DNA of 64,000 nt from Lachnospiraceae bacterium (GTDB taxonomy: Bacteria > Bacillota > Clostridia > Lachnospirales > Lachnospiraceae): assembly GCA_017624235.1 (NCBI GenBank), contig JAGANL010000006.1:1-64000 (forward strand), written 5' to 3'. The notes under the pieces were generated by a model, which saw nothing but the letters and a program-made list of their open reading frames with translations, did not search any database and was not told the DNA's origin. Below are positions 1 through 64,000 of this stretch, in pieces (positions within the stretch are counted from its first letter, which is position 1; each line of letters begins with the position of its first letter). The position numbers and the translations under genes were made by a program.

Positions 1-1
1 A

Positions 2-340
2 GAAGGTGGAATTCTTCTCAGTCTGCGCACTGCACCGAACAAATCGTATGCGAAAAAAAATGATTTTCCATTCATCAAACAGATGATGTTTTCACTGGCA
101 GGATTAAAATATGATATGATGGCAAGGCATCAAGGTAAGGAATATCGTTTCCTTTTTGTGCGTGCAGATGGGATGCAACTAGAGAAGATTACCCGTATGG
201 TTGAAACGGAGAAAATCGTTCCGCAGATTGATTCGCGGGAATTTGATCTTATGCAAATTAACGACGCAGTGAGATTGGTGCATGAAGGACATACAAGCGG
301 AAAAGTAATTATTCGTTTTCCTTATTATGAAATTACATGA
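2..340 (+). CDS. C-terminal part of an MDR-family NAD(P)-dependent oxidoreductase (cut by window edge)
   Basis: The reading frame is open from the first bases of the window, so the start lies upstream; 112 residues plus the stop are visible. The visible part resembles the end of medium-chain zinc-type alcohol dehydrogenases and quinone reductases. It has a segment that closes the nucleotide-binding domain, then a stretch (VRADGMQLEKITRMVE) leading to the typical tail in which the substrate domain ends with HEGHTSGKVIIRF. Such enzymes are soluble and reduce quinones or aldehydes with NADPH. The substrate cannot be told from the fragment, and the Rossmann and any zinc motifs are outside the window. 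A terminator follows immediately, so this is the last gene of its transcript. Confidence 0.8.
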   Translation, partial: EGGILLSLRTAPNKSYAKKNDFPFIKQMMFSLAGLKYDMMARHQGKEYRFLFVRADGMQLEKITRMVETEKIVPQIDSREFDLMQINDAVRLVHEGHTSGKVIIRFPYYEIT

Positions 341-350
341 TTTATTATGG

Positions 351-379
351 AGGGGCGATTATCTCGCCCCTTTATTTTG
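351..379 (+). terminator. Rho-independent terminator after the oxidoreductase
   Basis: AGGGGCGA at 351-358 pairs with TCGCCCCT at 364-371, followed by a T-rich run. It lies 10 bases after the stop of the preceding gene. Confidence 0.85.
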
Positions 380-517
380 GCTATGGTAAGTCTGTTCGGT
401 GTGTTGTTTATTAGCTTCTTTTTGATATCTGATTATCCGGCTTTGAGGATGTCGAAAGGAGCAAACCCGAAGATTCGCTCCATAACTGAACAAGGGCAGT
501 CCTGATTTCGCCGTAAT

Positions 518-1441
518 TTACTCCGTAACAATCGGACTATAATTAATCCGTACATTAATATCCTGATTATAATTCCCAAAGGACTTTCCAAAGATGGTCA
601 GTCCGCCGACATGCTCCGAGTCATCCTCGACAGCAAAGCGGAACTTAATCGTACTCTTGTAATCCAGATCAAAGTCACGGATGGAGACATCGGATACCTG
701 TAGACCATCGATAAAGGTGCCGTTTTTATTAACGACCAGAATCTTTAACAGGCCGTACTGGTTCCAGTTCGGATACCACCAGTCCGGGGTAAAGATGCCT
801 TTGACATCACCGAAGTCACCGGGACTTGTCCACATGGCAATCTTCTTATCATTTAAATAGAAGGAAATGTCCGACGGCCAGATGTCGTTGACGCCCGGAG
901 CCTCAGAACAGATCTCAAAGGAAAGCGTAATCTGGTCAATTTTCTGGGAAAAGGGAATAAAGTTTGGAATGACATATTCCACATATCCCTTTGTAAACCA
1001 GAGAATGTCTGCATTGTAGCGGTCCGGGTGTGCAAAATATCTGGTATCATCCACTTCCCCGATGATGGCGGTCGGAGATGCCAGACCGCAGGTTGGATAT
1101 ACATTATAATCGGAAAAGTGGCCGACCTTTAAATCGGTCAGGTAAACGTTCTTGGAATCCTCCTGCGTATCCAGATCAATCAGAATCTTATCCAGGTGCA
1201 CGGAGCATTTCTTCTGGTTGCCGTGTCCGGCGGATTCACTGGATACCGTAATCAATCCACAGTCTTCCAGCTTCTTGATATGGCTGGTCAGTGCGCCGTT
1301 CGTAATATTCAGGCGGCTGGCCAGTTCGTTCATATTCATGCCGTGGTTCTCTAACAGGATCTTGATAATCTCAATCCGCACTTCGGAACCGAGCGCTTTA
1401 AAAATGCCTAACCCTTCTTCCAGGGATTTGATGTGCAGCAT
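518..1441 (-). CDS. ArsR-type winged-helix regulator with large C-terminal domain
   Basis: This 307-residue protein has an N-terminal winged helix-turn-helix (about residues 15-70; recognition region NELASRLNITNGALTSH) of the ArsR type, used for transcription repression. There is no cysteine metal site in the helix. The remaining 220 residues form a long, beta-rich, aromatic-rich domain (DWWYPNWNQYG, IRDFDLDY) that is much larger than in classical ArsR proteins of about 100 residues, and it is probably a ligand-sensing domain. The gene is divergent from the arabino-oligosaccharide transporter and arabinofuranosidase genes, so it is inferred to be their local regulator, perhaps binding the imported sugar. 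The 417-base region between them holds the promoter and repeated TGTGCA boxes. The fold of the C-terminal part is a guess. Confidence 0.8.
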   Translation of the reverse strand: MLHIKSLEEGLGIFKALGSEVRIEIIKILLENHGMNMNELASRLNITNGALTSHIKKLEDCGLITVSSESAGHGNQKKCSVHLDKILIDLDTQEDSKNVYLTDLKVGHFSDYNVYPTCGLASPTAIIGEVDDTRYFAHPDRYNADILWFTKGYVEYVIPNFIPFSQKIDQITLSFEICSEAPGVNDIWPSDISFYLNDKKIAMWTSPGDFGDVKGIFTPDWWYPNWNQYGLLKILVVNKNGTFIDGLQVSDVSIRDFDLDYKSTIKFRFAVEDDSEHVGGLTIFGKSFGNYNQDINVRINYSPIVTE

Positions 1442-1637
1442 AATAGCCCCCTTCTGTCATTACAGGTATGTAATTATTTTAGAAAAAAATAAAATATATT
1501 AGAACTATTATATCATTCTATACAAAATAGTCAATAAATAAAAAGATTTGGCTCATTTACATAAAAATTGCACAATGCCCAAAATACTTTATAATTTAAA
1601 CAAAAACTAAAATAATATAAAAAATATTAAAATATAG

Positions 1638-1666
1638 TTGACAAACATATATGTGCATTGTACAAT
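1638..1666 (+). promoter_or_regulatory. Strong sigma-A-type promoter of the arabino-oligosaccharide operon
   Basis: A consensus -35 box TTGACA (1638-1643) and -10 box TACAAT (1661-1666) are separated by exactly 17 bases. The implied leader is about 185 bases long. The spacer and -10 overlap one of the TGTGCA-containing boxes described nearby. The rest of the 1442-1858 gap is very AT-rich without an open frame that looks like a gene. Confidence 0.8.
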
Positions 1667-1715
1667 AATCACAGAAAGAGGTACAAAACACAAGAAAAAT
1701 GTGCAACGTGTACAA
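1651..1715. promoter_or_regulatory. Repeated ATGTGCA...TACAA boxes, possible operator of the divergent ArsR-type regulator
   Basis: ATGTGCATTGTACAA (1651-1665) and ATGTGCAACGTGTACAA (1699-1715) are similar and lie 48 bases apart. An inverted relative, TTGCACAAT, is at 1568-1576. The first box covers the -10 region of the promoter. Binding by the neighbouring regulator is an inference. Confidence 0.4.
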
Positions 1716-1858
1716 AATAAAAACTTAAAAGTAGAGCTGGAGATATACAAATTGTTCCACATTTTTTTAAAGTACATCTTTTACTAAAATATTTAGTCAA
1801 ACCCAAAATATTGAAGAATCTCTAGTGAGATTCGCGCAATGCAAGGAGGAAATTGAGT

Positions 1859-3301
1859 ATGAAAAAGAAGTTACTCAGCGCACTGTTAAGTGCAGCAATG
1901 GTAGCAAGCGTGTTGACAGGCTGTGGTTCCAGCGAAGCACCTGCAGCAGATGGCGGCGCAGCAGCCGGAACAGAAGAGACAGCTGCAGAAGATGGCGAAG
2001 CAGCAGAAGGTGAAGAAGCTGCAGCAGAAGGCGAAGCAGAAGCAGTTACAACCGTTGGTGATCCGAATGGTACACATATGGAAATGTGGTCCTTCGTAGA
2101 AGCTCACAATACATTCTATGCAGGAATGCTTGAGAAATGGAATGAGGCAAACCCGGACAGAACAATTGAGATTACCTTTACTACATATCCTTATGCAGAC
2201 ATGCATACAAAACTGTTAACATCCTTAACCGCAGGAACAGGTGCTCCGGATTTGTGTGACGTAGAGATGGGTCAGGTTCCGAACGTATACGAAGGTGTAG
2301 ATACATGGTTATATCCGTTAGACGAGGCAATGGCTCCGTATGCCGGAGATATGTTAACCTCCCGTCTGGATGCTTACAAGGGATCTGACGGAAAGCAGTA
2401 CGGCGCTCCGTTCCACGTAGGCGCAACGGTAATGTACTACAACATGGCAGTTCTGGAAGAAGCAGGCATCACACAGGAAGATGTAGATGCAGTAGTAACC
2501 TGGGATGATTATGCAGCACTTGGAGAGAAATATCTGGAAGCAATCGGCCATGAAGAAGGCAAGTACTGGACATCTGTTGATACAGCAGGCGTTGACTGGC
2601 AATGGATTGCGATGGCTGAGTACGGCGAGGACTGGACAGGCGGATTCGACGGCGAAGCTAACGTACAGCTTGAGTCTGTAAAGAAGATGCTGACCATGGA
2701 GCAGGAATGGGTAAACAGCGGTCTGGCAGAGGTATCTCCGGACGGACATGTTGACCTGGAGGCTGGCTTCCAGAACATCCTTGACCACAACATCGTTTCC
2801 TTCCCGAAGGCTATGTGGTACATGAGCCGTTTCATCAACTACATGCCGGAAGAAAAAGGCAACTGGTACATTGCAAAATGTCCGGTATTTGAAGCAGGAC
2901 AGAACTGCTCCGTTGGTATCGGCGGTACAGGTACCGTTGTAACACAGCAGTCCTCTGATCCGGCACTTGCAGCAGACTTCCTCTGCTACGCAAAGATGTC
3001 TCCGGAAGGTGAAACCGTTATCTGGAATGACCTTGGATTCGATGTATGTAATACATCCCTCTGGTCTGATGAAGCTTTCGCACATGATGAGAGCAACCAG
3101 TACAACACCTTCTTCCGTAACTATCCGTACGATGTATTAAATGAGATCAAGGATCAGATCGGTACGGTTATGACAGTTAAGATCAGCCCGACCATTAACG
3201 AGCAGTTCTGCAACGTAACCTTAAATGATATTCTTGAGAACGGTGTTGATGTAGACGAAGCTTTACAGGCAGCACAGGACGTAGTTGCTCTTGAGCAGTA
3301 A
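1859..3301 (+). CDS. Sugar ABC transporter substrate-binding lipoprotein (arabino-oligosaccharide type)
   Basis: This is a 480-residue extracellular solute-binding protein, family 1. A signal peptide ends in the lipobox LTGC with Cys22 as the lipid anchor, followed by an Ala/Glu/Gly-rich tether to about residue 62 that holds the domain off the membrane. The body has features typical of oligosaccharide binders (TFTTYPYADMHTKLLTSL, GAPDLCDVEMGQ). The ATG at 1859 is chosen because AGGAGG sits 9 bases upstream; an in-frame TTG 6 bases earlier is less likely. Two permease genes and a GH51 arabinofuranosidase follow, which makes arabinan or arabinoxylan oligosaccharides the likely cargo, as for AraN of Bacillus. 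No ATPase gene is present, so a shared MsmX-type ATPase is expected elsewhere. Confidence 0.9.
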   Translation: MKKKLLSALLSAAMVASVLTGCGSSEAPAADGGAAAGTEETAAEDGEAAEGEEAAAEGEAEAVTTVGDPNGTHMEMWSFVEAHNTFYAGMLEKWNEANPDRTIEITFTTYPYADMHTKLLTSLTAGTGAPDLCDVEMGQVPNVYEGVDTWLYPLDEAMAPYAGDMLTSRLDAYKGSDGKQYGAPFHVGATVMYYNMAVLEEAGITQEDVDAVVTWDDYAALGEKYLEAIGHEEGKYWTSVDTAGVDWQWIAMAEYGEDWTGGFDGEANVQLESVKKMLTMEQEWVNSGLAEVSPDGHVDLEAGFQNILDHNIVSFPKAMWYMSRFINYMPEEKGNWYIAKCPVFEAGQNCSVGIGGTGTVVTQQSSDPALAADFLCYAKMSPEGETVIWNDLGFDVCNTSLWSDEAFAHDESNQYNTFFRNYPYDVLNEIKDQIGTVMTVKISPTINEQFCNVTLNDILENGVDVDEALQAAQDVVALEQ

Positions 3302-3345
3302 GACAAAGATAAAAACCAGGTTGTTTTAACGAAATTGTATATACG

Positions 3346-3380
3346 GGATGCCCGGGGAACAGCGCTTCTCCCGGACATCC
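3346..3380 (+). terminator. Hairpin between binding protein and permeases
   Basis: GGATGCCCGGG (3346-3356) pairs with CCCGGACATCC (3370-3380) with one internal mismatch. There is no T-run, so it is more likely a processing or mRNA-stabilising hairpin than a full terminator. It would favour expression of the binding protein over the permeases. Confidence 0.55.
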
Positions 3381-3409
3381 TAATGTATACACATTAAGGA
3401 GTGAGCGCT

Positions 3410-4306
3410 GTGAAGGTTAAAAAATTTCTCTATTCGCAAAAAGTGGCACCTTATGTATTTGTATTGCCCTTCATTTTAAGTTTTGTTTTATTTTGGATTT
3501 ACCCGTTATGTAGTACGATTATTATGAGCTTTCAGGATGTCGGCCCTGCGGGAGCAGAGTGGATTGGCCTGAAAAATTTCGGCAAGCTTTTGAAAGATAC
3601 TGTTTTCCATACCGCGATCAAGAACAGTATGCAGTATATGATCTGGACTCTGATCCTTTTGATTCCGTTTCCGATGGCATTTGCTGTATTGATGGATTCG
3701 AGACTGGTAAAGGCAAAGGGTGTATGGAAAGCGTTTTTATATTTACCGGCATTGACCTCCGTTGTTATTTCCGGTACCCTGTTCCGTCTGATGTTCTCTG
3801 AATACAAGACCGGACAGATGAATGTGATTATGGCAGCTCTGGGTTTCGGTACCTTTAAGTGGCTGAAGGTCAAGGCGACTGGTCTGATGGCGCTTTTGAT
3901 TGTCTGCTGCTGGAGATGGACCGGTGTCAATATGCTTTATTTCTTATCCGGTTTAAAGGCTATCGACGGTGCCTTGTATGAATCCGCAGAGATTGACGGC
4001 GCAAACGCATGGCAGAAGTTCCGTTATATCACGATTCCGCTTTTGAAACCGACGACCATTTATGTATTGACCATCAGTGTCTATGCCGGTCTGTCCATGT
4101 TCATGGAATCCTATATGTTATGGGCCGGCCCGGATTCACCGAACAATATCGGTCTTACCATTGTAGGTTATCTGTATAAACGTGGTATTACCAAGAATGA
4201 TCTTGGCTACGGCAGTGCGGTAGGTCTGGTGCTTCTGGTTATTGCACTGATTATCAATGTAATTCAGCTGATCCTGAATGGCACATTTAAGAAGGAGGAG
4301 AGATAA
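3410..4306 (+). CDS. Sugar ABC transporter permease, AraP/UgpA type
   Basis: This is a 298-residue inner-membrane permease of the CUT1 (carbohydrate uptake) family with about six membrane segments. The first follows the short basic N-terminus (VAPYVFVLPFILSFVLFWIY). The ATPase-contacting EAA loop is visible as ESAEIDGANAWQKFRYITIP. The GTG at 3410 is preferred over a GTG at 3401, because AAGGAG lies 8 bases upstream of 3410 but abuts 3401. It forms the membrane channel with the next gene, whose start overlaps the stop by one base (TAATG). It receives its sugar from the lipoprotein encoded upstream. Confidence 0.9.
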   Translation: MKVKKFLYSQKVAPYVFVLPFILSFVLFWIYPLCSTIIMSFQDVGPAGAEWIGLKNFGKLLKDTVFHTAIKNSMQYMIWTLILLIPFPMAFAVLMDSRLVKAKGVWKAFLYLPALTSVVISGTLFRLMFSEYKTGQMNVIMAALGFGTFKWLKVKATGLMALLIVCCWRWTGVNMLYFLSGLKAIDGALYESAEIDGANAWQKFRYITIPLLKPTTIYVLTISVYAGLSMFMESYMLWAGPDSPNNIGLTIVGYLYKRGITKNDLGYGSAVGLVLLVIALIINVIQLILNGTFKKEER

Positions 4307-5193
4307 TGATGGCAAGAACGAAATCCTCTGATGACGCTAAAATGGGAATGCACACCAAAAATACAATTTTGAGCGTGCTGGCAACCGGATGGTTTGCCAT
4401 CCTGTCCTGTATCATTGTGTTCCCGCTTCTGGCAGGACTGCTGGCATCCTTCCATCCCGGTAAGGATCTGATCCGTAAGGGACTGAGTCTGAATCTGGAT
4501 ATGAGCACGATGACACTGGATAATTACCTTTATTTATTCAGTGGCAATGCGGACTCGCAGAAATATTTCATGTGGTTTAAGAACAGCCTGTTCCTGACCT
4601 TTGTATCGGTTGTACTGACTCTGGCATTCTGCTATATTATTGCCTATGGTCTTACGATGTATGAATATCCGTTGAAGAATTTCCTGTTCTTCCTCGTGAT
4701 TGCAACGATGATGGTACCGTTTGAAATTTTGATGCTTCCATTATATAAGGAAATGATTACACTGAAGCTGATTGATACGACAGCCGGTGTCGTTCTGCCG
4801 GGTATCTGCGGCGCTTCGACCATCTTTTTCTTCCGGCAGTATATGACAGGACTTCCGAAGGAGCTTTTGGATGCGGGACGTATCGATGGTGCAACGGAGT
4901 ATGGTATCTGCTTCAAGATTATGCTCCCGATTACCAAGCCGGCCTTTGCGGCCATGTCTATCCTGAGTGCGATGGGCGCCTGGAATAACATTCTGTGGCC
5001 GATGCTCGTATATCGTGATGCAAGCAAGTTTACACTGCCGATTGGTCTGAATACATTGCTCACTCCGTATGGCAACAATTATGATGTATTGATTGCGGGC
5101 TCTATGTTCGGTATTATTCCGGTATTTATCGTGTTCCTCTGCTTCCAGAGATATTTCATCGATGGTATGACAGCAGGTGCAGTCAAGGGTTAA
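4306..5193 (+). CDS. Sugar ABC transporter permease, AraQ/UgpE type
   Basis: This is a 295-residue CUT1 permease and the partner of the preceding gene. It has about six membrane helices and an EAA motif (DAGRIDGATEYGICFKIMLP). The C-terminus ends in DGMTAGAVKG, a hallmark of the MalG/UgpE side of these heterodimers and also seen in the two other second permeases of this window. AAGGAGG lies 7 bases before the ATG at 4306; the adjacent ATG at 4309 is equally possible. A terminator follows within 10 bases of the stop, so the downstream arabinofuranosidase gets read-through or its own promoter. Confidence 0.9.
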   Translation: MMARTKSSDDAKMGMHTKNTILSVLATGWFAILSCIIVFPLLAGLLASFHPGKDLIRKGLSLNLDMSTMTLDNYLYLFSGNADSQKYFMWFKNSLFLTFVSVVLTLAFCYIIAYGLTMYEYPLKNFLFFLVIATMMVPFEILMLPLYKEMITLKLIDTTAGVVLPGICGASTIFFFRQYMTGLPKELLDAGRIDGATEYGICFKIMLPITKPAFAAMSILSAMGAWNNILWPMLVYRDASKFTLPIGLNTLLTPYGNNYDVLIAGSMFGIIPVFIVFLCFQRYFIDGMTAGAVKG

Positions 5194-5201
5194 GAAGAAA
5201 T

Positions 5202-5239
5202 AAAAGAGGATTTCACATCAGGCTGGAATCCTCTTTTTT
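5202..5239 (+). terminator. Rho-independent terminator between permease and arabinofuranosidase
   Basis: AAAAGAGGATT (5202-5212) pairs perfectly with AATCCTCTTTT (5227-5237), and a T-run overlaps the 3' arm. It would reduce transcription into the GH51 gene. Confidence 0.9.
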
Positions 5240-5241
5240 AA

Positions 5242-6804
<1,563 letters not shown>

Positions 6805-6815
6805 GGAATGAATGA

Positions 6816-6860
6816 CAGTTCGGCCCGCGGCGGTTTCTGCACCCTCCGCGGGCCGAACTG
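6816..6860. terminator. Perfect GC-rich 15-bp hairpin after the arabinofuranosidase
   Basis: Bases 6816-6830 pair perfectly with 6846-6860 around a 15-base loop; the stem contains GGCCCGCGG. No T-run follows, so it may be a factor-dependent terminator or an mRNA-stabilising structure. The gap to the next gene otherwise holds only that gene's promoter. Confidence 0.5.
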
Positions 6861-6938
6861 CGTAAGGTTTTCGTAGAAAGTCTACGGTGAGAGTCCTGTG
6901 TAAAGTTTTGTTCTTCTGCGGTATTTTTTGTCGGAACG

Positions 6939-6947
6939 TGTTATAAT
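6939..6947 (+). promoter_or_regulatory. cls: Extended -10 promoter of cardiolipin synthase
   Basis: TGTTATAAT is a consensus extended -10 element. The -35 region is poor, as is common with extended -10 promoters. The leader to the start codon would be about 65 bases. Confidence 0.6.
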
Positions 6948-7018
6948 AAAGTAGTATGTTATCTAAAGAGTAGAAGCGGAATCACGGATGAATTACGTAG
7001 ACAGGATGGTGTGGACGG

Positions 7019-8602
7019 ATGAAAAAATTGATACGTGCGGCTTTTAAGATGGTGTTCAGCAGAATTATGGTCATTGCTCTGCTGTTGATCTTGCAGATTG
7101 GTATTTTGTTTGCGGGCTTTGAATGGCTGGGGCAGTATATGAGCTATGTGATGGGAGGCTTCACGACATTGTCGGTTCTGCTGGTCATTTACATTATCAA
7201 TAAGGAGGATGACCCGGCCTATAAGCTGGTGTGGATGATTCCGGTCTGCGGCATACCGGTTTTTGGTGCATTGCTCTATCTTTTTGTAGAACTGAATCTG
7301 GGAGGCTGGAGTCTGAGAAAGCGGCTTCAGACGGTATTGATGGAGTCGGTTCCCTACCTGCAGACCCCGGAGGAAGTGAAGGAGGATATGCGGGAGGAGG
7401 AGCCGGGATTTTCCAATCTGGCAGCCTATCTGCAGAAAAACTGCGGATATTCGGCCTTTGAGAATACGGATGTGATGTATTTTCCTTTGGGGGAAGATAA
7501 ATACAGGCAGCTATTGGTTGATTTGAAAACAGCGAAGCATTTTATTTTTCTGGAATATTTCATTATTGAAAAGGGAAAGATGTGGGACTCCATCCTGGAG
7601 GTTTTAAAGCAAAAGGCTTCGGAGGGAGTGGAAATCCGGTTGATGTATGATGGAATGTGTTCGTTGGTTAACCTGCCGAGACGTTATCCGCAGGAGCTTA
7701 CGGCGCAGGGAATCCAGACGAGGGTATTTGCTCCGATTCGTCCGATGCTGTCTACTGCGCAGAATAACAGGGATCATCGAAAAATCGTATCCATTGACGG
7801 CAGAATCGCTTATACGGGTGGCGTGAATCTGGCAGACGAATATATCAACGAAAAGGCGCGGTTCGGGCACTGGAAGGATACGGCAGTCCGTCTGGAGGGA
7901 GACGGTGCACAGGGCCTGACCATGATGTTTTTGCAAAACTGGAATATGATGTCTTTGAAGTCGGGAAGCTATGAGCCGTATATGCTCCGAAGCGTGGATG
8001 GCACTTGCCGGGTGGATGCGGCAGAATGTGTATCAAAGACAGAGAAAGAGAAAAAGGGCTTTGTCATTCCCTTTGGCGATGCGCCCGGAGATAAGGAAGC
8101 GGTCGGAGAAAATGTCTATATGGATATGCTTTATACGGCGAAACGATATGTACATATTACCACTCCTTATCTGATTATAGACGGCGAAATGGAGCGGGCG
8201 CTCATCTATGCGGCCAAAAGGGGAGTGGATGTACGCATTATCCTGCCGCATATCCCGGATAAAAAATATGCGTTCTATATTGCCAGAACCTATTATCCGC
8301 TGCTGTTAAATGCAGGTGTCAAACTGTACGAATATGAACCGGGCTTTATTCATGCCAAGAGCTTTGTATCAGATGATGAGAAAGCGGTGGTCGGTACGAT
8401 CAATCTGGATTACAGAAGCCTGTATCTGCACTTTGAATGTGGTGTCTATATGTATCATAATCCGGTGGTGGAGGATATTGAAAGAGATTATCAGGAAACG
8501 CTTGCAAAATGTATTCCGGTCGATATGGAATATTATAAAAGGATCAACGGCTTGTCCAAGCTGGCAGGCCGGGTGCTGAGACTGTTTGCCCCTCTTATGT
8601 AA
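7019..8602 (+). CDS. cls: Cardiolipin synthase (phospholipase D superfamily)
   Basis: This 527-residue membrane enzyme condenses two phosphatidylglycerol molecules into cardiolipin and glycerol. Hydrophobic segments lie at about residues 12-34, 45-60 and 70-91, followed by two PLD half-domains. The first HKD motif is HRKIVSID (residues 253-260) within a GGVNLADEY context. The second is HAKSFVSDD near residue 440, followed by VGTINLDYRSL. The length is typical for the Firmicutes ClsA-like form (about 480-530). The ribosome binding site is weak (a loose GGATGG and ACGG before the ATG). The gene stands alone between its own promoter and a strong terminator. Confidence 0.93.
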   Translation: MKKLIRAAFKMVFSRIMVIALLLILQIGILFAGFEWLGQYMSYVMGGFTTLSVLLVIYIINKEDDPAYKLVWMIPVCGIPVFGALLYLFVELNLGGWSLRKRLQTVLMESVPYLQTPEEVKEDMREEEPGFSNLAAYLQKNCGYSAFENTDVMYFPLGEDKYRQLLVDLKTAKHFIFLEYFIIEKGKMWDSILEVLKQKASEGVEIRLMYDGMCSLVNLPRRYPQELTAQGIQTRVFAPIRPMLSTAQNNRDHRKIVSIDGRIAYTGGVNLADEYINEKARFGHWKDTAVRLEGDGAQGLTMMFLQNWNMMSLKSGSYEPYMLRSVDGTCRVDAAECVSKTEKEKKGFVIPFGDAPGDKEAVGENVYMDMLYTAKRYVHITTPYLIIDGEMERALIYAAKRGVDVRIILPHIPDKKYAFYIARTYYPLLLNAGVKLYEYEPGFIHAKSFVSDDEKAVVGTINLDYRSLYLHFECGVYMYHNPVVEDIERDYQETLAKCIPVDMEYYKRINGLSKLAGRVLRLFAPLM

Positions 8603-8610
8603 GAAGAAAG

Positions 8611-8667
8611 CAGGTCGGGCAGTGAGGGAGACATTTCCCTGAAATCACTGTCCGGCCTGTTGTTTTC
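8611..8667. terminator. Long terminator hairpin after cls, probably bidirectional
   Basis: CAGGTCGGGCAGTGA (8611-8625) pairs with TCACTGTCCGGCCTG (8645-8659) with one wobble/mismatch, followed by TTGTTTTCT. It lies between convergent genes and could serve both strands. Confidence 0.8.
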
Positions 8668-8727
8668 TCTGAGTTTCTGATCCTGCTTTTATCCTATTTC
8701 TTTATCTTGTTGATGGATTCTGTTTAC

Positions 8728-11316
8728 CTATCCTATATCGTATACGCTTCTGAGCCGTAATGCTTCGGCAGTCAGACCATCGGTCTGGCCGCGCAGAATC
8801 TTCACACGTGCCGTTCCGGCATTCATGTCAAAATAATTGTCACTTAATACCAGATCTTCCGTGTCATTTAAAATTTCCACACTCTTGGCATATGCGTCAG
8901 CTTCGATGACGATCTCGTCACCTTCGATTTGTGCGCGCAGCTTCGGATCTTCATAACGGAAGTACTTCGGCAGTGAGAAAATGACAGTGCCGGAGGAGAC
9001 TACCGTGTCACCGGAAAGCAGCTCGTAGCTTACATATTGACTGAGCAGGTCGATATCATCGAAGCATACCTTATCCAGCCATACAGCGGAAAGAGCCGGA
9101 ACCGTCAGCTCTTTGGAAGCCTCGTGCAGGATTTCGGCGCGGCTGTTGCGAAGGGCATAGCGTACGGTCACCTGCTGGTCAGTCAGAGTTTCGTTGGTTA
9201 CATTCAGGCGGATGGATTTTTCGAAGTCAAAGTGCTGTCTGTTAAAGTCAGCATCCACATTCATCCAGCCCTGTTCCTCGCAGGAGAGCATGAGCGGTGC
9301 AAAGAAACGCTTTGCGTAATAGTGCAGGGCTTTCCAGCGTCCATAATAATCAATGGAGGACCAGGAAATGACAGGCCAGCAGTCGTTGATCTGCCAGTAC
9401 ACGGCACCCATGCGGCGGCCGCGGTTACGACGGAAGTGCTCCACCCCATAGCGGATGCCGTCAGCCTGTAAAAGCTGGGAGGCATAAACCATATCGGAGA
9501 AGGAATACGGATAACGGTACATCTGCTGCAAATAATTCATGATTTTGCCGTTTGCGGCGTGGTTCCGCTGATGCTTTTCCATAATATAGGAAAAAATATT
9601 CATATCCTTCGGGTCATCTGTGATGCCTTCTTTGACGGTGCACACGGACGGCAGCGCCTGGAAGCCGAACTCGGAAAGATAACGGAAGAGGTACTGTCTG
9701 TATTCGGTGAACGGTTTGTTGCCGTGCCATACCTGCCAATAGTGTACATCTCCACGGTTCGGGTCCTGCGGCTCATCAAAGGAGCCGCCTGAGGACGGTG
9801 AGGACGGCCAGTAGAAGGTCTGCGGATCGTATTTTTTCAGTACGGACGGAATGATACGCTCATACATGAAAAGGTAATCCCGTACCTCGGAAGGCTTGGA
9901 AACCCATTCGCCGTCTTTTACAAAGGATTCCATTTCGTTGTTGCCGCACCACAGTCCGAGAGAAGCATGATGACGGAGGCGTTTGATATTATCGATAAAT
10001 TCCTGCGTAATATTGGCTTCAAATTCCGGTGTCAGTTCATATACGGAGCAGGCAAACATGAAATCCTCCCAGACAACGAGACCGAGCTCATCACACAGGT
10101 CAAAGAAGAAATCGTCCGGATAGTAGCCGCCGCCCCAGACACGGATGCTGTTGTAGTTTGCCAGCTTGCAGTCCTCCAGAAGACGGACGGTGCACTCGCG
10201 TCTCTTGCGGGGAATGATATGCTCCTCCGGGATATAATCGCCGCCCATGGCAAAGACCTTCATGCCGTTTACTTCATGTGCAAAGCAGCAGCCGTATTCG
10301 TCCGGTTCCGTATTGACGGTCAGGGTACGAAGACCGATTCTGCGGGAGTAGGAATCTACAGGCACATCGTTGTGATACAGCTTTACCGTAACGGTATAAA
10401 GCGGCTGCGCCCCCAGGCCGTTAGGCCACCAGAGCTCCGGTTTTTCAATCAGGATGTCGGCCGGAGAGTTCCCGTAGGAAAGAACGCTCTGATCCGGTGC
10501 CTCGACAGTTACCTGATAGGAATAGCCTTCCCCTAAGTCTGTGAGAGTACAGAGACGGGCAGCATCTGCGGCACATATCTGATCGGCAACGGAGACAGTG
10601 CCGGTGACATAAGATGTCTGGCCGCCGATGGTGTTTCTGACATTTGTGTCTTTGGAAGAAACAGGTGTCTGGGGTGCTGCCAGAAAGTCCGGAGCAAGAT
10701 GCAGTGTTACCTGTCCGTCTGCATGTGTCTGCGTGATATAGACAGAATCGATCCGCGCTTCGTCTACACCGATGAGCTTCACATCACGGAAGATTCCGGC
10801 ATCGGGCAGATGTGCACCCCAGTCCCAGCCATACATGTAGTGAGCCTTACGGATGTGGGAAAAGCCCTCCCAGGCATCTTCGGTGCCGCGTGTGGCACAT
10901 TTTTCAAAGGCGGCATCGGCAGCCTGAAAGGCAGAATGGAATACGAGCCTGCAGGAATTTTCACCTTCCCGTAAAAGCTCTTGCACCGGAAACTCCCAGG
11001 TACGGTGCATGTTGTTCAGCGTACCAAGGAAGGTATCATTTACAGAAAGATCAGCCAGCGTGTCTACTCCTTCAAAACGCAGGAGAATGAGCGGATTGGA
11101 AAGCAGTTCCGGGTCTGCATGGAAGGAGCAGGAGAAGGAAAAGTCCTCCTCCAGCAGTTCGTGCAGCCTGTCTTCATTGTCCTTCCAATATGGTTCCGGG
11201 ATTACCTGGTGATCGCTGAGTACCGATAGGATGCTGGCAGGCAGGTCAGTGGAGTATGTGGTATGATCTGACGGACGGAGCAGCTCCCAGCCCTGATTTA
11301 ATAATTTGGTAACCAT
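8728..11316 (-). CDS. Beta-mannosidase, GH2
   Basis: This 862-residue cytoplasmic exo-acting enzyme (EC 3.2.1.25) releases mannose from the non-reducing end of beta-mannosides. GH2 architecture is visible: a sugar-binding jelly roll with ADPELLSNPLILLRFEGVDT, an Ig-like middle, and a TIM barrel. The acid/base is Glu461 in WCGNNEMES and the nucleophile is Glu549 in SEFGFQALPS. The ATG at 11316 is chosen because AGGAGG lies 11 bases upstream and the product then starts MVTKLLNQGWELLR like its relatives; a longer frame from 11367 would overlap the end of the GH94 gene. The GH94 stop is only 19 bases upstream, so both are on one transcript and probably handle mixed glucose/mannose oligosaccharides. 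Confidence 0.92.
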   Translation of the reverse strand: MVTKLLNQGWELLRPSDHTTYSTDLPASILSVLSDHQVIPEPYWKDNEDRLHELLEEDFSFSCSFHADPELLSNPLILLRFEGVDTLADLSVNDTFLGTLNNMHRTWEFPVQELLREGENSCRLVFHSAFQAADAAFEKCATRGTEDAWEGFSHIRKAHYMYGWDWGAHLPDAGIFRDVKLIGVDEARIDSVYITQTHADGQVTLHLAPDFLAAPQTPVSSKDTNVRNTIGGQTSYVTGTVSVADQICAADAARLCTLTDLGEGYSYQVTVEAPDQSVLSYGNSPADILIEKPELWWPNGLGAQPLYTVTVKLYHNDVPVDSYSRRIGLRTLTVNTEPDEYGCCFAHEVNGMKVFAMGGDYIPEEHIIPRKRRECTVRLLEDCKLANYNSIRVWGGGYYPDDFFFDLCDELGLVVWEDFMFACSVYELTPEFEANITQEFIDNIKRLRHHASLGLWCGNNEMESFVKDGEWVSKPSEVRDYLFMYERIIPSVLKKYDPQTFYWPSSPSSGGSFDEPQDPNRGDVHYWQVWHGNKPFTEYRQYLFRYLSEFGFQALPSVCTVKEGITDDPKDMNIFSYIMEKHQRNHAANGKIMNYLQQMYRYPYSFSDMVYASQLLQADGIRYGVEHFRRNRGRRMGAVYWQINDCWPVISWSSIDYYGRWKALHYYAKRFFAPLMLSCEEQGWMNVDADFNRQHFDFEKSIRLNVTNETLTDQQVTVRYALRNSRAEILHEASKELTVPALSAVWLDKVCFDDIDLLSQYVSYELLSGDTVVSSGTVIFSLPKYFRYEDPKLRAQIEGDEIVIEADAYAKSVEILNDTEDLVLSDNYFDMNAGTARVKILRGQTDGLTAEALRLRSVYDIG

Positions 11317-11335
11317 AGACAGGTTTTCCTCCTTT

Positions 11336-13780
11336 TTAGTTTGTTTTTCCCATGATGACGGTGACATCGGATGTCTTTACGGAGCTGTCATACGGAATGA
11401 CGTTGCCCTCCTGATCGACGCCGTCCACTACCAGACGAAGTACACCCTTTTCTGCATGCTCCGGGTTTTGTACATGGATGTGGTAGGTTACATCACGGAA
11501 TTTACGTGTTACGGTAAAATCGCCGAAGTCCTTCGGAACGCACGGGTCTACCTTCAGACCGTCCAGAGTCGGCTGGATACCCAGAATGTACTGGGATACG
11601 TTGACGAAGGTCCAGGCTGCGGTTCCGGTCAGCCAGCTGTTCTTTGCTTCGCCGTGGTGTACGGCATCCTTGCCGGCAATCATCTGAGAGTAGACATAGG
11701 GCTCTGTTTTGTGCAGATCACTGATGTCCTGTAAAAAGGCAGGACAGATTTTTTTGTATACCTCAAAGGCGCGGTCACCGTGTCCGACGACTGCTTCGGA
11801 AATGGATACCCATGGATTGTTGTGGCAGAAGATACCTGCGTTTTCCTTGTATCCGGGCGGATAGGAGGAAATTTCACCAAGCTCCAGATGATATTTGGTA
11901 TAGGCAGGCTGCAAAATGCAGATACCGTATTTGGAATCCAGTATTTTTTCTACGGAAGCCAGAGCCTTTTCTGCCAGACCTTCTTTGATTCCGACTCCGG
12001 AGAGTGGCAGGAAACCCTGCGGCTCGATATAAATCTGACCTTCCTCACATTCGTGAGAGCCAACCTTGTCTCCGTGCGCATCGTAGGCGCGTAAGAACCA
12101 TTCACCGTCCCAGCCGTCCTTTAAGATGGCATCATACACCTGATCGACCTCGGCAAGTGCACGGTCTGCTTCTACAGTGTTGCCGACTGCTTTACACAGG
12201 TCAGCATATTCGCGTCCGTATTTGACGAACATTCCGGCAATGAATACGGATTCTGCTACCGGGCCTTCACTGGGGCCAAAGGTCTGGAAGGATTCGCCCG
12301 GATGCTCAGAAAAGCAATTTAAGTTCAGACAGTCATTCCAGTCTGCACGTCCGATTAACGGCAGGCCATGCGGGCCCTTATGGGTTGCTGTAAAATCAAA
12401 GGAGACTTTCAGGTGCTCCATCAGCGGAACGGCGGTTTCTGCTACACAGTCAAACGGTACGGACTCTTCCAGAATGGAGAAATCACCCGTCTCTTTGATG
12501 TATGCGGAAACTGCGGCAATCAGCCAGAGCGGGTCATCGTTAAAACCGCTTCCGATATCGGAGTTGCCCTGCTTGGTAAGCGGCTGGTACTGGTGATAAG
12601 CGCTGCCGTCTGCAAACTGGGTGGAAGCAATATCGATGATACGGGTGCGGGCGCGTTCCGGGATCAGATGGACAAAGCCTAACAGATCCTGACAGGAATC
12701 ACGGAAGCCCATGCCACGGCCGATACCGGATTCGTAATAGGAAGCGGAACGTGACATGTTGAAGGTAATCATGCACTGGTACTGGTTCCACTGATTTACC
12801 ATACGGTTTACCTCGGGAGAAGAGGATTCCAGAGAGAAGCCGGAAAGCAGATCGTTCCAGTAATCATTCAGCTCTGCAAAGGCGCGGTCTGCGGCTTCTA
12901 CGGTGCTGTATTTCTCCAGAAGGGCAAGTGCTTTCTCCTTGTTGATGATACCCGGTTTTTCCCACTTCTGATCTTCTTCGTTTTCGGCATAGCCAAGCAC
13001 GAATAAAAACGTTTTCGATTCACCTGGTTCGAGAGTGATGTCAAGCTGATGAGCGGCAATCGGATACCAGCCGCTGGCGATGCCGTCCTGTAAGGAACCG
13101 TCCTTTACCGCTGCAGGAGCATCCGGGCCGTTGTAGGTGCCGATGAAGGCATCCCGGCTTGTTTCAAAGTGGGAAACAGGCGTATTTACACTATAAAAAG
13201 CATAGTGGTTGCGGCGTTCACGGTACTCGGTCTTGTGATAGATGGTAGAGCCTGTGACTTCCACTTCGCCGGTGCTTAAGTTACGCTGGAAATTGCGGGA
13301 ATCGTCATCGGCATTCCAAAGGCACCACTCGATATAGGAAAAGAGCTGTACGGATTTCGCGCAACCGGTTTCGTTTGTCAGTGTCAATTTCTGGATTTCA
13401 CAGGAATCCTTTAACGGTACGAAATACAGGGCATCGGCCTTCAGACCGTCTTTGCTGCTGTGGATTTTGGTGTAGCCATTGCCGTGGCGGCATTCGTAAG
13501 CATCCAGCGGTGTTTTCATCGGCTGCCAGCCAGGATTCCAGATTGTATCCTTTTCCTTAATATAGAAATAATGGCCGTTGGTATCATATGGAACATTGTT
13601 GTAGCGGTAACGGGTCATGCGCAGGAGCTTAGCATCCTTATAAAAGCAATAGCCGCCGCAGGTGTTGGAAATTAACCGAAAGAAGCTTTCGCTGCCCAGA
13701 TAATTGATCCAGGGAAGCGGTGTGTTCGGTGTAGTAATGACATATTCGCGGTTTGCGTCATCGAAATAACCGTATTTCAT
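11336..13780 (-). CDS. Cellobiose phosphorylase, GH94
   Basis: This 814-residue cytoplasmic enzyme (EC 2.4.1.20) cleaves cellobiose with phosphate to glucose 1-phosphate and glucose, saving one ATP. The N-terminus ([16 protein letters not shown], then [12 protein letters not shown]) closely matches characterised clostridial cellobiose phosphorylases. The general acid is Asp483 in [10 protein letters not shown], the same number as I recall for the Clostridium thermocellum enzyme. The substrate-site motif [10 protein letters not shown] lies at about residues 358-367. Length is normal (about 810). An AGGAGG lies 9 bases before the ATG. It leads the minus-strand operon with the beta-mannosidase, divergent from a LacI regulator and an oligosaccharide importer. 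Related phosphorylases with other acceptors (cellodextrin, laminaribiose) are possible but less likely. Confidence 0.92.
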
Positions 13781-13848
13781 ATTGAAGAACCTCCTGAATT
13801 CTGAATGGTTGGATTGTTCATTTCGTATCTATCGTTAGAATTTCATCT

Positions 13849-13880
13849 ATTATAGATACAAAACCGAAAACGATTTAGAA
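13849..13880 (-). promoter_or_regulatory. -10 element and operator-like box of the GH94-GH2 operon
   Basis: Read on the minus strand, TATAAT (13849-13854) is a consensus -10; the -35 is weak. An AAATCGTTTTCGG box (13864-13876) just upstream resembles LacI-family operator halves. Confidence 0.5.
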
Positions 13881-13999
13881 TCCATAAAACGAGCTCAGGA
13901 AAGCTTATAGAATATAGGAAAATATTGTATTTACCCAAGAATTAAACAGATTATAACAAAAGAAACGGAAAAGTGCAAGGGAGGAAATACGAAAAAATA

Positions 14000-14020
14000 T
14001 TTACGAAATAGTTTCGTAAA
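14000..14020. promoter_or_regulatory. Inverted repeat TTTACGAAA-3-TTTCGTAAA, likely operator
   Basis: Nine-base perfect arms (14000-14008 and 14012-14020) flank a 3-base spacer in the 450-base region between the divergent GH94 and LacI genes. A 14-base direct repeat TACGAAAAAATATT overlaps or flanks it (13988-14001 and 14119-14132). The LacI protein encoded downstream is the obvious candidate to bind here and control both directions. The rest of the gap is AT-rich and holds no gene. Confidence 0.6.
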
Positions 14021-14229
14021 GGAAAACGAGCTAAAAAGTTTTTTGGGCAAAATTGTAGTGCAAAACTGATAAAAATATGGTATATTATTCATATAAATAA
14101 CACAAATATTAGGCATTTTACGAAAAAATATTGCGAAAACAAGGGACGTTTAATACAATGATGACAACGAAAACGATTTATCAAATCCCAAAAATGAGCA
14201 ATATCACAAAAGATGCCGGAAGGAGCAGG

Positions 14230-15267
14230 ATGAAAGAGAATGTTTCATTAAAAGACATTGCCCGTATCTGTAACGTATCCGTCTCTACCGTGAGCAAGGC
14301 AATGAACGACAGAAATGACGTCAGTGCAGATAAGAAGGAAGAGATACAGAGAGTGGCAAGGGAACTGAATTACGTTCCGAATTATATGGCATCTACCTTA
14401 AGGAGCAAGCGAACCAGAAATATAGGGGTTCTGCTATCCGAGAAAACAGGAACGGGACTTTTGCATGAGCATTTTGCAAGGATCCTGAACAGCTTTAAGG
14501 AAACAGTCGAGGAGAGGGGATATACCATTACCTTCATTAATATCAGTAATTCCCCGAACCGCCTGTCCTATATGGAACAGTGCAAGTATATGAATTTTGA
14601 TGGAGTATTCGTACTTTGCGGTACCGATTATAATTCCCATGAAATCAGAGAATTGTTCGCATCGGATCTTCCGATCGTAGTGATCGATCATCAAAGCCCG
14701 AAGCATATTAATGTGGCATCCAATCATTACGGAGATATGAAACGTCTGATGCAGTTCGTATATGAAAGAGGACATCGGAAAATCGCATACATCCACGGAG
14801 GTATGAGCGAGGTCACGCAGGGAAGACTGGAGGCCTACAAGGACTTCATGAAGGAGCATCAGCTTCCTATTTATAAGGAATATCTTTATACCTGTCCTTA
14901 CCGTGACTACGAAAGAGGAAGTGCACTGACCAAAGCGGTGCTGGCGCTTCCGAACCGGCCGACCTGCATCCTGTATCCGGATGATCTGGTAGCGGTCGGC
15001 GGGCTCAACACCATGCAGGAGGCCGGAATGAGTATTCCAAAGGATATGTCCATTGCAGGCTACGACGGTATCAGCTTTGTCAATATTGTAAGGCCGAGGA
15101 TCACCACCCTGCATCAGGACACCGTATCCATGGGCATACAGGCAGGAAATAAGCTGATTAACCGGATTGAGTTTCCGGAGGAGAAGTATAAGCCGGAGAC
15201 GGTCGTCGTAGACGGCATGATGGAGCCGGGAGAGAGTGTTGGAGTGATCAGCAGCAGAAACAGTTAG
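14230..15267 (+). CDS. LacI-family transcription regulator of the beta-glucoside locus
   Basis: This 345-residue repressor has an N-terminal LacI helix-turn-helix (SLKDIARICNVSVSTVSKAM) with a hinge helix, then a periplasmic-binding-protein-like effector domain (NIGVLLSEKTG; FDGVFVLCG; GYDGISFV). The ATG at 14230 is chosen because the product then begins at the usual distance from the helix and AGGAG lies just upstream. The open frame extends to a TTG at 14131, with ATGs at 14158, 14161 and 14194. It is divergent from the GH94-GH2 operon and precedes the ABC importer and GH3 gene. It probably represses both and binds a cello- or manno-oligosaccharide; the effector is inferred. Confidence 0.92.
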   Translation: MKENVSLKDIARICNVSVSTVSKAMNDRNDVSADKKEEIQRVARELNYVPNYMASTLRSKRTRNIGVLLSEKTGTGLLHEHFARILNSFKETVEERGYTITFINISNSPNRLSYMEQCKYMNFDGVFVLCGTDYNSHEIRELFASDLPIVVIDHQSPKHINVASNHYGDMKRLMQFVYERGHRKIAYIHGGMSEVTQGRLEAYKDFMKEHQLPIYKEYLYTCPYRDYERGSALTKAVLALPNRPTCILYPDDLVAVGGLNTMQEAGMSIPKDMSIAGYDGISFVNIVRPRITTLHQDTVSMGIQAGNKLINRIEFPEEKYKPETVVVDGMMEPGESVGVISSRNS

Positions 15268-15286
15268 GGTTAAACATTTTCACACA

Positions 15287-15315
15287 ATAATTACAGGGGA
15301 GTACCTGTCAATTAT
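15287..15315. promoter_or_regulatory. Imperfect inverted repeat upstream of the second importer
   Basis: ATAATTACAGG (15287-15297) faces CCTGTCAATTAT (15304-15315). It lies between the LacI gene and the binding-protein gene and could be an operator or a weak hairpin. Confidence 0.35.
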
Positions 15316-15360
15316 AAAACAGAACACCATAAAATTTATTCATTAAAGGAGGAACCTAAT

Positions 15361-16800
15361 ATGAAAAAACGTAAAGTAATGATGAGCCTGTTGTTAAGTG
15401 CAGCAATGACAGTGGGAATGCTCACGGGCTGCGGAAGCTCTTCCGCACCGGCAGCAAGCGACACACAGACGGCAACCGAAGCTCCGGCAGCTACGGAGGA
15501 TGCAGCAGAGACACCGGCAGCAGACGCAGAAAGCGCAGCAAGTGATCTGGCTTATTCCGGAGAACTGACCATGATGCACTTCTCCACCTCAGAGGAGTCC
15601 CAGGGCAACGGCGGATCCGACGGATTCCGTACCATGCTTGCTAACTGGAAAGAAGCACATCCGAACATCGACTTAAATGAAAGCGTTCTGGCAAATGATG
15701 ACTACAAGCCGCAGGTTGCAACACTGGCAGCAGCTGGTGACTTACCGGATGTATTCTTATTACAGGGTATGAACACAAAGGCATGGGCAGAGCAGGGACT
15801 GATTCTGGATTTGACAGATACCATCAAGAACTCTCCTTATTATGCAGATTACAATGAAGCATACTTCACTCCGTTCACAGACGGCGATAAGATTTATGGT
15901 CTGCCGGTTCTGACAGGCGGTACCTGTACTGTTGTTGTATATGACAAGGCTGCATGGAAGGATGCCGGCTTTGATAAATTCCCGGAGACATGGGAAGATG
16001 TCAAGAAGGCTGATGAGTACTTCAAGGCAAACGGCTACACAGATACCATCGCATTTGGTAACCAGGGCAAATGGCAGGCAAACTCCTGTTTCCTTTCTGT
16101 AGTTGGTGATCGTTTCACAGGTCCGGAATGGTTCCAGTCCATCATCGACAAGGGTGGTGCAGCATTCACGGATGAGAAATTCGTAGAAGCTCTTCAGTTT
16201 ACACAGGATATTTTCGCCTCCGGTATCTTCAATGAAGACTTCAATGCCATTACAAACGAAGATGCAAGAGAGTACTACATTGCAGGTGATGCAGCTGCTT
16301 TTATCGGTGGTAACTGGGACGTAAGCTACATCGGCGCAACTCTTCTGGAAACAGATCCTGACTTATATGCAAACACAGGCTTCGCAGTTCTTCCGCAGCC
16401 GGAAGGAGCAACAGGCTCTACCAATACACAGAACATCGGCTTAGGCTATGCAGTAGCTATTAACTCCAAGTTAGCAGACGATCCGGATAAGCTGGCAGCA
16501 GCAGTTGATCTTGCTTACTATGTAACAGGACCGGAATTCTCCAAATATGTTGGTGAGAACTATGCACTTGCAGGTCTGACCAAGGTTGACAACATCGACC
16601 TGAGCAAATTTGACCAGTATACACAGGACTTCTATGATTTCTCCTATGTCAGCACAACACCGTGTGAAATCTACGACTCCTATGTAACCTCTGCAGTATG
16701 GGATGTATTGAACACAGATTTACAGAGCATGTTAAACGGCGATATTTCAGCACAGGAAGTTGCTGAGAATGCACAGGACGCATACGAAAACAATTATTAA
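15361..16800 (+). CDS. Sugar ABC transporter substrate-binding lipoprotein (beta-glucoside locus)
   Basis: This is a 479-residue family 1 extracellular solute-binding protein. The signal peptide ends in the lipobox LTGC with Cys24, followed by an Ala/Thr/Glu-rich tether to about residue 62. The mature fold shows typical features ([35 protein letters not shown]). AAAGGAGG precedes the ATG. It is followed by a terminator, two permeases and a GH3 beta-glucosidase. With GH94 and GH2 divergent, the likely cargo is cello- or manno-oligosaccharides, inferred from context only. No ATPase gene is present nearby. Confidence 0.9.
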
Positions 16801-16874
16801 GATTTAGAAATAGGAAACGGAAATTTGGAGCGTCAAAACTTCAGAAGAATCTCGATAGAATGAAAGAATTCTTC

Positions 16875-16902
16875 AGGGGGAGGAACTCCTCCCCCTTTTT
16901 TC
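16875..16902 (+). terminator. Rho-independent terminator between binding protein and permeases
   Basis: GGGGGAGG (16876-16883) pairs with CCTCCCCC (16888-16895), followed by seven T. Inside the operon it lets the lipoprotein be made in excess over the permeases. Confidence 0.9.
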
Positions 16903-16920
16903 CATCAAAGGAGGCAGCCT

Positions 16921-17808
16921 ATGTTATCAAAAAAACCAAAAGCTGGAACGACGTTCGGATATCTGATTGTTCCATTGGCACTTTATACCTTTGCTGTGTT
17001 TATTCCGCTTTTAGTTGCGGTATATTACAGCTTTTTTGAATGGAAGGGTGGACCAAACAAAACCTTCATCGGACTGGACAATTATGCAGCACTGCTTCGG
17101 GATTCCGTATTCTGGCAGTCCTTTGGACACAACCTGTATCTGGTATTGTTATGTGTCATCGGTCAGGTTGGTATCGCATTCGTTTTTGTTATGGTCATCA
17201 GCACCCGTTTCGTGAAGCTGAAAGGGATTCACAGGACTCTTGGATTTTTCCCGAGTACCATTTCTGCGGTAGCCATCGGTTATATCTGGATGATGATTTA
17301 CGACAGCAGAAGAGGTATCCTGAACTGGTTTCTGGAGGCCATCGGACATCCTGAGAAAAAGCAGGTATGGCTGAACAATCCGGCGTTGGTTATGACGCTC
17401 GTAGCGATTCCGCTAATCTGGCAGTACATAGGCTATTACATGCTGATCCTCCTTTCTGCGACATCCGCGATCGACAAGGAAATTCTGGAATCGGCAGAAC
17501 TGGATGGAGCAAATGCCATACAGCGTGCCGTACATGTCATCCTGCCGATGGTAAAGAGCACGGTCGTTGTTTGTATCGTACTTTGTGTTTCCGGTAACAT
17601 GAAAGCCTTTGATAACATCTTCGTTATGACAGAAGGCGGTCCGGGTAATGCGTCTATGGTTATGGCGATGTATGGCTACAAGATTTCCTTTGCACAGCAG
17701 AACATGGGTTATGGTAGTGCGATCTCGGTTGGAATCTTTGTACTCGGTATGGCGGTTATCGGTGTAATGCAGCTCATTTCCAAGCTGTTTGCTGAGAAGG
17801 AGGCATAA
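16921..17808 (+). CDS. Sugar ABC transporter permease, UgpA type
   Basis: This is a 295-residue CUT1 permease with about six membrane segments, starting at TFGYLIVPLALYTFAVFIPL. The EAA loop is ESAELDGANAIQRAVHVILP. AAAGGAGG precedes the ATG. The next gene starts 2 bases after the stop, so the two permeases are translated together as a heterodimer. It works with the lipoprotein encoded before the terminator. Confidence 0.9.
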   Translation: MLSKKPKAGTTFGYLIVPLALYTFAVFIPLLVAVYYSFFEWKGGPNKTFIGLDNYAALLRDSVFWQSFGHNLYLVLLCVIGQVGIAFVFVMVISTRFVKLKGIHRTLGFFPSTISAVAIGYIWMMIYDSRRGILNWFLEAIGHPEKKQVWLNNPALVMTLVAIPLIWQYIGYYMLILLSATSAIDKEILESAELDGANAIQRAVHVILPMVKSTVVVCIVLCVSGNMKAFDNIFVMTEGGPGNASMVMAMYGYKISFAQQNMGYGSAISVGIFVLGMAVIGVMQLISKLFAEKEA

Positions 17809-17810
17809 GG

Positions 17811-18680
17811 ATGAAAGAAAAACAATATGGAATGACACCAGGAAAAAGATTTGGAAATGGAGTCATGAGTGTCGTACTGAATCTCATCATGCTCCTTTTC
17901 TCCTTGAGCTGTATCTTCCCGTTAATTTGGATGCTTTATTCCTCTCTGAAGGAGAAGAGACAGTTCAATGCGGATATCATAGGGCTGCCGAAGGTGCCTA
18001 CCCTGAGCAACTATATTAAGATTCTGACAAACCCGGACTATCATATGGGCGAGTCGTTGATGAACAGTATCCGGACGACTCTGGTATCTGTATTCTTCAT
18101 CGTATTATTCGGATTTATCGTTGGATATTTCCTTTCCCGTATCCGTTTTAAGGGAAGCCAGTTTGTTTGGCTCATGCTGTTAATGGGTATGCTGATTCCG
18201 GTTCACTCCCTGTTAGTACCGATTTATGTGGTATTTAACACCCTGGGACTGAACGATCACTGGTATACGTTGATGATTCCTTACATTGCATTCGGTATGC
18301 CGATTGCGGTATTTCTGACACAGAGCTTTATCCACGAGATACCGACGGCGCTGGAGGAAGCGGCTTCCATCGACGGCTGTTCCTTCTCCGGAACGCTGTT
18401 CAAGATTATCATGCCGATTTGCCGCCCGGTTATGGTAACGGTGGCAATCATTCAGACCTTTGCATGCTGGAATGAATTTTCCTTCGCATTGGTATTGATC
18501 AAGAATGTGCGTTTACAGACCGTTCCGCTGGCAGTAAAGCAGTTCTCCGGTCAGTTCGGTTCGGATTATCCGAAGATTATGGCAGCCCTGCTTGTTACTA
18601 TGGCGCCAATCGTAATTATGTATTTCTGCTTCAGCAAACAGATTATCAAGGGTATGGTTGCCGGAGCTGTAAAAGGTTAA
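17811..18680 (+). CDS. Sugar ABC transporter permease, UgpE type
   Basis: This is a 289-residue CUT1 permease and the partner of the preceding gene. It has about six membrane segments, an EAA loop (EEAASIDGCSFSGTLFKIIM) and the C-terminal KGMVAGAVKG shared with the other second permeases here. AAGGAGG lies upstream of the ATG, overlapping the end of the preceding gene. A strong hairpin follows and then the beta-glucosidase gene. Confidence 0.9.
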   Translation: MKEKQYGMTPGKRFGNGVMSVVLNLIMLLFSLSCIFPLIWMLYSSLKEKRQFNADIIGLPKVPTLSNYIKILTNPDYHMGESLMNSIRTTLVSVFFIVLFGFIVGYFLSRIRFKGSQFVWLMLLMGMLIPVHSLLVPIYVVFNTLGLNDHWYTLMIPYIAFGMPIAVFLTQSFIHEIPTALEEAASIDGCSFSGTLFKIIMPICRPVMVTVAIIQTFACWNEFSFALVLIKNVRLQTVPLAVKQFSGQFGSDYPKIMAALLVTMAPIVIMYFCFSKQIIKGMVAGAVKG

Positions 18681-18695
18681 TAATGGAAAAAGAAG

Positions 18696-18727
18696 ATTCC
18701 GAGGCGGTGGGAAAGCCGCCTTGGAAT
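18696..18727 (+). terminator. 12-bp hairpin between permease and beta-glucosidase
   Basis: ATTCCGAGGCGG (18696-18707) pairs with CCGCCTTGGAAT (18716-18727) with one G-T pair. Without a T-run it is probably an intra-operon processing or stability element ending 11 bases before the GH3 ribosome site. Confidence 0.5.
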
Positions 18728-18753
18728 TTCGGCTAATTGGAGGAAATACCTGC

Positions 18754-20964
18754 ATGACAGAGCAACAGTTAGTAGATTTATTAAAGGATATGACACTGGA
18801 AGAAAAGCTGGGTCAGCTCACACAGCTGGATGGAAGCTGCTTTTCCGGGGATGGGCCGGTAACCGGCCCGGAACAGGAGCTGGGAATACCGAGTGAGAAA
18901 TTCCCGCTTGCCGGAAGCATTTTAAGCGTGACCGGAGCTGACAGGATTGAGCAGATCAGACGTATCTGCATAGAGGCACAGCCACACCATATTCCGCCGA
19001 TTTTTATGGCGGATGTGATCAATGGCTATCAGACCATTCTGCCGATTCCGCTCGCCCTTGGCTGTACCTTCGAGGAAGAGGCTGCCAAAAAGACGGGGGA
19101 TATCATGTCAAGGGAAGCGGCGGCAGACGGTCTGCATATTACCTTTGCACCGATGGTGGATCTGGTAAAGGATGCACGCTGGGGCCGCGTGATGGAGTCT
19201 ACGGGTGAATCCGCCTGCCTGAACAGCCGTATGGCTGCGGCTATGGTGGAAGGCATTCAGGGGACAAAAGAGAATCTTGACGGACATCTGGGAGCCTGTA
19301 CGAAGCATTTTGCGGCATATGGGGCGCCAACTGCCGGAAAAGAATATAATACGGTGGAACTGTCGGAGAGATCGCTTCGGGAAGAATACCTGCAGGCCTA
19401 TCAGGCGGCGGTGGATGCCGGAAGTGCAATGATGATGACTTCTTTTAATACGCTGGACCGGATTCCGGCAACAGGAAATGAAAAAGTAATGAGGGGCATC
19501 CTCAGAGACGAAATGGGATTTGAAGGGGTTCTGATTTCAGACTGGAATGCGATAGGCGAATTGGTTTTCCATCATGTGGCCGTGGATAAGAAGGAGGCTG
19601 CAAGGCAGGCCATTACAGCCGGCGTGGATATGGATATGATGAGTGGGTGTTATATGTCACGGATGGAGGAGCTGATTCGGGTGGGAACGGTCAAAGAAGA
19701 GCTGGTCGATGAGTCTGTTTTGCGGATTCTCAGGCTGAAGAACCGGCTGGGCTTGTTTGAAAGACCAAATCGTGTAGAAAAACAGCCGGAATTCGGAAAG
19801 GAGCTGCTTTCGGAGGAAAGCAGGAAGGCAGCCAGGGAAATTGCGGCAAAGACCATGGTGCTTTTGAAGAATGAGGAAAGCTTTTTACCGCTTGACAGGG
19901 AGGAAGACATCGCTTTTATCGGGCCGTATATGGAAGAAAAAGGGATACTGGGAGCCTGGTCCTTCTTTGGGGACCGTGAAAAGAGTGTGACGGTTCTGGA
20001 AGGCATCCGCAGCAAAAATCCTTCGGCTCAGGCTAAGAAGGGCTGTGGCATTTTGAATCCGGGACAGACGATTTATGGCTTCCGGTTTCATGAGACGAAT
20101 GAAATGACGGAGGAGGAAACCGCACAGAGCATTCAGGAAGCGGCAGAATATGCGGCAGCCCATAAGAAGGTGGTGTTAGCGCTCGGCGAATCCGCTCTGC
20201 AGACTGGCGAGGGAGGAAGCAGGGCGGATATTACGATTCCTGATGTACAGAAAAAACTGCTGGATGCTGTTTATGCGGCCAATTCCAATCTGGCGGTGAT
20301 CGTATTTGCCGGCCGGCCGTTGGATATTAGAAACATCCGGGAGAAGGCAAAGAGCATTCTTTATGTCTGGATGCCGGGAACGGAGGGAGGAAATGCCATT
20401 GCGGATATCCTGTATGGTGACAGTGTTCCGGAGGGTAAGCTTTCCATGTCGCTTCCGTACTGTGTGGGTCAGTGTCCTGTATTTCATAATGAACTATGGA
20501 CCGGACGCCATGCGGAAGATGGAGTGGCTGTGGAGAATCGTTTCCAATCCAAATATCAGGATATTCCGAATGCACCGCTTTATCCGTTCGGATATGGACT
20601 CAGCTATACGGACTTTTCCTATTCTGCAGTGGAATTAAGCCGCTCGCAGTTGAAGAGGGGAGAACGGTTGGAGGCTGCCGTTACGGTAGAAAATACAGGC
20701 AGAACGGCAGGAGCAGAGGTCGTACAGCTTTATCTGACAGACGAATGCGCCAGTGTGGCCAGACCGGTACGGGAGCTGAAGGATTATCAAAAAATCCATC
20801 TGCAGCCTGGAGAAAAGAAGAGGGTAGTATTTACGATAGAGGAAGATATGCTTCGGTTCTACGACCGTGATATGAACTATGTTGCGGAGCCGGGGGCATT
20901 TACGGTATTTATAGGAACGGATTCTGCGAACGATAATGCAGCGGTGTTTTGGCTGGAGGAATAA
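18754..20964 (+). CDS. Beta-glucosidase, GH3
   Basis: This 736-residue cytoplasmic retaining enzyme (EC 3.2.1.21) hydrolyses terminal beta-glucosides. It has an N-terminal GH3 barrel with the nucleophile Asp263 in VLISDWNAIGE, a KHFAAYG motif, a second alpha/beta domain, and a C-terminal fibronectin III-like domain (YPFGYGLSYTDFSY onward, VTVENTGRTAGAEVVQLYL). There is no signal peptide. The ATG at 18754 follows GGAGGA by 9 bases; the frame extends to a TTG at 18721 inside the upstream hairpin, which is unlikely to be used. It is last in the importer operon and complements the phosphorolytic GH94 route. Some GH3 enzymes with this layout are beta-xylosidases, so substrate range is uncertain. 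Confidence 0.92.
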   Translation: MTEQQLVDLLKDMTLEEKLGQLTQLDGSCFSGDGPVTGPEQELGIPSEKFPLAGSILSVTGADRIEQIRRICIEAQPHHIPPIFMADVINGYQTILPIPLALGCTFEEEAAKKTGDIMSREAAADGLHITFAPMVDLVKDARWGRVMESTGESACLNSRMAAAMVEGIQGTKENLDGHLGACTKHFAAYGAPTAGKEYNTVELSERSLREEYLQAYQAAVDAGSAMMMTSFNTLDRIPATGNEKVMRGILRDEMGFEGVLISDWNAIGELVFHHVAVDKKEAARQAITAGVDMDMMSGCYMSRMEELIRVGTVKEELVDESVLRILRLKNRLGLFERPNRVEKQPEFGKELLSEESRKAAREIAAKTMVLLKNEESFLPLDREEDIAFIGPYMEEKGILGAWSFFGDREKSVTVLEGIRSKNPSAQAKKGCGILNPGQTIYGFRFHETNEMTEEETAQSIQEAAEYAAAHKKVVLALGESALQTGEGGSRADITIPDVQKKLLDAVYAANSNLAVIVFAGRPLDIRNIREKAKSILYVWMPGTEGGNAIADILYGDSVPEGKLSMSLPYCVGQCPVFHNELWTGRHAEDGVAVENRFQSKYQDIPNAPLYPFGYGLSYTDFSYSAVELSRSQLKRGERLEAAVTVENTGRTAGAEVVQLYLTDECASVARPVRELKDYQKIHLQPGEKKRVVFTIEEDMLRFYDRDMNYVAEPGAFTVFIGTDSANDNAAVFWLEE

Positions 20965-20977
20965 GGTAAAAGGGGCA

Positions 20978-21305
20978 AAAAGGCAGCGGAGCAGCAAGCG
21001 TCCGGCCCGCGCCCATCCCGGCCCTCCCCGTCCCTGCCGCACAGAAAAAATTTCAGGACGACATCCGAACTGGAGTTTTCTAAATGGAGCGCGAAAATAT
21101 GAAATTTGACCGGGCCGGATTCCATGTGCATCCCTGCACAGGGAATCCTAAAATCGGCATCCTTGCCGATTTCTCCCTACATTTCTAAAAGCTCCATCCA
21201 GAAAACGCTCAGTCCGGCTGTATGTCCTGAAATTTTCTCTGTGCGGCAGGGACGGGGAGGGCCGGGATGGGCGCGGGCCGGACGCTTGCTGCTCCGCTGC
21301 CTTTT
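20978..21305. repeat. Large inverted-repeat intergenic element, copy 1 (core on minus strand)
   Basis: Bases 20978-21059 and 21224-21305 form an 82-bp inverted repeat with one mismatch, rich in GC. The 164-base centre contains two hairpins: 21151-21172 (9-bp stem, loop TCCT) and 21117-21149 (GGATTCC/GGAATCC around TGTGC/GCACA). The centre matches copy 2 (33507-33804) in opposite orientation, while the outer arms do not. It fills the gap between the GH3 gene and the next small gene. It has no transposase, so it could be a MITE-like element or a structured RNA. Open frames across it are not credible genes. Confidence 0.85.
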
Positions 21306-21315
21306 GCACAGTCTA

Positions 21316-21344
21316 TTTACGCGGGAGGAGCAATGTGCTACAAT
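21316..21344 (+). promoter_or_regulatory. Promoter of the 129-residue hypothetical protein operon
   Basis: -35 TTTACG (21316-21321), 17 bases, -10 TACAAT (21339-21344) preceded by TGC (extended -10). It lies directly after the repeat element. Confidence 0.65.
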
Positions 21345-21385
21345 GATGCTCAGAAAACTTTCAGAAAGCTTTAGAGGAATGAAAA

Positions 21386-21775
21386 ATGGCAGGCGTGATT
21401 TATGACGGAACAAAGCTCAGAGTGTATATGGCATTACAGGAGGTTTGCCTGGAAGCGGGAGAGACGAAACAATGGCGGGATGAATTTTGGTCGGAGCTTC
21501 TTGAGGATGAAGAGGTGCTGGAGGAGTTTATTTATTATCTGGAATATGAAGATTTGCGAGAGAAGCTGTGCTGTCATGGCTTTAGTCTCATTGATCTGTT
21601 TGTCTGGCAGATGGGACTTGCGAATCTGAGAATGGATACCGGCAAAAATACGGCAGCGTGTAATAAGGAAAGCATGGTGCTTCGGGCATTCCGCGCTATG
21701 ATAGAAATGAGGAAGGACCCGGAGAGCTTCGTAAAAAAGATGCGGGAAGACCGGGGAATGGATAAGATGGAATGA
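21386..21775 (+). CDS. Hypothetical protein, acidic, helical
   Basis: This 129-residue soluble protein belongs to no family I recognise. It is mostly helical and acidic in the middle (ELLEDEEVLEEFIYYLEYED), with a charged C-terminus (KKMREDRGMDKME). There is no signal peptide, membrane segment or cysteine pair pattern suggesting metal binding. Its stop overlaps the start of the following DUF1700-type membrane protein by four bases (ATGA), so the two are translationally coupled. In many clostridia that partner position is taken by a PadR regulator, but this protein lacks an evident winged helix. A good promoter lies just upstream. Confidence 0.7.
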   Translation: MAGVIYDGTKLRVYMALQEVCLEAGETKQWRDEFWSELLEDEEVLEEFIYYLEYEDLREKLCCHGFSLIDLFVWQMGLANLRMDTGKNTAACNKESMVLRAFRAMIEMRKDPESFVKKMREDRGMDKME

Positions 21776-22221
21776 CAAAAAAAGAATTTCTGGACAAACT
21801 GAGAATCGCATTGAACGGCAAGGTGCATTATAGCGTCATTCAGGAAAACATAGAATATTATGAAACCTATATTTCCATGCAGGTGCGAAAGGGAAGAATG
21901 GAAGAAGAGGTTCTGGCTGAGCTGGGAGACCCGAGGCTGCTTGCCAAAACAATCATTGAGGCACAGAAACACGGTGGCCGCGATATGCCGGAGGAGGGTA
22001 ATTTTGCGGAAGAAGAGCAGGAAGGCTTCTTTTCCGGAATGCGGCGTAAAATTGCTTCCCTGCCGGGGTGGGTACTGCTGATTTTAATCGTGCTCGTGCC
22101 CATTCTGTGCACAACGGTTCTTTCCGTGGCCTTTTCTGCCATTTTTTCGATTTTGGGCCCGATTCTGATTCCGCTTCTTCTGCTGCTTCTTGCCATCCGG
22201 CTGATTCAGAAAATGAGATAA
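21772..22221 (+). CDS. DUF1700/HAAS-domain membrane protein
   Basis: This 149-residue protein has an N-terminal HAAS-type helical domain (KKEFLDKLRIAL, then ENIEYYETYI and ELGDPRLLAKTIIE, residues 3-65), an acidic linker, and two or more membrane segments at the C-terminus (about residues 98-145). Such proteins usually pair with PadR-type regulators and are thought to take part in envelope signalling. Here the partner encoded upstream is an unknown acidic protein with a four-base overlap. The basic end (IRLIQKMR) suggests a cytoplasmic tail. The precise function is unknown. Confidence 0.75.
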   Translation: MTKKEFLDKLRIALNGKVHYSVIQENIEYYETYISMQVRKGRMEEEVLAELGDPRLLAKTIIEAQKHGGRDMPEEGNFAEEEQEGFFSGMRRKIASLPGWVLLILIVLVPILCTTVLSVAFSAIFSILGPILIPLLLLLLAIRLIQKMR

Positions 22222-22244
22222 AAACAGTTGGGGAATATAACAAA

Positions 22245-22270
22245 TATCCCCTCGATTGCTCGAGGGGATA
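22245..22270. terminator. Perfect 11-bp hairpin after the DUF1700 gene
   Basis: TATCCCCTCGA (22245-22255) pairs perfectly with TCGAGGGGATA (22260-22270) around TTGC. No T-run follows. The remaining stretch to 22400 holds no gene that I can see. Confidence 0.55.
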
Positions 22271-22400
22271 CGATGAGGGGAGTATAAATAATTTATATAA
22301 GGGTTTTGCAAATCGGAACCTTGAAGGGGTAGTTCCTCTTTGCATTTTTAATATAACACATCTTTTGACAAAATGCAACACAAAATTAGTACTAAAGTCC

Positions 22401-22430
22401 TTGAAAATTTAAAAAGTTTCTTTGTATAAA
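22401..22430 (+). promoter_or_regulatory. Promoter of the Asn/Gln-rich small protein
   Basis: -35 TTGAAA (22401-22406), 18 bases, -10 TATAAA (22425-22430), about 60 bases before the start codon. Confidence 0.6.
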
Positions 22431-22489
22431 ATCACGAAAAGGCAGCCACAATAAGGATGTACCAAATAATCCTTAGGAGGAATGAAAAA

Positions 22490-22651
22490 ATGTCTAATCA
22501 GAACAACCAGAATAACAACAACCAGAACAACTGCCAGAACAGTACACAGAACAACAACCAGAGAAAGCAGAATCAGAATCAGAGCCAGAATAAGACAAGC
22601 AACAGCTCCAATACAAACAACGATCAGAAGAACAAAGAGTTCGATTTCTAA
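22490..22651 (+). CDS. Asn/Gln-rich small low-complexity protein
   Basis: This 53-residue protein is composed largely of Asn and Gln with a few Ser, Thr and Lys (MSNQNNQNNNNQNNCQNSTQ at the start) and an acidic end (NKEFDF). It has a single cysteine, no membrane segment and no signal peptide. AGGAGG lies 9 bases before the ATG at 22490, and it has its own promoter and a strong terminator, so it is a real and probably highly expressed gene. The composition recalls gamma-type spore proteins (amino-acid store) of bacilli, but the characteristic repeat of those is absent. A role in spores is only a guess. Its prion-like composition could also drive assembly. Confidence 0.75.
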   Translation: MSNQNNQNNNNQNNCQNSTQNNNQRKQNQNQSQNKTSNSSNTNNDQKNKEFDF

Positions 22652-22665
22652 TCGGGAGCCGGAGG

Positions 22666-22699
22666 AAAAGGCGGTGCCGCAGCGCGGTACCGCCTTTTT
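22666..22699 (+). terminator. Rho-independent terminator after the Asn/Gln-rich gene
   Basis: AAAGGCGGTGCCGC (22667-22680) pairs with GCGGTACCGCCTTT (22684-22697) with one G-T pair, followed by T residues. Confidence 0.92.
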
Positions 22700-22749
22700 G
22701 AACATAGGTGCCAAGCCACGGATTCCACCCCGTAACTTAGCATTTTTGA

Positions 22750-22778
22750 TTGACAGGCAGTCAGGCGGGCTTTAATAT
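22750..22778 (+). promoter_or_regulatory. Promoter placed directly at the start codon of the RNA methyltransferase gene
   Basis: -35 TTGACA (22750-22755), 17 bases, -10 TAATAT (22773-22778). The start codon begins 6 bases after the -10 box, so transcription would begin at or next to the A of ATG. There is no ribosome binding site between them, implying a leaderless mRNA. Confidence 0.6.
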
Positions 22779-22784
22779 AGAAAT

Positions 22785-23951
22785 ATGAAAAAATTTGAAT
22801 TGATAGCCCCCTGTCATTTTGGCCTGGAGGCAGTATTAAAAAAAGAAATTATAGAATTGGGATACGATGTATCCGTAGTAGAGGATGGTCGTGTTACCTT
22901 TTTAGGAGACGAAGAGGCGGTCTGTCGTGCCAATATTTTTCTGCGGACGGCAGAACGGATTTTGATTAAGGTCGGCAGCTTTCATGCGGAGACATTTGAA
23001 GAGCTGTTTGTGGGTACAAAGTCGCTTCCATGGGAGGAGTATATCCCAAAGGACGGAAAGTTCTGGGTTGCCAAGGCTGCCAGTGTCAAAAGCAAATTGT
23101 TCAGCCCTTCTGATATTCAGTCCATTATGAAAAAGGCTATGGTGGAGCGGATGAAACAGTCCTATGACCTGAGCTGGTTTGCAGAGGATGGAGAGAGCTT
23201 TCCGGTCAGGGTCTTTCTGATGAAGGATGAGGTTACGGTGGGACTTGACACGACGGGCGAATCTCTGCATAAGAGAGGTTACCGTAAGCTGACGGCTAAG
23301 GCACCGATTGCGGAAAATCTGGCGGCAGCTCTGATTATGCTGACTCCGTGGAGAGGTGACCGGATTCTGGTTGACCCGTTCTGCGGCAGTGGTACGTTCC
23401 CGATCGAAGCGGCCATGATGGCAGCATCCATGGCACCCGGCATGAACCGCAGCTTTACGGCGGAAAGCTGGGGACATATAATAGGAAAGAAAAACTGGTA
23501 TGATACGGTGGACGAGGCACAGGAAATGGTCTGTCTGGATGTGGATACCGATATTCAGGGCTACGACATCGATGAAAAGATGGTAGAGATTGCCCGGGCA
23601 AACGCAAAGCTGGCAGGTGTGGAGAAACTGATTCATTTTCAACGGAGAGCGGCAGAGCAGTTAAGCCATCCGAAAAAGTACGGCTTTATCATCACAAATC
23701 CGCCCTATGGAGAACGGATTGAGGAAAAGAAGAATCTTCCCGCACTCTATTCGATGCTTGGAGAGCGTTATCGTGCACTGGATTCCTGGTCGATGTATCT
23801 GATTACTGCCTACGATCAGGCAGAAAGGGATATTGGCAGAAAGGCGGATAAGAACCGTAAGATATACAATGGCATGATGAAGACCTATTTTTATCAGTAT
23901 ATGGGGCCAAAACCGCCCAGAAAGAGTAACGAGACATGCAGGAAAGGCTGA
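22785..23951 (+). CDS. THUMP-domain class I SAM-dependent RNA methyltransferase (YpsC/RlmL type)
   Basis: This 388-residue cytoplasmic enzyme is predicted to methylate a guanine N2 in ribosomal RNA with S-adenosylmethionine. The N-terminal ferredoxin-like/THUMP region (residues 1-155, beginning MKKFELIAPCHFGLEAVL) binds RNA. The Rossmann domain has the SAM-binding DPFCGSGTFPIEA (from residue 197) and the catalytic NPPYGER (from residue 305). The start is fixed by the conserved N-terminus even though no ribosome binding site precedes it; a promoter abuts it, suggesting a leaderless transcript. The stop overlaps the next gene by 16 bases. RlmL of E. coli is larger because of a fused second enzyme; this is the single-domain Firmicutes form. 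Confidence 0.9.
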   Translation: MKKFELIAPCHFGLEAVLKKEIIELGYDVSVVEDGRVTFLGDEEAVCRANIFLRTAERILIKVGSFHAETFEELFVGTKSLPWEEYIPKDGKFWVAKAASVKSKLFSPSDIQSIMKKAMVERMKQSYDLSWFAEDGESFPVRVFLMKDEVTVGLDTTGESLHKRGYRKLTAKAPIAENLAAALIMLTPWRGDRILVDPFCGSGTFPIEAAMMAASMAPGMNRSFTAESWGHIIGKKNWYDTVDEAQEMVCLDVDTDIQGYDIDEKMVEIARANAKLAGVEKLIHFQRRAAEQLSHPKKYGFIITNPPYGERIEEKKNLPALYSMLGERYRALDSWSMYLITAYDQAERDIGRKADKNRKIYNGMMKTYFYQYMGPKPPRKSNETCRKG

Positions 23952-25015
23952 TGCGCTATACAGCATTTTGCACGGCTGTGCTGATGCTTACAGCTATGAT
24001 GGTCATGTTGAAATTTGCTTCCTCTAAAACAATCGTGATTGCGGAGGAGGTGACGGCAGGCTCCGGCGCGGAGCAGGAGTATGTCGAGAAGAAGCAGGAA
24101 AGCATTTTGCTGAATTTGCAGGAAAATGCAGAATATGCACCTTCGATTCGTATTCCTCTGCCAAAGGAGGTTCGGCCGGATGATATTATCATAGAGAATC
24201 ATTATCTGGAGCAGCGGATCAACGTAATCGTAGCTGGTGTCAGGCCGGATTATTATGACACTAAGAGGATAGAAGGAGAAATCGGGAAAATCCAGGGGGC
24301 TGCCTGCTATGAGGGAGAAAACGGAGTGGTTCTGTCCTTTCGGATGAATGGACTTTATGAACATAAATATCTGCTGGAAGAAAATGCACTTTATCTGGAA
24401 TTCCAGCCACCGCATGAAGTGTATGGGAAAATCATCGTACTGGATGCCGGTCATGGCGGCAGGGACAGCGGTGTGCAGGCGCATGGCCTGACAGAGAAGG
24501 AGATTACGCTCGGTGTGGTGGAGGGTGTCCGAAAGCGTCTGGAGGATTCGGATGTCCGGGTTTATTGTACAAGGCAGCAGGATACCGGGATCTCTTTAGA
24601 ACAGAGGGCGGCATTTATCAATGAGCTTCGACCTGATATGGTCATCAGTGTACATATGAATGCGTCAGAGGAACAGAAGGTTTATGGTACAGAGGTCTGG
24701 TATCATGCCGGATATGTGATACCGGTGTTCGGCAATGTAGAGCTTGCGGATACGCTGGAACGCAGTGTTGTCACGACCGCCGACGGGAAGGCGCTGGGAT
24801 TGAGGGATATCGGAGCAGAGGAAGTGCTTGCAGATACGGAAGAGGCAGTTTTTTTATCGGCGCTGCGCGTGCCCGCAGCAGTGCTGGAGGCAGGATATCT
24901 GACGAATGGACGGGAAAGCAGTCTGCTGTCTTATCCGGCTTATCAGGACAGAATTGCAGAGGGAATCTGTGAAGCGGTAGAAGAAGCATACAGACAAATG
25001 GAAAGGCATGGTTAG
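23936..25015 (+). CDS. N-acetylmuramoyl-L-alanine amidase (Amidase_3)
   Basis: This 359-residue exported cell-wall hydrolase cleaves the lactyl-amide bond between N-acetylmuramic acid and the stem peptide. An N-terminal membrane anchor or signal lies at about residues 6-29 (YTAFCTAVLMLTAMMVML), then a 130-residue spacer domain. The zinc amidase domain runs from about residue 164: LDAGHGGRDSG (zinc His), EKEITLGV (zinc Glu), SVHMNAS (zinc His), and the catalytic-Glu region VLEAGYLTN. It overlaps the methyltransferase gene by 16 bases and is read as one operon with rdgB and the phosphoesterase. Amidases of this kind act in division or in spore germination and mother-cell lysis; which applies is not shown. 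Confidence 0.9.
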   Translation: MQERLMRYTAFCTAVLMLTAMMVMLKFASSKTIVIAEEVTAGSGAEQEYVEKKQESILLNLQENAEYAPSIRIPLPKEVRPDDIIIENHYLEQRINVIVAGVRPDYYDTKRIEGEIGKIQGAACYEGENGVVLSFRMNGLYEHKYLLEENALYLEFQPPHEVYGKIIVLDAGHGGRDSGVQAHGLTEKEITLGVVEGVRKRLEDSDVRVYCTRQQDTGISLEQRAAFINELRPDMVISVHMNASEEQKVYGTEVWYHAGYVIPVFGNVELADTLERSVVTTADGKALGLRDIGAEEVLADTEEAVFLSALRVPAAVLEAGYLTNGRESSLLSYPAYQDRIAEGICEAVEEAYRQMERHG

Positions 25016-25021
25016 AGCAGC

Positions 25022-25627
25022 ATGAAAATCATATTTGCAACCGGTAACGAGGGGAAAATGAAGGAAATCCGTATGATTCTGGCGGATATGGATGCAGAGA
25101 TACTCTCCATGAAGGAGGCCGGTATTGAAGCAGACATTGTGGAAGATGGAAAGAGCTTTGAAGAGAATGCCGTCATTAAAGCAAAAGAAATTGCAAAATA
25201 CACGGACGGAATCGTTCTGGCGGATGACTCCGGTCTGGAAATTGATTATCTGAACGGGGAACCCGGAATATATTCGGCAAGATATATGGGTGAGGATACG
25301 TCTTATCATATCAAAAATGCAAACCTGGTCGAAAGGCTGGAGGGGGTGCCGGATGAAAAGCGCACGGCGCGGTTCGTATGTGCGATAGCGGCAGCGCTTC
25401 CGGACGGAGAGGTCATTACGACCAGAGGAGCATTTGAAGGACGCATCGGATATGAGGAAAAGGGAGAAAACGGATTTGGATATGATCCAATCTTTTATGT
25501 ACCGGAATATGAAAAGTATTCGGCGGAGCTTTCCCCGGAATTGAAGAATGAATTGAGTCACAGAGGGAAAGCGCTTCGGGCCATGAAGGAAGAACTGAAG
25601 AAAAAATTAGAACAGGTGAACGTATGA
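25022..25627 (+). CDS. rdgB: XTP/dITP diphosphatase (RdgB/HAM1 family)
   Basis: This 201-residue cytoplasmic house-cleaning pyrophosphatase hydrolyses XTP, ITP and dITP to monophosphates, keeping deaminated purines out of DNA and RNA. Family motifs are clear: ATGNEGKMKEI near the start, DIVEDGKSFEENA, LADDSGLEIDYLNGEPGIYS (metal and base recognition), ENGFGYDPIF, and the closing SHRGKALRAM. Length is typical (about 200). It lies 6 bases after the amidase stop and overlaps the next gene by four bases; the same rdgB-phosphoesterase pair is common in Firmicutes. Confidence 0.96.
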   Translation: MKIIFATGNEGKMKEIRMILADMDAEILSMKEAGIEADIVEDGKSFEENAVIKAKEIAKYTDGIVLADDSGLEIDYLNGEPGIYSARYMGEDTSYHIKNANLVERLEGVPDEKRTARFVCAIAAALPDGEVITTRGAFEGRIGYEEKGENGFGYDPIFYVPEYEKYSAELSPELKNELSHRGKALRAMKEELKKKLEQVNV

Positions 25628-26103
25628 AAATATTGATTGTAAGCGATACTCACAGAAGGCATGAGAATTATTTCAAAGTATTGGAACAGACTGCACCCCT
25701 GGATATGGTGATTCATTGTGGGGATGCGGAAGGGAGTGAGTATCTTTTGCAGGAAGCTGCCGGCTGTCCGCTTACAATCGTTTTGGGCAACAATGATTTT
25801 TTCTCCAATCTGCCCAGAGAGATTGAAATTGAGATTGAAGGCAAAAAGGTTTGGATTACGCATGGTCACAATTATTATGTTTCCATGGGGACTGAATTGA
25901 TTAAGCAGGAGGCCAGAAGCCGCGGTAAGGATATTGTCATATACGGACATACGCACAGGCCGGTTCTGGATATTGAGGATGGACTGGTGACAATCAATCC
26001 GGGAAGTCTGTCTTATCCGAGACAGGACGGAAAGAGGCCATCCTATGTCCTGATGGAATCGGGAACAGACGGAAAGCTGTGCTATAATATCTGTTATCTG
26101 TAA
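25624..26103 (+). CDS. YfcE/MJ0936-family metallophosphoesterase
   Basis: This 159-residue calcineurin-like phosphoesterase has a two-metal site. Metal-binding motifs appear in order: SDTHRRHE (residues 7-14), HCGDAEGS, LGNNDFF, THGHNYYV and YGHTHRP. Such proteins hydrolyse phosphodiesters in vitro, with the physiological substrate mostly unknown. The start ATGA overlaps the rdgB stop, so it is translationally coupled to it. It is the last gene before the tRNA cluster, which has its own promoter right after the stop. Confidence 0.92.
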   Translation: MKILIVSDTHRRHENYFKVLEQTAPLDMVIHCGDAEGSEYLLQEAAGCPLTIVLGNNDFFSNLPREIEIEIEGKKVWITHGHNYYVSMGTELIKQEARSRGKDIVIYGHTHRPVLDIEDGLVTINPGSLSYPRQDGKRPSYVLMESGTDGKLCYNICYL

Positions 26104-26111
26104 AATAATAG

Positions 26112-26140
26112 TTGACATTTAAAAGTGAATCCGATATAAT
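26112..26140 (+). promoter_or_regulatory. Consensus promoter of the tRNA-Pro/tRNA-Gly pair
   Basis: TTGACA (26112-26117), 17 bases, TATAAT (26135-26140), both perfect matches to consensus, 41 bases before the first tRNA. Confidence 0.92.
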
Positions 26141-26181
26141 ATGTTTTGCGTTATGGCGGATGACTGATAACGGTATTTGAA

Positions 26182-26256
26182 CGGGGTGTGGCTCAGCTTG
26201 GCTAGAGCGCCTGGTTTGGGACCAGGAGGTCGCAGGTTCGAATCCTGTCACCCCGA
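26182..26256 (+). tRNA. tRNA-Pro (anticodon TGG)
   Basis: Cloverleaf with acceptor CGGGGTG/CACCCCG, anticodon stem CCTGG/CCAGG around loop TTTGGGA giving TGG, and T-loop TTCGAAT. The 3' CCA is not encoded. Confidence 0.95.
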
Positions 26257-26269
26257 TTGCATAACATAT

Positions 26270-26340
26270 GCGGGTGTAGTTCAATGGTAGAACACTAGCC
26301 TTCCAAGCTAGATACGTGGGTTCGATTCCCATCACCCGCT
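26270..26340 (+). tRNA. tRNA-Gly (anticodon TCC)
   Basis: Acceptor GCGGGTG/CACCCGC, anticodon stem CTAGC/GCTAG with loop CTTCCAA giving TCC, T-loop TTCGATT. CCA is not encoded. Confidence 0.95.
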
Positions 26341-26352
26341 TTTCTTTTTTAC

Positions 26353-26381
26353 AGAAAACCAATAACAGGTTTTCTTTTTTT
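26353..26381 (+). terminator. Terminator after tRNA-Gly
   Basis: AGAAAACC (26353-26360) pairs with GGTTTTCT (26368-26375), followed by six T. Confidence 0.85.
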
Positions 26382-26463
26382 AATCAAAAATATACTGATT
26401 TGTGACTAAAAACACACGAAAAAGCGGTTGTTACAGAAAATAGCAAAAAATGAAAAAACATGC

Positions 26464-26492
26464 TTGACAAACAGATGGTTTTCCTATATACT
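26464..26492 (+). promoter_or_regulatory. Promoter of the tRNA Arg-His-Gln-Lys cluster
   Basis: TTGACA (26464-26469), 17 bases, TATACT (26487-26492), 26 bases before tRNA-Arg. Confidence 0.88.
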
Positions 26493-26518
26493 TTTAAAAG
26501 TCCGATGCGACAACATAC

Positions 26519-26592
<74 letters not shown>

Positions 26593-26626
26593 TTCAGAAT
26601 AGGACAGGTCTTCTATTCTGTTTTAT

Positions 26627-26701
<75 letters not shown>

Positions 26702-26744
26702 TTTACACAAGGGTCAAGCAGTGAAGACAAGCCTGGTGTTATAA

Positions 26745-26816
26745 TGGGCTATCGCCAAGCGGTAAGGCACAGGACTTTGACTCCTGCATTCGCTGGTTCG
26801 AATCCAGCTAGCCCAG
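26745..26816 (+). tRNA. tRNA-Gln (anticodon TTG)
   Basis: Acceptor TGGGCTA/TAGCCCA, anticodon stem CAGGA/TCCTG with loop CTTTGAC giving TTG, T-loop TTCGAAT. CCA is not encoded. Confidence 0.95.
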
Positions 26817-26832
26817 TTTCGTGTAGATTTGA

Positions 26833-26905
26833 GGGCGATTAGCTCAGTCGGTAGAGCACCTGACTTTTAATCAGGTTGTCGGGGGTTCGAATCCCCCATC
26901 GCTCA
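26833..26905 (+). tRNA. tRNA-Lys (anticodon TTT)
   Basis: Acceptor GGGCGAT/ATCGCTC (one G-T pair), anticodon stem CCTGA/TCAGG with loop CTTTTAA giving TTT, T-loop TTCGAAT. CCA is not encoded. Confidence 0.95.
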
Positions 26906-26913
26906 GGAAAGCG

Positions 26914-26946
26914 AAAGCGTAGAAACGAAAAGTTCTACGCTTTTTT
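26914..26946 (+). terminator. Terminator of the tRNA cluster
   Basis: AAAGCGTAGAA (26914-26924) pairs with TTCTACGCTTT (26933-26943), followed by T residues. Confidence 0.92.
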
Positions 26947-26997
26947 CAACGTTAAAGCATTTTTTACAGGATAAGGACGCGAAGGGAGAAGTAGAAA

Positions 26998-27561
26998 ATG
27001 AATTTAATGACGCTTTTTGTACTGGCTGTAGGGCTGTCGATGGATGCCTTTGCAGTGGCGGTCTGTAAGGGGCTGGCGATGCGGAAGATTACGCTTGGAA
27101 AGATGGCGGTGGTCGGAGCATGGTTTGGCGGTTTTCAGGCTCTGATGCCGGCAATCGGTTATGTGCTCGGCTATCAGTTCAAGGACCGCATCATGGCCGT
27201 TGATCACTGGATTGCGTTTGCATTGTTGGTCTTTATCGGGATTAATATGATTCGGGAGTCACGGAAGGAAGAGGATGAGATGACGGAGGATGATTCCCTG
27301 AAACCGCATACCATGTTCATACTGGCGGTAGCGACCAGTATTGATGCGCTCGCAGTCGGTATCACCTTTGCATTTTTGGAAGTGAATATTCTGGCGGCGG
27401 TGTCCTTTATCGGTGTGATTACCTTTGTGCTTTCCATGGCAGGGGTCCGGGTTGGTAATGTGTTCGGAACAAGATATAAATCCCGTGCAGAGCTGGCGGG
27501 AGGTGTGATTCTGGTACTGTTTGGAGTGAAGATTCTGCTGGAGCATCTCGGTGTTTTTTAA
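26998..27561 (+). CDS. mntP: Manganese efflux pump MntP
   Basis: This 187-residue inner-membrane protein with six predicted helices in two similar halves exports Mn2+ when it is in excess. Each half carries the family signature with a membrane Asp: [17 protein letters not shown] (from about residue 13) and [20 protein letters not shown]. The loop EEDEMTEDD between the halves is acidic. A GGGAGAAG ribosome site precedes the ATG. No yybP-ykoY-like riboswitch is seen in the short gap after the tRNA terminator. It stands alone and is followed by a MATE exporter. Confidence 0.93.
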
Positions 27562-27634
27562 GGACTTGTATATTATTTTATGTTCTTCTATAATAATTTT
27601 GATATACCTATAGGAAAAATGGAGGAGGAAGGTT

Positions 27635-29008
27635 ATGAGTGAAACGATGAAAGAACAGCAGCCTGAAAACAAGATGGGTATTATGCCGGTGGACAAGCTA
27701 CTTTTATCTATGTCGCTGCCGATGATGATTTCGATGCTCGTGCAGGCATTGTACAATATTGTAGACAGTATTTTTGTGGCCCAGATCAATGAGAACGCAT
27801 TGTCTGCGGTTTCCATGGCATTCCCGCTGCAGAGCCTGATGATTGCAATGGGAGCGGGTACCGGAGTCGGTGTCAATGCGGTGCTCTCCAAATCGCTGGG
27901 AGAGAAGAATTTTCAAAAGGCCAACAGTGCAGCGGAGCATGGTGTCTTTCTGGCAGGGATTTCCTATGTGATTTTTATGCTGGTGGGCATTTTGGCGGTA
28001 CGCCCTTTTTATCAATCGCAGACGATTGATGCGCAGATTGTGGAATATGGGGTGTCCTATCTGACGATTTGTTGTGTCTGTTCCTTTGGTCTGTTTACGC
28101 AGATGATTTTTGAAAGGCTGCTTCAGTCTACAGGAAAGACGATTTATACGATGATTACGCAGGGAACGGGCGCTATTATCAATATCATTCTCGACCCGAT
28201 TCTGATTTTCGGTTATTGTGGCATGCCCAGAATGGGAGTGGCAGGTGCGGCAGCGGCTACTGTCGTTGGACAGATCGTAGCCGGCATTCTGGCAGTCTTT
28301 TTCCATTTTCGGAAAAACCATGAGGTCAAGCTGAATTTTCGCCGTTTTGTTCCAAGGAAGGAAATGATTGCGCATATTTATGAGGTGGGTGTTCCTTCTA
28401 TAATAATGCAGGCCATCGGCTCGGTTATGGTATATGGCATGAACCAGATACTGATTTCCTTCACCTCGACGGCGGTTGCGGTGTTTGGTGTATATTTTAA
28501 GCTCCAGAGCTTCATTTTTATGCCGGTATTTGGTCTGAACAACGGCATGGTGCCAATCATTGCCTACAACTATGGCGCGAGAAAGAAGCAGCGTATGCTT
28601 CAGACGATGAAGCTGAGCATCTGTTATGCAGTCGGGATTATGCTGGCCGGACTGGTGGTGATAGAATGTATACCGGATAAGCTGCTGAAGCTTTTCAATG
28701 CCTCTGAAACTATGCTGGCTATGGGCGTTCCGGCTCTTCGTATTATCTGCATCAGCTTTGTTTTTGCAGGCTTTTGCATCGTCTGCGGAAGTGTGTTTCA
28801 GGCGCTTGGAAATGGGGTTTACAGTATGCTTGTGTCCATTGCCAGACAGCTTGTCGTACTTTTGCCTGCAGCGTATCTGCTTTCCAGGCTTGGCAGGGTG
28901 AATTATGTGTGGTGGTCGTTTCCGATTGCGGAAATTGCATCCCTTGGTATGACGCTCTTTTTCCTGAGAAGAATCAATCACAGGATTTTAAAGCATATCG
29001 AAGAATAG
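27635..29008 (+). CDS. MATE-family multidrug/organic cation exporter
   Basis: This 457-residue inner-membrane antiporter with about twelve helices in two MATE halves uses an H+ or Na+ gradient to expel cationic compounds. The first helix shows the family pattern LLLSMSLPMMISMLVQALYN with VDSIFVAQ. The second half starts near EVGVPSIIMQAIGSV. GGAGGAGG lies 7 bases before the ATG. Substrates cannot be predicted from the sequence. Confidence 0.93.
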   Translation: MSETMKEQQPENKMGIMPVDKLLLSMSLPMMISMLVQALYNIVDSIFVAQINENALSAVSMAFPLQSLMIAMGAGTGVGVNAVLSKSLGEKNFQKANSAAEHGVFLAGISYVIFMLVGILAVRPFYQSQTIDAQIVEYGVSYLTICCVCSFGLFTQMIFERLLQSTGKTIYTMITQGTGAIINIILDPILIFGYCGMPRMGVAGAAAATVVGQIVAGILAVFFHFRKNHEVKLNFRRFVPRKEMIAHIYEVGVPSIIMQAIGSVMVYGMNQILISFTSTAVAVFGVYFKLQSFIFMPVFGLNNGMVPIIAYNYGARKKQRMLQTMKLSICYAVGIMLAGLVVIECIPDKLLKLFNASETMLAMGVPALRIICISFVFAGFCIVCGSVFQALGNGVYSMLVSIARQLVVLLPAAYLLSRLGRVNYVWWSFPIAEIASLGMTLFFLRRINHRILKHIEE

Positions 29009-29013
29009 AAAAG

Positions 29014-29069
29014 AACAGAAAAAGTGCGGGCAACGGAGCTTGAAAAGGTTCAAGTCCTGCCGCCCGCAC
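29014..29069 (-). terminator. Terminator of tRNA-Leu, built from an inverted tRNA-Leu-like sequence
   Basis: GTGCGGGC (29024-29031) pairs with GCCCGCAC (29062-29069), with an inner stem GGAGCTTGAA (29035-29044) against TTCAAGTCC (29049-29057). On the minus strand a T-run follows. The 29049-29069 segment, read on the plus strand, nearly repeats the T-loop and acceptor 3' end of tRNA-Leu itself. Confidence 0.75.
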
Positions 29070-29079
29070 AAAACCATCG

Positions 29080-29159
29080 TGCGGGCAACAGGACTTGAAC
29101 CTGCACGGTCTCCCACCAGAACCTAAATCTGGCGCGTCTGCCAATTCCGCCATGCCCGC
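29080..29159 (-). tRNA. tRNA-Leu (anticodon TAG)
   Basis: Acceptor GCGGGCA with its 3' partner TGCCCGC, anticodon stem CCAGA/TCTGG with loop TTTAGGT giving TAG, a short type II variable arm, and T-loop TTCAAGT. CCA is not encoded. Confidence 0.93.
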
Positions 29160-29184
29160 AAATGATGCAAAGTGCAACATACAG

Positions 29185-29213
29185 ATTATATACAAAGCAG
29201 TGAGAAAAGTCAA
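29185..29213 (-). promoter_or_regulatory. Promoter of tRNA-Leu
   Basis: On the minus strand: TTGACT (29208-29213), 17 bases, TATAAT (29185-29190), 25 bases before the tRNA. Confidence 0.85.
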
Positions 29214-29219
29214 TTGACA

Positions 29220-29747
29220 TTATCTAAAAATCTTAGTCTCTCGATCAAGATTTTCAAAATTACTACTGTTAATCGCACTGGACTCTCTGATCTCTGATAT
29301 ATTTTCTACCAGTTCCTGAACAGAATCCGAAATGTTGCCAGTTCCTACAGTACACTGTTCTATTCCAGTAGCCACATTGCCAATAGCGTTTATAATCTCT
29401 TCCATTGTCTGATTGATACTGTCTGCTGCTTCGCTGAATTTATCAAAATATTCCTTTACTTTTTCAGCATCCGAGTAATACTGGTTTCCTATCCGTTTAA
29501 ATGAACTATAATCCTCCTGTATGGTTACCTCCATCTTTTCTATCAGGCCGCGGGCACTGTCCATAAGATGTTCAACAGCATTGACAACGTCGCCTGAGAT
29601 AGTTTGTATATGATTAGCAATATCAGCAGAATTTTTTGCCAAAATTGAAATTTCATCTGCAACTACCGCAAATCCCTTTCCTGCTTCTCCAGCTCTTGCA
29701 GCTTCAATGCTGGCATTTAATGCCAAAAGATTTGCTGGTTCGCCTGC
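29220..29747 (-). pseudogene. Truncated methyl-accepting chemotaxis protein (C-terminal signalling part only)
   Basis: The open frame starts right after a TGA at 29748-29750 and encodes the hairpin tip of the receptor signalling domain ([16 protein letters not shown], then [15 protein letters not shown]). About 130 residues of coiled-coil adaptation region follow ([20 protein letters not shown]). The whole membrane, sensor and HAMP part, roughly the first two thirds of a receptor, is missing, and no start with a ribosome site exists. The break lies 13-20 bases from the promoter of the next gene and the fragment ends 60 bases from tRNA-Leu. It looks like the remnant of a deletion or insertion beside the tRNA. 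Confidence 0.85.
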
Positions 29748-29760
29748 TCACACAAATTAG

Positions 29761-29789
29761 TTGAACTTGCCGGTAAATTCTGCTATAAT
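29761..29789 (+). promoter_or_regulatory. Promoter of the phosphofructokinase gene
   Basis: TTGAAC (29761-29766), 17 bases, TGC plus TATAAT (29784-29789), a strong extended -10 promoter with a 60-base leader. Confidence 0.88.
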
Positions 29790-29849
29790 CGATTTGAAAC
29801 GGGCGCTTACCCGCCCCTAAACAGTATAGTAAATAAAGGAGATGTCAAC

Positions 29850-31082
29850 ATGAAAGGTAATATCGTAGTTGGACAGTCTGGCGGCCCTACAGCCGTTATC
29901 AACTCATCTGTAGCAGGCGTATATGCAGCTGCTAAGAAATTAGGCGTAAACAAGGTTTATGGTATGGTACATGGTATCGAGGGATTCTTAGAGGACAAGC
30001 TCTATGACCTTGATTTATCTTTATCTGAGGATGAAGGAATCGAATTATTAAAGAGAACTCCGTCCGCATTCTTAGGCTCCTGCCGTTTCAAAATGCCGAA
30101 GATCGAAGGACATGAAGATGTTTACGAGAAGGTATTTGAAATCATGGAGAAGCATGACATCGAATGCTTATTCTACTGCGGTGGAAATGATTCCATGGAT
30201 ACCGTTAAGATGTTATCCGATTATGCAGCAGCACACGGAAAATCCCAGAGATTCATGGGTGTTCCGAAGACCATCGACAACGATCTTCCGATTACAGATC
30301 ACTGCCCGGGCTACGGCTCCGCAGCAAAATATATTGCAACATCCTTAAAGGAAATCATCCGTGACAACGAGTCCTTCGGTGCTAAGAAACCGACCGTATG
30401 TATCGTTGAGATCATGGGACGTAATGCAGGCTGGTTAACAGCAGCAGCAGCTCTTGCAAAGGGATCTGACTGCAGCGGTGCAGATGCAATCTACTTACCG
30501 GAGAAGACCTTTGATATTGACGCATTCATGGCTAAGGTAAAAGAGCTTGCAGCTACCAAGTCTTCTGTAGTAATCGCTGTATCTGAAGGTGTTAAGGTTG
30601 CAGACGGACGTTATGTATGCGAGCTGGCTAACGAGAATATCGCAGTAGATGCTTTCGGTCACAAGCAGATGTCCGGTACAGCAGCTTACCTTGCTCAGTT
30701 AGTAGCAGCAGAGACTGGCTTAAAGACCAGAGCAATCGAATTCTCTACCTTACAGAGAGCAGCAACACACTTAGCTTCCTTAACTGATATCAATGAAGCA
30801 TTCCAGGTAGGTCATGATGCAGTGATGGCTGCTGAAGAAGGCAAGACCGGCATGATGATTACTCTGGACAGAAACGGTGACGATCCGTATCAGTGTGGTA
30901 CAAGCGCATATGACATTCATGCTATCGCAAACGTTGAGAGACCGGTTCCGGCTGAGTGGATTACAGAGGATGGATGTGGCCTGAACGAAGGTTATGAGAA
31001 ATATGCAAGACCGCTTATCATGGGCGAGTTACAGCCGTTATTCGTAAATGGTACACCGAGACATCTTGTAATGAAGAAATAA
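29850..31082 (+). CDS. pfp: 6-phosphofructokinase, pyrophosphate-dependent type
   Basis: This 410-residue cytoplasmic glycolytic enzyme phosphorylates fructose 6-phosphate, here probably with pyrophosphate instead of ATP (EC 2.7.1.90). The active-site signature is GGNDSMDT with Asp114 where ATP enzymes have Gly, and GVPKTIDND with Lys140; this Asp/Lys pair is the known marker of PPi dependence. The catalytic loop TIDND and EIMGRNAGWL (substrate binding) are also present. Length fits the long PPi class (ATP forms are about 320). Codons favour the highly expressed pattern of this genome. Promoter and terminator flank it as a single-gene unit. It is reversible and would serve both glycolysis and gluconeogenesis. 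Confidence 0.93.
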   Translation: MKGNIVVGQSGGPTAVINSSVAGVYAAAKKLGVNKVYGMVHGIEGFLEDKLYDLDLSLSEDEGIELLKRTPSAFLGSCRFKMPKIEGHEDVYEKVFEIMEKHDIECLFYCGGNDSMDTVKMLSDYAAAHGKSQRFMGVPKTIDNDLPITDHCPGYGSAAKYIATSLKEIIRDNESFGAKKPTVCIVEIMGRNAGWLTAAAALAKGSDCSGADAIYLPEKTFDIDAFMAKVKELAATKSSVVIAVSEGVKVADGRYVCELANENIAVDAFGHKQMSGTAAYLAQLVAAETGLKTRAIEFSTLQRAATHLASLTDINEAFQVGHDAVMAAEEGKTGMMITLDRNGDDPYQCGTSAYDIHAIANVERPVPAEWITEDGCGLNEGYEKYARPLIMGELQPLFVNGTPRHLVMKK

Positions 31083-31116
31083 TATTCTGTCTGTCCATAC
31101 AAAACAGAAAGATGAC

Positions 31117-31156
31117 GACCCTGCAAAGGAAAAATTCCTTTTGCAGGGTCTTTTTT
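31117..31156 (+). terminator. Terminator of the phosphofructokinase gene
   Basis: GACCCTGCAAAGGAA (31117-31131) pairs with TTCCTTTTGCAGGGTC (31135-31150) with one bulged base, then six T. Confidence 0.93.
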
Positions 31157-31208
31157 AATTAAACTATTGATTAAATTAAAAAATATGTTACTATATATTT
31201 AAACAATA

Positions 31209-31218
31209 TTTAGCTAAA
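31209..31218. promoter_or_regulatory. TTTAGCTAAA palindrome upstream of LacI, possible autoregulatory operator
   Basis: A perfect 10-base palindrome lies 25 bases before the LacI start in an AT-rich stretch. LacI-family operators often have a GC or CG centre. Binding is inferred. Confidence 0.35.
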
Positions 31219-31242
31219 ATATAGGGGAAAGGGAGAAAGCGT

Positions 31243-32283
31243 ATGGCAAAGAATGTACGTATGTCTGATATTGCAGAGGCAGTCGGTGTAAGTATCGTAA
31301 CCGTATCCAAGGCACTGAGCGGACAAAGCGGGGTCAGTGATCAGGTGAGGGAGAAAATCATCCGGACAGCAGAGCAGATGGGATATCAGAAGCGTACCGG
31401 CATAGTGGATCAGGACGGAACGGATTGCAGTATCGGTGTACTGATTCCGGAGAGGTTTGTAGAAAGGTATGCTTCCTTTTACTGGGGGATGTATCAGGAG
31501 ATTGCCAAGCGCGTCATGCAGAAGAACTGTGTTACCATGCTGGAGATTATCAGTGAGGGAAAAGAGGCTGGCGGTGAAATGCCGCTGCTGTTGCAGGAAC
31601 CGAAGGTGAAGGGTATTCTTCTGGTCGGATGGACGAATCATGCCTATTTAGAACAACTGAAAAAGCAGGTAAGCGTGCCGTTTATCTGTATGGATTTTTA
31701 TGAAGGCGAAATGGATGGTGTGGAGCGGAGCTGTGACTGTGTGCTTTCGGACGGCTTTTACGGTGCTTATCGACTGACCAATTACCTGTACCACAAAGGA
31801 CATCGGAAGATTGGTTTTGTGGGCACCTATCTTGCAACCAACAGTATCATGGACCGCTATCTGGGATATATGAAATCCATGCTGGAGCATCGGCTGGAGC
31901 TCAGAAGGGATTGGGTGCTGAAGGATCGCGATGAAGTGACCAGTTCCATGGACGGCTACCGGACACATATCAGGCTGCCGGAGGAATTGCCGACTGCCTT
32001 TGTATGTAACTGTGACCTGACGGCAAGCTATCTGATCAAGGCACTAAAGGGGAGAGGCATGCGTGTGCCGGAGGATATTTCGGTAGTTGGCTTTGACAAT
32101 TATCTGAATCCTGAAATGAGCAGCATCGGCATTACGACCTATGAGGTGGATTTGAAGGGAATGGCCAAAGCTGCCGTTGGCCTGCTGCTTAAGAAAATTG
32201 CCAGAAATGATTATCCGGTCGGCAGTCGCATCGTGGAAGGAAAGCTGATTGAAAAGGAGAGCGTCAGGGCGCTGATTCCATAA
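31243..32283 (+). CDS. LacI-family transcription regulator next to cellobiose 2-epimerase
   Basis: This 346-residue repressor has the LacI helix-turn-helix (MSDIAEAVGVSIVTVSKALS, residues 6-25) and hinge, followed by the sugar-binding-protein-like domain (IGVLIPERFV; VKGILLVGWT; ISVVGFDNYLNPEM). GGGAGAAAG precedes the ATG. It is 47 bases upstream of the epimerase gene and probably controls it and itself. The effector is unknown. It differs clearly in sequence from the other three LacI proteins here, so it likely reads a different operator. Confidence 0.92.
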   Translation: MAKNVRMSDIAEAVGVSIVTVSKALSGQSGVSDQVREKIIRTAEQMGYQKRTGIVDQDGTDCSIGVLIPERFVERYASFYWGMYQEIAKRVMQKNCVTMLEIISEGKEAGGEMPLLLQEPKVKGILLVGWTNHAYLEQLKKQVSVPFICMDFYEGEMDGVERSCDCVLSDGFYGAYRLTNYLYHKGHRKIGFVGTYLATNSIMDRYLGYMKSMLEHRLELRRDWVLKDRDEVTSSMDGYRTHIRLPEELPTAFVCNCDLTASYLIKALKGRGMRVPEDISVVGFDNYLNPEMSSIGITTYEVDLKGMAKAAVGLLLKKIARNDYPVGSRIVEGKLIEKESVRALIP

Positions 32284-32330
32284 ATTTGGTACAAAAGAAT
32301 GTATACTATACGGAAAGTGAGGAAGAAAAG

Positions 32331-33503
32331 ATGTTAGCAGAGGAAATGAAAAAGCATTTGACAGAGACGATTATTCCGTTCTGGAGCCGTCTGAAGGATG
32401 AGGAATACGGTGGCTTTTACGGATACATGGATCATGACGGAAGGCTGGAGCAAAAGGCCGTGAAGGGATGTATCCTGAACAGCCGTATTGTCTGGTTCTT
32501 TTCCAATGCGTATCTGCTTTTGAAAAATGAAAATCTGTTAAAGCTGGCAGAGCATGGTTATCGGTTTATGAAGGAACACTGTCTGGATACGGAGGAAGGA
32601 GGCATTTACTGGTCTGTTTCCTATGATGGAAAGCCGGAGGATACGACCAAGCATACCTACAATCAGGCATTTGCGATTTATGCACTGTCCTCCTATTATG
32701 ATGCCTCGGGAGATGAGGAAGCGCTAAAACTGGCAGGGAAGCTTCTGAACATCATTGAAGAGAAATGCACGGATGAAATCGGTTATCGGGAAGCCTTTGA
32801 CCGAAGCTTTCATGAGATTGAAAATGATAAGCTGTCCGAGAATGGTGTAATTGCCGAGAAGACGATGAATACACTGCTTCATGTGTTTGAAGCCTATACG
32901 GAGTATTATCGTGTCAGCGGTGACAGTACGGCAAAGAGAAGACTGGAGTGGGCGCTGGACACGATTGCAGAGAAAATTTATAATCCGAAGTTAAGAAGGC
33001 AGGAGGTCTTCTTTGACCGTGAAATGAACAGCATTATTGATCTTCATTCCTATGGCCATGATATTGAAACAGCATGGCTGGTTGACCGGGGCGTGGACAT
33101 TCTGGGCGATCCTGCTTATGAGAGAAAGATGCATCCGATTACAGAGGCCCTGACGGCACAGGTCTATAAAGTAGCCTATGATAATCATTCCCTTGCTAAC
33201 GAATGTGAAAAGGGAGTCGTGGATGAAAACAGAATCTGGTGGGTGCAGGCAGAAGCCGTGGTAGGCTTTTATAATGGCTGGCAGAGACATCATGAACGGA
33301 AGGAATACCTGCAGGCTGCGGAGAATATCTGGGAATTTATCCGAACCTACGTGGTCGATTATAGAGAAGGAACAGAATGGTTCTGGCGTGTTTCCAGGGA
33401 CGGTATGCCGGATCCGGAAAAGCCGATCGTGGAGCCGTGGAAATGTCCGTATCATAACGGAAGAATGTGCATGGAGATCATAAAGCGCAGTAAGGATATC
33501 TGA
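32331..33503 (+). CDS. Cellobiose 2-epimerase (AGE superfamily)
   Basis: This 390-residue cytoplasmic (alpha/alpha)6-barrel enzyme (EC 5.1.3.11) epimerises the reducing-end glucose of cellobiose to mannose, or mannobiose to mannosyl-glucose. Motifs match characterised cellobiose epimerases rather than GlcNAc epimerases: DEEYGGFYGYMDHDG, NSRIVWFFSNAY, HSYGHDIETAWL (catalytic His), WWVQAEAVVGFYNGWQ and WKCPYHNGRMCMEI (second catalytic His). The ATG at 32331 follows GAGGAAG at good spacing; a TTG at 32286 would lengthen it without support. With the GH94 phosphorylase and GH2 beta-mannosidase 20 kb away it fits a cellobiose/mannobiose pathway. A GH130 mannosyl-glucose phosphorylase, its usual partner, is not in the window. 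Confidence 0.9.
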   Translation: MLAEEMKKHLTETIIPFWSRLKDEEYGGFYGYMDHDGRLEQKAVKGCILNSRIVWFFSNAYLLLKNENLLKLAEHGYRFMKEHCLDTEEGGIYWSVSYDGKPEDTTKHTYNQAFAIYALSSYYDASGDEEALKLAGKLLNIIEEKCTDEIGYREAFDRSFHEIENDKLSENGVIAEKTMNTLLHVFEAYTEYYRVSGDSTAKRRLEWALDTIAEKIYNPKLRRQEVFFDREMNSIIDLHSYGHDIETAWLVDRGVDILGDPAYERKMHPITEALTAQVYKVAYDNHSLANECEKGVVDENRIWWVQAEAVVGFYNGWQRHHERKEYLQAAENIWEFIRTYVVDYREGTEWFWRVSRDGMPDPEKPIVEPWKCPYHNGRMCMEIIKRSKDI

Positions 33504-33506
33504 TTT

Positions 33507-33804
33507 GTCACAGTCTGTCCCGCTCCGGCTGCAGCTCGCTCCACCTATGGCCGGCTGGTGTAATTCCAATGCCTACAGACGAACTGTGTGTTTTCTTAAC
33601 GGAGCATTTAAAACCTGAGGGAGAAATCGGCAAGGATGCCGATTTCAGGATTCCCTGCGCATGGAAGCGCATGGAATCCGACCCGGTCGGATTTGTAAAA
33701 GTTTGTTGCTCTGTTTAGAAAACACCAGTCCGTATGTCACATTGAAATTACACCAGCCGGTCATAGGTGGAGCGAGCTGCAGCCGGAGCGGGACGGACTG
33801 TGAC
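33507..33804. repeat. Large inverted-repeat intergenic element, copy 2 (core on plus strand)
   Basis: Bases 33507-33571 and 33740-33804 form a 65-bp nearly perfect inverted repeat whose sequence differs from the arms of copy 1. The 168-base centre shares with copy 1 the hairpin at 33624-33645 (AAATCGGCA-AGGA-TGCCGATTT), the hairpin at 33647-33679 (GGATTCC/GGAATCC around TGCGC/GCGCA), and GTTTTCT...GGAGC boxes beside the stems. It begins 4 bases after the epimerase stop and is followed by a terminator. Confidence 0.85.
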
Positions 33805-33817
33805 CAGGATATCATAT

Positions 33818-33853
33818 AAAGCGGATTTTCTGTATTGCAGAGAATCCGCTTTT
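33818..33853 (+). terminator. Hairpin downstream of repeat copy 2
   Basis: AAAGCGGATT (33818-33827) pairs perfectly with AATCCGCTTT (33843-33852), and the loop has an inner CTG/CAG pair. The T-run is short. It separates the epimerase unit from the next LacI gene. Confidence 0.65.
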
Positions 33854-33864
33854 GCAGTATACTG

Positions 33865-33882
33865 TTGGAAAACGATTTCCAA
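33865..33882. promoter_or_regulatory. LacI-type operator, probably autoregulatory
   Basis: TTGGAAAACGATTTCCAA is an 18-base palindrome with one mismatch centred on CG, 28 bases before the LacI start. The same motif precedes glgP (34941) and the maltodextrin transporter (37591). Confidence 0.65.
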
Positions 33883-33909
33883 ACAAAGAGGACAGGAAGG
33901 GCTATACAC

Positions 33910-34905
33910 ATGGTATCCATTAAAGATGTGGCAAAACACGCCGGAGTCGCAATCTCCACAGTATCCAAGGTCTTAAATCATTATCCGAATGTCAGTGAAG
34001 CAACGAAAAAGAAGGTCAATGAGGCAATTGCAGAGCTGGGATTCGTGCCCAATGCAGTGGCAGCGGCTCTTTCTTCCAAGCAGTCCGGCCGGGTGGCGCT
34101 TTTGATCAATCTGAGTACACAGAGGCAGGCAATTGATGAGATTTCCATGCGTTATCTCTCCGGGGCCATCAGCCGTGCCGTAGAATTGAATCTGGATGTG
34201 ATTACGGTCTTTTTCTCGATGATACGGGATAAGACACGGGAGGAGATTATCCGGTATTTCCAGTCCCAGAGCATAGACGGAATCATCATATTCGGAATGT
34301 CCAGAGAGGATACGGTACTGCATGAACTGGTGGAAAGCCAGATTTTTAAAATCGTATTGGTGGATGCTCCTGTCATCAATGCAAGTACCTCCTGTGTCTG
34401 GGTGGATCAGGAGCAGGCGCAGTATGATGTCGTAAGGCATACGATTCGGATGGGCAGTTATCCTTACAAAAGGCTTCTGTATATTGCCGGGAAGAAAAAT
34501 GCCTATGTGACGGAAGGAAGACTTCGCGGCGTAGAGCGCATTGCAGAGGAGATGGAGCTTGAGGTGACGGTACGGGACGGAGAATTTTCCGAGCTGGCAG
34601 CGCGAAACATTACCCTGGAAGAGGGAGAGGCTGCGGATATTATTGTCTGTGCTTCAGATTTGATGGCCATAGGTGCCATGCGGGCGCTGATGGATATGGA
34701 TGTATTCCATCCGGTCTGCGGTTTTGACGGCATCACCCTGATGGGATATGCGGGCATGCAGATGAATACGGCAAAGCAGGATTTTGCTGCCATTGCCGCC
34801 AGAGCGTTGGAGGAGGTTAACCGGTTGCTTGCAGGCGGTGAAGGAGAAGAGGTCATCGTAGGCCATACCCTGGAGAGGCTTCAATATCTGGATATTATCT
34901 GCTGA
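33910..34905 (+). CDS. LacI-family regulator of the maltodextrin/glycogen locus
   Basis: This 331-residue repressor has the helix-turn-helix MVSIKDVAKHAGVAISTVSK at the very N-terminus, hinge helix AAALSSKQSG, and the effector-binding core (VALLINLS; IDGIIIFGMS; PVCGFDGITLMGY). The ATG at 33910 follows AGGAAGG by 9 bases; the open frame extends back to 33835 through its own operator and is not used. A matching palindrome lies in its own promoter region, inside the glgP promoter and behind the transporter promoter, so it is the best candidate for the repressor of this glucan regulon, as MalR is elsewhere. The effector is probably maltose or a maltodextrin. Confidence 0.92.
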   Translation: MVSIKDVAKHAGVAISTVSKVLNHYPNVSEATKKKVNEAIAELGFVPNAVAAALSSKQSGRVALLINLSTQRQAIDEISMRYLSGAISRAVELNLDVITVFFSMIRDKTREEIIRYFQSQSIDGIIIFGMSREDTVLHELVESQIFKIVLVDAPVINASTSCVWVDQEQAQYDVVRHTIRMGSYPYKRLLYIAGKKNAYVTEGRLRGVERIAEEMELEVTVRDGEFSELAARNITLEEGEAADIIVCASDLMAIGAMRALMDMDVFHPVCGFDGITLMGYAGMQMNTAKQDFAAIAARALEEVNRLLAGGEGEEVIVGHTLERLQYLDIIC

Positions 34906-34936
34906 TCAAAAAAATACAATTTTTTTAATTTTCCTC

Positions 34937-34965
34937 TTGCGGAAAACGTTTTCCTGTGCTATCTT
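34937..34965 (+). promoter_or_regulatory. glgP promoter with operator palindrome in the spacer
   Basis: -35 TTGCGG (34937-34942), 17 bases, -10 TATCTT (34960-34965). The perfect 14-base palindrome GGAAAACGTTTTCC (34941-34954) covers the -35 and spacer, so a bound LacI protein would block RNA polymerase. Confidence 0.75.
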
Positions 34966-35075
34966 AGTTTTAGCAGACGAGTAACGGTTTGCAATCGTAG
35001 GAATATGTTGTATAGAAAAAGGACATGGTGAGCAATATGACATTACAATACAAAATGCAAAGAGAGGTATTTCAA

Positions 35076-37352
35076 ATGAACATGGAGGAACAGCTTACAA
35101 AACTTACCCAGGATATGTATGGGAAGACCATTGAGCAGACAACGGATCAGGAACTGTATTATGCAGTATTAAAATTATCCAAGGATCTGCTTAACACAAC
35201 TGCACCGATTTCCGGAGATAAGAAGATTTATTATATTTCCGCAGAGTTCCTGATTGGAAAATTATTATCCAATAACCTGATTAATCTGGGTGTTTATGAC
35301 AAGCTGGATGAGGTATTGAAGGCTCATGGAAAAGAGCTTTCCAAAATCGAGGAGGTAGAGCCGGAACCGTCTCTTGGAAACGGCGGACTCGGAAGACTGG
35401 CAGCCTGCTTCTTAGACTCTATCGCAACACTCGGACTGCCGGGTGACGGCATTGGTCTGAATTATCACTTCGGACTGTTCAAGCAGGTATTCAAGGATAA
35501 GCTGCAGTGTGCGGAAAAGAATGACTGGATTGAGCAGAATTCCTGGCTGAATAAGACCGATGTAACCTTCGATATTTCCTTTGGCGACAGAAAGGTGAAG
35601 TCCAGACTGTATGATATCGATGTAGTCGGTTATGAGCAGGGTGTGAATAAGCTCCATTTATTTGATATTGAGTCTGTAGACGAGAGTATCGTAGAGGAAG
35701 GCATCAGCTTTGACAAAGAGGATATTGAGAAGAATCTGACTCTGTTCTTATACCCGGATGATTCGGATGAGGCCGGAAATCTGCTTCGTATTTACCAGCA
35801 GTATTTTATGGTCAGCAACGCAGCACAGCTGATTCTGGCAGAAATGAAAGAGAAGCAGTATGACCTGCGCAGAATGTATGATTATGCGGTCATCCAGATC
35901 AACGATACCCATCCGACCATGGTGATTCCGGAGCTGATCCGTATCCTGATGGAGGATAAGGCATTTACCATGGATGAGGCGATTGATGTGGTAAGCAAGA
36001 CCTGCGCTTACACAAACCACACCATCCTTGCAGAGGCTCTTGAGAAATGGCCGTTAGAATACCTGGAGAAGGTTGTACCGCAGTTAGTTCCGATCATCAA
36101 AGAGCTGGATAAGAGAGTCCGTGCTAAATATGACGATGAAAAGGTACAGATCATCGATAAGGATGACAGAGTACACATGGCACATATCGACATCCATTAT
36201 GGCTTCTCCGTAAATGGTGTTGCTGCAATCCATACCGAAATTTTAAAGGATACTGAGTTAAATCATTTTTATAAGATTTACCCGGAGAAATTCAACAATA
36301 AGACCAACGGCATTACCTTCAGAAGATGGTTATTGTCCTGTAACCGTGAACTTGCAGGCTATCTGAGCGAGACGATTGGAGAAGGCTTCAAGCATGATGC
36401 AGATGATCTTGAGAAGCTGCTGAAATTTGCAGACGATCAGGCTGTTCTGGATAAGCTGGCTGCTATTAAGATGCAGAAGAAGGAAGAGCTGGCTGCTTAT
36501 GTCAAGGAAAAAGAAGGAGTAGAGCTTGATCCGAATGCGATTTTCGATATTCAGGTAAAGCGTCTGCATGAGTACAAACGTCAGCAGATGAATGCTCTTT
36601 ATATCATTCATAAATATCTGGAAATCAAAGCAGGCAAGAAGCCGTCCACACCGGTTACCTTCATTTTCGGTGCCAAGGCAGCTCCGGCTTATGTCATTGC
36701 ACAGGATATTATCCATTTGCTGCTTGTGATGCAGGAAATCGTAAACAACGATCCGGATGTCAGTCCGTATATGAAGGTGCTTATGGTAGAGAACTACAAT
36801 GTAAGCTATGCAGAGAAGCTGATTCCGGCATGTGATATTTCTGAGCAGATTTCTCTGGCATCCAAGGAAGCCAGCGGAACCGGAAATATGAAGTTTATGT
36901 TAAACGGCGCTGTAACACTGGGAACAGCTGACGGTGCAAACGTAGAGATTCACGACCTGGTAGGTGACGACAACATCTATGTATTCGGTAAGGATTCCGA
37001 TACGGTTATCGTTCATTACGAGAAGGCTGACTATGTTTCCAAAGATTACTATGAGAAGAGCCCGGTCATCAAGGAAGCGGTAGACTTTATTGTCAGCGAT
37101 TTGGCTGTAAAGCACGGACACAAGGAAAATCTGGAAAGACTGTATAAGGAGCTTCTGAATAAGGATTGGTTCATGACATTGCTTGACCTGGAGGATTATA
37201 TCGAGACCAAGGACAGAATGTTAAAAGACTACGAGGACAGACAGAAGTGGAAGAAGATGATGCTTGTAAACATTGCAAAGGCAGGCTTCTTCTCCTCCGA
37301 CAGAACCATTGCGGAATACAACCGTGATATCTGGAAACTGACAGAAAAGTAA
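35076..37352 (+). CDS. glgP: Glycogen/maltodextrin phosphorylase (GT35)
   Basis: This 758-residue cytoplasmic pyridoxal-phosphate enzyme (EC 2.4.1.1) removes glucose from glycogen or maltodextrins as glucose 1-phosphate. Family motifs: [39 protein letters not shown], and the PLP site [15 protein letters not shown] whose Lys forms the Schiff base, then [11 protein letters not shown]. The ATG at 35076 is chosen for AGAGAGG 8-9 bases upstream and the start [17 protein letters not shown]; ATGs at 35025, 35037 and 35052 lack ribosome sites. It lacks the N-terminal regulatory extension of eukaryotic enzymes. It works with MalQ encoded 3.6 kb downstream. Confidence 0.95.
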
Positions 37353-37384
37353 GAAGAAATGAGCAAATAGAATAACTGTGAAGT

Positions 37385-37430
37385 AAGCCGGCGGAAATTC
37401 CTGAAAGAGGAGTTTCCGCCGGCTTGTTCT
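37385..37430 (+). terminator. Terminator of glgP
   Basis: AAGCCGGCGGAAA (37385-37397) pairs perfectly with TTTCCGCCGGCTT (37413-37425), followed by GTTCT. The T-run is weak but the 13-bp stem is strong. Confidence 0.85.
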
Positions 37431-37548
37431 GTCTCAATATACTCCAATTCACCTGTAGCCATTGAGCAAATAAAGCATATAAATTGTGCAATTCTAACAA
37501 AACAGCACACCTAAATGTGTTGAAAACACCAAACTTGCAAATAGTATC

Positions 37549-37577
37549 TTGCAAAAGAAAAGAACCTGTGGTATAAA
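37549..37577 (+). promoter_or_regulatory. Promoter of the maltodextrin transporter operon
   Basis: -35 TTGCAA (37549-37554), 17 bases, -10 TATAAA (37572-37577). The leader is about 140 bases. The stretch 37431-37548 before it holds nothing I can identify. Confidence 0.7.
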
Positions 37578-37590
37578 TTAACTATAGCAA

Positions 37591-37630
37591 TTGGAAACGT
37601 TACCGATAACGATGCCGACAACGTTTCCAA
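37591..37630. promoter_or_regulatory. Tandem LacI-type operator behind the transporter promoter
   Basis: TTGGAAACGTT (37591-37601) and AACGTTTCCAA (37620-37630) are perfect inverted repeats. Between them lie further CG-centred half-sites (GTTACCGATAACGATGCCGA). The position just after the transcription start suits repression by a LacI protein, perhaps two dimers. Confidence 0.7.
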
Positions 37631-37724
37631 GAGTAACCAGAAGGGCGATCAAAACTGGAAAACAGACGGATTGCTCAGCAACTAAAAACAATATTTTCAT
37701 AAAAAGAAAGGGAGAGACAATTTT

Positions 37725-39131
37725 ATGAAAAAGAAAGTTTTAAGCGCATTATTAAGCGTAGCAATGGTTTCCTCTTTATTAGCAGGCTGTGGAGCAGCAA
37801 AAGAGGAAGGAACAGCAGCAACAGATGCACCGGCAGCAGAGGCTGGTACAGAGGCAGAAGCACCGGCAGCAGAGGGAGACGCTGCAGCAGCTGGTGAAGG
37901 AACTGTTTACTACTTAAACTTCAAACCGGAAGTAGAAGAGGTTTGGAACGAAGTAGCAGCAGCTTACACAGAGGAGACAGGCGTTCCGGTTAAGGTTCTG
38001 ACAGCAGCCAGCGGTACTTATGAAGAAGTACTGAAATCCGAAATCGCAAAATCCGAGCCGGTTACCTTATTCCAGATCAACGGACCGGTAGGCTATCAGT
38101 CCTGGAAGGATTACTGCTTAGACTTAAAAGACACAGACATCTACAATTCCTTATCTGATAAGTCCATCGCTATTACAAGCGGAGACGGCGTATATGGTAT
38201 CCCGTACACAGTAGAAAGCTACGGTATCATCTACAATCAGGCAATCATGGACAAATACTTCGCAATGGACGGAGCTAAGGCAGCTAACATGGACGAGATC
38301 AACAACTTCGCAAAATTAAAAGAGGTTGTAGAAGACATGCAGGCTAAGAAGGATGACCTTGGAATCCAGGGTGTATTCGCTTCCACATCCTTACTTCCGG
38401 GCGAAGACTGGAGATGGCAGACACATCTTGCAAACCTTCCGGTTTACTATGAATTGAAAGATAAGAGCATCTCCGATACAGACGCTTTAGAGTTTACACA
38501 CTCTGAGAACATGAAGAACATCTTCGATCTGTACATCAACAATTCCACATGTGCACCTGGATTACTTGGATCCAAGGCAGTTACAGATTCTATGGCTGAG
38601 TTCGCATTAGGACAGGCAGCAATGGTTCAGAACGGTAACTGGGCATGGGGCCAGATCGCAGAGGTTGAAGGCAACACTGTAACAGAAGATAACATCAAAT
38701 TCCTTCCGATCTACACAGGTGAAAACGGAGAAGAGAATCAGGGACTTTGCACAGGTACAGAGAACTTCTGGTGTGTAAACAGCCAGGCTTCCGAAGCAGA
38801 TCAGAAAGCAACAATCGACTTCATCAACTGGATGATTTCTTCTGACAAGGGTAAAGATTACATGGTAAATGCACTTGGAAACGCAGCACCGTTCACAACC
38901 TTCTCTGATGATGAGAAGCCGAGCGATCCGCTTGCAAAAGAAATGTTCCGTTGGATGGAAAATGGCAAGACCAGCGTATCCTGGAACTTCACCATCTTCC
39001 CGAGCCAGGATTTCAAGAACGACTTTGGCGATGCGTTATTACAGTATGCTTCCGGAAATATGACATGGGACGATGTAAAGGATCTTGTAGTAACAAGATG
39101 GGCTGAAGAAAAAGCAGCTACCGCACAGTAA
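37725..39131 (+). CDS. Sugar ABC transporter substrate-binding lipoprotein (maltodextrin type)
   Basis: This is a 468-residue family 1 extracellular solute-binding protein. The signal peptide ends in the lipobox LAGC with Cys22, followed by an Ala/Glu-rich tether to about residue 60. The mature fold has VLTAASGTYEEVLKSEIAKS and MVQNGNWAWGQIAEVEG. Codon choice is of the highly expressed kind. It is flanked by glycogen phosphorylase, permeases and MalQ, so maltose or maltodextrins are the likely cargo. A terminator follows before the permeases. The operator pair at 37591-37630 suggests LacI control. Confidence 0.92.
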   Translation: MKKKVLSALLSVAMVSSLLAGCGAAKEEGTAATDAPAAEAGTEAEAPAAEGDAAAAGEGTVYYLNFKPEVEEVWNEVAAAYTEETGVPVKVLTAASGTYEEVLKSEIAKSEPVTLFQINGPVGYQSWKDYCLDLKDTDIYNSLSDKSIAITSGDGVYGIPYTVESYGIIYNQAIMDKYFAMDGAKAANMDEINNFAKLKEVVEDMQAKKDDLGIQGVFASTSLLPGEDWRWQTHLANLPVYYELKDKSISDTDALEFTHSENMKNIFDLYINNSTCAPGLLGSKAVTDSMAEFALGQAAMVQNGNWAWGQIAEVEGNTVTEDNIKFLPIYTGENGEENQGLCTGTENFWCVNSQASEADQKATIDFINWMISSDKGKDYMVNALGNAAPFTTFSDDEKPSDPLAKEMFRWMENGKTSVSWNFTIFPSQDFKNDFGDALLQYASGNMTWDDVKDLVVTRWAEEKAATAQ

Positions 39132-39173
39132 TCAATCAGCAATACAGATTAGATAACGGACATGTAACATGGA

Positions 39174-39211
39174 GGGTGAGCAGTGGGAAATCCCCTGCCC
39201 GCCCTTTTTTT
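39174..39211 (+). terminator. Terminator between maltodextrin-binding protein and permeases
   Basis: GGGTGAGCAGTGGG (39174-39187) pairs with CCCCTGCCCGCCC (39192-39204) with mismatches, followed by seven T. It provides the same partial stop after the lipoprotein gene as in the other two importers. Confidence 0.8.
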
Positions 39212-39264
39212 CAAAATGAGCCAACAGCTAAGGGATCGATGGTTTCATTAAAGGAGAGAGCATT

Positions 39265-40110
39265 ATGCAAAAGACACTCAAAAAATATTTAGTCATTTTT
39301 ACCGTGCCTACCCTGATTGCATTTTCTTTTGCATTCATAATTCCGTTTGTGATGGGTCTGTACCTGTCCTTCTGTGAGTTTGCAACTGTAAAAAATGCAA
39401 AGTTTGTAGGACTTCAGAATTACATTACAGCTTTCAGCGGCAATCAGAAATTTTTATCTGCATTATTATTTACCACTGCATTTACTGTAGTTGGTATTAT
39501 CACAATCAACATTTTTGCTTTTGGAATTGCATTATTACTGACGAAAAAAATCAAAGGCACCAACATTTTCAGAACAGTCTTCTTTATGCCGAACTTAATC
39601 GGTGGTATCGTCCTCGGTTATACCTGGCAGCAGATGATTAATGCGGTGCTGTTAAAATATGAAACAACAATTGTTACAAACGCAAAATTCGGTTTCTGGG
39701 GTCTGGTTCTTCTGATGAACTGGCAGATGATCGGTTACATGATGATCATTTATATTGCAGGCTTACAGAATGTTCCGACAGAGCTGACGGAGGCAGCCAA
39801 GATTGACGGCGCTACTTCCTGGCAGACTTTGACTAAGGTAACGATTCCGATGGTTATGCCATCTATCACAATTTGCATGTTCTTAACACTGTCCAACTGC
39901 TTTAAGCTGTTCGATCAGAACAAGGCACTCACCAATGGTGCACCGATGAACAAGACAGAAATGCTTGCTCTGAATATTTACAACACCTTCTACGGAAAAC
40001 CGGGCTTTGAGGGTGTCGGTCAGGCTAAGGCGGTTGTATTCTTCCTGATTGTTGCAGGAATCGCACTGTTACAGCTGAGGCTTACAAGAAGCAAGGAGGT
40101 AGAACAATAA
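39265..40110 (+). CDS. Sugar ABC transporter permease, MalF type
   Basis: This is a 281-residue CUT1 permease with about six membrane segments (first: YLVIFTVPTLIAFSFAFIIP). The EAA loop is TEAAKIDGATSWQTLTKVTI. It lacks the large periplasmic insert of E. coli MalF, as is normal in Firmicutes. AAAGGAGAG precedes the ATG. The stop shares a base with the ATG of the next permease (TAATG). Confidence 0.9.
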   Translation: MQKTLKKYLVIFTVPTLIAFSFAFIIPFVMGLYLSFCEFATVKNAKFVGLQNYITAFSGNQKFLSALLFTTAFTVVGIITINIFAFGIALLLTKKIKGTNIFRTVFFMPNLIGGIVLGYTWQQMINAVLLKYETTIVTNAKFGFWGLVLLMNWQMIGYMMIIYIAGLQNVPTELTEAAKIDGATSWQTLTKVTIPMVMPSITICMFLTLSNCFKLFDQNKALTNGAPMNKTEMLALNIYNTFYGKPGFEGVGQAKAVVFFLIVAGIALLQLRLTRSKEVEQ

Positions 40111-40964
40111 TGAGAACAAAAGAACACTCCAATAAAAAATTAGGAAATGTCGTTATCTTCTGTTTCCTCTGTGTACTTACCGTTGTTTTCCTCTATCCGT
40201 TGTTCTTTATCCTGAACAACTCCTTTAAAGGAAAATTCTTCATCAGTGCAGATCCGTTTTCCCTGCCGAATGCAGAGACCTTCGTTGGTGGAACAAACTA
40301 TATCAACGGCCTGATGAAAACAGGACTGTTCAGCGCAATCGGCTGGTCCTTCTTTATTACGATTGTTTCTGTAGTGCTGATTATCCTGTTTACTTCCATG
40401 ACAGCTTACTACATTACCCGTGTAAAGAGCAAATACAGCTCCATTTTGTACTATATGTTCACATTCTCCATGATTGTACCGTTCCAGATGGTTATGTTCA
40501 CGATGACCAGCCTGGCAGATACCTTCCATTTGAGAACTCCGTGGGGCATGTGTATCCTGTATCTTGGATTTGGCGCCGGACTTTCCGTATTTATGTTCTC
40601 CGGTTTTGTAAAATCCATTCCGCTTGAAATTGAAGAAGCAGCAATGATTGACGGATGTAATCCGCTGCAGACCTATTTCGGAGTGGTATTCCCAATCTTA
40701 AAACCGACTGCTATTACAGTTGCCATCTTAAATGCGATGTGGGTTTGGAACGACTTCCTTCTGCCGTATTTGGTAATTGGTATTTCTACAGACTACAAGA
40801 CCATTCCGGTTGTAGTACAGATGTTAGTTGGTTCCAACGGAAATAAGGACATGGGAGCCCTGATGGCAATGCTGGTACTTTCCATTATTCCGATCGTTAT
40901 CTTCTACCTGACCTGTCAGAAGTATATCATCGAGGGTATGGTAGCCGGTGCAGTAAAAGGTTAA
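40110..40964 (+). CDS. Sugar ABC transporter permease, MalG type
   Basis: This is a 284-residue CUT1 permease and the partner of the preceding one. It has about six membrane segments, the EAA loop EEAAMIDGCNPLQTYFGVVF, and ends in EGMVAGAVKG like the second permeases of the two other importers. AAGGAGG precedes the start inside the upstream gene. MalQ follows after 15 bases in the same transcript. Confidence 0.9.
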   Translation: MRTKEHSNKKLGNVVIFCFLCVLTVVFLYPLFFILNNSFKGKFFISADPFSLPNAETFVGGTNYINGLMKTGLFSAIGWSFFITIVSVVLIILFTSMTAYYITRVKSKYSSILYYMFTFSMIVPFQMVMFTMTSLADTFHLRTPWGMCILYLGFGAGLSVFMFSGFVKSIPLEIEEAAMIDGCNPLQTYFGVVFPILKPTAITVAILNAMWVWNDFLLPYLVIGISTDYKTIPVVVQMLVGSNGNKDMGALMAMLVLSIIPIVIFYLTCQKYIIEGMVAGAVKG

Positions 40965-40979
40965 AGGAGCAGCTTTACA

Positions 40980-42458
40980 ATGAGAAAAAGTGGTATATTG
41001 ATGCCGGTTTCGAGTATTCCGTCGGCATACGGAATCGGAGCATTTTCAAAAGAGGCATTTGAATTTGTAGACTTTTTGGAGAAGGCAGGGCAGAGTCTGT
41101 GGCAGATTCTGCCACTTGGCCCGACCGGCTATGGGGATTCTCCTTACCAGTCCTTTTCCACCTTTGCAGGCAATCCGTATTTTATTGATCTGGAGCAGCT
41201 GATAGAAGCAGGATATTTAACCAGGGAAGACTGCGATGCCTGTGATTTCGGTGGTCATGCAGAGTATGTCGATTACGAGAAAATTTATTACGCAAGGTTC
41301 GATGTGCTGCGTAAGGCATACAAGAACAGCAGCATAGAGCAGAATGAGGAATTTGAAGCCTTTTGTGAAAAGAATGCTTATTGGCTGGATGATTATTCCT
41401 TATATATGGCAGTCAAAAATTCTTTTGGCGGTATCAGCTGGCTGGAGTGGGACGAGGACATCAAGCTGCGTACGGAAGCAGCTTTGGCACGCTATACAGA
41501 ACAGTTCAGGGATGAGATCGGTTTTTACAAGTTCCAGCAGTATCTGTTCCAAAAGCAGTGGATGACATTGAAGAAATATGCCAATGGAAAGGGTATACAG
41601 ATTGTAGGAGATATCCCGATTTATGTGGCGCTGGACAGTGCAGATACCTGGGCGAATCCGAAGCTGTTCCAGTTAGAAGAGGACTGTACGCCGAAGGCAG
41701 TTGCAGGCTGCCCGCCGGATTCCTTTTCGGCGACCGGACAGCTCTGGGGTAATCCGCTTTATGACTGGGACTACCATAAGCAGACAGACTATGCGTGGTG
41801 GATGAAGCGTATCGGCTATTGCTATGAGCTTTATGATGTAGTACGTATCGATCATTTCCGCGGATTTGATGAATATTATTCGATTCCCTACGGGGATAAG
41901 ACCGCAGAGTTCGGACATTGGGAAAAGGGACCGGGCATCGACATCTTTGATACGATGAAGAAGGTGCTTGGCAAAAAAGCGGTGATTGCAGAGGATCTTG
42001 GATTCCTGACACCGTCCGTAATCAAGCTGGTGAAAAAGACCGGATTTCCGGGTATGAAGATTTTGCAGTTTGCATTTGATTCAAGAGAAGAGAGTGACTA
42101 TCTGCCGCACAATTATCCGAACAACTGTGTCGTTTATACCGGAACACATGACAATGATACGACGATGGGTTGGTACAATACGATCAACCGAAAGGACAAA
42201 GCCTTTGCAAAGCGTTATCTGGATATCCGCTCGAATAAGGATGTGCATCTGGTATTTGTCCGTTCCTGTCTGGCAAGTGTGGCTGATACGGCCATTATTC
42301 CGATACAGGACTATCTCGGACTGGGCAGTGAGGCAAGAATCAATACGCCGTCTACACTTGGCACGAACTGGAAATGGCGGTTAAAGACAGGAGCTCTGAC
42401 CGATGAACTGGCAGAGCAGATTCGTAAGCTGTCGAAACTTTACGGAAGATGTAAATAA
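40980..42458 (+). CDS. malQ: 4-alpha-glucanotransferase (amylomaltase, GH77)
   Basis: This 492-residue cytoplasmic enzyme (EC 2.4.1.25) disproportionates maltodextrins, moving glucan chains between acceptors and releasing glucose. GH77 motifs are clear: RKSGILMPVSSIPSAYGIGA at the start, LPLGPTGYGDSPYQ, IVGDIPIYVALDSADTW, the nucleophile Asp in VVRIDHFRGF, the acid/base Glu in VIAEDLGFLT, and YTGTHDNDTTMGW. Length is the bacterial short type (about 500). AAAGGAGC precedes the ATG. As last gene of the importer operon it lengthens short imported maltodextrins so that glycogen phosphorylase can degrade them. Confidence 0.96.
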   Translation: MRKSGILMPVSSIPSAYGIGAFSKEAFEFVDFLEKAGQSLWQILPLGPTGYGDSPYQSFSTFAGNPYFIDLEQLIEAGYLTREDCDACDFGGHAEYVDYEKIYYARFDVLRKAYKNSSIEQNEEFEAFCEKNAYWLDDYSLYMAVKNSFGGISWLEWDEDIKLRTEAALARYTEQFRDEIGFYKFQQYLFQKQWMTLKKYANGKGIQIVGDIPIYVALDSADTWANPKLFQLEEDCTPKAVAGCPPDSFSATGQLWGNPLYDWDYHKQTDYAWWMKRIGYCYELYDVVRIDHFRGFDEYYSIPYGDKTAEFGHWEKGPGIDIFDTMKKVLGKKAVIAEDLGFLTPSVIKLVKKTGFPGMKILQFAFDSREESDYLPHNYPNNCVVYTGTHDNDTTMGWYNTINRKDKAFAKRYLDIRSNKDVHLVFVRSCLASVADTAIIPIQDYLGLGSEARINTPSTLGTNWKWRLKTGALTDELAEQIRKLSKLYGRCK

Positions 42459-42459
42459 C

Positions 42460-42488
42460 TTGAAAACTCGGGTATGCTTTGGTATACT
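42460..42488 (+). promoter_or_regulatory. Promoter of the LacI gene after malQ
   Basis: TTGAAA (42460-42465), 17 bases, TATACT (42483-42488). It starts directly after the malQ stop and leaves a leader of only about 14 bases. Confidence 0.7.
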
Positions 42489-42508
42489 CTGGAAGGGTGA
42501 TACAAAGC

Positions 42509-43543
42509 ATGGAAGAAATTACAATAAAAGATATTGCCAAAATGTGCGGCGTAGGAGTCAGCACGGTTTCGCGGGCTATCAATAACCATCCTGATATCAA
42601 TCCGGAGACCAAGCAGAAGGTCATGGATGTCATCAAGGAATATGGCTATATACCGAATAACAGCGCAAGAAACTTAAAAAGAACGGATGCCAAAAGCATT
42701 GCCGTGCTGGTCAAAGGTATGACAAACCCCTTTTTCAGCAGCATGATCAAGGTCATGGAGGCGGAGATTAAACGGAAGAAATATATGATGGTGTTACGTC
42801 ATGTAGACCAGAAAGAGGATGAAGTGGATGTGGCGCTGGAGCTGATCAAGGAGAAGCGTCTGCGCGGCATCATTTTCCTCGGCGGATATTTTTATCATGC
42901 GGAGGAGAAGTTAGAGAAGCTTCATGTTCCGTTTATCTTAAGTACGGTTGGCTGTGCACCGGAAAATATGAGCCGCAAGCAGTATTCTTCCTTATCGGTG
43001 GATGACGAGAAGGAAAGCTATAAGATGGTCAGCCATCTGATTGAGCAGGGCCATCGAAAGATTGCGATTCTCTGTGCGGATTCGGAGGATGAAAGTATCG
43101 GCCGGCTGCGCCTTATGGGTTATCAGAGGGCGCTTGAGGAGCATGGTATTCCCGTGGATGAGGAGCTTATCTGCCGGATGAAGCAGGGCATTGAATCCTA
43201 TTCCTATCAGAACGGTTATGTCATCATGCAGGAGCTTATGGAGAAGCGGAACGATTTTACCGCAGTCTTTGCCATTTCGGATATACTGGCGATGGGAGCG
43301 TGCAGGGCGATTGTGGAGACCGGAAAGCGTGTGCCGGAGGATATTTCGGTAGCAGGCTTTGACGGAATCGAGTCAGGAGATTATTACATTCCGACGATTA
43401 CGACGATTCGACAGCCGGTAGAGGAAATCGCCAGAGCGACCACGCAGCTTCTGTTTGAGATTCTGGCCGGAAGAGAAAAGCATCAGCACAAGCTTTTTGA
43501 AGGCGAACTGCAGGAAAAGGAATCCACCAGGGTGGTTGGATGA
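42509..43543 (+). CDS. LacI-family transcription regulator (CcpA-like layout) after malQ
   Basis: This 344-residue regulator has the LacI helix-turn-helix TIKDIAKMCGVGVSTVSRAI, hinge NNSARNLKRTDAKSI, and a two-lobed effector core (IAVLVKGMTNPFFSSMIKVM; LRGIIFLGGYFY; ISVAGFDGIESGDYYIP). The ATG at 42509 is chosen because the protein then starts six residues before the helix. The helix and core sequence are closer to general LacI/CcpA proteins than the other three here. It has its own promoter behind malQ and is followed by a terminator. A role in carbon control of the maltodextrin genes is likely but not proven. Confidence 0.9.
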   Translation: MEEITIKDIAKMCGVGVSTVSRAINNHPDINPETKQKVMDVIKEYGYIPNNSARNLKRTDAKSIAVLVKGMTNPFFSSMIKVMEAEIKRKKYMMVLRHVDQKEDEVDVALELIKEKRLRGIIFLGGYFYHAEEKLEKLHVPFILSTVGCAPENMSRKQYSSLSVDDEKESYKMVSHLIEQGHRKIAILCADSEDESIGRLRLMGYQRALEEHGIPVDEELICRMKQGIESYSYQNGYVIMQELMEKRNDFTAVFAISDILAMGACRAIVETGKRVPEDISVAGFDGIESGDYYIPTITTIRQPVEEIARATTQLLFEILAGREKHQHKLFEGELQEKESTRVVG

Positions 43544-43590
43544 GGAGTCTATTTTAATTCGACAAATTCCATACAGGATTTGTATAAATG

Positions 43591-43622
43591 GGAGGGGCGC
43601 GTAATGCGCCTCTCCTTATTTG
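43591..43622 (+). terminator. Terminator after LacI
   Basis: GGAGGGGCGC (43591-43600) pairs with GCGCCTCTCC (43606-43615) with one G-T pair, followed by TTATTTG. Confidence 0.8.
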
Positions 43623-43710
43623 CTACTATTTTGTTTTTCCCTTCCGACCAGACTATTGCGTAGCAGGTTGCAACGGTGGTAAAATAAAAAGAAAAAGGAT
43701 GTTGCAGCAA

Positions 43711-44166
43711 GTGGAAATAGAAAAGAAATTTACGGTGACAAGGCTGCCGGAGAAACTGGAGCAGTACCCTGTCCGGTTGATTGAGCAGGCATATTTGAAT
43801 ATAGATCCGGTCATACGTGTTCGGAGACAGGATGACGAATATTATATGACCTATAAAGGGAGTGGACTGTTTGCCAGAGAGGAATATAATCTGCCATTGA
43901 ATGAACAAAGCTATAGAAATCTTCGTTCAAAGGCGGAGGGAAATGTGATTGCCAAGAGGAGATACCTGATTCCGTGCAGGGACGGAAAGCATATGGTAGA
44001 GCTGGATGTATTCGAGGCTCCTTTTGCACCGCTTGTGATTGCGGAGGTGGAGTTTGAAACGGAGGAAGAGGCAGAGCAGTATATTCCGGAGGAATGGTTT
44101 GCGGAGGAAGTGACTTATGATCCGCAGTATCACAATTCCAATCTGAGCAGAAGGCAGTTTTCATAA
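43711..44166 (+). CDS. CYTH-domain protein (triphosphate tunnel enzyme family)
   Basis: This 151-residue protein has the CYTH signature EIEKKFTV at the N-terminus and the basic/acidic strands of the triphosphate tunnel (PVIRVRRQDDEYYMTYKG, KRRYLIPCRDGKHMVELDVF, IAEVEFETEEEAEQYIP). Family members hydrolyse inorganic or thiamine triphosphate, or make cyclic AMP; bacterial single-domain forms are mostly triphosphatases. The GTG at 43711 puts the signature at the very start and has AAAGGA about 12 bases upstream. An in-frame ATG at 43699 directly abuts that ribosome site and is less likely. It is followed by a DJ-1 family gene. Confidence 0.85.
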   Translation: MEIEKKFTVTRLPEKLEQYPVRLIEQAYLNIDPVIRVRRQDDEYYMTYKGSGLFAREEYNLPLNEQSYRNLRSKAEGNVIAKRRYLIPCRDGKHMVELDVFEAPFAPLVIAEVEFETEEEAEQYIPEEWFAEEVTYDPQYHNSNLSRRQFS

Positions 44167-44210
44167 GACAGATAAATGACAGAATTTGAAAGGACACAGG
44201 AGGATGGAAC

Positions 44211-44762
44211 ATGAATGCAGTAGGAGTATTTTTCGGGACAGGTTACGAAGAAATGGAGGCGTTGACCGTAGTGGATATTTTGAGGAGAGCTGGAATTGAG
44301 ACGCTGATGATTTCGATTACAGAGGAACGGGAGGTAACGGGTTCTCACGGTATTACTGTGAAGATGGATCAGGTGCTTGCAGAAACGGATTTTGAAGAAC
44401 TGGATATGATCGTACTGCCGGGAGGTATGCCGGGAACGACCAATCTGGAGGGGTGCAAACCGTTGATGGAGCAGTTGGATCATTTTTATGAAAGTGGGAA
44501 ATATATCAGTGCAATCTGCGCCGCACCGAGCATTTTCGGACATCGGGGGATGTTAAACGGACGCAGGGCATGTTCCTATCCGAGTAAGGAGAATGCCCTG
44601 ACCGGAGCGGAGGTTACACGTAACCCTGTGGAGATGTCAGAGCATATTACGACCTCCAGGGGAATGGGAACGGCAATTGAGTTTGCACTGGCTATACTGG
44701 AGCGGTTTCAGGGAAGGGAAGCAGCAGACCGGATGGCAGAGCAGATTGTGTATACAAGATAG
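44211..44762 (+). CDS. DJ-1/PfpI-family protein
   Basis: This 183-residue cytoplasmic protein of the YajL/ThiJ group has the reactive Cys103 in the nucleophile elbow SAICAAPSIFG, a conserved Glu near residue 14 (GTGYEEMEA) that activates it, and the VLPGGMPGTTNL loop. Proposed roles are glyoxalase or protein deglycase/chaperone activity under carbonyl or oxidative stress. AGGAGGA precedes the ATG. It lies in a run of small stress-related genes (CYTH, DJ-1, CBS). Confidence 0.93.
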   Translation: MNAVGVFFGTGYEEMEALTVVDILRRAGIETLMISITEEREVTGSHGITVKMDQVLAETDFEELDMIVLPGGMPGTTNLEGCKPLMEQLDHFYESGKYISAICAAPSIFGHRGMLNGRRACSYPSKENALTGAEVTRNPVEMSEHITTSRGMGTAIEFALAILERFQGREAADRMAEQIVYTR

Positions 44763-44795
44763 AAAGGGTAAAGGAGAAGGAGACAGGGGGACGCA

Positions 44796-45206
44796 ATGAA
44801 CATTTTGTTTTTTCTGACGCCGAAGAAGGATGTGGCTCACGTCCATTCAGATGATTCCCTTCGGCAGGTCATGGAGAAAATGGAGCACCATGGATACACG
44901 GCGGTACCGCTTTTGTCCATGGACGGGGAGTATATCGGTACGGTGACGGAGGGAGATCTCCTCTGGAAGATGAAGGATATGGATTTTCCTGATTTAAGAG
45001 AAATGGAGGATATTTCCGTCATGCAGATTCTGAGACACAGGGATAATGAAGCAGTGCACATTGGGGCAGAAATGCAGGATTTGTGGGATAAGGTGATACG
45101 GCAGAATTTTGTTCCGGTGGTGGATGATAAGAACGTATTTATCGGGATTGTAACGAGAAAAGATATTATGACATATCTGAGGGACCAATTGAAGGAAAAA
45201 GCTTAA
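44796..45206 (+). CDS. CBS-domain pair protein
   Basis: This 136-residue protein consists almost entirely of two CBS motifs (residues 10-60 and 75-130), which together form one Bateman module binding adenosine nucleotides. The first shows GYTAVPLLSMDGEYIGTVTE GDLL-type features, the second FVPVVDDKNVFIGIVTRKDI. No other domain is attached, so it probably regulates a partner protein by sensing AMP, ATP or S-adenosylmethionine. GGAGACAGGGGG precedes the ATG. The third repeat element follows. Confidence 0.9.
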   Translation: MNILFFLTPKKDVAHVHSDDSLRQVMEKMEHHGYTAVPLLSMDGEYIGTVTEGDLLWKMKDMDFPDLREMEDISVMQILRHRDNEAVHIGAEMQDLWDKVIRQNFVPVVDDKNVFIGIVTRKDIMTYLRDQLKEKA

Positions 45207-45231
45207 AAAGCAGGTAGCAGTACCGGAAAGC

Positions 45232-45418
45232 AGGAGTCCAGCCCGCGTGGGTTTCCGCCCTCCCCAGCTCTGTCGCACAGAGAAAATTTCGGGACGACAT
45301 TCGGACTGGTTTTTGAATGCTCCATTAAGAAAACGCTCAGTCCTGCTGTATGTCCCCAAATTTTCTCAACGAAGCCGTGGCAGGGCGGGCTGAGATTTGC
45401 GCGGGCTGAACAGTCTAT
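45232..45418. repeat. Inverted-repeat intergenic element, copy 3 (short, degenerate)
   Basis: The segment shares with copy 1 the arm pieces CACAGAGAAAATTTC and GACGACATTCGGACTGG (left), and GAAAACGCTCAGTCC and TGCTGTATGTCC (right). The two outer arms still pair in part (AGCCCGCG against CGCGGGCT). The conserved core with two hairpins is missing: the left inner box is followed directly by GCTCCATTAAGAAAACGC. It lies between the convergent CBS and cutC genes, and its right end ACAGTCTAT equals that of copy 1. Confidence 0.75.
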
Positions 45419-45420
45419 GG

Positions 45421-46200
45421 CTAACTGAGAACTTTTCTTGCAGTACGGATGGCCTCTTCGTCGGTCTGCCAGAGGGAGTATTCGTCGAAGCCCGGAAGCC
45501 CCATGCTGACGGAAGGGTTACGGTAGGTCATGGCGCTGTTTATGACTTTTTTCCCGGACATATGGAAGGCGTGCAGGCTGGTTTCTGTCAGGAGCCTTTC
45601 AATGACGGAAGCATTTACTCCGGCGCCGGCCATGATCGTGAGACGGTCAGCAGCCTGTGTCTGCAATTCGTTTAAAAGCGGAATGCCGTCGGTACAGCAA
45701 TTTTTCTGGCCGGAGGTCAGGATAGTATCAAAGCCCAGCGTACAGGCCGTTTCGAGGGCTTCTTCGGCATCCTTGCACATATCAAAGGCACGATGCAGGG
45801 TCAGGTGCATGCCTTCAGCTTGTCCGATGAGACGTTTTAAGGCTTCTGGGTTCAGAGTGCCGTCTGGGTTCAGAGCACCGATTACGACACCGTCTGCACC
45901 GGCTTTGCGGAAACGGGCAATATCCTTTTCCATGATGCGGATTTCGTCCTCGGAATAGAGAAAATCGCCGAAGCGCGGGCGAATCAGGATATGGATGCGG
46001 ATATCACATTGTTCCCGGATGGATTCAAATAGAGAAAGGGTCGGCGTGGTGCCGCCGATGATGAGATTGCTGCACAGCTCCAGACGGTCAGCTCCGCCGC
46101 GGTGAGCTGCAAGAGCGGAAGCGGTGCTGTCAGTGCAGCATTCCAGAATATAGTCAGACCGGCCGGCAGCCGGCTGTAGTTTGGATGAGGATAAACTCAT
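45421..46200 (-). CDS. cutC: CutC family protein (copper homeostasis / TIM-barrel)
   Basis: This 259-residue cytoplasmic TIM-barrel protein is related to CutC. Motifs: LECCTDSTASALAAHRGGAD with DRLELCSNLIIGGTTPT, IHILIRPRFGDFLYSEDE, DGVVIGALNPDGTLN, LTLHRAFDM and ILTSGQ. The historical role in copper tolerance is disputed, and the true reaction is unknown. The ATG at 46200 has AAGGAG upstream. It is divergent from the OLD-type ATPase gene, with only 65 bases between the starts. Its stop borders repeat copy 3. Confidence 0.93.
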   Translation of the reverse strand: MSLSSSKLQPAAGRSDYILECCTDSTASALAAHRGGADRLELCSNLIIGGTTPTLSLFESIREQCDIRIHILIRPRFGDFLYSEDEIRIMEKDIARFRKAGADGVVIGALNPDGTLNPEALKRLIGQAEGMHLTLHRAFDMCKDAEEALETACTLGFDTILTSGQKNCCTDGIPLLNELQTQAADRLTIMAGAGVNASVIERLLTETSLHAFHMSGKKVINSAMTYRNPSVSMGLPGFDEYSLWQTDEEAIRTARKVLS

Positions 46201-46265
46201 GGCAAATCTCCTTTTTTAAGAACATTATGGAGAGTATCCAATCAAATGTCAAGCAGGGTATAGAG

Positions 46266-48134
46266 ATGCAGATTACAGGGCTACATATTAAAAATTTCCG
46301 GTTTATAGCGGATATGAAGATTGATGACATCGAGAGTGCGCTCATTCTGGTTGGAACCAACAATTCCGGGAAGAGCAGCGTGCTGGATGCGATACGTGCT
46401 GCTTTTGCAGATTATGTGATAGAAGCGGATGATTTTAATGAGAAGAAGCAGAATATAGAGGTAGAGGTGAAGCTTGCCATTTCCGAGGAGGATCTTAAGT
46501 TTCTGCATACGAATGGTGTAGTCAGCCAGTATAAACGGTACGATTTGTGGAAAAAGGAGTTTGAAAGCAGGCTTCCTTCTTATCAGGATGGTATACTGCG
46601 TTTTTTATTTGTGGAAAATTATAACGGCGGCCGAAGGTATGAGGACGGTTTGGAGAAGGGACGGAAAAGGAAGGACAACCGCTATATTCCTGCGGTGCTA
46701 CCCCAAATTTACTTCATAGATACTTCCCGGGATCTGAAACGTTTGCAGGAGGATATTTTGGCCTTTCAGGAGGATGACCTTCTGAACCAGATGCGCTCGG
46801 ACTGCTGTCTGTTTGACCGGATGCGAAAGTGCAATCACTGCTTTCAGTGTATCGGACTGATCCATCAGAAGACGACAGAAGAATTAAATGCCTTTGAAAC
46901 GGCAAAGCTGTTGGAATATAAGCTTTATCAGATGAATTTGAATGAATTTGGAGAGCGGGTGAATCGGAAATTTCATTTGAATGGAGGAAGCGAGGAACAG
47001 ATTCAGTATATGATGCGGTGTGATGCGGAACAGTATCTGAAGGTAGAGGCATGGACCTATCATGAAAAGCGGGATCAGTACAAACGGATTGAACAGATGG
47101 GAAAGGGAATGAGGAGCATTTACATGCTTTCCCTTTTGGAAGCCTATATGGAGGGCGGAAGAAGGACGGCAGGCATCATTATGATGGAGGATCCTGAAAT
47201 ATTCCTGCATCCGCAACTACAGAAGACCTCCGGCAATATCCTCTATCGGCTTTCCAAGAAAAATCAGGTCATTTTTTCCACCCATTCTCCGAATCTGTTC
47301 TATAATTTTAACAGCAGGCAGATCCGGCAGATTTATCTGGATGACAGCAGTATGACCTGTATGCGCAGGAATACGGATATCAATGCAATTTTGAATGACC
47401 TTGGTTATGCGGCAAATGACCTGATGAATGTGAGCTTCGTTTTTATTGTAGAGGGAAAGCAGGATAAGAGCAGACTGCCTCTGTTATTGAAAAAATATTA
47501 TTCCGAGGTGTATGACAGGCAGGGAAATCTGTCACGGATTGCAATCATTACGACAAACAGCTGTACCAATATCAAGACCTATGCTAATTTGAAATATATG
47601 AATCAGATTTATCTGCGGGATCAGTTCCTGATGATACGGGACGGAGACGGACAGGATGCGGAGAAGCTTGCCGGACAGCTCTGCCGTTATTATGATGAGC
47701 GCAGCAGGGAGGAGACAGACAGTCTGCCACGTGTGACACGGAGAAATGTGTTGATTCTGAAATACTATTCGTTTGAAAATTATTTTCTGAATCCGAGGGT
47801 GATGGCACAGATCGGCATTCTGGAGAAGGAAGAGGATTTTTATACGATTCTGTATGCAAAGTGGAAGGAGTATCTTTACCGCATCCGAAGTGGCAAAGCA
47901 CTGATACGGGCGCTTGGAAGAGAACTGGAATCACCTGAGGATGTAAAGGAACATATGGAAGAAATCAAAATTCACATGAGAGGACACAATCTATATGATA
48001 TTTTTTATGGCTCTGTCCGGGACAGGGAGAAGGAGCTGCTTACCAGATATATAGAGCTGGCGCCCAGAGAGGATTTTGCGGACATTCTGGATACGATTGA
48101 TTCCTTTATCTATTTTGACAACCGGAAAAAATAA
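46266..48134 (+). CDS. OLD-family ATPase with TOPRIM-type nuclease domain
   Basis: This 622-residue protein joins an ABC-like ATPase (Walker A GTNNSGKSS, residues 30-38; Walker B IMMEDPEIFLHP; H-loop FSTHSP) to a C-terminal TOPRIM metal site (FIVEGKQDKSRLP with Glu396; RDGDGQD from residue 458). This is the layout of class 1 OLD nucleases, such as phage P2 Old, and related to GajA of Gabija defence. The residues between the Walker A and B regions hold four cysteines (CNHCFQC cluster) that could bind metal. The start is set at MQITGLHIKNFRF, typical of the family; an ATG at 46227 is an alternative and neither has a strong ribosome site. No UvrD-like helicase or other defence gene is adjacent, so a DNA repair or stand-alone antiphage role remains open. 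Confidence 0.85.
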   Translation: MQITGLHIKNFRFIADMKIDDIESALILVGTNNSGKSSVLDAIRAAFADYVIEADDFNEKKQNIEVEVKLAISEEDLKFLHTNGVVSQYKRYDLWKKEFESRLPSYQDGILRFLFVENYNGGRRYEDGLEKGRKRKDNRYIPAVLPQIYFIDTSRDLKRLQEDILAFQEDDLLNQMRSDCCLFDRMRKCNHCFQCIGLIHQKTTEELNAFETAKLLEYKLYQMNLNEFGERVNRKFHLNGGSEEQIQYMMRCDAEQYLKVEAWTYHEKRDQYKRIEQMGKGMRSIYMLSLLEAYMEGGRRTAGIIMMEDPEIFLHPQLQKTSGNILYRLSKKNQVIFSTHSPNLFYNFNSRQIRQIYLDDSSMTCMRRNTDINAILNDLGYAANDLMNVSFVFIVEGKQDKSRLPLLLKKYYSEVYDRQGNLSRIAIITTNSCTNIKTYANLKYMNQIYLRDQFLMIRDGDGQDAEKLAGQLCRYYDERSREETDSLPRVTRRNVLILKYYSFENYFLNPRVMAQIGILEKEEDFYTILYAKWKEYLYRIRSGKALIRALGRELESPEDVKEHMEEIKIHMRGHNLYDIFYGSVRDREKELLTRYIELAPREDFADILDTIDSFIYFDNRKK

Positions 48135-48195
48135 AACGTCTGTTCATATGAAAAACTTTCCATCATAATATTTTTATCTCCGAAGATACTAAGAA

Positions 48196-48292
48196 CAAGA
48201 TAAGACGGCGGAACAACCTTATGCTGAATACCTTCAGGATAGGGAAGGGACGAAGCCTTATCTTGAAGGATAGATAAATACCGCTTACGCGG
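48196..48292 (+). promoter_or_regulatory. Structured leader of the spore-protein gene
   Basis: An outer stem CAAGATAAG (48196-48204)/CTTATCTTG (48257-48265) encloses a second stem: CCTTAT, one mismatch, CTGAA (48217-48228) pairs with TTCAG, ATAGGG (48233-48244). A third small hairpin CCGC/GCGG lies at 48281-48292 just before the ribosome site. Upstream, TTCATA (48143-48148) and CATAATA (48164-48170) are weakly like a sporulation sigma-G promoter. Confidence 0.5.
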
Positions 48293-48319
48293 CAAATAAC
48301 AAAACGGAGGTAAATCAAA

Positions 48320-48520
48320 ATGGCAAGTAACAGCAAGAGCAGAATGGAAGTTCCTGAAGCAAAGGCAGCTATGGATCGTTTTAAAACAGAGGTAGCTTCT
48401 GAGTTAGGTGTTAACCTGAAGGAAGGCTACAATGGTGACTTAACTTCCAAAGAAGCAGGTTCCATCGGTGGTGAGATGGTTCGTAGAATGATCAAACGCC
48501 AGGAAGAGCAGATGAAATAA
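48320..48520 (+). CDS. Small acid-soluble spore protein, alpha/beta type
   Basis: This 66-residue DNA-binding protein coats and protects the chromosome in dormant spores and is degraded by the germination protease Gpr. Family motifs: EVPEAKAAMDRFKTEVASEL with the usual Gpr cleavage region (TEVASELG) and the DNA-contact helix GYNGDLTSKEAGSIGGEMVR. ACGGAGG precedes the ATG. It has a long structured leader and its own terminator. This shows that the organism can form spores. Confidence 0.95.
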   Translation: MASNSKSRMEVPEAKAAMDRFKTEVASELGVNLKEGYNGDLTSKEAGSIGGEMVRRMIKRQEEQMK

Positions 48521-48553
48521 CCTGCTGAAGCGGCAGTAGAACAGCATAAAGAG

Positions 48554-48582
48554 GCCGGCAGTCCCAGGGCTGCCGGCTTTTT
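48554..48582 (+). terminator. Terminator of the spore-protein gene
   Basis: GCCGGCAG (48554-48561) pairs with CTGCCGGC (48570-48577), then five T. Confidence 0.93.
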
Positions 48583-48630
48583 CGCGCGGTCACTTAATAG
48601 AAATTAAGAGATTTTTAAGTGGAAAAAGAA

Positions 48631-48659
48631 TTGCGGTTTACTTTTTCATATGCTATAAT
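48631..48659 (+). promoter_or_regulatory. Promoter of trigger factor and clp genes
   Basis: TTGCGG (48631-48636), 17 bases, TGC plus TATAAT (48654-48659). No CIRCE or CtsR box is evident around it. Confidence 0.8.
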
Positions 48660-48723
48660 CGTAGAATGACTGTGATTATGTATATTTTTAAAGGACATAC
48701 GATATTGAAGGAGGAACTGTAAA

Positions 48724-50046
48724 ATGAGTTTACAGGTTGAAAAACTGGAAAAGAACATGGCAAAGCTGACCATCGAAGTGTCAGCAGAGGAACTGGAAAA
48801 AGCGATTGAAAGCGCTTATCACAAGAATAAGAACAAAATCAGCGTTCCGGGCTTCCGTAAAGGCAAAGTACCGCGTCAGATGATTGAGAAAATGTATGGC
48901 AAGGCAGTATTTTATGAGGATGCTGCAAATGAACTGATTCCGACAGCTTATGAGAAGGCGCTGGATGAATGTGAGGAAACGATTGTTTCTTCTCCGAAGA
49001 TCGAGGTGACACAGATTGAGGCAGGCCAGCCGTTCATCTTTACTGCAGAGGTAGCATTAAAGCCGGAAGTAAAGCTTGGCAAGTATAAGGGCGTAAAGGT
49101 TCCGAAGGCTGATGTTGAGGTAACAGAGGAAGAAGTAAACGCAGCAATTGACAGGGAAAGAGAGAGCAATGCCAGAACAATTTCCATCGAAGACCGTGCA
49201 GTGAAGGACGGCGATATTACTTCTCTGGATTTTGAAGGCTTTGTAGACGGTGTCGCTTTTGAAGGCGGCAAGGGCGATAACTATCCGCTTACCATCGGCT
49301 CCGGTGCGTTCATTCCGGGCTTTGAAGAGCAGTTAGTAGGTGCTGAAATCGGTAAGGAAGTAGAAGTGAACGTTACTTTCCCGGAGGACTATCAGGCGAA
49401 GGAGCTGGCAGGAAAGGCGGCCGTATTCAAATGTACTGTAAAGGAAATCAAAGAGAAGCAGCTTCCGGAGCTGGATGATGAGTTCGCAGCAGAGGTTTCT
49501 GAATTTGATACACTTGCTGAATATAAGGAAGATGTGAAGAAGAACCTGACCGAAAAGAAGGAAAAGGAAGCAAAGAATGCCAAAGAGGATGCTGCAATCA
49601 AGGCTGTAATCGAGGATTCCGATATGGAAATTCCGGAGGCTATGATTGAGACACAGCAGAGACAGATGGTAGATGAGTTTGCTCAGAGAATCACCATGCA
49701 GGGAATTTCTCTGGAGCAGTACTTCCAGTTTACCGGTCTGACCGCAGAGAGAATGATGGAGCAGGTAAAGCCGCAGGCTGAGAACCGCATCAAGTCCCGT
49801 CTGGTATTAGAGGCAGTGGCTGCAAAAGAGAAGATTGAGCCGACTGAGGAAGAAGTAGAAGAAGAGTTAAAGACAATGGGTGAGGCTTACCAGATGGAGC
49901 TTGAAAAGGTAAAAGAGCTTCTGGATGATAAGGCTATCAAGCAGATCAAGGAAGATCTGGCTGTACGTAAGGCTGCTGAATTTGTAGTGGAAAATGCAAA
50001 GGAAGAGAAGCCGAAGAAGGCAAAGGCTGCAAAGGAAGAGGAATAA
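48724..50046 (+). CDS. tig: Trigger factor
   Basis: This 440-residue ribosome-associated chaperone and peptidyl-prolyl isomerase receives nascent chains at the exit tunnel. The ribosome-binding domain carries the signature GFRKGKVPRQMIEKMYG near residue 42. The FKBP-type domain (about 150-245) has DITSLDFEGFVDGVAFEGGK and GSGAFIPGFEEQLVGAE. The C-terminal helical domain ends in a Lys/Glu-rich tail (PKKAKAAKEEE). AAGGAGG precedes the ATG. It leads the order tig-clpP-clpX-lon-engB, which is widely conserved in Firmicutes. Confidence 0.97.
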   Translation: MSLQVEKLEKNMAKLTIEVSAEELEKAIESAYHKNKNKISVPGFRKGKVPRQMIEKMYGKAVFYEDAANELIPTAYEKALDECEETIVSSPKIEVTQIEAGQPFIFTAEVALKPEVKLGKYKGVKVPKADVEVTEEEVNAAIDRERESNARTISIEDRAVKDGDITSLDFEGFVDGVAFEGGKGDNYPLTIGSGAFIPGFEEQLVGAEIGKEVEVNVTFPEDYQAKELAGKAAVFKCTVKEIKEKQLPELDDEFAAEVSEFDTLAEYKEDVKKNLTEKKEKEAKNAKEDAAIKAVIEDSDMEIPEAMIETQQRQMVDEFAQRITMQGISLEQYFQFTGLTAERMMEQVKPQAENRIKSRLVLEAVAAKEKIEPTEEEVEEELKTMGEAYQMELEKVKELLDDKAIKQIKEDLAVRKAAEFVVENAKEEKPKKAKAAKEEE

Positions 50047-50079
50047 TAGCCGGAATAGAAAAGACATGGAGGAATGAGT

Positions 50080-50682
50080 ATGAGTTTAGTACCTTATGTC
50101 ATTGAACAAACAAGCAGGGGTGAAAGATCCTACGATATTTATTCAAGACTTTTAAAAGACAGAATTATTTTTCTGGGAGAGGAAGTCAATGACACGACAG
50201 CCAGCCTGATCGTGGCGCAGCTTCTGTTCTTAGAATCCGAAGACCCGGACAAGGATATCCAGTTTTATATCAACAGCCCGGGCGGAAGCATTACAGCAGG
50301 TATGGCAATCTATGATACCATGAAATATGTGAAGTGTGATGTATCCACGATGTGTATCGGTATGGCAGCCAGCATGGGAGCTTTCCTGTTAGCAGGCGGA
50401 ACCAAGGGTAAGCGTATGGCCCTCCCGAATGCGGAAATCATGATTCATCAGCCGCTTGGTGGAGCACAGGGACAGGCAACAGAAATTGAAATTGCTGCAA
50501 AGCACATCCTGTTCATTAAGGAAAGGATGAACCGTATCATGGCGGAGAACTGCGGAAAGGACTATGAGGTCATTGCGGCAGATACCGAAAGAGACAACTG
50601 GAAAACAGCCGAGGAAGCGTTGGCTTACGGACTGATTGACCGCGTGGTAACGACCAGAAAAGCAGCGGAAGAAAGCAAATAG
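50080..50682 (+). CDS. clpP: ATP-dependent Clp protease proteolytic subunit
   Basis: This 200-residue serine peptidase forms the two-ring tetradecameric chamber that degrades proteins fed by ClpX or ClpC. The catalytic triad is visible: Ser98 in [11 protein letters not shown], His123 in [11 protein letters not shown], and Asp172 in the ADTERDNW region. The oxyanion strand is [17 protein letters not shown]. The ATG at 50080 has GGAGG 7 bases upstream, while the ATG at 50074 abuts it; this choice also gives the standard numbering of the triad. Confidence 0.97.
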
Positions 50683-50696
50683 AGTGGAGACAGAAA

Positions 50697-51974
<1,278 letters not shown>

Positions 51975-51990
51975 GCATAAGAAGGGGATG

Positions 51991-52014
51991 GACGCCGCAG
52001 TGATTGCGGCGTTT
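51991..52014 (+). terminator. Hairpin between clpX and lon
   Basis: ACGCCGCA (51992-51999) pairs perfectly with TGCGGCGT (52005-52012), followed by TTGTCG. It is a weak terminator or attenuator that ends 24 bases before the lon start. Confidence 0.5.
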
Positions 52015-52035
52015 GTCGTATACAGGGAGAAACGT

Positions 52036-54396
52036 ATGGAAAAAGGGAACGGTAATGAAAGAATGCCGGCAGTAGCGCTGCGTGGATTGATTGTCATGCC
52101 GGATATGATCATGCACTTTGATCTTAGCCGTAAAAAATCAATTGAATCAGTACAGCAGGCAATGATGGGGGATCAGAGACTGTTTGCGGTAGCTCAGAAA
52201 AGCTCAGATGTAGAGGAGCCGGAAAAGGACGATCTGTATGTGGTTGGAACGGTTGCGGAGGTCAAGCAGGTGACCAAGCTCCCGAATGGAATCCTGAGAG
52301 TCTTGGTGGATGGATGCTACAGGGCAAGATTGGAAAAGCTGGAGGATAAGGATGATCAGTATCTGATTGCGGAGATTACCAGGCTGGAAAGCATCAGTGA
52401 GGACCTGGACCCGGTACAGGAACAGGCTATGATGCGTCATTTGCTGGAGCTTTATGAGGAGTATCTGGACATCAGTCCCAGAGCGGGCAAGAATATTATC
52501 CGGCATTTAAAGGAGCTGGAAAATCTGGAAGTGTTGATGAACCAGATTATCGTTTCCATGCCGCTTAGCCAGTCTACGAAGCAGAAGCTGTTAGAGACTA
52601 TTAAGCTGGAGGAGCGTTATACGTTTCTGGCACAGATTATCGGCAGTGAAACGGAAATCAGCCGTGCCAAGCTGGAGCTTTCCGAAAGAATCAAGACCAG
52701 GGTTGAGAAGAATCAGAGGGAATATCTGCTGCGGGAACAGATGAATTATATCCGTGAAGAGCTGGGTGATAAAGGAAAGTCAGAGGCGGATCAATTTGAA
52801 GAGGAATGTGAGAAGCTCAAGGCGTCCAGGGAGGTCAAGGAGAAAATTCAGAAGGAAATCCGGCGATTCCTTTCCATTTCTCCAAGCAGCTCGGAAAGTG
52901 CTGTAGAGCGAAGCTATATTGAGACTCTGTTAGAGATGCCGTGGGATAAGATGTCAAAGGACAGTACCGATATTGGAAAGGCAGAGGCAATACTCAATGC
53001 CGATCATTACGGTCTGGAACAGGTCAAGGAGCGTATCCTGGAATTTTTGGCAGTCCGTGCACTGACCAGACACGGAGACAGTCCGATTATCTGTCTGGTA
53101 GGCCCTCCGGGAACCGGTAAGACATCGATTGCCAGAAGTGTGGCAAGGGCATTGAATAAAAAATATGTACGAATCAGTCTGGGTGGAATACGTGATGAAA
53201 ATGAGATCAGAGGGCATCGAAGAACCTATGTGGGGGCTATGCCGGGTCGAATCGCAGCCGGACTCAGACAGGCGGGCGTCAAGAATCCGCTGATGCTGTT
53301 GGATGAAATCGACAAGGTGAGCGGAGACAATACCAGGGGAGATACGGCGGCTGCGCTGTTGGAGGTACTGGATTCGGAGCAGAACAACAGATTCCGGGAT
53401 CATTATATCGAGCTCCCGGTGGACCTCTCTGAGGTACTCTTTATTGCGACGGCAAATTCCGTATCCACGATTCCGAAGCCTCTGTTAGACCGTATGGAGT
53501 TAATTGAGGTAACGAGCTATACGGCAAATGAGAAGTTCCATATTGCAAAAGAACATCTGGTGAAGAAGCAGCTTGGAAAGAACGGTCTGACCAGAGAAAT
53601 GCTGTCCATCAGCGATCATGCGCTGGAGGCTGTCATCACAGGCTATACAAAGGAAGCCGGTGTTCGAAATCTGGAAAGAAAGATTGGAACAATCTGCAGG
53701 AAGGCAGCAAGGGAAATCCTGCAAAAGAACAGGCAGAGTATCCATGTAATAGCTTCCAATCTGGAAAAATATCTTGGCAAGCCCCGTTATTCGCAGGAAA
53801 GAGCAAACGAGACGGATGAGGTTGGAATCGTAAGAGGACTTGCCTGGACGAGCGTAGGTGGAGACACCCTGCAAATTGAAGTCAATATGATGCCCGGAAA
53901 GGGAGAGATTGAACTGACGGGGCAGATGGGCGATGTAATGAAGGAATCTGCAAAAACTGGCTTCAGCTATATCCGTTCGGTTAGTGAACAGTATCACATT
54001 GATGCAGAGATGTTTCAGAAAAATGACTTCCATATTCATATTCCGGAGGGAGCTGTGCCGAAGGATGGACCAAGCGCAGGCATTACCATGGCAACAGCTA
54101 TGCTGTCTGTGCTGACCGGTATTCCGGTGCGGGCTGATGTGGTAATGACCGGAGAGATTACCTTAAGAGGAAGGGTTTTGCCCATCGGCGGGCTGAAGGA
54201 AAAAACACTCGCTGCTAAGATGGCCGGAGTCAGAACGGTTCTGGTGCCGAAGCAGAATGAAAAGGATATTGAAGAAATAGCAAAGGAAATTAAATCAGGA
54301 TTGCAGATTGTCTTTGTAGATAATATGCAGGAGGTCATAGGGTATGCCTTTGCTTCCGAAGGCTGTCAGGAAGTGGAAGCTTTCAACAGGCGTTAG
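52036..54396 (+). CDS. lon: ATP-dependent protease La
   Basis: This 786-residue AAA+ serine protease degrades misfolded and regulatory proteins. It has an N-terminal substrate domain (LRGLIVMPDMIMHFD start), a coiled-coil linker, Walker A GPPGTGKTS from residue 356, Walker B MLLDEIDKVS, and the protease domain with Ser680 in PKDGPSAGITMATAM and the Lys of GGLKEKTLAAKMAG. The ATG at 52036 follows AGGGAG; a longer frame from 51988 would read through the hairpin before it. The C-terminus has a short Cys/Glu tail (EGCQEVEAFNRR). Confidence 0.97.
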   Translation: MEKGNGNERMPAVALRGLIVMPDMIMHFDLSRKKSIESVQQAMMGDQRLFAVAQKSSDVEEPEKDDLYVVGTVAEVKQVTKLPNGILRVLVDGCYRARLEKLEDKDDQYLIAEITRLESISEDLDPVQEQAMMRHLLELYEEYLDISPRAGKNIIRHLKELENLEVLMNQIIVSMPLSQSTKQKLLETIKLEERYTFLAQIIGSETEISRAKLELSERIKTRVEKNQREYLLREQMNYIREELGDKGKSEADQFEEECEKLKASREVKEKIQKEIRRFLSISPSSSESAVERSYIETLLEMPWDKMSKDSTDIGKAEAILNADHYGLEQVKERILEFLAVRALTRHGDSPIICLVGPPGTGKTSIARSVARALNKKYVRISLGGIRDENEIRGHRRTYVGAMPGRIAAGLRQAGVKNPLMLLDEIDKVSGDNTRGDTAAALLEVLDSEQNNRFRDHYIELPVDLSEVLFIATANSVSTIPKPLLDRMELIEVTSYTANEKFHIAKEHLVKKQLGKNGLTREMLSISDHALEAVITGYTKEAGVRNLERKIGTICRKAAREILQKNRQSIHVIASNLEKYLGKPRYSQERANETDEVGIVRGLAWTSVGGDTLQIEVNMMPGKGEIELTGQMGDVMKESAKTGFSYIRSVSEQYHIDAEMFQKNDFHIHIPEGAVPKDGPSAGITMATAMLSVLTGIPVRADVVMTGEITLRGRVLPIGGLKEKTLAAKMAGVRTVLVPKQNEKDIEEIAKEIKSGLQIVFVDNMQEVIGYAFASEGCQEVEAFNRR

Positions 54397-54438
54397 CAGG
54401 CAGGCATCAGATCGAGAAAGAAGGAGCGGCAGGTCGGT

Positions 54439-55044
54439 ATGATCATAAAAAAGGTGAGTCTGGAGACAGTATGCGGTATTACAAGCAAGCTTCCGGACAA
54501 TATGCTTCCCGAAATAGCATTTGCGGGAAAAAGTAATGTGGGAAAATCCTCCCTCATCAATGCGCTTATGAATCGAAAGTCATTGGCAAGAACCAGTGCA
54601 CAGCCGGGTAAGACACAGACGATTAACTTCTATAATATCAACAATGAGATGTACTTCGTGGATTTGCCCGGATATGGCTATGCAAAGGCAGCGGAAGAGG
54701 TCAAGGCAAAGTGGGGAAAGATGATTGAACGATATCTGCATCAGTCAAAGCAGCTTCGTGCCGTGTTCCTGTTGATTGATATACGCCATGAGCCGGGAGC
54801 GAATGACCGGAATATGTATGACTGGATATTGCATCAGGGCTATGAGCCTGTCATTATTGCTACAAAGCTGGACAAGATAAACAGAAGCCAGATTCAGAAG
54901 CATGTAAAAATGCTGAAGGATGGATTGAAGGTGGAAAAAGGAACGGTTGTTATTCCATTTTCTGCGCAGACAAAGCAGGGAAGAGAGGAAATTTATGACT
55001 ATATTTCCAGCCTGCTGACGGAGGAAAGAAGGGAGTCCGAATGA
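54439..55044 (+). CDS. engB: Ribosome biogenesis GTPase YsxC/EngB
   Basis: This is a 201-residue TrmE-Era-EngA-YihA-class GTPase needed for assembly of the large ribosomal subunit. G motifs: G1 AGKSNVGKSSLINALMN, G2 with PGKTQTINFY, G3 VDLPGYGYAK, G4 TKLDKI, G5 PFSAQTKQG. AAGGAGC lies about 12 bases before the ATG. It follows lon as in many Firmicutes and overlaps the next gene by four bases (ATGA). Confidence 0.96.
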   Translation: MIIKKVSLETVCGITSKLPDNMLPEIAFAGKSNVGKSSLINALMNRKSLARTSAQPGKTQTINFYNINNEMYFVDLPGYGYAKAAEEVKAKWGKMIERYLHQSKQLRAVFLLIDIRHEPGANDRNMYDWILHQGYEPVIIATKLDKINRSQIQKHVKMLKDGLKVEKGTVVIPFSAQTKQGREEIYDYISSLLTEERRESE

Positions 55045-56237
55045 GCCAAAGATATGCCAGAGCCCTGGTAAATCTTGCGGTAGCGATTGCCGTACTGCTG
55101 CTATTTATTTTCGTGGTGCCCAGGGTGCTTGTATTTTTCATGCCATTTGTGATTGGTTGGATCATTGCATGGATTGCAGGGCCGCTTGTCAAATTTTTTG
55201 AGGATAAGCTGAAAATCCGAAGAAAAGCAGGGAGTGCTTTTGTAATCATTGCAGTAATAGCAGGCGTTATGTTATTAGGCTATGCGGTTGCAGTCAAGCT
55301 GATACAGGAAGCGGCCGGTTTTGTACAGTCTCTTCCAGAGCTATGGCAGAGCATGGAGAATGATTTCAAGAGTATCGGACGGAATCTGGATGTCTTCTAT
55401 TCCAGACTTCCGTTGGAAGTACAGGGATGGTTTACCAATGTCGGTCTGAATGCAGAGGATTATATCGGTGAACTGGTAAGCAGTATCAGTTCTCCGACCG
55501 TCAGCGCGGTAGGTAATTTTGCCAAAAATGTTCCGTCTGTTTTGATCGGCATCATCATGAGTGTGCTGGCAGCGTATTTTTTCATTGCTGAGAAGGAGAG
55601 CGTTCTGGCATTTCTCAAAAGATGTATGCCACAGGGCATTCAGAATAAGTGGACGATCATATTCGGAGCATTGCGGACAGCAGTCGGCGGTTATTTTAAG
55701 GCACAGCTCAAGATAGAAATTTGGATCTATATTCTGCTGGTCATTGGCCTGATGATTTTGCGAATCAATTATGCACTTTTAATAGCACTTGGTATTGCAT
55801 TTTTGGATTTCTTTCCGTTTTTTGGAACCGGAGCAGTGATGTGGCCGTGGGCGATTGTGAAGTTTTTAAGCGGCGATTATACTATGACGATCGGACTCCT
55901 GATTATCTGGGGAGTTGGACAGCTGGTACGGCAGATTATTCAGCCAAAGATTGTGGGAGATTCCATTGGGCTTGCGGCAGTGCCCACTCTATTTTTATTG
56001 TTTATCGGCTATAAGTTCGGCGGTGTGCTGGGAATGATTATTGCCATACCGATTGGAATTATTGTCGTGAAGCTCTATGAGGCCGGAGTGTTTGATTCTA
56101 CTATAGACAGCCTGCATATTCTGGCACATGGAATCAATTCCTTCCGCAGACTGACAGAGGAAGACAGAGAATTTATCGGAAAGAGGCAGAAAGCATCCAA
56201 TCGGGAGAAGGACGGAAAAATTAAAGATAACAGGTGA
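55041..56237 (+). CDS. ytvI: AI-2E family membrane protein, YtvI-like sporulation protein
   Basis: This 398-residue polytopic membrane protein has about seven helices and the family signature region LLIALGIAFLDFFPFFGTGA with GGVLGMIIAIPIGIIV near the C-terminal side. The family includes AI-2 exporters and Na+/H+ antiporters as well as YtvI, which is made during sporulation in Bacillus. The length and the fusion to a basic cytoplasmic tail (KRQKASNREKDGKIK) fit YtvI. It is translationally coupled to engB and followed after 4 bases by truA. Confidence 0.85.
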   Translation: MSQRYARALVNLAVAIAVLLLFIFVVPRVLVFFMPFVIGWIIAWIAGPLVKFFEDKLKIRRKAGSAFVIIAVIAGVMLLGYAVAVKLIQEAAGFVQSLPELWQSMENDFKSIGRNLDVFYSRLPLEVQGWFTNVGLNAEDYIGELVSSISSPTVSAVGNFAKNVPSVLIGIIMSVLAAYFFIAEKESVLAFLKRCMPQGIQNKWTIIFGALRTAVGGYFKAQLKIEIWIYILLVIGLMILRINYALLIALGIAFLDFFPFFGTGAVMWPWAIVKFLSGDYTMTIGLLIIWGVGQLVRQIIQPKIVGDSIGLAAVPTLFLLFIGYKFGGVLGMIIAIPIGIIVVKLYEAGVFDSTIDSLHILAHGINSFRRLTEEDREFIGKRQKASNREKDGKIKDNR

Positions 56238-56241
56238 TATT

Positions 56242-56997
56242 TTGAAAAATTATAAAATGGTACTACAATATGAGGGAACCCGGTATCAGGGATGGCAGAA
56301 GCAGGAAAGCACGGCCAATACGATACAGGGAAAGCTGGAAGCGATTCTGACGAAAATGACAGGGGTTCCAACAGAGATACAGGGCTCTGGAAGAACGGAT
56401 GCAGGAGTGCATGCGCTGGGGCAGGTTGCGAATTTCCATATAGAGGAGAGGCTGGTGGAATCCGGGCAGCTTACGGTGGATGGAATGATGAAATATATCA
56501 ACTGTTATTTGCCGGAGGACATTGCGGTGATTTCTCTGGAAGAGGTGCCGGAACGTTTTCACAGCCGTCTGAATGCCAGGGAGAAGACTTACTGTTATCG
56601 TGTCTTAAACAGTGATATTCCGCATATATTTGACAGAAGATATGTATTTGAAATGCCGGAAAAGCTGGATATACCGGCTATGCGTGAGGCTGCGGCTGTA
56701 CTGGTTGGCGAGCATGACTTCAAGTCATTTACCTCCAATAAGCGGGGAAAGAAGTCGACAGTCCGCTGCATACGGGAAATTCGTATTGAAAGAGTCGAAG
56801 ATGAGATACGCTTTACCTATCGTGGAAATGGTTTTTTGTATCATATGGTGCGGATTCTGACGGGTACGCTTCTGGAGGTTGGGAGAGGGGAGCGCAGGCC
56901 GGAGGAAATGCAGGGTATCCTGAATGCAAAGAACAGGGAATGTGCAGGCTGTCTGGTGCCGGGAAAGGGTCTGACACTGGTAGAAGTAAAGTATTAG
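56242..56997 (+). CDS. truA: tRNA pseudouridine(38-40) synthase
   Basis: This 251-residue enzyme isomerises uridines 38-40 in the anticodon arm of many tRNAs. Catalytic Asp lies in GSGRTDAGVHALGQVANF, with the family motifs LQYEGTRYQGWQKQ at the start, FHSRLNAREKTYCYRV, and RGNGFLYHMVRILTGTLLEV. A TTG start at 56242 with AGGTGA 4-5 bases upstream gives the expected N-terminus MKNYKMVLQYEG; an ATG five codons later is possible. Confidence 0.95.
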   Translation: MKNYKMVLQYEGTRYQGWQKQESTANTIQGKLEAILTKMTGVPTEIQGSGRTDAGVHALGQVANFHIEERLVESGQLTVDGMMKYINCYLPEDIAVISLEEVPERFHSRLNAREKTYCYRVLNSDIPHIFDRRYVFEMPEKLDIPAMREAAAVLVGEHDFKSFTSNKRGKKSTVRCIREIRIERVEDEIRFTYRGNGFLYHMVRILTGTLLEVGRGERRPEEMQGILNAKNRECAGCLVPGKGLTLVEVKY

Positions 56998-57092
56998 CAG
57001 TAAAAGCCTGTAATCCTGTATGAGTAATATATAACACATGCTATATAAATCTGGCAGGGGATAGGATTGGGAATGAGAGAGCAAGGAAATAG

Positions 57093-57566
57093 ATGAAAAA
57101 ATCAGAGTCTAAGCGGATACAGATGATTTTTGTACTGTATGTTCTGATTATCATACGGCTGATTGTCTTTAAGTATCCGTATAGTGAATTGAAGGAGATT
57201 GCAGAAAGCTGGCAGAAAAATGTTATTTTGGAAGGACTGGATACAGCAAATTTTATACCGTTTAAAACGATAAGGATGTATATTCGTTACTATGGAAGGC
57301 TCAATAGCTTTGAGAATCTGTTTGGGAATATACTGATTTTTATTCCGTTTGGCTATTTGCTTCCTACGACGTTTCAAAATCACAGGAATTTTTTTCTATT
57401 TTTTACCAGCACATTTTTGTTTGTAACCTGTATAGAGGTATTTCAGCTATTCAGCGCCTTTGGAGCATTTGATGTGGATGATTTCATATTGAATTGTTTT
57501 GGAAGCTGTATTGGATATGCGTTGTATTGGGCAACGGAAAAATGGATGTGGAAGCGGAAAAAATGA
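57093..57566 (+). CDS. VanZ-family membrane protein
   Basis: This 157-residue membrane protein has four predicted helices and the VanZ pattern NFIPFKTIRMYIRYYG, ENLFGNILIFIPFGYLLP, and the acidic EVFQLFSAFGAFDVDDFILN. The family includes VanZ, linked to teicoplanin tolerance, but most members have unknown roles in the envelope. It follows truA after a 95-base gap without a clear promoter; a TATAAA lies at 57043-57048. It is not part of a vancomycin cluster. Confidence 0.88.
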   Translation: MKKSESKRIQMIFVLYVLIIIRLIVFKYPYSELKEIAESWQKNVILEGLDTANFIPFKTIRMYIRYYGRLNSFENLFGNILIFIPFGYLLPTTFQNHRNFFLFFTSTFLFVTCIEVFQLFSAFGAFDVDDFILNCFGSCIGYALYWATEKWMWKRKK

Positions 57567-57599
57567 TCATCCGGCAGATCAGGACAGGAGGAGAACAGA

Positions 57600-57773
57600 A
57601 TGATACCCAAGGATCCGGTTATGTTATTAAGTTTTGTGAATTTGAAGCTCAGAGACTTTTATGGGAGTCTGGACATGCTGTGTGAGGAGCTTGACATCAG
57701 TAAGCAGGAGCTGACTGAGAAGTTAGCGGGCATTGATTACCACTATGATGCGGACAGGAATCAGTTTGTGTAA
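57600..57773 (+). CDS. DUF4250-domain small protein
   Basis: This 57-residue protein matches the clostridial DUF4250 family: it begins MIPKDPVMLLSFVNLKLRDF, continues with a helical SLDMLCEELDISKQELTEKL, and ends IDYHYDADRNQFV. AGGAGG lies 8 bases before the ATG. It looks like a small helix-turn-helix-like or adaptor protein, but its function is unknown. It lies between VanZ and the RACo-like gene, likely in one operon. Confidence 0.9.
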   Translation: MIPKDPVMLLSFVNLKLRDFYGSLDMLCEELDISKQELTEKLAGIDYHYDADRNQFV

Positions 57774-57787
57774 GGCAGGATAATACA

Positions 57788-59365
57788 GTGGATGGACATG
57801 GGACAAGCGGACAGATTCGATTGACGCTTCGACAGGGAAGTTATGACGGCAAAATATCGGAAGAAGCGGCAAAAGGTGTGCAGCTGTGTGTCAGCAGAAA
57901 CAGCAGGCTGCTAGAAATTTTACAGGAATATGCCTCACAGCTTTGGAAGCAGGGAATCTGGGCGGTGCCGGACGGCCATTGCAACGGACGGGGTAGCTGC
58001 GGAAAATGCAGGGTACATTTTCTGACAGGTGCGCCACTTCCGTCACATGCGGATAGACTGCATCTTTCCGCAGACGAGCTGCGTAAGGGGATACGTCTGT
58101 CCTGTACTGCCGGTCTGGTGCAGGATTGTGAAGTCGTGCTGTGCTGGGAAAAGGCTTCCCGGATGACGGTGGTGATGGAGGCGGACGTACCATGGCAAAG
58201 TGTCGGAGCCAATCAGGCCGACTGTGTGGATGGCGTTCCGGGAACCGGAGAGCAGCATGAGGGAGCAGATGAGGAAAGTGGCTGCTTTGTAGCGGTGGAT
58301 ATTGGAACGACTACGGTTGCCATGCAGCTTGCAGAGGCCAGCAGCGGAAAGATTCTGGCAACGCACTGTTTTATGAATCCGGGACGAATTTACGGAGCTG
58401 ACATTGTATCCAGAATACAGGCCGCATGTTCGGGCAGTCTGAAACAGATGCAGGCAGAATTGCAGAGCATGCTGACAGAGGGGATTCATATCCTTTTGGA
58501 TGCTGTAGAGGGAAATGCAAAATATGTGGTTTGTGCCGGAAATACAGCTATGGAGCATATTCTGGAGGGAGACGGACTGGAGGGGATGCGGACGGCTCCC
58601 TTTGATGCCGGAAACATTTCCCTTCGGGAACTGGAAATGGACGGATATCGTGTCATTCTGATGCCGGGTGTGTCAGCCTTTGTCGGAGCGGATATTGTGG
58701 CCGGGGTCTATGCCTGCGGAATGCAGCAGGCAGAAAAGCCGTGTCTGTATCTGGATCTTGGCACCAATGGTGAAATGGTGCTTGGCTGCAGGAAAAGGAT
58801 GCTTGCTACGGCCGTGGCAGCAGGGCCGGCATTTGAGGGAAATGTGACGGCAGGAGTATATGGTGCAGATATGACGGCAATGATTGCCGGGCTTCTGCAA
58901 AGAGGTATATTGGACCGGGCAGGACTTTTACAGGAGCCTTATTTTCAAACCGGCATTGAACTGGACGGTATCCGGCTGACGCAGCAGAATGTGCGGGAGT
59001 TTCAGCTGGCCAAGGCGGCAGTACGCTGCGGAATCGAAGAACTCCTGCAAGCATATGGCATTATGGCAGAAGAGGTGGACAAGGTGTATCTGGCAGGCGG
59101 TTTCGGCTATTTTCTAAAAGAAGAGGATGCGCTTTGCACCGGAATCCTTCCGGAGGAATTTGCCGGAAGGGTCATCTCTGTAGGGAATGCGGCGCTTGCG
59201 GGGGCGGTACGGTTCGGGAGACTGCAGGATGAGGAGCTTTCCAGACTTGCGGAGTGTATCGCAGTCATCAATCTGGCAGAGCAGGAGCAGTTTGGGGAGC
59301 ATTATCTGAGCCTGCTTGATTTGCATATGAATTCGCTTCACAAAGCAGAAAATAAAAGAATGTAA
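57788..59365 (+). CDS. RACo-like protein: 2Fe-2S domain plus ASKHA ATPase (DUF4445)
   Basis: This 525-residue protein joins an N-terminal ferredoxin-like [2Fe-2S] domain (CNGRGSCGKC near residue 59-68, then a fourth Cys in SCTAGLV) to an actin/Hsp70-like ATPase core (VDIGTTTVAMQLAEA, DLGTNGEMVLGC, VYLAGGFGYFL). This is the layout of reductive activators of corrinoid proteins, which use ATP to re-reduce Co(II) cobalamin. No corrinoid protein or methyltransferase is in the window, so its target is unknown. The start is a GTG at 57788 with only a loose ribosome site (AGGCAGGAT); no in-frame ATG precedes the cluster. Confidence 0.85.
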   Translation: MDGHGTSGQIRLTLRQGSYDGKISEEAAKGVQLCVSRNSRLLEILQEYASQLWKQGIWAVPDGHCNGRGSCGKCRVHFLTGAPLPSHADRLHLSADELRKGIRLSCTAGLVQDCEVVLCWEKASRMTVVMEADVPWQSVGANQADCVDGVPGTGEQHEGADEESGCFVAVDIGTTTVAMQLAEASSGKILATHCFMNPGRIYGADIVSRIQAACSGSLKQMQAELQSMLTEGIHILLDAVEGNAKYVVCAGNTAMEHILEGDGLEGMRTAPFDAGNISLRELEMDGYRVILMPGVSAFVGADIVAGVYACGMQQAEKPCLYLDLGTNGEMVLGCRKRMLATAVAAGPAFEGNVTAGVYGADMTAMIAGLLQRGILDRAGLLQEPYFQTGIELDGIRLTQQNVREFQLAKAAVRCGIEELLQAYGIMAEEVDKVYLAGGFGYFLKEEDALCTGILPEEFAGRVISVGNAALAGAVRFGRLQDEELSRLAECIAVINLAEQEQFGEHYLSLLDLHMNSLHKAENKRM

Positions 59366-59407
59366 AGCTTTCAAATCCCATATGCTGTATAAAGGAATGG
59401 GCAGAGG

Positions 59408-60121
59408 ATGAATGATTTGCAGAAATTCAGTGACCGTCTGGGAAGTGCAGTATGTGTTTTGGGAGCGTTGGTGCTGTGCAGTATGGCAGCATGTTTTCAT
59501 AGCGGAGCGGCAGGGCAGGCAGCCGTGGAATCTGTTTCAGCCGAAGGCAGGGTGGAGCGAGGAGATATCAAAAAGATTGCCATTACCTTTGATGATGGCC
59601 CGACCAGATTCTGTACCGATCAGCTTCTGGATGGTCTGAAGGAACGAGGTGTACATGCCACCTTTTTTGTGACAGGGAAGAATGCGGAGATTTACCCGGA
59701 TTTGATCAAACGAATGAGTGAGGAAGGGCATCTGATTGGAAATCATACCTACAGCCATATACAACTAAAGAAAAGTAATCGTGAGAAATTTAAGCAGGAG
59801 CTTATTAAGACCAACGAAATCATAAGCAGCATCACCGGACAGGAGGTGCTGTTTGTGCGTCCGCCCTATGGTACGTGGGATAAAGCCTTTGAGGGTGAAC
59901 TGAATATGTTTCCGGTGCTCTGGAATATTGATCCGCTGGACTGGTGCACAGACAATGCGGATTGTATTACAAGAAAGGTCGTATCCAGGGCACAGGACAA
60001 TGCTATTATCCTCATGCACGATAATTATGATTCTACGGTCACTGCTGCTTTCCGAATTATCGATGAGCTGGAAAAACAGGGGTATGAGTTTGTGACGGTG
60101 GAGGAGATATTGTTTGATTGA
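59408..60121 (+). CDS. Polysaccharide deacetylase (NodB homology, CE4)
   Basis: This 237-residue exported enzyme is probably active on peptidoglycan or another N-acetylated glycan. An N-terminal membrane anchor or signal sits at about residues 13-35. The NodB domain has TFDDGPTRF (catalytic Asp and metal Asp), HTYSHIQL (metal His pair), RPPYGTWD and ILMHDNYD (catalytic His). It resembles the PdaA group that acts on spore or cell-wall glycan. It has no partner in the immediate operon other than the RACo-like gene 42 bases upstream. Confidence 0.92.
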   Translation: MNDLQKFSDRLGSAVCVLGALVLCSMAACFHSGAAGQAAVESVSAEGRVERGDIKKIAITFDDGPTRFCTDQLLDGLKERGVHATFFVTGKNAEIYPDLIKRMSEEGHLIGNHTYSHIQLKKSNREKFKQELIKTNEIISSITGQEVLFVRPPYGTWDKAFEGELNMFPVLWNIDPLDWCTDNADCITRKVVSRAQDNAIILMHDNYDSTVTAAFRIIDELEKQGYEFVTVEEILFD

Positions 60122-60236
60122 AATGGTTTTAGGTGGTATGATGGCTATAGTGAGGAGTGGCAGGATGTCTCACAGAAATCAAAAGGATATTTCTGCATGA
60201 CGAACATAAAATGATGAGAAAACGAGGTGCACGGAT

Positions 60237-62579
60237 ATGAAAATAGAGGAAATATTACAGAAGCTGGATGAGATTCATCAGATCGAAGAGGTGGAACCGT
60301 TTTTGCTGGAGCAGATGGAAGAGGCAAAAAGGCAGGGAGATGTCCACACCCTGATTTCCCTGGAAAATGAAATGATTGGACATTGCAGGGAGACGAGCCA
60401 GTTTGAAAAATCGAAGGAATACTGTAAAAAGGTGCTGGCGCTTTTGCAGGAGAGTCATCTGAACGGATCCATAGCTCATGCTACTACCCTGATTAACGTT
60501 GCAAATGCCTATAGAGCGGCGGGAGATCTGCAGGAATCCCTGCAGTGCTTTCAGGCTGTTTTTCCGTTGTATGAAGGCAGACTGGAAAAGACGGACTTTA
60601 ACTATGCGAGTCTTTATAACAATCTAAGCCTTTTATATCAGGAAATGGGCGATTTTACGAAGTCCTGTGAAGCATTGAACCATGCACTTGAAATTGTAAG
60701 CTTATATCCTCAGGCCAGAATCGAACTGGCGGCTACACATACCAATCTTGCGACTTCCCTTCTGGCGCTGGGACGGCTGGATGATGCGCAGGAGCATCTG
60801 AATACGGCGATTGCACTTTTTAGAGAGGATGAAGAGAAGGATTATCATTATAGTGCGGCGCTCGGAACCCTGGGACAGATTCAGTATAAAAAAGGGGAAT
60901 ATGAGTCGGCAGCAGACTGTTTTGAAAAGGCAATGGAAGAAGTGGAAAAGCATATGGGGCGCACGAAGGCCTATGAGATTTTGCAGGAAAACCGCAGACA
61001 GGCGCTTGCCATGCTGGAACAAAAGGACGGGACACAAGCACAGGAAAAGGACAACAGTTCCGTGGAGAGCATGACCGGACTGGCACTCTGCGAGGCATAT
61101 TATGAGACGTACGGCAGGAAAATGATTCATACCAGGTTCCCGGAGTATGAAGAACAGATAGCGGTGGGACTGGTTGGAGAAGGATCGGACTGCTTCGGAT
61201 TTGATGATGAGATATCAAGAGACCATGATTTCGGGCCGAGGTTCTGTATGTGGCTGCCGGACTCTGTATATGAACAAATCGGAGAGGCGCTGCAAAGCGA
61301 ATATGAGAAGCTTCCGAAGGAATTTATGGGCTTTGAAAAGAATCCGACCATACAGGGAAAGGATCGCTGTCGTGTTTACCGGATTGGTGAGTTTTATGAA
61401 CAGTTTCTCGGAATGGCGCGTGCACCGCAGACGATAGCAGAATGGCGTGTCATACCGGAGGAGAATCTGGCAGCAGCCGTAAACGGAAAAGTCTTTCGGG
61501 ATGACCTCGGTGAATTTACCAAAATTCGTACGCAGCTGCTTGCGTATTATCCGGACACGCTCTGGAGGGCGAAGCTGGCGGAGCATGTGGTAAAAATGGG
61601 ACAGCTTGGACAGTGTAACTATGAACGGATGTGCAGACGGCAGGAATGGGTAACTGCGGAAGTTATATTAGGGGAATACATGACAATTGCGATGCAGACA
61701 GTATACCTGTTGAATCGTACCTATGCACCGTATTACAAATGGCTTCATAAGGGCATGAACCACCTTGCGGTTTTGCCGGAGATTATGGATATTTTAAATG
61801 CTGTTGTCGATATGCCGCGCAGGGATGAGAGGATTCCGATGACGATCGAAATTGTGGCATCCCTGATTCTGGCACAGCTAAAAGAGCAGAAGCTGATTCC
61901 CGAAGAACCGATGGTAGAAGCGGATGCAAATTATCTGGAAAAATACGGAGTGATTATTATGGGCAATGTAAAACGAAAGGAAGATCTGATTGATGCACTG
62001 GTAAAGGAGGAATGGGAGGCCTTTGACAAGGTAGAGAACGAAGGCGGAAGAGCCTCCTGTCAGGATGATTGGGAGACCTTTTCTATCATGCGTAGAAGCC
62101 AGTACATGGAATGGGATGAAGAGATGCTGCAAAGCTATCTGAATGATTTTGCGGCTGCAAAACAGAAGGGCTGGAATCTGATTACCGAAAAGTACGGACG
62201 GATGATGGAGAGCACGACACCGGATGAATATGAGAAAATCAAGGAAAAGCTGCCGTATCTTTCACCGGAAAAAAAGCAGATTATAGAAGAAATCGTAAAA
62301 ATACAGGTGGGCTTTATGGAGGAGCTTGCAGCCAGATATCCGAAGGTGGCAGGCACTGCCAGAAGCATCCATACCTATGAGGATAATCCTTTTAATACCT
62401 CTTATGAAACATATCTGCGGGGAGAACTTTCTACCTATTCGGATGAAACACTAAAGCGGTACGGAAGATTCATCGTTTCCCTCGCATCAAAGGGAGACAA
62501 CCTTGCCATGCGGATTATGGGCAATACCGCTAAGCTGTACGGATATGCGTCCCTTGACGAGCTGGAAGAGAGGCTCTGA
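60237..62579 (+). CDS. TPR repeat - DUF4037 nucleotidyltransferase-like - DUF4125 fusion protein
   Basis: This 780-residue cytoplasmic protein has three parts. Residues 1-260 are tetratricopeptide repeats (NVANAYRAAGDLQESLQCFQ; NLATSLLALGRLDDAQEHLN; LGTLGQIQYKKGEYESAADC), a peptide-binding scaffold. Residues about 280-560 match DUF4037, with a nucleotidyltransferase-fold signature GEGSDCFGFDDEISRDHDFG in which the last Asp pair could bind metal. Residues about 570-780 match DUF4125 (VKEEWEAFDKVENEGGRASC, MRRSQYMEW, YGRMMESTTPDEY). I know no experimentally defined role for this combination; a nucleotide or sugar-phosphate transferring enzyme is plausible. GAGGTG precedes the ATG. No cognate antitoxin is adjacent. 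Confidence 0.85.
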   Translation: MKIEEILQKLDEIHQIEEVEPFLLEQMEEAKRQGDVHTLISLENEMIGHCRETSQFEKSKEYCKKVLALLQESHLNGSIAHATTLINVANAYRAAGDLQESLQCFQAVFPLYEGRLEKTDFNYASLYNNLSLLYQEMGDFTKSCEALNHALEIVSLYPQARIELAATHTNLATSLLALGRLDDAQEHLNTAIALFREDEEKDYHYSAALGTLGQIQYKKGEYESAADCFEKAMEEVEKHMGRTKAYEILQENRRQALAMLEQKDGTQAQEKDNSSVESMTGLALCEAYYETYGRKMIHTRFPEYEEQIAVGLVGEGSDCFGFDDEISRDHDFGPRFCMWLPDSVYEQIGEALQSEYEKLPKEFMGFEKNPTIQGKDRCRVYRIGEFYEQFLGMARAPQTIAEWRVIPEENLAAAVNGKVFRDDLGEFTKIRTQLLAYYPDTLWRAKLAEHVVKMGQLGQCNYERMCRRQEWVTAEVILGEYMTIAMQTVYLLNRTYAPYYKWLHKGMNHLAVLPEIMDILNAVVDMPRRDERIPMTIEIVASLILAQLKEQKLIPEEPMVEADANYLEKYGVIIMGNVKRKEDLIDALVKEEWEAFDKVENEGGRASCQDDWETFSIMRRSQYMEWDEEMLQSYLNDFAAAKQKGWNLITEKYGRMMESTTPDEYEKIKEKLPYLSPEKKQIIEEIVKIQVGFMEELAARYPKVAGTARSIHTYEDNPFNTSYETYLRGELSTYSDETLKRYGRFIVSLASKGDNLAMRIMGNTAKLYGYASLDELEERL

Positions 62580-62601
62580 GACTTGGACGGTATTCACCAT
62601 T

Positions 62602-62645
62602 CCCTTTTATTCTGCGTATACTAAAAAAACGACAAAATAAAAGGG
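62602..62645. promoter_or_regulatory. Perfect inverted repeat around the promoter of the DUF2935 gene
   Basis: CCCTTTTATT (62602-62611) and AATAAAAGGG (62636-62645) are perfect inverted arms 24 bases apart. A TATACT -10 box (62617-62622) lies between, with a TTCACC -35-like box at 62593-62598. It may be an operator. Confidence 0.4.
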
Positions 62646-62656
62646 TATGAGAATAC

Positions 62657-63568
62657 ATGGAAAATTATGCAACATTATCGCTGGAAACACACCTGTTCTT
62701 TTCAAGGATTATGAAGGAGCACGGACTTTTTCTGGAAGCAGGCTTTATGTGCGTGGATACGGCATGGATGGAAAGAGCGGACTGGTTTCGGAAGCAGTTT
62801 GAGGATCTGCTTCGGGATGCCGTGCAGTTAGGAGACGAAAGGGTAAACCGGCAAATTCTGCAATCCGGAGAGCTGGTGACGGAGTTTACCATTCCTGCGG
62901 AAAGACGTACGGAGCAGCTTGGCGGAGTGTCGATTGACAGCCGGATTTCCAGACAGGAACAAAACCTTCGTGCCGGACAGGAGTGCGAACCGGACAGGGA
63001 GCTTCATAGAGCAGTACATGAACTCAACCGAAGGGCAATGCCACTTTTGGATGAGTTCATTATTTTTAAGGAAAGCATTCTGCGGGCCGTACGGGAAGGA
63101 AAGCTGTTTCATGCCAATTATCCGCTGTTAATTGAGCATATTCTTCGGGAAGCAAGGCTGTATCGCGCTACGATTGAGGAACTTCTGGAGGAGAAGGAGC
63201 CTTCCTGTCAAAATCTGCAAAGGACAGAGGAATTCTGGAACCGGATCATGATGGAGCACGCTTTGTTTATTCGGGGGTTGTTAGACCCGTCGGAGGAAGC
63301 GCTGATTCATACGGCGGATCAGTTTGCGGAAGAATATAAGGAGCTTCTGGAGAGAGCAAAGAGACAGGACTGCCGGGCGCTTGGCATGACAGAAGAAGCG
63401 TTGAGGGAAACCATGCAGTTTTCTCAATTTAAGGCAGCTGGAACAGAAGGCATTTTAAATCGTAAGATTGCTTCGATTATTTTGCCACTGCTTGCAGATC
63501 ATGTCCTGAGGGAAGCCAATCATTATATCCGTCTTCTGAAAATGAGCGGCAGGAATCGGGAGGGATAG
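62657..63568 (+). CDS. DUF2935 domain protein (duplicated four-helix bundle)
   Basis: This 303-residue soluble helical protein consists of two similar halves, each starting with a His/Glu-rich helix (FFSRIMKEHGLFLEAG near residue 14 and FWNRIMMEHALFIRGL near residue 193) and containing further His-x3-Glu pairs (LIEHILREARLY; LADHVLREANHY). This is the DUF2935 pattern, a ferritin-like bundle likely to bind two metal ions. Such proteins are linked to spore or stress functions in clostridia but the reaction is unknown. The following gene is a chemotaxis receptor with its own promoter. Confidence 0.88.
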   Translation: MENYATLSLETHLFFSRIMKEHGLFLEAGFMCVDTAWMERADWFRKQFEDLLRDAVQLGDERVNRQILQSGELVTEFTIPAERRTEQLGGVSIDSRISRQEQNLRAGQECEPDRELHRAVHELNRRAMPLLDEFIIFKESILRAVREGKLFHANYPLLIEHILREARLYRATIEELLEEKEPSCQNLQRTEEFWNRIMMEHALFIRGLLDPSEEALIHTADQFAEEYKELLERAKRQDCRALGMTEEALRETMQFSQFKAAGTEGILNRKIASIILPLLADHVLREANHYIRLLKMSGRNREG

Positions 63569-63596
63569 AGGTGGAAATAATTAAAGTCGTTTTGGA

Positions 63597-63626
63597 TTGA
63601 AGGAATACCATGTTTTATTGTATAAT
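63597..63626 (+). promoter_or_regulatory. Promoter of the chemotaxis receptor
   Basis: TTGAAG (63597-63602), 18 bases, TATAAT (63621-63626), about 50 bases before the start codon. Confidence 0.7.
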
Positions 63627-63676
63627 GTGTACAAAATACTTCAAAAATTGAGGTAAAATTTGTTCAAGGAGTGGGA

Positions 63677-64000
63677 ATGGAGATGGGTAAACAAAAGAAA
63701 AAGGGAATCGTTTCCATCAAGGTAAAGCTGCTTGGGATCATCCTTCCGGTAGTGATTATCATGATGGTTCTGCTGGTAGGAATATCCTATTTGATTTCCA
63801 AAAGCATCATTACGGAAAATTCGGAGGATCTATTAAGCTCTTCCATTGAGAATCAGGCGAATGAGATTGAAGCCTGGTTAAACGAAAACCTTTCTGCTTT
63901 TCAGACTGCAAAACGGACGATTGAACAGACGAAGCCGGATGCACAGCAGCTGCAGCAGATTCTGGATGGTTATGCGGGCTTTAATGATAATTATCCGGAA
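63677..64000 (+). CDS. Methyl-accepting chemotaxis protein, N-terminal part (cut by window edge)
   Basis: The frame runs to the window end with 108 codons visible. After a short basic stretch (MGKQKKKGIVSIKVK) comes a membrane helix (LLGIILPVVIIMMVLLVGI). An extracytoplasmic helix follows with EDLLSSSIENQANEIEAWLN, typical of the first helix of dCache sensor domains. The signalling domain must lie beyond the window. AAGGAG precedes the ATG at 63677 by 5 bases; an ATG at 63683 is the alternative. Histidine kinases can have the same start, so the family call is probable rather than certain. Confidence 0.75.
   Translation, partial: MEMGKQKKKGIVSIKVKLLGIILPVVIIMMVLLVGISYLISKSIITENSEDLLSSSIENQANEIEAWLNENLSAFQTAKRTIEQTKPDAQQLQQILDGYAGFNDNYPE

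Follow-up and report, generated by a model that had tools for sequence, protein, structure and literature searches.

What are the three large inverted repeats that lie between genes in this stretch of Lachnospiraceae DNA (64,000 nucleotides, hereafter the window)? A first-pass annotation of the window suggested non-autonomous mobile elements or, failing that, a structured RNA or regulatory hairpin present in several copies. The evidence supports the mobile element and the structured RNA together, and does not support a hairpin regulating its neighbor genes. The best explanation is probably a non-autonomous, MITE-like element that carries a conserved core of two GGA hairpins, a predicted ligand of CsrA, between outer arms that may be re-copied from one another. 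The window belongs to a genome (G000) whose 2.33 Mb assembly is about 80% complete.

The annotation had described copies 1 and 2 as inverted repeats with a common core in opposite orientation, and cmscan indeed places the core on opposite strands (Table 1); hairpin 1 of copy 1 recurs exactly, as its reverse complement, in copy 2. The outer arms match over 80 columns with one mismatch in copy 1 and over 65 columns with three mismatches in copy 2. Folded as RNA, copy 1 reaches −271.9 kcal/mol (z −26.2; 0/100 shuffles as good) and copy 2 −215.3 kcal/mol (z −20.7; 0/200 shuffles as good). Copy 3, rightly called a short relative, lacks the two-hairpin core and gives no Rfam match, and looks like a core-deleted derivative of the element; derivatives of 134-136 bp in the relative G351 are comparable. 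All three copies lie between open reading frames and none encodes a transposase, as first noted. The possible target duplication at copy 2 receives no statistical support from flank tests across the G000 copies. The same window holds a row of six + strand tRNA genes (26182-26905) and one further tRNA gene on the − strand (29080-29159).

Table 1. Elements of the window and their parts (positions within the window)
Feature	Positions	Strand	Remarks
Copy 1, whole element	20978-21305	−	arms ~20978-21057 and 21225-21305; without counterpart at the G001 site
Copy 1 core, TwoAYGGAY RNA (RF01731)	21058-21224	−	cmscan 73.6 bits, cut-off 43
Copy 1 hairpin 1, loop AAGGAT	21151-21172	−	read from sequence
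Copy 1 hairpin 2, loop AGGGAT	21117-21148	−	read from sequence
Copy 2, whole element	33507-33804	+	arms ~33507-33573 and 33739-33804; without counterpart at the G001 site
Copy 2 core, TwoAYGGAY RNA (RF01731)	33574-33738	+	cmscan 87.3 bits, cut-off 43
Copy 2 hairpin 1, loop AAGGAT	33624-33645	+	read from sequence
Copy 2 hairpin 2, loop ATGGAA	33648-33679	+	read from sequence
Copy 2, possible 8 bp target duplication, left half	33493-33500	+	by eye; 6 bp outside left arm
Copy 2, possible target duplication, right half, identical word	33806-33813	+	by eye; 1 bp outside right arm
Copy 3, arms and part of basal stem, core deleted	45232-45418	−	read from sequence; without counterpart at the G001 site

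The core is a named RNA family: both full copies exceed the gathering cut-off of Rfam model RF01731, TwoAYGGAY. The strict AYGGAY loop form is absent from the window, where all loops read ANGGAN; the motif in the name and the model differ, and it is the model that the window copies match. The annotation's idea of a repeated structured RNA is thus borne out, although a match to a named RNA family had also been listed there as evidence against its reading, and for the core such a match exists. The model and the window have in common two GGA-loop hairpins on a basal stem, and comparison shows this conserved fold on one strand; the window arms extend far past the model, and the whole unit is a transposable element. 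In the passages of the literature that concern it, TwoAYGGAY was listed by Weinberg and colleagues in 2010 as a probable RNA that is probably neither cis-regulatory nor a riboswitch (PMC2864571), CsrA binding by it in Clostridia was proposed in 2014 (PMC4333381), and its structure alone is treated (PMC11701678, PMC11661157, PMC7657543). The Rfam entry types it as cis-regulatory. Our search of the literature, outside supplementary files, found no paper tying TwoAYGGAY to mobility.

The three window copies are far from alone, which removes the possibility, raised at the outset, that only these three exist. G000 has 37 covariance-model matches, 36 of them above cut-off, and BLAST with copy 2 gave 39 matches there (copy 2's own two included). 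Among 41 genomes (G000 and relatives), six carry matches (37, 2, 20, 7, 18 and 2). TwoAYGGAY was found in 46 of 298 genomes sampled from the family (44 above cut-off), with 11 to 53 matches in each of 16 element-rich genomes, and in 35 of 393 genomes sampled from the class (26 above cut-off), some of them in other families. A motif scan listed at least 114 stretches, from which 18 named loci were picked for an Rfam scan; TwoAYGGAY was confirmed in 11 and absent from seven. The confirmed loci include Roseburia hominis An869, Kineothrix alysoides, Acetatifactor sp. and Lachnospiraceae IMSAGC_002, and also Psychromonas sp. SP041 and a MAG labelled Gastranaerophilales. Copy 2 had no blastn match in phage or plasmid collections, and of 37 loci from a motif scan of viral contigs, the 36 scanned with Rfam (L220 left out) had no TwoAYGGAY. 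Among the matches listed, many copies in G146 lie at contig ends, which would fit an assembly broken by copies very similar to one another.

Some copies lie close together. By eye, among the matches listed, at least eight pairs less than 600 bp apart point away from each other (− then +), two are + + and none is + then −; close pairs occur in G095 (L336-L339), G009 (L064, L066), G052 (L291), G146 (L335) and G164 (L290), and at L144. Their cores are 84-87% identical in a G009 pair and 55-77% identical in the others. Other copies are partial and apparently decaying (L059, at G000:C39:36430-36496, and G000:C4:119219-119343).

The copies are absent from matching sites in a congener. We compared G000 with one congener, G001, whose syntenic blocks with the window show 70-91% identity and in which the three window elements are all missing. 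Flanking-gene probes from 31 G000 copies located 25 of the sites in G001. For 21 of these probes the two aligned flanks lie 5-219 bp apart, and the element is absent in 21/21; a further probe (L037) has 1376 bp between its flanks, and three more align on one side only. The two copies that G001 does have (C7:63794 and C7:85419) lie away from all probed sites.

Relative to genes, the dozens of G000 copies face both ways. Taken along the sense strand, the upstream gene runs in the same direction in 14 of 35 copies and the downstream gene in 20 of 33, and with orientation so mixed we reject a cis-regulatory element of neighboring genes. A U-tract follows the right arm (sense) in 8/67 copies versus 1/67 in the control, and precedes the left arm, read antisense, in 6/67 versus 6/67. 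Since the excess is on one side and not general, we likewise reject an intrinsic terminator as the nature of the element; copy 1 does have a U-tract, and some copies may also terminate. Insertion into terminator loops was also considered and rejected: copy 1 and L020 look so, but G000 copies do not in general have inverted flanks (inverted-flank test: G000 p 0.38, G005 p 0.29, G023 p 0.78, and G009 p 0.0025 on six copies).

The two hairpins of the core match published CsrA ligands. In the passages on ligands in PMC7652899, the CsrA consensus is RUACARGGAUGU, mostly with AC and GU closing a loop of six bases; for RsmE the contacted loop is ANGGAN; one dimer can span two sites at a distance of 10-63 nt; and very stable stems may hinder CsrA. 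We applied a strict stem rule to 112 cores from 34 genomes (36 of the cores from G000). GGA falls in a hairpin loop in 99 of the cores on the sense strand, compared with 6 antisense and 12 shuffled; 64 cores have two or more GGA hairpins, copy 1 having at least two, and the spacing between the first two GGAs is 28-30 nt in 52 of these 64. The pattern has exceptions: in G009, neither loop has a GGA in at least four of the seven copies, and in G023 hairpin 1 is without it in four of the nine.

Genomes that carry the element tend to encode CsrA. CsrA (PF02599) is above cut-off in 44 of 46 carriers versus 13 of 34 non-carriers, the latter taken in list order (p 1.4e-8, kinship ignored). The two carriers without it (G165 and G291) are single-copy genomes, and CsrA is present in every one of the 39 carriers with at least two matches. 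In the nearer genome set CsrA occurs in 6/6 carriers and 7/16 non-carriers. The sole CsrA found in G000 is a divergent one (58.7 bits). CsrA goes with flagella, and lineage may therefore explain part of the association. We lean toward reading the copies as dispersed CsrA sites or decoys, the two hairpins of each binding one CsrA dimer when transcribed. The likeness to CsrB/RsmZ-type RNAs lies in GGA hairpin loops closed by C-G, spacing in the bridging range and CsrA in the genome; the difference is that here there are two predicted sites per element and many dispersed, mobile copies.

The outer arms behave unlike the core. Over their inner 45 bp, the two arms of one G000 copy are 95.5% identical, whereas left arms compared between copies reach only 57.3% (shuffled 48%); right arms do the same (correlation 0.91), arm indels are mirrored, and cores are 78.7% identical between copies. 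The contrast is weaker in G005 (82% within, 70% between) and G023 (85% within, 50% between). Matched arms reach 109 and 120 bp in two G288 copies, and in G154/G652 five of six copies have interrupted arm matches out to 270-326 bp. These very long interrupted palindromes surround the element at L325, L327, L329 and L330 (G154) and L331 (G652); both arms of L330 and L331 contain terminator-like hairpins with T runs after them. Arm mismatches were 73 G-U versus 49 A-C in a first set and 41 versus 46 in a second, giving 114 versus 95 when pooled (p 0.21), no clear preference. Because indels are mirrored and G-U is not clearly preferred, we reject selection for pairing as the sole cause of matched arms, and think it reasonably probable that one arm is copied from the other at the DNA level, by palindrome template switching or during transposition. 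Conserved mismatches persist in the basal stem within the core, and selection therefore acts there. We also considered the arms as guides and dropped the idea, as the copy 2 query matched just element cores or whole elements in G000.

A possible objection to the CsrA reading is that the core is conserved as a DNA hairpin, recognized by a transposase or a single-strand enzyme, that no product at the RNA level matters, and that the CsrA link is a by-product of lineage. The mixed orientation to genes, the pooled arm mismatches and the copies without GGA are all compatible with this. We nevertheless consider it unlikely: the GGA hairpins are confined to one strand, carriers and non-carriers differ in CsrA as described, and the mismatches within the core hairpins are 21 G-U versus 9 A-C (p 0.04).

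Evidence on ends and target duplications comes from the relatives G351 and G288, whose repeat ends differ in sequence. G351, a single contig, has seven nearly identical copies, with one more in its congener G376, and homology among these near-identical copies stops at CTGYRATTCGTAATAT and its complement. Ends like CTGYRATTCGTAATAT, with at most one mismatch, number 63 in G351 and 51 in G376; controls gave 2 and 0. Within the G351 stretches examined, pairs of ends whose mismatches sum to 3 or fewer and that span no more than 620 bp define 22 elements (two further rows, overlapping alternative pairings, were left out). With each end allowed to slip by one base, 11 of the 22 have perfect direct repeats of 8-10 bp directly outside, eight have imperfect duplications (one or two mismatches; one is merely 7 bp) and three have none; looser pairings score at most 3, equal to the weakest of the eight imperfect ones. 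The TwoAYGGAY form measures 284-287 bp; other sizes are 397 bp and 134-136 bp, and the 134-bp derivative is without the core, like copy 3. In the G351 classes of 397 and 320 bp (L372, L384, L378), the same ends enclose an additional conserved hairpin module.

In G288, which belongs to the window's own family, the element ends are CAGGGAAATCAATTTT and similar. Eighteen of its 53 copies entered the duplication test, copies cut by contig ends being left out. Scores of 5 or more were reached by 11/18 copies versus 7.8% of 306 mis-paired flanks, and scores of 7 or more by 8/18 versus 2.0%; among these eight, the word at L420 is palindromic and L425 falls within a local repeat, leaving six clean. 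Flank tests of the G000 copies gave no duplication signal, perhaps due to age. With arm ends taken from local alignment, just 2 of 124 copies scored 8 or more, and direct flanking repeats in a 60-bp window gave p 0.34 in G000, 0.02 in G005, 0.65 in G023 and 0.14 in G009. The first-pass annotation had proposed a look for target-site duplications and empty sites; the empty sites appeared in G001, and the duplications in the relatives and not in G000.

The relatives show terminal inverted repeats, 8-10 bp duplications, intergenic insertion, separate multiplication across many genomes and lineage-specific subfamilies. Like MITEs, the element is short, has no ORF and no transposase of its own, occurs in many copies with empty sites and has deletion derivatives; terminal inverted repeats and target duplications are found in G351 and G288, and the window copies are inverted repeats. 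It differs from MITEs in that a conserved folded RNA is carried across hosts whose repeat ends differ, and in that the outer arms vary fast yet stay matched. Because of the empty sites, terminal inverted repeats and target duplications, we conclude that TwoAYGGAY forms the inner part of a MITE-like transposable element, and the non-autonomous mobile element of the annotation is upheld.

In the G351 stretches examined, no paired ends enclose an intact transposase. The duplication length of 8-10 bp would presumably fit DDE families such as IS4 or IS256. At L401 (480-2010, G351), next to an element end that has no mate, there are decayed pieces of Transposase_mut and DDE_Tnp_1, possibly the trace of a former partner; we had taken this locus for an autonomous element with a Mutator-type transposase and rejected that, as it is in fact a mosaic of decayed pieces.

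Copying through RNA, with the reverse transcriptase supplied in trans, would accommodate the conserved RNA core, the variation in duplication length from 8 to 10 bp and arms matched as though one had been re-copied; we hold it to be quite improbable, given that sequence is conserved at both ends, which is typical of DNA transposition. Still less probable, to our mind, is that these are CsrA-sponge genes or terminators of the host, multiplied by the host and not mobile: the CsrA association and the excess of right-arm U-tracts would suit this, but terminal repeats, target duplications and empty sites speak against it, and the absence of any excess on the other side shows that the U-tracts are not general. 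A REP-like element moved by a Y1 (RAYT) transposase, to which the palindromic form, intergenic position and many copies might point, is barely credible, for Y1_Tnp has no match in G000 (about 80% complete) or in the rich carriers G023, G052, G057, G095, G146, G171, G280 and G284, it occurs in 22/46 carriers versus 22/34 non-carriers (p 0.17), and the element shows, in relatives, target duplications, which to our knowledge are not expected of Y1 transposases.

For the MITE-like element with a CsrA-ligand core, we envisage the following. A transposase encoded elsewhere would move the element in trans; where the sense strand is transcribed, the two hairpins would bind one CsrA dimer, and any decoy effect would grow with copy number; copying of one arm from the other at the DNA level would keep the arms matched. 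A bolder extension, which we offer tentatively, is that the family is a selfish MITE acting as a mobile decoy for CsrA: it would both depend on this global regulator and rewire it through dozens of dimer sites scattered across the genome, while its arms would mutate fast yet stay self-complementary by being re-copied on movement or replication. For comparison, the CsrA antagonist described for Bacillus in the pertinent part of PMC7652899 is the protein FliW, not an sRNA.

It follows that an RNA family typed by Rfam as cis-regulatory is the inside of a transposable element, which changes the reading of its gene neighborhoods and explains its uneven, multi-copy spread. The co-occurrence with CsrA makes the CsrA-binding hypothesis of 2014, as put forward in the relevant passage of PMC4333381, directly testable. 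Mirrored, fast-evolving arms make palindrome homogenization measurable in natural genomes.

A last observation concerns the divergent CsrA. It is C-terminally extended and lies at L242 (4359-6962, G000:C18), with similar loci in other carriers (L244-L256); divergent CsrA (<70 bits) occurs in 11/46 carriers and 1/34 non-carriers. A small tyrosine recombinase adjoins it in 10/10 candidates, except that the tested neighbor at L253 is TrpF, and flagellin adjoins it in 10/10 tested. We had considered this second CsrA as machinery of the element and dropped the idea, as it sits in flagellin cassettes; these loci are perhaps phase-variable flagellin cassettes with their own CsrA.
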